Notes under the pieces: generated by a model
The model's input: the letters and a program-made list of their open reading frames with translations, nothing else
The model's database searches: none
What the model was told of the DNA's origin: nothing
Shown here: positions 1 to 16,229 of the stretch, in pieces
Layout of the letters: every line of letters begins with the position of its first letter
Position numbering within the stretch: the stretch's first letter is position 1
Made by a program: the position numbers and the translations under genes
NCBI GenBank assembly: GCA_019693395.1
Contig: JAAMXP010003619.1
Location: 1 to 16,229 of the forward strand
Source of the DNA: Ettlia oleoabundans
Lineage: Eukaryota > Chlorophyta > Chlorophyceae > Chlamydomonadales
Length of the DNA: 16,229 nt
Direction of reading: 5' to 3'

Positions 1-57
1 GACCGTCGCCCGCCAGCCGACTCGAACCCGTGCACACGGGCTAGGCAGTTTTCGGTC
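1..57. other. small inverted-repeat structure at window edge
   Basis: GACCG at 1-5 is complementary to CGGTC at 53-57, and inside them CCCGTG (27-32) pairs with CACGGG (35-40) across a 2-nt loop. Read on the minus strand, the segment next to the inner stem contains GGGTTCGAGTC, which resembles a tRNA T-loop. No five-base T-stem closes it and no D-arm is visible, so I do not call a tRNA. The left edge of the window cuts the region, so a larger RNA gene cannot be excluded. Confidence 0.3.
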
Positions 58-61
58 TTAC

Positions 62-174
62 CCATTCCCTCCTGTCTGACTGAGGGATTTTACAGAGTCT
101 GCGCCAGGATACCCGCTGGCGGGGAGATACAATCAGACATGAATTCCATTCCCTCCTGTCCCACTGGGGAGGGA
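62..174. repeat. two-copy hairpin-forming direct repeat
   Basis: A 15-nt direct repeat, CCATTCCCTCCTGTC, occurs at 62-76 and again at 146-160. Both copies are followed by a related ACTG...GGGA segment. Each copy starts an inverted repeat: TCCCTC at 66-71 can pair with GAGGGA at 82-87, and TCCCTCC at 150-156 can pair with GGAGGGA at 168-174. The two copies are 84 nt apart and sit just upstream of the permuted tRNA gene. Their function is unknown. They could be remnants of a small duplicated element or regulatory hairpins. Nothing in 1-235 looks protein-coding. Confidence 0.6.
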
Positions 175-245
175 AATAGCTTTTCTACGATACAGTCAAA
201 ACAGAAATTAGGAAATCGGCGACCCGCGCAGAGGGGCACGGAGAT

Positions 246-324
246 AGCCCGAGGTCGTGGGTTCGACCCCCACATGGGATGGCGTCAGTCCCATTAGCTC
301 AGTGGATAGAGCGCGAGTTTCCTA
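246..324 (+). tRNA. circularly permuted tRNA-Arg(CCU) gene
   Basis: The 3' half of a tRNA precedes its 5' half. The 3' half (246-281) reads A38, anticodon-stem strand GCCCG (247-251), variable loop AGGTC, T-stem GTGGG/CCCAC around loop TTCGACC (257-273), acceptor strand ATGGGAT (274-280) and discriminator G281. After 6 nt the 5' half (288-324) follows: acceptor GTCCCAT (288-294), TA, D-stem GCTC/GAGC around loop AGTGGATA (297-312), G26, CGAGT (314-318), then T32, T33, anticodon CCT (321-323) and A37. Rejoined as 5' half plus 3' half this gives 73 nt. The acceptor stem is 7/7 paired with one G-U, and the T-stem is 5/5. The D-loop carries A20, an arginine identity base. The anticodon stem has one A29-C41 mismatch and one U-G pair. 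CCA is not encoded. There is no D-arm upstream of 246 and no T-arm downstream of 324, so this is not two ordinary tRNAs. Permuted tRNA genes of this layout are known from Cyanidioschyzon, prasinophyte algae and chlorarachniophyte nucleomorphs. Expression is inferred. Confidence 0.87.
260..305 (+). promoter_or_regulatory. internal RNA polymerase III B box and A box, order reversed
   Basis: GGTTCGACCCC at 260-270 fits the B-box consensus and TAGCTCAGTGG at 295-305 fits the A-box consensus. In a normal tRNA gene A precedes B; here B comes first, 24 nt before A, because the halves are swapped. TFIIIC must therefore bind in an unusual geometry, or the gene relies on upstream elements. I see no convincing TATA box immediately upstream. 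Confidence 0.7.
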
Positions 325-331
325 GGACCCC

Positions 332-346
332 TTTTTATGCTTTTTT
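332..346 (+). terminator. RNA polymerase III oligo-T terminators
   Basis: A run of five T at 332-336 lies 8 nt after the predicted end of the 5' half (324). A run of six T follows at 341-346. They fit a Pol III transcript that begins upstream of the 3' half and ends shortly after the 5' half, as expected for a permuted pre-tRNA. Confidence 0.75.
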
Positions 347-766
347 CAACACTGCCATTTACAAAGTCTACAAAGTGAAGGGGGCAACAATCTGGACGAA
401 CAGATTTAAAGTTTGAGGAATGGAAGGGGTAGGTTTGTTGGCTGCACTGCATACCGCTATGCGGCTTTATCACATTGGTTGGGAATGACGTTATAAGGAG
501 TGGTTGATACTGTTCATGTTATATTAAAATCGGATGACACTCTGATTCTAGCGAGCGGCCAGGGTTCCACTGTCCTGCCGCAGTGGGAAGCGGCCGGCAG
601 TGTCAGGCGGTGCAGATACCGCCGACGTATTGCTGGCTGTCCAGCCCCTTTGTTCTCGTCATCAGCATTCCTTCCAGTCAAAAACTTGCTTCCAAATCAG
701 CCTCTGACACAACACCCTGCCGTCTGTTGGAGCTCAAACCTGCCCTGGCACAGCTGTGCGCAGCCA
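347..766. other. intergenic region, probable methyltransferase 5' flank
   Basis: No convincing gene is seen between the tRNA terminators and the methyltransferase. The stretch has a short direct repeat (ACAAAGT twice, around 360-376) and a small palindrome CCGCTATGCGG near 458. An open frame from 500 exists, but its first half is Cys/Pro/Ser-rich and shows no recognisable domain. The first ATG followed by protein-like acidic sequence is at 767, so this region probably holds the promoter and 5' UTR. Confidence 0.4.
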
Positions 767-3700
767 ATGGCGGCCGAGGCTGACTGCGACAATGCGGATA
801 TCGAATCAGAGGAGGAGCTACAGTCGAACCTGGACTCAACGGACGTCTGGCCGCGACTACCGCGGACTGTCCAGTTTTGCTTTCCGCGGATGGGCTCCTC
901 GGCAACCCCCAGACGCCTTGGAAACGGCAGATGATTCGGCACATGACAGCGGCGAGCACTCTGGCGGTAAACGAAGACGGCTGGACGAGACAAAACCTGC
1001 TCCAATGCTAGCCGTGGCGGTATGCTGGTGCGAGCTGGTCGGTGGGGTGTGAAGGCTGAAGATGCTGGCACTTCTGCACACCAGAGCAACAGCAAGCTTT
1101 CTTGTGCAATTGAGTATTGCCTGTAGTTCCTTGCATTGGCTGTGGTGCACCACCTGCTGGTAGCCCCACTCATGCCTAAGTCCACTAATGCTGCGTGCCA
1201 CCGCTGCATGCAGTCATTGCAGTGCACGCTTAGATGGCGGGCAGGTGAAACCTCGGTTGAAACCACCAGTTATGGTGAGGCCCTGACGCTGAACTGCCTT
1301 CACTGTAGGCGCGAGCAAGACATTGCGGATTGGTTGGGTGTTGTTGGCGCATGCAAGGACCCCTGGATCACAACCTGCAGATTACGCGGAGTTTGCTGTG
1401 TGCACATGCATCTTCCTAAAGCATATACTAGGCACATCTGACCTGCCACTCGCCTCCTGACTGCTTGCGTTCTTGGTGGTCCAGGGGATGGGCCGCAGAT
1501 GCATCACCAGAGGCAGCATCATCTGGCGGCACAGCGGCCCAACCAGAGAGCTCTTCCGTGTTGCCGGCTTTCGCAACTGCCAGCAGGGCATGCGGAATGC
1601 GTGCTGGCATGTGCAGAAGCTGTCGGATGCACTCCAGCTGCCAGTGGCTGGCAGCGACAAGCTTGCCCCATACCCAATCCACGGTGAGGGGGTTTGCTCA
1701 ACACAGTAGCAGCATGCAAATTTAGCGGCAGTTTCAGGTATGCGCGTTACAGATGTGGTAGACAACCAGGCTGCGCCACATGCATTGACGTCGCACTGTT
1801 GTCCACTGACGCTGGCCTTGTGCCTTACCTGGAACCTCCCGAACCTGCTTTTCCTGCCTGCAGCCACCGCAGACAAACCTGTCCTGAGGCTGACGCGCAA
1901 GCATGAGGACATTGCTGTTGTAAGCTTTGTGGCGGCATGGGCCAAGGGAAGAGCAGGCCTGCTGCCAAACCAGCCAGAACCACTTCTCTTTTACACCATA
2001 AATGAAACCTACGAGCACCTGTCCGTCCCGCCAGCAGCTGACTGCCCCCGCTTCAGTTGTTGCACCTGTGGCTGCCTCAACCCCTGGGCAGCACATTATG
2101 GGTGCAAGCAGGCACACGCGCTGTGCAGCTTGGCGGCAGGTCCCTCATGCTGTACAGAGCTGGCAGACGATGGCAGCAGCTGCTGCACGGCCGGTGTGAG
2201 GTACCGCGTGGGTGAGCTGGCGTGGGTGCTGCCGCCAGATGCGCCTAAAGTGGACGCTGAGCTTGACTTTGTGAGCACTGCAGTCGGCATGCTGCGCTCA
2301 GGAGGGGTCACCTCTTTATCTGTTCCTGCCAATTGGGGCCTAAATGAATTTTCACTCTGCAAAGAGGTTGGAGCGGCAATATTTATAGGCTTGCTTTCAA
2401 CAGATTTCTGCTGTGAGCTTATGCTTGGTGCATGACAACTACGTATCCTTCAGTGCTGCTGTCTGCCACCGCGTGTTGTTGCAGGTGCGAATCATGGGCT
2501 TTCATCAGCCCCTGCTGGACGATTCACAGGCGTCGCAGGTATCGTGTCCTCTGCGGGCTGCGTGCCCCTTGCAGTCGTTCGTGTTCTGCTGGCTGCTTGC
2601 TCTCTCACTAAATTTTGCATGGCATATTCAAAAACAGTCCTGTGTCGGTGCAGCTGCAGCCTTATAGCCAGTGCATGGCAGCTTGGTTTCCTTTATTACT
2701 GCGCTGGCAGTTCAATCCAGACTGCAATGTTTGGTGTGCTGCAGTTCCAGGGCAGCAGCTTGGATGGCGGCCTACTGCCTGGGCAAGTGCGGTACGAGCG
2801 ATACGCACGCACAGAATGCATTGGGGGCTTTGTGTTTGCGCCCACCGGGGAGCATTTAGAATGTGATGCTAGGCAGTTGAGGGGGTTGGCTGACCTTAGC
2901 AGGCGTGCGCCTGGCAGCAGCGTGGTTGACGGCAGTGCAGCAGTTGTTGGCGGTGGCAAGGTTACTACAGGCGATGAGCCAGTTGATGGCAGCACGGGCC
3001 CTGCTTCTGTTCATAAGGGCATCAATAATGGCGTAACACACAGCGACAGTGACAGCAGCGCAATGCTGTCTTGGCAGGGCAGCGATGCGGAGAGCGATGC
3101 AGAGAGCTTTGGAGATGTGGGCTGCTCTAGCAGTGGCAGATTTCCAGCACCGGGACAACATGCTGCATGACGCAACAAGGGGCCCACATCCTGCCAGATG
3201 TGGGGCCCAGCAGTCGCATAGAAATTTGTGACGTCTTCTGCGGCTTTGGGGGCCTCTCGATGGTAAGTGGGCTGCTTGCCAAGCACCCACCCAATGCAAT
3301 CATCAGGCGAATGCAACCTCGTCCGCTCGTATCTTGTTTTTTAATAAATCAGCAATTCAGACTCTGCCATCTGCCCGTTGTTTATATCGATTCACCTGCT
3401 TCAAGTGAAAATCCTCATGCAATGCAACACAGGGCTTGCTACGGGCGCTGCCTGGCGCGAAGGTTTGCTGGGCATGCGACATGTTCCCAGCCGCACTGGA
3501 AACGTATCAGAGTTGCCACTTAGGTGGGTCCCACATTGCTAAGTAAATTCTGTTCACCTCACAGGCACTAGTTTCATGTGCATGTGTGTGACAGGAGGAC
3601 TAAGAGAGGCACGTGATGTTGCGCCTCCCCTCTTTTCAGCGGTTGGAAGTGCAAGCAGCCACCTTGGTTACGTGACCATGGCACCATTGTGAGGAACCTG

Positions 3701-6087
3701 GGTGCTGATGCATGCAGCATGCGTCCAACCTGCAGGGGCACGAGTGTTCTGCGAGGACGTGTGCTGCTTCCTAGATGCCGTGCATCGCAAGCAGCAGGGT
3801 TACCCACCCAGTGGCTGGCGGCCAAACGATGTGTGCCGAGTGCTGGTGGGAGGGCCGCGCTGCCAGGTGGGATCCACTTGGTGCTGCTCGCATTGCTTTC
3901 CCTCCTCTGAGGTTGCGTCCCATCCTGCGGCTGTGTGTTGCAGTCTGTGCTCCGCAGCCTGCCCTGCGATGGAGGTTTGCGTTGCTGTATCATGCAAACG
4001 CGAATAGTGAAGCTGAGTGGTTTTTCTCCAAGCTTTCAATGATCAATTCGTCACTGTTGCTGCCTCAGGGTTTTAGCAAGGCCAACAATGGCAGCCTTCA
4101 GGAGAAAGAACGCAAGAACATCTTGGTGGGAATGCGCTTCTGCGGGTGGTGCCCTTCTTTAGCTGGGCAGCACATTCATCTCTTCCTGTGCCGCTTTGGC
4201 CTGTTCTGCCAAGCGCCACAAGCTTAGGTGGCTGGGCCCATTTGTTTCAATAATGTGCAGGTCCCCCTCTTTCTGGCGCTGCTGCATGTGCTGCACTGGC
4301 CATATGCAGTCATGGAGAACGTGGTTGGCCTGCTATCAGGTCGGTTGTGCAGGAAACTTGAGGGAAGTCAGTCAGGTGTTCAATTGGAGCTGGGTTGGCA
4401 CTTTCCTGCTGGTACCATAGATTACTGGCCGCCAGCGGGCAGGCCTTATGTCAATAAATCCATGGTCTGCTGAAGAATCCTGTGTGATATGTGCTCCAGC
4501 GTTCGTTGGCCTGTGCTCTTGCAGCGGGGGACACCATGCAGAGCATCCAACAGGCGGCGGTCCATGGGCTACCAGTGTGCCTTTCGCGTGCTGAACGCAG
4601 GCAGCTACGGTACAGCGCAGGTAGGTTCGACAGGAAAACGCTGCTGGCTGGCTGGCTGGCTGGCTGGCTACATAGCTGCACTTTTCACTGCATCGGCCTG
4701 TGTAGTCCCAGATGCCTTCCACTCTCAGATACTTCTCTCTATGCTGCAGCACCGACGCCGCGTAATTGTGCTGTTTGCGAGGCATGGGCTACCCATGGCA
4801 CAGTTCCCTCTCCCCACAACTGTGTTCAGAGGTAGGGGCGGATATGTTGAGGGCGCCGGCAGACGGCTCCCCAGCTGCACTCCGGAGGTAAGGGCCTTGT
4901 TGCAATGCTGGCAGCTTTGTGAGGTTCTCGTGTGCCCAAAGGCAGGAGCAGGTATGCAGTACTTTCTGGTTACTACTTCATGCCCTCACCAGGTGCAGCC
5001 GCCTTGCTCGGTCTGTGGCAGACCAGAGGCATGTCCTTTGACCTGAGATCAGCACGCCACTGTGTGCAGGCGCGGGAGAGACAGGCACTGGCGGCTGTGC
5101 CTGGCATCTGGCGGCGCAACGTTGTCATCCCAAACGCTGCGCCTCTGCCTCCGCTGACAGCCACGGACGTGATAGGAGACCTGCCGTTGGAGGCTGGTGC
5201 TGACACCTACGATCAGCCGCCGCACAGCCACTATGCGGCGTGCATGCGTGAGGGTGGCTGTGATGCAGGTGCTGCGCTGCACTGCCACATCACCAGGGAG
5301 CTGCAGGAGGAGTCGCTGGCACGGGTCAGGGCCATACCCAAGGCAGGACAGCCACCACCACCGGGGCAGGCTGGGTGGAGTGGAGCGTGCGGCGTAGCGG
5401 CAAGCCCCTTCTTGCCCATCCGCTCTGGCAATTGGTGAGGGGTGCTTGTATCGCAACGGGTTCTACAGTGGAGGTGACAAAGAGATGAATGGATATGCAG
5501 GCAGGGGTATGAGGCTGGCTGGCTGCCCTGCATAGTTTCCATGTAAGGCAGGCCAGCCCTGCCTTTCAAAGCTGCTCTATCAATGTGCACACCCGCCTGC
5601 TGACTATACCTCCTGCTGCAGGCTGGACCTGCCCGAGCACCTGGTGCTCCCTGGGCTGGTTGGCAAGGCTGGAGTGAAGAAAGTGCTGGGAGTCTACGCT
5701 CGGCTGACCCCCGCCAGCCACTTTGCCACAGTGCTCACCAACCCTAGCCTCTACAGCGACACCACAAGTACCTTCTTGCACCCACAGGCAGACAGGCCGC
5801 TGACCGTGCGAGAGGCAGCGCGGGTGCAGGTGGGCTGGCAGCCGCAGGTGGTAAGCATCACAGCAGCTGCAGTATGCTGCCTACTTCATACTTGGAGCCG
5901 AGTTTATTTTGGGATCCGCCTGCTGCAGGGCGTACCGGACAGCGTGCGCTTTGCAGGCACGTGCACCGAGTGCTACAAGCAGGTTGGCAACGCAGTGCCG
6001 GTGCCGCTGGCGGAGGCCCTGGGCCGCGAGCTGGGAGTGGCGCTGCAGGCACTCGTGCAGATGCAGCAACAGCAGCAGCAGCGGTAG
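767..6087 (+). CDS. DNA (cytosine-5)-methyltransferase, MET1/CMT type (possibly damaged)
   Basis: Transfers a methyl group from S-adenosylmethionine to cytosine C5 in nuclear DNA. Checked exons: 2485-2538, 3433-3523, 3736-3866, 4069-4125, 4261-4339, 4525-4620, 4750-4887, 5070-5434, 5622-5829, 5929-6087 (stop TAG). The exon before 3433 ends at 3262 and encodes motif I, DVFCGFGGLS. Motif II follows (ACDMFPAALETYQ), then motif IV GGPRCQ/GFS split by an intron, motif VI MENVV, motif VIII-type HRRRVIVL, the target-recognition region, motif IX RPLTVREAARVQGVPD, motif X QVGNAVPVPLA and a short polyglutamine tail. MENVV and QVGNAVPVPLA recall plant chromomethylases, but no chromodomain lies between motifs II and IV, so MET1 versus CMT stays open. 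Upstream, RVGELAWVLPPDAP (exon ending 2270) may begin a BAH domain. Two CxxC pairs near 1198-1305 and an exon at 1485-1683 are of uncertain identity. The start at 767 (context CAGCCAATGG) is tentative. How the frame passes from the exon at about 2745 to motif I is unresolved; a 107-nt intron at 3033-3139 would work. Arginine replaces the proline before the catalytic cysteine, and exon 4525-4620 has one surplus base near 4563. Confidence 0.82.
4644..4667 (+). repeat. (CTGG)6 microsatellite in methyltransferase intron
   Basis: Six perfect CTGG units lie 23 nt after the donor in the intron between exons 4525-4620 and 4750-4887. This is a simple-sequence repeat with no evident role and is likely length-polymorphic. 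Confidence 0.9.
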
Positions 6088-6506
6088 CTTGGACCATCAT
6101 TTGTCGACGACTTGTCACTTGTCAATACTTGTCCCTGACATTGAGTTTCCAAGAACCTCCTGAATACTGTGCTAATGCCGTCGTTTTCTGGGTACTGTGC
6201 CTGCTTACTGTATGGAATATCTGTCCAATGTCGGCTATTGTGGCTTGATACCCGTCTCGGGTTGAACCTACTCTTGATTTGATTTTGCGTTCCTTGTTGC
6301 TCCACTTGGAGATCACATCTGTGTGACTGTCAACACTGCTACCAAATGAAAATATGGCACACGGAGAGACTCTGCCTGTCACAGAGGCATCCACGCTGTG
6401 AGTCGCCACATGCCATGGCTTGCTGCCGCATAAGTCCTGCCGCCACGCTGTCACTGTCGGTCATGTCCTATTTGTGGTCTGAGCTGCATCAGCAGTTTGA
6501 TCAGCC
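6088..6506. other. intergenic, methyltransferase 3' end to ALADIN start
   Basis: About 420 nt separate the methyltransferase stop from the ALADIN ATG. Both genes point rightward, so the interval must hold the 3' UTR of the first and the promoter and 5' UTR of the second. It is more AT-rich than the coding exons. I see no RNA gene, no repeat and no clear core-promoter motif. Confidence 0.5.
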
Positions 6507-9248
6507 ATGCAGCTCAATCAGGCGCCCCCTTTGGGGATCAGGACATTGTGTGAGCTGCAATGTCGACTCGGTGAGTTGCTTCTGCTCCGCTGTAGAATGC
6601 GGAGTGTCCTCTGATCTGATCCCGTTCGTTCTAACCTTTTTTGGCTGCAGTTGCCGCGCCCGAAGGCGGCAGAAGCCTTCTGGTAAGTTTATTATAACTT
6701 GACCTGTTTGGTTGAGACCCCAGAGCCGCATGCTGCATCCTCAACCCTGATACGGGCTGTTTGCTTGCCCTGCATTGCAGCCGGGGCCCACATGCCCTGA
6801 TGGCGACCTCATCGCCGCCGCCCCTGTGGCACCAGTGGGCGCGGGTGGGTACAGCCCTGTTATAAAATGCCCCAGCGGGCAATGGCCCCCATCTTACACG
6901 GAAAATGAGGGCTTTTGGAGCAGCAATGGTCGTGCTGGCGGCTTTGTCAGCACAGGCATGCGCCCGCTGCTGCGGCAGCTTGTGCACAGTCTGCCGATTG
7001 TCGCCGCTGAGCGCTTGGAAGTGATGCTCGGAATACAGGCGGAGGCAGCACCCAACTCGCTGCTGTCATGGCATCCAAACCAGGCGTTGCTGGCAGCTGT
7101 GGACTGCAGCAAAAGCGTGCGGGTGTTTGATTATGCCGGGCACCTGCCGCTGCTGGGGCAGGGAGCGGCGAAGGCACCCTCGCCGCTGCAGCCCTCACTG
7201 GTGCTGCAACACGAGTTCCAGCAGCAGCCCTCAGCTATTGCATGGAGGCCACATGGCGGCAAGTGCCTGGCGGTGGGTGTCTTGCACGGTGTCTGCCTTT
7301 GGCACCTCGGCCGACCACCAGCTGGCAGCGGCTCACGGTGAGAGTGGGTTGTAGGAGACGATGCTGTACCCAAGACGAGGCCTTGAATACCTGCCAGCCG
7401 GCACCTCAGCAATTATGAGGCGCTTGCCAACATACACGTGGAAGCTTCTTACCAGCCAGCTGCACGCGCCCGCCGCATCTGCATTGGCTACTGCCGCGTT
7501 CACAACACGATGCATGCAGCTGCATGTCACATTTGTGCCCCTCCTGGCCCTGACTCCCAACTTCCTCGCCTGTTTGCAAGTCGTGGAGCACCCCATACTG
7601 CCTATGCCTGCCCCCCTGCTTGCCGCACAGGTCTGACAGCAGCGCCTGGATGACTTGGCTGAATGCACCGGCGGCTGGGCCTATGCTGACTCTGGCATGG
7701 CACCCACAGGTGTGTGGCACAAGTGACAGCAATGCTGGTGGTTTTGACTTGGCGTGCAACACTGATAGCCTATATCATAGAGGAGGAGTGGGTCTGCCGC
7801 TGCTTTCTTGCGGGCCCTCTGACCCTGGCTTGGTTGCCCCTTTGACGCAGTCGTTAAGCAGGCGGTTGCGGCAACACAGTGCCACTCGTGCCAAGGCTAC
7901 TGTAGCGCCTGCCTGTTCTCTCACTCTGCAGGGTCACCTGCTGGCAGCTGCCTGCCCAAGCTCCTCTGCTGGCTTCTTTGTGTGGGATGTGGCCACAGGC
8001 ACCTCAACCCCCATTTCGGTAAGGGTCATAGCATCGAGGATGGCAGGTAGGCTGTCAGGGCTACATGGGCTGCATCCCTGCTGTATTCCATGCACAACCT
8101 GCCAAACCTGCTGTGCACGCTGTTCACATCATAGTTGTTTGTGGCAGTGTGGACCAACGTACATTCCATCTGCTGCGAAGCTCTGGTGCCTCAGGGTGGC
8201 ACACTGCATCAGCTGGCCATACATGCAGGCTGACCCGCTCGGTCCGGCTGTGTCTCCTTTGCGCACTCCCCGGCTGCAGGCGGGCCCCGAGGCTGTGACT
8301 CTACTGCGCTGGTCGCCCTGCGGCACCTACCTGTTGGCTGTGCACCCTGGTGGCAGCTTCCACATCTGGCAGACGCAAACCTGGTGGTCCCAGCGCTGGG
8401 CAGCAGCGCACAGTGGCGGCAGTGGCATAGGCAGCACCATTGACGGCGGGGAGGTTGTGAACGCTTGCTGGGGCCCCGACTGCCGCTCCCTGGTTCTGGC
8501 TTATCAGCGCTCTCCGCAGCTGGTGTCTCTGCACTTCACCTCACAGCCGCCCTCACTGCAGGCACAGCTGCTGCCCCTGCCACTGACGGAGCTTGCTACC
8601 ACAGGTGATGCAGCGTGGCTGTGGTGGGCCATGAGTGCTGGCTGGTTTCAGTTGCGCATGTTACGCTGTGATTGACGGCTGGGGCAGTGGAAATTGGCAC
8701 ACAACGGTGGCGCCGTGGAGCCTCAGTTGCTCACTCACTGCCCCAGGGCGGTCGGCGCCCGCTTCTGAAACGCAGGTTCCAGCAGCCACGGAGCTGATCA
8801 ATCATGCGGCAGCCTGATTCAGGCAATGGCCTGGGACGCCAAGGCTCAGCGCCTGGCAGTGGCAGTGGGGGGCACGCACCCTGCAACTGGCTGCGTTGCA
8901 CTCTATGACACACGCTGCGACCCCATCCTCTCAGCCCGTTTCATCGGTTTCATGCGACTTGGGCCCCTGCAGCCCACAGCTGCAGGTGGCCCACGTGCAG
9001 CCAGCACTTCTGAGGCTGGCTGGGATGAGATTCAGCCTGAGGAGGTGGCTGAGGCGGCAGGTGCCACAGCCGGGACTAGCAGTGCAGTTGCAAGCCCGGC
9101 AATGTCGGCACCTCCTGCCCAGCGTGATGCTGCCAGCGTCAGCCACCGGCCCCAGCTGGCCTTCCTGCCAGGCTTTGCGCAGGGTGCAGTGCTCGCGGCG
9201 CGGTACGGGGACCACGTTGCCGCAGTACCGCTCTATTTTGCTGCTTAA
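6507..9248 (+). CDS. nucleoporin ALADIN (WD-repeat protein)
   Basis: Component of the cytoplasmic/membrane side of the nuclear pore complex; human AAAS is the homologue mutated in triple-A syndrome. Seven exons: 6507-6570, 6651-6682, 6781-7337, 7631-7709, 7932-8018, 8280-8604, 8776-9248. They sum to 1617 nt, 538 codons plus TAA, with consistent phases; human ALADIN is of similar size. The N-terminus PPLGIRTLCELQCRL (7-21) matches the conserved ALADIN start, which supports the ATG at 6507. WD-type blades include LSWHPNQ (about 128), IAWRPHGGKCLAV (about 186), LAWHPQ...FFVWDVATGTSTPI (about 239-272), LLRWSPCGTYLLAV...FHIWQTQTW (about 280-308), NACWGPDCRSLVL and MAWDAKAQRLAVAV...VALYDTR. FTSQPPSLQAQLLPLPLTEL is strongly plant-ALADIN-like. 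An Ala/Ser/Glu-rich insert of about 55 residues follows GFMRLGPLQP before the last conserved segment and PLYFAA end. It lies head-to-tail with the methyltransferase and converges with the kinase gene. Confidence 0.93.
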
Positions 9249-10230
9249 AGGTGTGTCATTACACTGTCCGGCTGGCCTGCTGCACAAAGTTGCCTTCACC
9301 AGAAGATATTTGCACAGCACATAATGAAGTGACTCGATGCAAGCGTCCTGCGCCTGCTCCAGTTTCTGGTGCCTTACAATGCATGCGAAAGGCAGGCAGC
9401 TGCAGCCCAAAGCCTTGCACGCTGCGCGTGGATGCCCAATGGGTAACACAAGCGCCAGGAGCCGGAGAGCAGCCTCAAGGGCAGATGGTGGGTTGAGCCT
9501 GCTGGAAATCGATGCACCCCTTGGGCGCTGCCCCCGCGGGGCAACAGGGGCAGGGCAAGAGGGCAGCAATGTTGAGAGGGGCAGAATAAGCAGGGCGCAG
9601 TGACCAACCACAGGGCGCTAGGAAAGAGCGTGAAATACAATTGTAGCAGAACAAGGTTGCTCAACACAAGAGGCTCGTGGAAGCTTGCCAAGGTGAAGGA
9701 ATATTGGTGCGCCCGGTGTCGCAGGGCGCAAGCAGCCCTGGCAGGGGCACTGCTGCGTGCGCAGAAAGACAGGCAAAATGGATGTGTTGCGCATCAGGTA
9801 TTGACGGCGAACATCGGCACAGGTGCACGCAGCGAGGTATGCAGTGAGCTTCAGGGATGGTGTGGAGGGTGGTGAAGTGGAAGTTCACGAAACGACAAAG
9901 GGCGAAAAGTAAAAGCGGGGGACAAGATAAGGGTTTGGGGTAACGGCACGCCAGACGTGATGCTGAGATTGCCGGCGGGACAGCCAGCAGTCAGTGGGTC
10001 AGCATTGAGCGCCGGCTGACAGCGCTGCCAGCCGCTGTCCAGCCCCGGGCTGCCATCATCGCCCGATCATGCTTGCCATCCACAACAAGTGCTGCTTCCG
10101 CTCAATCCCCATGCCTGCATCAATCTATATCGCTTGCTGCAAGCGCTGCGCTGTGCCACCTAGTGTCCACTGCTAGCCATCCCAGCTACAACCTGATGAG
10201 TGGGCAAGCGTGTATGTGTGTGTGCGTGCC
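9249..10230. other. convergent intergenic region (3' flanks of ALADIN and SnRK2)
   Basis: Nearly 1 kb lies between the two stop codons of convergent genes, so it should contain both 3' UTRs and their polyadenylation sites. Open frames in it are short, mutually overlapping and show no recognisable domain. It is rich in GGGC/GCCC segments. Two inverted repeats are visible: TGCCCC (9529-9534) with GGGGCA (9538-9543), and CGGCTG (10013-10018) with CAGCCG (10029-10034). Confidence 0.5.
9529..9543. repeat. GC-rich inverted repeat in convergent intergenic region
   Basis: TGCCCC (9529-9534) and GGGGCA (9538-9543) flank a 3-nt loop, about 280 nt after the ALADIN stop. It could fold as a stable hairpin in the 3' UTR of ALADIN; no function can be assigned. 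Confidence 0.5.
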
Positions 10231-13200
10231 TCACTCCACCAGCTCCTCGTCCATGAGATCACCATCCATGTAGTCCTCCTCGTTGAAGTCACGCACAGCG
10301 GGCTGCACGTACAAATGAAGCAAACCGACGGCAAGGGGTGGGAAGCAGGAGACGCAAGGGGTGGAAAGAACAGAGGCCAGGAACTGCAAAGGGTGAGGAG
10401 AAGAAGGCACGCAAACAAGCTGCAAGGCCAGCAACATCCTTGGAAGCTATCTACTTGAGGGTAAGGGGACGCAGATGAGGGTGGCAGACAAGGAGCAGGC
10501 AGTAGAAATTCTATCTTGATGGAGCACACGCCAGACTTTGCATCGAAGGTGGACAAAGCTGGTTGGGTGCACAGCCCTATGGCCATTGCCAGCCTGGTAA
10601 CCCTTCCCTTTTTTCTGAGCCAAAGCAACACTGCCCAGCGCCCTACCGGCGGCGCCTGCGCTTTTGTGCGTGCATCGTTCACAATTCTTCGAATGTCTTC
10701 CACCGTCTGCACAGGAGTGGGGGTGGCCTCCTTCATGGCTATGCCGCCATCCTGCAAGCAGGCAGGCATGCTGGGTTGTTTGGTTGGTGAAAGCAATAAG
10801 CAGCGGAGGGCGCTTACCAGGAAGGGCGGTTACCGGGCAGGAGGCTTGCGGCATTATGCAGTGTGTGTGGGGGGGTGGGGGTGGGGCGCGCGCGCGCGCA
10901 CAACCGTGCAATGCGCCCACCACTGCGCCAATTACTAGTCATTGGCCCTTGTTAGTAAGGGAAACAGAGGACAACCCCAGCCCATCCTACCTTGAGCTCC
11001 TCCGGCAGGTTGCGTAGGAACCATGGATGCTGCTTGATCTGCCCAATGCTGATGCGCTGCGCTGGGTTGGCCACAAAGATGCGGGAAATGAGATCCAGGC
11101 ACTCGCGGGACAGGTGCAGGCTGGAGGGGAAGGAGTACTTCACGCTCATGATGCGCTGCAGGACAGGGTAGGCGGCATGGTGGCAGGTAGCAGTGAGCGA
11201 CGGCCGTGGTGGTGGTGGTGGTGTGTGTGTGTGTGTGTGGGGGGGGTCCCGCGCAAGGGTACACCCAGGAGCCCCCATAGTCCAGGGCATGCACGACCCT
11301 GACACGTTCAACCCACTGACTTTCGAAGAGCTGTGTCCAAATGCTGCCGTGCCGCAATGCTGCGTACCCACGTGCTGCATGTTCGTCAAGTGGGGTTGCA
11401 TCTGCTGGCTCTTCCACCGCCTGCCCTAAACTTGCAAGGCACGTGTCAAGCGGTCACACCTGTATGGTTTTTCGAAAGTTGCGAGGGTCGGATGGGTCCT
11501 CAAATGGGTACGCGCCCACCAGCATCACATACAGGGTCACGCCGCAGCTCCACACATCCGCAATTTCGCCATCGTACTGCTTGCGTGACAGAACCTGCTG
11601 GGGCATTACAGAGGACGGCTCAGCACCTTACTGGCAGGTGGTGGGCTGGAAGCAAGGACGAACTGCCAATTTTGAGTGGGGACATGCTACTGCATGCGGC
11701 AAGCAGTTTAGCTGGAACTCAGCTACTGCAGACAGGGCAGCCCCTGGCAATCTGTGGTTTTGCATCGGAAACCTGCAGACTGACTCACTTCTGGCGCAAT
11801 GTATGCTGGCGTGCCTACTGTTGACTTGGGCTGCGAGTCAAACACGGCCGACTGCAGGTGGGCAGGCAAGGAGGGAGCACAGCTGGAAAGCGTGCGTCTG
11901 CAAAAGAGTGATATCACCGGCACCAACAACACCAACCAGAGACAAGCTGCCATGTGACTACAGCTGAGCCTGCGCCATGGCATCATAACCACATATTCTG
12001 GTCATAACAACATACTCTGGCAGTGGTCCACGGTTCCCACACCCTTGGTTAAGCAATCCACTGAAAAAGGCCGCAATATCCCGCAAAGCATCCCCCCATC
12101 AACACGGTTGCCAGCCGCACCTTGCTGTACCCAAAGTCGCATATTTTTAGCCGCGGCGCCGGCCGCCCATCCAGCAGCGTGTTCTCAAGCTTCAAGTCAC
12201 GATGGCACACACCCTGCAACGCCAGCAAAGCACGTCATGCAATGCGGAGCCAACCAGTTGGTTGGCGGCGATGAAGGCTGTGCGCCGCCTGCATTGCCTC
12301 CGTCCAACACTTGGCAGGCCCCCGACTGCACCTGTGACTCCACTGTGTCTCTGCCTGTCAGCATGCATCCCACTGGCGCACCTCTCTGTGGCACCAGGCC
12401 ACCCCCGATATGAGCTGCTGGAAGAAGTAACGCGCCTCATCTTCGCTGAACCGGTTGGCCTTGACAATGCGGTCAAAGAGCTCGCCTCCGCTGGCATATT
12501 CCATGGCTATCCCCAGGTGGGTGCTGGTCAAGAACACCTGCAATGCGGCGAGACGCAAACATGGATGCAGCATGTAGCCAGGTGCATGCTAGCAGTTGGG
12601 CCAGGAAGGGTAGCCCAGCCAACGCAGCCAGCTGGCACTCGGTCCGAAAGGCAAACAACGTAAACAAGGAACTCAAAATCGTACCAGCATACCAGCAAAT
12701 AGATTCAGCTGAGTTGCATGCAGAGGCTGCTGCAGGCATCGACAGCAAGGCTGAAACAGTGGGGGATGGCAGGCAAGAGGGACAAAGATATATTCACTGC
12801 CCGCACCTCCCTAAACCGCACAATGTTGGGGTGGCCAGACAACATGCGGTGGTTGATGATTTCCCGCTCTACATTTTTATCGATCTGCATGCAGCAGGAA
12901 CGACATAGCAAGCAGCATACAGCTATGTTAAACCATGCACGGCGGGTGGCGGCGTCAGTGTCACGGCCGCGGTGTGGCATCAGGCCAACACCCTCATGGA
13001 CGTCCCCCCCCTGCGCACCTTTTCTCCCCGCTCAATGAACTTCACCGCCACCAGCTCCCCTGTGTCCTTGGCGCGACACAGCTTCGCCACCCCGAAGTTG
13101 CCGCTGCCTATGTCGCGAATCTGCACAGCCGGTGAGTGATCGCGGCTTGTACGGGCGGCAATGGCCAGGAAGGGCGTCTCTGCAGCCCCACCCGCCTGCA

Positions 13201-13259
13201 ACTCCTGAAGACGGTGGCCCGCCGCTACGCACCAGCTCATATCGTGTTCCTATGTCCAT
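10231..13259 (-). CDS. SnRK2-type serine/threonine protein kinase
   Basis: Plant-lineage Snf1-related kinase of subfamily 2, acting in osmotic-stress signalling and, in land plants, ABA signalling. Ten exons in transcript order: 13259-13233, 13120-13019, 12884-12807, 12537-12382, 12213-12121, 11851-11789, 11594-11460, 11155-10991, 10751-10647, 10302-10231. They total 996 nt, 331 codons plus TGA. Features by residue: start MDIGTRYEL; glycine loop GSGNFG (14-19); ATP-binding Lys36 in VAVKF; helix-C Glu51; HRDLKLEN (125-132); DFG (147-149); activation segment [17 protein letters not shown] (157-173) with the serines phosphorylated in plant SnRK2s; [33 protein letters not shown]. Outside the kinase fold are the SnRK2 box [16 protein letters not shown] (about 288-303) and an acidic tail [17 protein letters not shown]. 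All catalytic residues are present, so an active enzyme is expected. Every intron is in phase 0. The start follows from homology to the short MD-RYEL N-terminus of plant SnRK2s. Confidence 0.95.
10861..10902 (+). repeat. composite GT / G-tract / CG simple repeat in SnRK2 intron
   Basis: Within the intron 10752-10990: (GT)4 from 10861, G-runs of 7, 5 and 4 separated by single T (10869-10886), then an alternating CG run to 10899 continuing into CACA. The G-runs could form a G-quadruplex and the CG run is a Z-DNA-prone alternating purine-pyrimidine tract. In the minus-strand transcript the same stretch reads as C-runs and CA. Confidence 0.85.
11206..11246 (+). repeat. GTG / GT / G8 simple repeat in SnRK2 intron
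   Basis: Five GTG units (11206-11220), nine GT units (11221-11238) and a run of eight G (11239-11246) lie in the intron 11156-11459, roughly 50-90 nt upstream of its 3' splice site in transcript order. In the kinase pre-mRNA it reads C8, (CA)n, (CAC)n. Composition resembles the repeat in the next intron of the same gene. Confidence 0.9.
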
Positions 13260-13690
13260 GGCTGCTGTGATGGCTGTCCAGCGTTGGTGGGTCCTCCAGG
13301 GCCTGGAAGGCCCACCGGCGAGCCTCAAGTCACTGTTCGCTGGCCGTGCGGAAGGCGGGCTGGGTTCTAGTAAGGCCACAGCCACGTGACGAACATAGGA
13401 AGATGAAGAATCAGGCGATGCACGCGATTAGGTGTCTAGACAAGCGTGGCCCGTTGCAACCAGTAAGCGCCGTCAGCGCGCTATGCTCGACCGCCGTAGC
13501 AGGATGCCCTTCTGCTCAAGGTGCGTTCTTACCAAGAGGTTTGCACAGATTACCCTAAAGATTTTGACAAATTGATGTTTCAACTGCTTGGCATCATGGG
13601 CAGCTGCTACCGTGCCCGTCAGCAGCAAAGCGTGGAACGTTGAAGCGGGAAACACTATAGAAGCAAGTCAAGGAGAATCAAATGTGTTGC
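13260..13690. other. intergenic, DSK2 3' end to SnRK2 start
   Basis: About 430 nt lie between the DSK2 stop and the SnRK2 ATG; both genes point left. It should contain the DSK2 3' UTR and the SnRK2 promoter and leader. An open frame extends upstream of the kinase ATG, but its sequence is Pro/Ser/Arg-rich and unlike any SnRK2 N-terminus. No other gene, repeat or RNA is seen. Confidence 0.45.
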
Positions 13691-16229
13691 CTAGAGCGCA
13701 GACAGAAGTCTCTCCACAGCGACATTCACGTTGCCACCTGCGGCCACCAAGGCCCTGATATTGGCCTCACGGTCAAAGAACCCCATGTCCTCCAGCTGCT
13801 GTAATTGCGACGCATAGGCCTCCTGTGGGTTGGAAGGCGGAGCCGGCGATGCGCCAAAGCCTCCAAGCCCTCCCAAACCACCACCGCCGCCACCCAACAT
13901 GCCCAACAGGGCACTGAAGTCGGGCATGCCAGCAGCACCTCCTGCGCCAGGAGGGCCACCTGCCCCAAGGGCACCACCCAGACCGCCCGGCATGTCGGGG
14001 ATTAGGCCGGTGTTGTGTAGCTGCTGCATGGCCTGCAGGGTGCAGGGTGCAGGGAGCAAAGTGCAGGGTGGACGAGCGAGAAAGGGTTACAAAGAAAAAT
14101 GAATTGATTTGGACAGCAAAACAGCAATCAGACAAACCATTGCAAACCAGCACACAGTAAAAACAACTCATTGCAGCTGGGACCCCGGCTCCTGCAATGC
14201 CGGCCTGCAGATGCCCAACACTAAGGCTGCACCCACCCAGGCCGAAGAACTGCCATGAATGCGTCCACGCACCTGCATCATCTGTTGCATGGCCTGCTGT
14301 GTACGCGGGTCCATCATGGCCTGCAGCCTCTCGGGATCGCTCATCATGCTGCGCATCTGTTCAGCTAGTGCAGGGTTGGTGCTCAAGGCGCTGCAGACCA
14401 GGGTCGAACAAGTAAAGCTTGCCAGGTAGGTAACATCAACCCTGACAGCTCAACAGAGGAACAAGGCACAGCTCCAGCTAAGCACAATGGCAGGCAGGAG
14501 AGCCACCATACACGTGACGAGGTGAAACGTGGGGTAGTGTGTTTGCCTTCACACTACCCTTCACGTCCGCAAACCCTTCGCAAACCAGAACAGGGTTGCA
14601 GTAACACAAGCAGCACATGCGGGATATGCAGGAATTGCAACCACCGCTCCTCACCTCTGGTACATGGGGTTTTGCTCCAGCATCGCCTGCATCTGCTGCT
14701 GGCCCTCAGGCGTGGCCAGCACGCTGGCCATCTGCTGCTGCATCATCTGCTGCATGCCCGGATCAGCTAGCATCTGCTGCATCGCCGTTTGCATTTCAGG
14801 ACTGCTCATCAGCTGCAGCATAGAACCCGCAGGGAAGGCTCCCAGTTTGATAACGTTCTGAAATGTGACCGGAGCGTGGAGAGAACAGTGGCTGCGCACA
14901 CAGGTTGAGAGGCAAAACCAACAGTTGCCGGGCTCACAATGTGCAATAAGGCGGCACAAGAACGGGTTCAAGTTGGTCCAGAAATTCTCAGTGCATCAAG
15001 CAGCAACTCGTGCAGAAGAACCCTTGCCGACCTGCTGCATAGCCGCCGGATCCATGCCCCCCAGGGCACCTAAGCCACCAAAACCAGTGCCAGATGCTGC
15101 TGCGCCTGGCGCTGTGTTGCCGCCCACGCCAGCTGCAGCCCATGGGTTGGGCAGCGGCGCCTCATTTGGCGCGCCTGCTGCCTGATGCGCGCTGTCACCT
15201 CCTGCTGCTGTCCCACTTTCTCCACCGCCTCCGCCGCCTGGCTGGAACAGAGCAGCGAACGGGTTGTCAGCTGCTGCACCTTCAGCCTCTTGCGCCTCGC
15301 TGCCCGCATCCTGCAGTGGCTGCATTCGCATGAGAGGCAATATACTACGTTCAGATGGTGCAAGCCAGGTGTGCTACATTCAGATGGTGCAAGCCAGGTG
15401 TGCTACGTTCAGATGGTGCAAGCAAGGTACGGCAGCACGCGTTGTTTCCACCATCTTCCCTGAACCACCCTTATCAGCCTAGCAGCACGCTGCAACCATG
15501 TCCGCCTGTGCATTTCTGTGCAGCCGAGCTGCCTTGTTTCCCTGCTGGCATCAGCTCATGCTACCTTCCACACTATCCTCCACAGTATTCTCCCACTGCT
15601 CTCCCCACACCTTCAACCACATACGCACCTGCATGGTTTCATGGAACTGGCGCAGCGCATCAAACCCCCCCGGCATCGACTCAATGTTGGACATGGCTCG
15701 GTCCATAGCCCGCACTTGCTCCCGCATCAGGGCCTGCGAGGACCGCACAGATAAGGAAGTGGCTGCTGGGGCTGGCAACAAGGGCCGTCAAGGGCATACC
15801 AAACCAAGCTTCTGCCCATTATCTACTGCGAGCCACCTATGCAAGCACTTACCGGGTTAGACATTACTTGCGACATCTGGCGGAGCGTGTCCGGGTCATT
15901 GAGCATGCGGGCCACCTGCAAGGAGCCAAGACCGAGGGAGCAAGGCTGTGAGATACCCTGCAACATTCCGTTGACACTACGCAGCTGGTAGGCATTGGGT
16001 GGAAAAAAGGGCAGAGCATGTGCGCTGCCGGCCACAGAGGCAGGAAACCAAGAGGCAAGCACAGTGATAACAAAGAAAAATGCCTAGTGTAGCAAGCGGC
16101 AGCAAGCCACATCCACCAGGGACAGCCTTGCCTCCGGATTTGCCTCCATCATCTGCCGCACTGCAGGGTTGGCTTGCAGCATGGTGCGAAGCAGCTCTGG
16201 GTTGCGCAGAAGTGCCTGCGGCGGCGGGT
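13691..16229 (-). CDS. ubiquilin/DSK2 ubiquitin receptor, 5' part outside window
   Basis: Shuttle factor that carries ubiquitinated proteins to the proteasome; cytosolic and nuclear. Exons in transcript order: 16215 (or further right) to 16117, 15915-15853, 15733-15629, 15310-15032, 14857-14655, 14390-14273, 14032-13691 (stop TAG). About 402 codons are visible with matching phases; one codon (Ser) is split between 14655 and 14390. Order of domains: first STI1-type region [20 protein letters not shown] to [23 protein letters not shown], a ubiquilin signature; [11 protein letters not shown] and a Gly/Ala-rich linker; second STI1 region rich in Met and Gln ([18 protein letters not shown] and following); a Gly/Pro/Ala linker; and a C-terminal UBA domain [20 protein letters not shown] with [12 protein letters not shown]. 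The N-terminal ubiquitin-like domain expected in the family must lie beyond the right edge. The CDS is therefore partial at its 5' end. Confidence 0.93.
14527..14566. repeat. 15-bp inverted repeat in DSK2 intron
   Basis: GGGTAGTGTG (14532-14541) is perfectly complementary to CACACTACCC (14550-14559) around an 8-nt loop. The stem extends with ACGTG (14527-14531) against CACGT (14562-14566) after a 2-nt bulge. It lies in the intron 14391-14654. It could be a small transposon relic or an intronic RNA hairpin; no terminal direct repeats were recognised. Confidence 0.75.
15345..15431 (-). repeat. three-copy 29-bp tandem repeat in DSK2 intron
   Basis: Three consecutive 29-nt units occur at 15345-15373, 15374-15402 and 15403-15431. 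The first two differ at one base; the third diverges in its last nine bases. They lie in the intron 15311-15628. On the transcript strand every unit contains CTGAAC or CTGAAT, resembling a branch-point consensus, and the nearest copy is about 40 nt upstream of the acceptor. A splicing role is only a guess. Confidence 0.9.

Follow-up and report, generated by a model that had tools for sequence, protein, structure and literature searches.

The sequence evidence strongly favors positions 246-324 of the window as a working, circularly permuted nuclear gene for tRNA-Arg(CCU), with at least three other permuted tRNA genes very probably present in this genome. The window, meaning the whole stretch of DNA that was analyzed (16,229 bases), is contig C968 of a 32.9-Mb draft genome in 1230 contigs, and the permuted gene sits less than 350 bases from the start of the contig. 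The first-pass annotation of this DNA had placed a 3' tRNA half ahead of a 5' half with a 6-nt gap between them, followed by runs of five and six Ts. On re-reading, the coordinates of both halves were right, and both T-runs were located 3' of the gene (Table 1). The 6-nt spacing of the halves on one strand and the position of the T-runs after both halves argue against a split, trans-spliced tRNA. The neighbors in the window are eukaryotic genes with introns; a UBA domain and an exon of a C-5 DNA methylase scored above Pfam cut-offs, and exon pieces of an Aladin propeller and a protein kinase scored below them. On the minus strand, at the very start of the contig (window 20-45), we also noted a B-box-like GGGTTCGAGTC without a proper T-stem.

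Table 1. Features of the tRNA-Arg(CCU) locus in window coordinates, with the contigs (and loci) of the permuted nuclear tRNA genes
Feature	Positions	Strand	Evidence
Upstream repeat copy 1 (CCATTCCCTCCTGTCTGACTGAGG), overlapping the 9-mer ACTGAGGGA at 79-87	62..85	+	Repeat search
Upstream repeat copy 2, 88% like copy 1	146..169	+	Repeat search
Leader GGGG, pairs with trailer CCCC 328-331 (outer helix)	233..236	+	Folds
Leader GGAG, pairs with 319-322 in the 4-bp central helix	240..243	+	Fold, register count
3-nt bulge 2 (A U ^ A), predicted cut 245/246	244..246	+	Fold
3' half, tRNA positions 38-73	246..281	+	Anatomy, ARAGORN on rejoined halves, covariance model R1
3' half detail: anticodon stem 3' strand 247-251, then variable loop and T-arm	246..281	+	
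Acceptor 3' strand 274-280, discriminator G281	within 246..281	+	
B box GGTTCGACCCC	260..270	+	Pattern search
6-nt linker GCGTCA, from mature 3' end to mature 5' end in the precursor	282..287	+	
5' half, tRNA positions 1-37	288..324	+	Anatomy, ARAGORN on rejoined halves, covariance model R1
5' half detail: acceptor 288-294, D-arm, anticodon stem 5' strand 314-318	288..324	+	
Anticodon CCU 321-323, A37 at 324	within 288..324	+	
A box TAGCTCAGTGG, 3' of the B box (order inverted)	295..305	+	
UUCC (tRNA positions 32-35), pairs with leader 240-243 in the central helix	319..322	+	Fold, register count
3-nt bulge 1 (U A ^ G), predicted cut 324/325	323..325	+	Fold
Trailer GGACCCC	325..331	+	Fold
T5 run, likely Pol III terminator	332..336	+	
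T6 run, possible back-up terminator	341..346	+	
Permuted nuclear tRNA-Arg(CCU)	C968		
Permuted nuclear tRNA-Arg(UCU)	C688 (L114/L109)		
Permuted nuclear tRNA-Leu(UAA)	C342 (L077)		
Permuted nuclear tRNA-Ser(AGA)	C580 (L085)		

Rejoining the two halves gives a 73-nt molecule with an acceptor stem paired at 7/7 positions (G1:U72 being a wobble pair), a T-stem of 5/5, a D-stem of 4/4 and the anticodon loop UUCCUAA. ARAGORN named the rejoined 73-mer tRNA-Arg(cct), so that the whole arms, length and CCU anticodon of the first-pass annotation were confirmed. The anticodon stem pairs at 4/5 positions, A29 being mismatched with C41 and U31:G39 pairing as a wobble, a point absent from the first-pass annotation. 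No CCA is encoded at the end of the 3' half. In its unjoined form, the gene escaped both standard tools that we applied, as had been anticipated: ARAGORN found no tRNA in the window as written, no Rfam match there exceeded its gathering score, and the Rfam tRNA family (RF00005) likewise gave no match in the window or at C968 in the genome-wide search.

To score the permuted order directly, we used a covariance model, R1, trained on 13 organellar tRNAs of the same genome that were permuted in silico and aligned without gaps, with the permuted structure imposed and the gene of the window excluded. R1 matched 246-324 with 57.6 bits over 81/81 positions (rough E value of 2.8e-17), and this was its only match in the window at E values up to 10. 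In 30 Mb of random first-order sequence of the window's composition, read on one strand, the arrangement (T-stem 5/5 and acceptor 7/7, with a linker of <60 nt and a D-arm) occurred 0 times. The folding energy of the precursor alone was ordinary (z of -0.55 and -0.79). Together, the R1 score, the anatomy and three further permuted isoacceptors with the same leader register uphold the circularly permuted reading.

The proposed bulge-helix-bulge held in part. A 4-bp helix of leader and trailer flanked by two 3-nt bulges had been described, and the two bulges stand (U323 A324^G325 and A244 U245^A246), but the central helix forms between the leader and the anticodon loop, with GGAG at 240-243 pairing with UUCC at 319-322 (bases 32-35). 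The leader pairs with the trailer only in a further, outer helix (GGGG at 233-236 with CCCC at 328-331). The register of the leader places the predicted cuts at exactly positions 37 and 38, as first suggested, with 4/4 central pairs. When the same register, with a 3-nt bulge on each side and cuts at 37/38, was applied to all of the permuted genes, the leader could pair with bases 32-35 in 4/4 of them: at 4/4 positions in Arg(CCU), 3/4 in Arg(UCU), 3/4 in Leu(UAA) and 4/4 in Ser(AGA). This total of 14/16 is partly after the fact because the register was read first from Arg(CCU) and Ser(AGA), before counting, and those two genes give 8 of the 14 pairs. Upon sliding along the leader, 14/16 was the best of 28 registers, with the other 27 reaching 10 or fewer, and leaders with shuffled letters reached 14 in 8 of 200,000 draws. 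Among the four permuted genes, Arg(CCU) alone has a clear outer leader-trailer helix; we saw none at the equivalent place in Arg(UCU), Leu(UAA) or Ser(AGA).

These three additional nuclear genes came from the scan for further permuted tRNAs that the first-pass annotation had suggested. Each has an acceptor stem of 7/7, a T-stem of 5/5 and a complete anticodon stem, and in 4/4 permuted genes a run of at least four Ts starts no more than 10 nt past the 5' half. The linkers of the four genes are 6, 28, 12 and 30 nt long; the 28-nt linker of Arg(UCU) holds a hairpin of its own (GTGGGG..CCCCAC). A G1:U72 wobble is present in Arg(CCU), Arg(UCU) and Leu(UAA) and absent in Ser(AGA), and Leu(UAA) and Ser(AGA) are class II tRNAs in permuted form. 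R1 scored Arg(UCU) at 46.1 bits, Leu(UAA) at 22.3 bits and Ser(AGA) at 13.6 bits, the last of which was not separated from other matches at 11.9-17.3 bits when R1 was run on 71 loci; R1 is a class I model, and the class II Ser(AGA) lies outside what it models. The permuted Ser(AGA) call rests on its helices and on its identity to an intron-containing Ser(CGA) gene of the same genome (62/81 columns identical). Rejoined with A37 ending the 5' half, it was named tRNA-Ser(aga) by ARAGORN.

The four genes bear on two ways in which the order of the halves in the window might mislead. One is that the locus is a pseudogene, in which a tandem tRNA-Arg duplication lost its outer halves and left the inner 3' and 5' halves side by side by accident. 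Permuted genes are themselves usually modeled as tandem duplications that have lost their outer halves, so the layout alone would be compatible with a pseudogene, and the mismatch of A29 x C41 counts in favor of one. Against this, the other helices are whole, the ends are exact, T-runs lie 3' of the gene, the leader is in splice register and the few nuclear tRNA genes recovered include no ordinary Arg(CCT) that could serve in its place. Moreover, three other isoacceptors have the identical layout, and since they share the same leader register, a one-off rearrangement is unlikely; we regard a pseudogene as improbable. The other is an assembly or library artefact, with a chimeric or rolled-circle read joining the halves of an ordinary gene. 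The draft state of the genome and the closeness of the gene to a contig start would be compatible with such an error, but it would have to account for four isoacceptors on four contigs with linkers of four different lengths and leaders that pair in one register, and no ordinary gene was found as a source of the halves. We consider an artefact very improbable.

A permuted tRNA-like order is also found in YrlA RNAs, and the locus might encode a Y RNA-like noncoding RNA, a mimic of a permuted tRNA that binds a Ro/TROVE protein. Like the gene in the window, YrlA RNAs (RF02553) have a T-arm, an acceptor-like stem and a D-arm in permuted order, but they are not tRNA precursors. YrlA was the best Rfam match of window positions 200-400 (231-336, 30.1 bits, E value of 5.6e-05 in this 201-base search), and 231-336 was the best of five YrlA matches genome-wide (E value of 0.0022). 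This score is far below the family gathering score of 69 bits, however, and the YrlA model also matched the permuted Arg(UCU) gene (22.2 bits) and, higher, a neighboring pair of plastid tRNA genes (25.2 bits), indicating that it responds to tRNA halves in permuted order. No TROVE protein matched at E values up to 10 in an exon-by-exon search of the draft genome that ignored introns, and the anticodon loop is complete, including U33, CCU, A37 and A38, in addition to the splice register. A Y RNA-like product thus seems extremely improbable, and we retain a permuted tRNA-Arg(CCU) gene as the reading of this locus. A weak YrlA match elsewhere (17.9 bits; C402, L111) gave nothing with ARAGORN, the permuted scanner or R1.

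We searched for nuclear tRNA genes in either order by their internal boxes, taking contigs C14, C31, C780, C1228 and C1229 as organellar. The B-box pattern GGTTCGANYCC occurred at 77 places in the genome compared with 233 for the reversed control, and the pattern alone is no evidence because it is rarer than its control. Of the 77 places, 32 were on organellar-type contigs and 45 elsewhere. Inspection of all 45 revealed 8 that were tRNA-like, 4 in permuted and 4 in ordinary order. The latter comprise Asp(GUC), Tyr(GUA) with an intron, Ser(CGA) with an intron and a weak tRNA-Sec-like copy, which scored 30.4 bits with the tRNA-Sec model, under the cut-off of 47, and received no ARAGORN call. The pattern GGTTCAANYCC had 115 places, 100 of them listed, versus 118 for its control; at 47 nonorganellar places scanned with ARAGORN, the permuted scanner or R1, the only tRNA among the matches listed was a proper tRNA-Sec. 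This gene and the weak Sec-like copy lie in tandem, with the weak copy second, about 180 bases apart at one locus (L084, C534). For 28 A-box candidates (TRGCTCAGNYGG; 154 matches, 100 of them listed; control, 21), ARAGORN made no call and we saw no tRNA by eye. Viral contigs scanned with the same T-arm and A box yielded 0 matches.

Several candidates from these searches were set aside. The permuted scanner flagged the neighboring plastid Gly and His genes, which we dropped as a false positive, and we likewise dropped matches of a looser scan in AT-rich organellar DNA as well as a nuclear looser-scan match at L078, in which the acceptor paired at 6/7 positions across a linker of 84. A dispersed repeat on three contigs (L062, L117 and L121 on C46, C738 and C904) carries a B-box-like GGTTCGANTCC in near-identical flanks, and the permuted scanner found no tRNA 5' half next to it. 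On C634, a B box lies 3 bases from the contig end. A tRNA-Asn of bacterial or organellar look near the end of a GC-rich contig (L023, C610) was excluded from nuclear counts. Overall, the B-box, A-box and Rfam searches recovered few nuclear tRNA genes of any kind, a scarcity that may reflect assembly gaps, interrupted B boxes, other permutation points or the limits of the searches.

This scarcity affects whether the permuted gene can be viewed as the sole source of tRNA-Arg(CCU). The genome-wide check for an ordinary tRNA-Arg(CCT) gene, which the first-pass annotation had recommended, found none among the few nuclear tRNA genes recovered. A DNA search of the genome with window positions 230-346 matched only itself. 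The Rfam tRNA family had 55 genome matches at E values up to 10; the 30 that were extracted and named by ARAGORN with their neighbors included no Arg(CCT), and those left unextracted were all on C1228, C14 or C31. A pattern combining the D-stem and anticodon loop had 22 genome matches compared with 15 for the reversed control. One of these was the Arg(CCU) gene itself, one lay on the plastid contig, and the 20 others, nuclear candidates for a second Arg(CCT) gene, were inspected and none was a tRNA. With so few nuclear isoacceptors of any form recovered, the missing ordinary copy is weak evidence.

With the halves exchanged, the A box of Arg(CCU) comes after the B box, inverting their usual order, and we observed a candidate for an additional promoter element upstream. 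Eight nuclear tRNA genes were examined, namely the four permuted ones together with Tyr, Ser(CGA), Asp and the proper Sec, and the 9-mer ACTGAGGGA precedes four of them: Arg(CCU), where it occupies window positions 79-87, Arg(UCU), Tyr and Asp. These carriers, the last three at loci L109, L067 and L086, comprise two permuted genes, one with an intron and one plain gene. The 9-mer starts at -167 in Arg(CCU) and at about -95 to -118 in the remaining carriers; the 168-260 bases examined upstream of Leu(UAA), Ser(AGA), Ser(CGA) and Sec lack it. It had no further distinct place in the 271,588 bases examined, a figure in which overlapping loci and organellar DNA are counted and in which about two occurrences would be expected by chance on both strands. 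When eight nuclear pieces of 170 nt were drawn at random, at least four of them had a 9-mer in common in 1 of 3000 draws, with the caveat that the 170-nt control length was picked after the motif was seen and that within 150 nt ACTGAGGGA is found in 3/8. The weight of ACTGAGGGA lies in its position rather than in its count, and it is a possible upstream promoter element on the basis of sequence. In the window, its surroundings recur 84 bases downstream, and by eye some copies have short inverted repeats around them.

From this architecture, we propose a path from gene to tRNA. RNA polymerase III would produce one short transcript comprising the leader, 3' half, 6-nt linker, 5' half and trailer and ending in a T-run. 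The halves would fold into the tRNA body with the linker tying the mature ends together, leaving the anticodon loop open and the leader and trailer hanging from it. Pairing of the leader GGAG with UUCC of the anticodon loop would then create the two 3-nt bulges, at which a Sen2/Sen34 tRNA-splicing endonuclease would cut after A324 and before A246. A ligase would join base 37 to base 38 to form a circle, from which RNase P and a 3' end nuclease would remove the linker before CCA addition, and the resulting 73-nt tRNA would read AGG codons. The tRNA endonuclease catalytic family (PF01974) was over its cut-off at two places in the genome, and the best PDB matches of these loci were Sen34 (C1001) and Sen2 (C349).

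Permuted tRNA genes have been reported from a red alga, prasinophytes, a green-derived nucleomorph and a few archaea. The layout and predicted processing described here match the known permuted genes of Cyanidioschyzon, prasinophytes, the Bigelowiella nucleomorph and Thermofilum. Cyanidioschyzon merolae reportedly has circularly permuted nuclear tRNA genes, which are alike in having the 3' half first, a short linker, a bulge-helix-bulge at the junction, and cutting and joining at the anticodon loop through a circular intermediate, which in our case is inferred. In contrast to this red alga, the present host is a green alga in which the outer helix is clear only in Arg(CCU) and both AGR-reading arginine tRNAs are permuted. 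Permuted genes are also said to occur in the prasinophytes Ostreococcus and Micromonas and in the Bigelowiella nucleomorph, which likewise have green-lineage nuclear genes in permuted order. The archaeon Thermofilum pendens, reportedly with permuted tRNA genes as well, resembles the present case in gene layout and in bulge-helix-bulge cutting, here predicted, but belongs to another domain of life and uses an archaeal endonuclease. Within the genome itself, the Ser(CGA) gene (L071) is interrupted at 37/38, as is the permuted Ser(AGA), but has the ordinary order and a 40-nt intron.

The host had been taken for a probable trebouxiophyte. This remains compatible with the plastid genes of the 116-kb plastid-like contig C1228, which carries ChlI, MinD, a sulfate-type ABC ATPase and L12 above cut-off and an AccD fragment below it, but the assignment is tentative, as several other green lineages match too. 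To our knowledge, a plastid gene set of this type matches trebouxiophytes and some other green algae but not Mamiellales, and the reduced plastids of Ostreococcus and Micromonas do not match it. The host differs from the Mamiellales, whose plastids are reduced, in its larger plastid gene set (ChlI, MinD and L12).

A broader possibility, which we put forward tentatively and hold to be somewhat less likely than its converse, is that this alga routinely encodes nuclear tRNAs in permuted form. In that event, AGA and AGG tRNAs would be encoded solely by permuted genes and decoding of these codons would rely on circular precursors, while an upstream element of the ACTGAGGGA type, common with ordinary tRNA genes, would aid transcription from the reversed boxes. 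Four permuted genes in one draft genome, from a green alga whose plastid gene set is larger, would extend the reported range of such genes. As four genes that fit one leader register, they form a set for testing the processing rule, and the close intron-containing paralogue Ser(CGA) bears on how permuted genes originate. Finally, routine annotation, here ARAGORN and the Rfam tRNA family, can miss genes that are probably essential.
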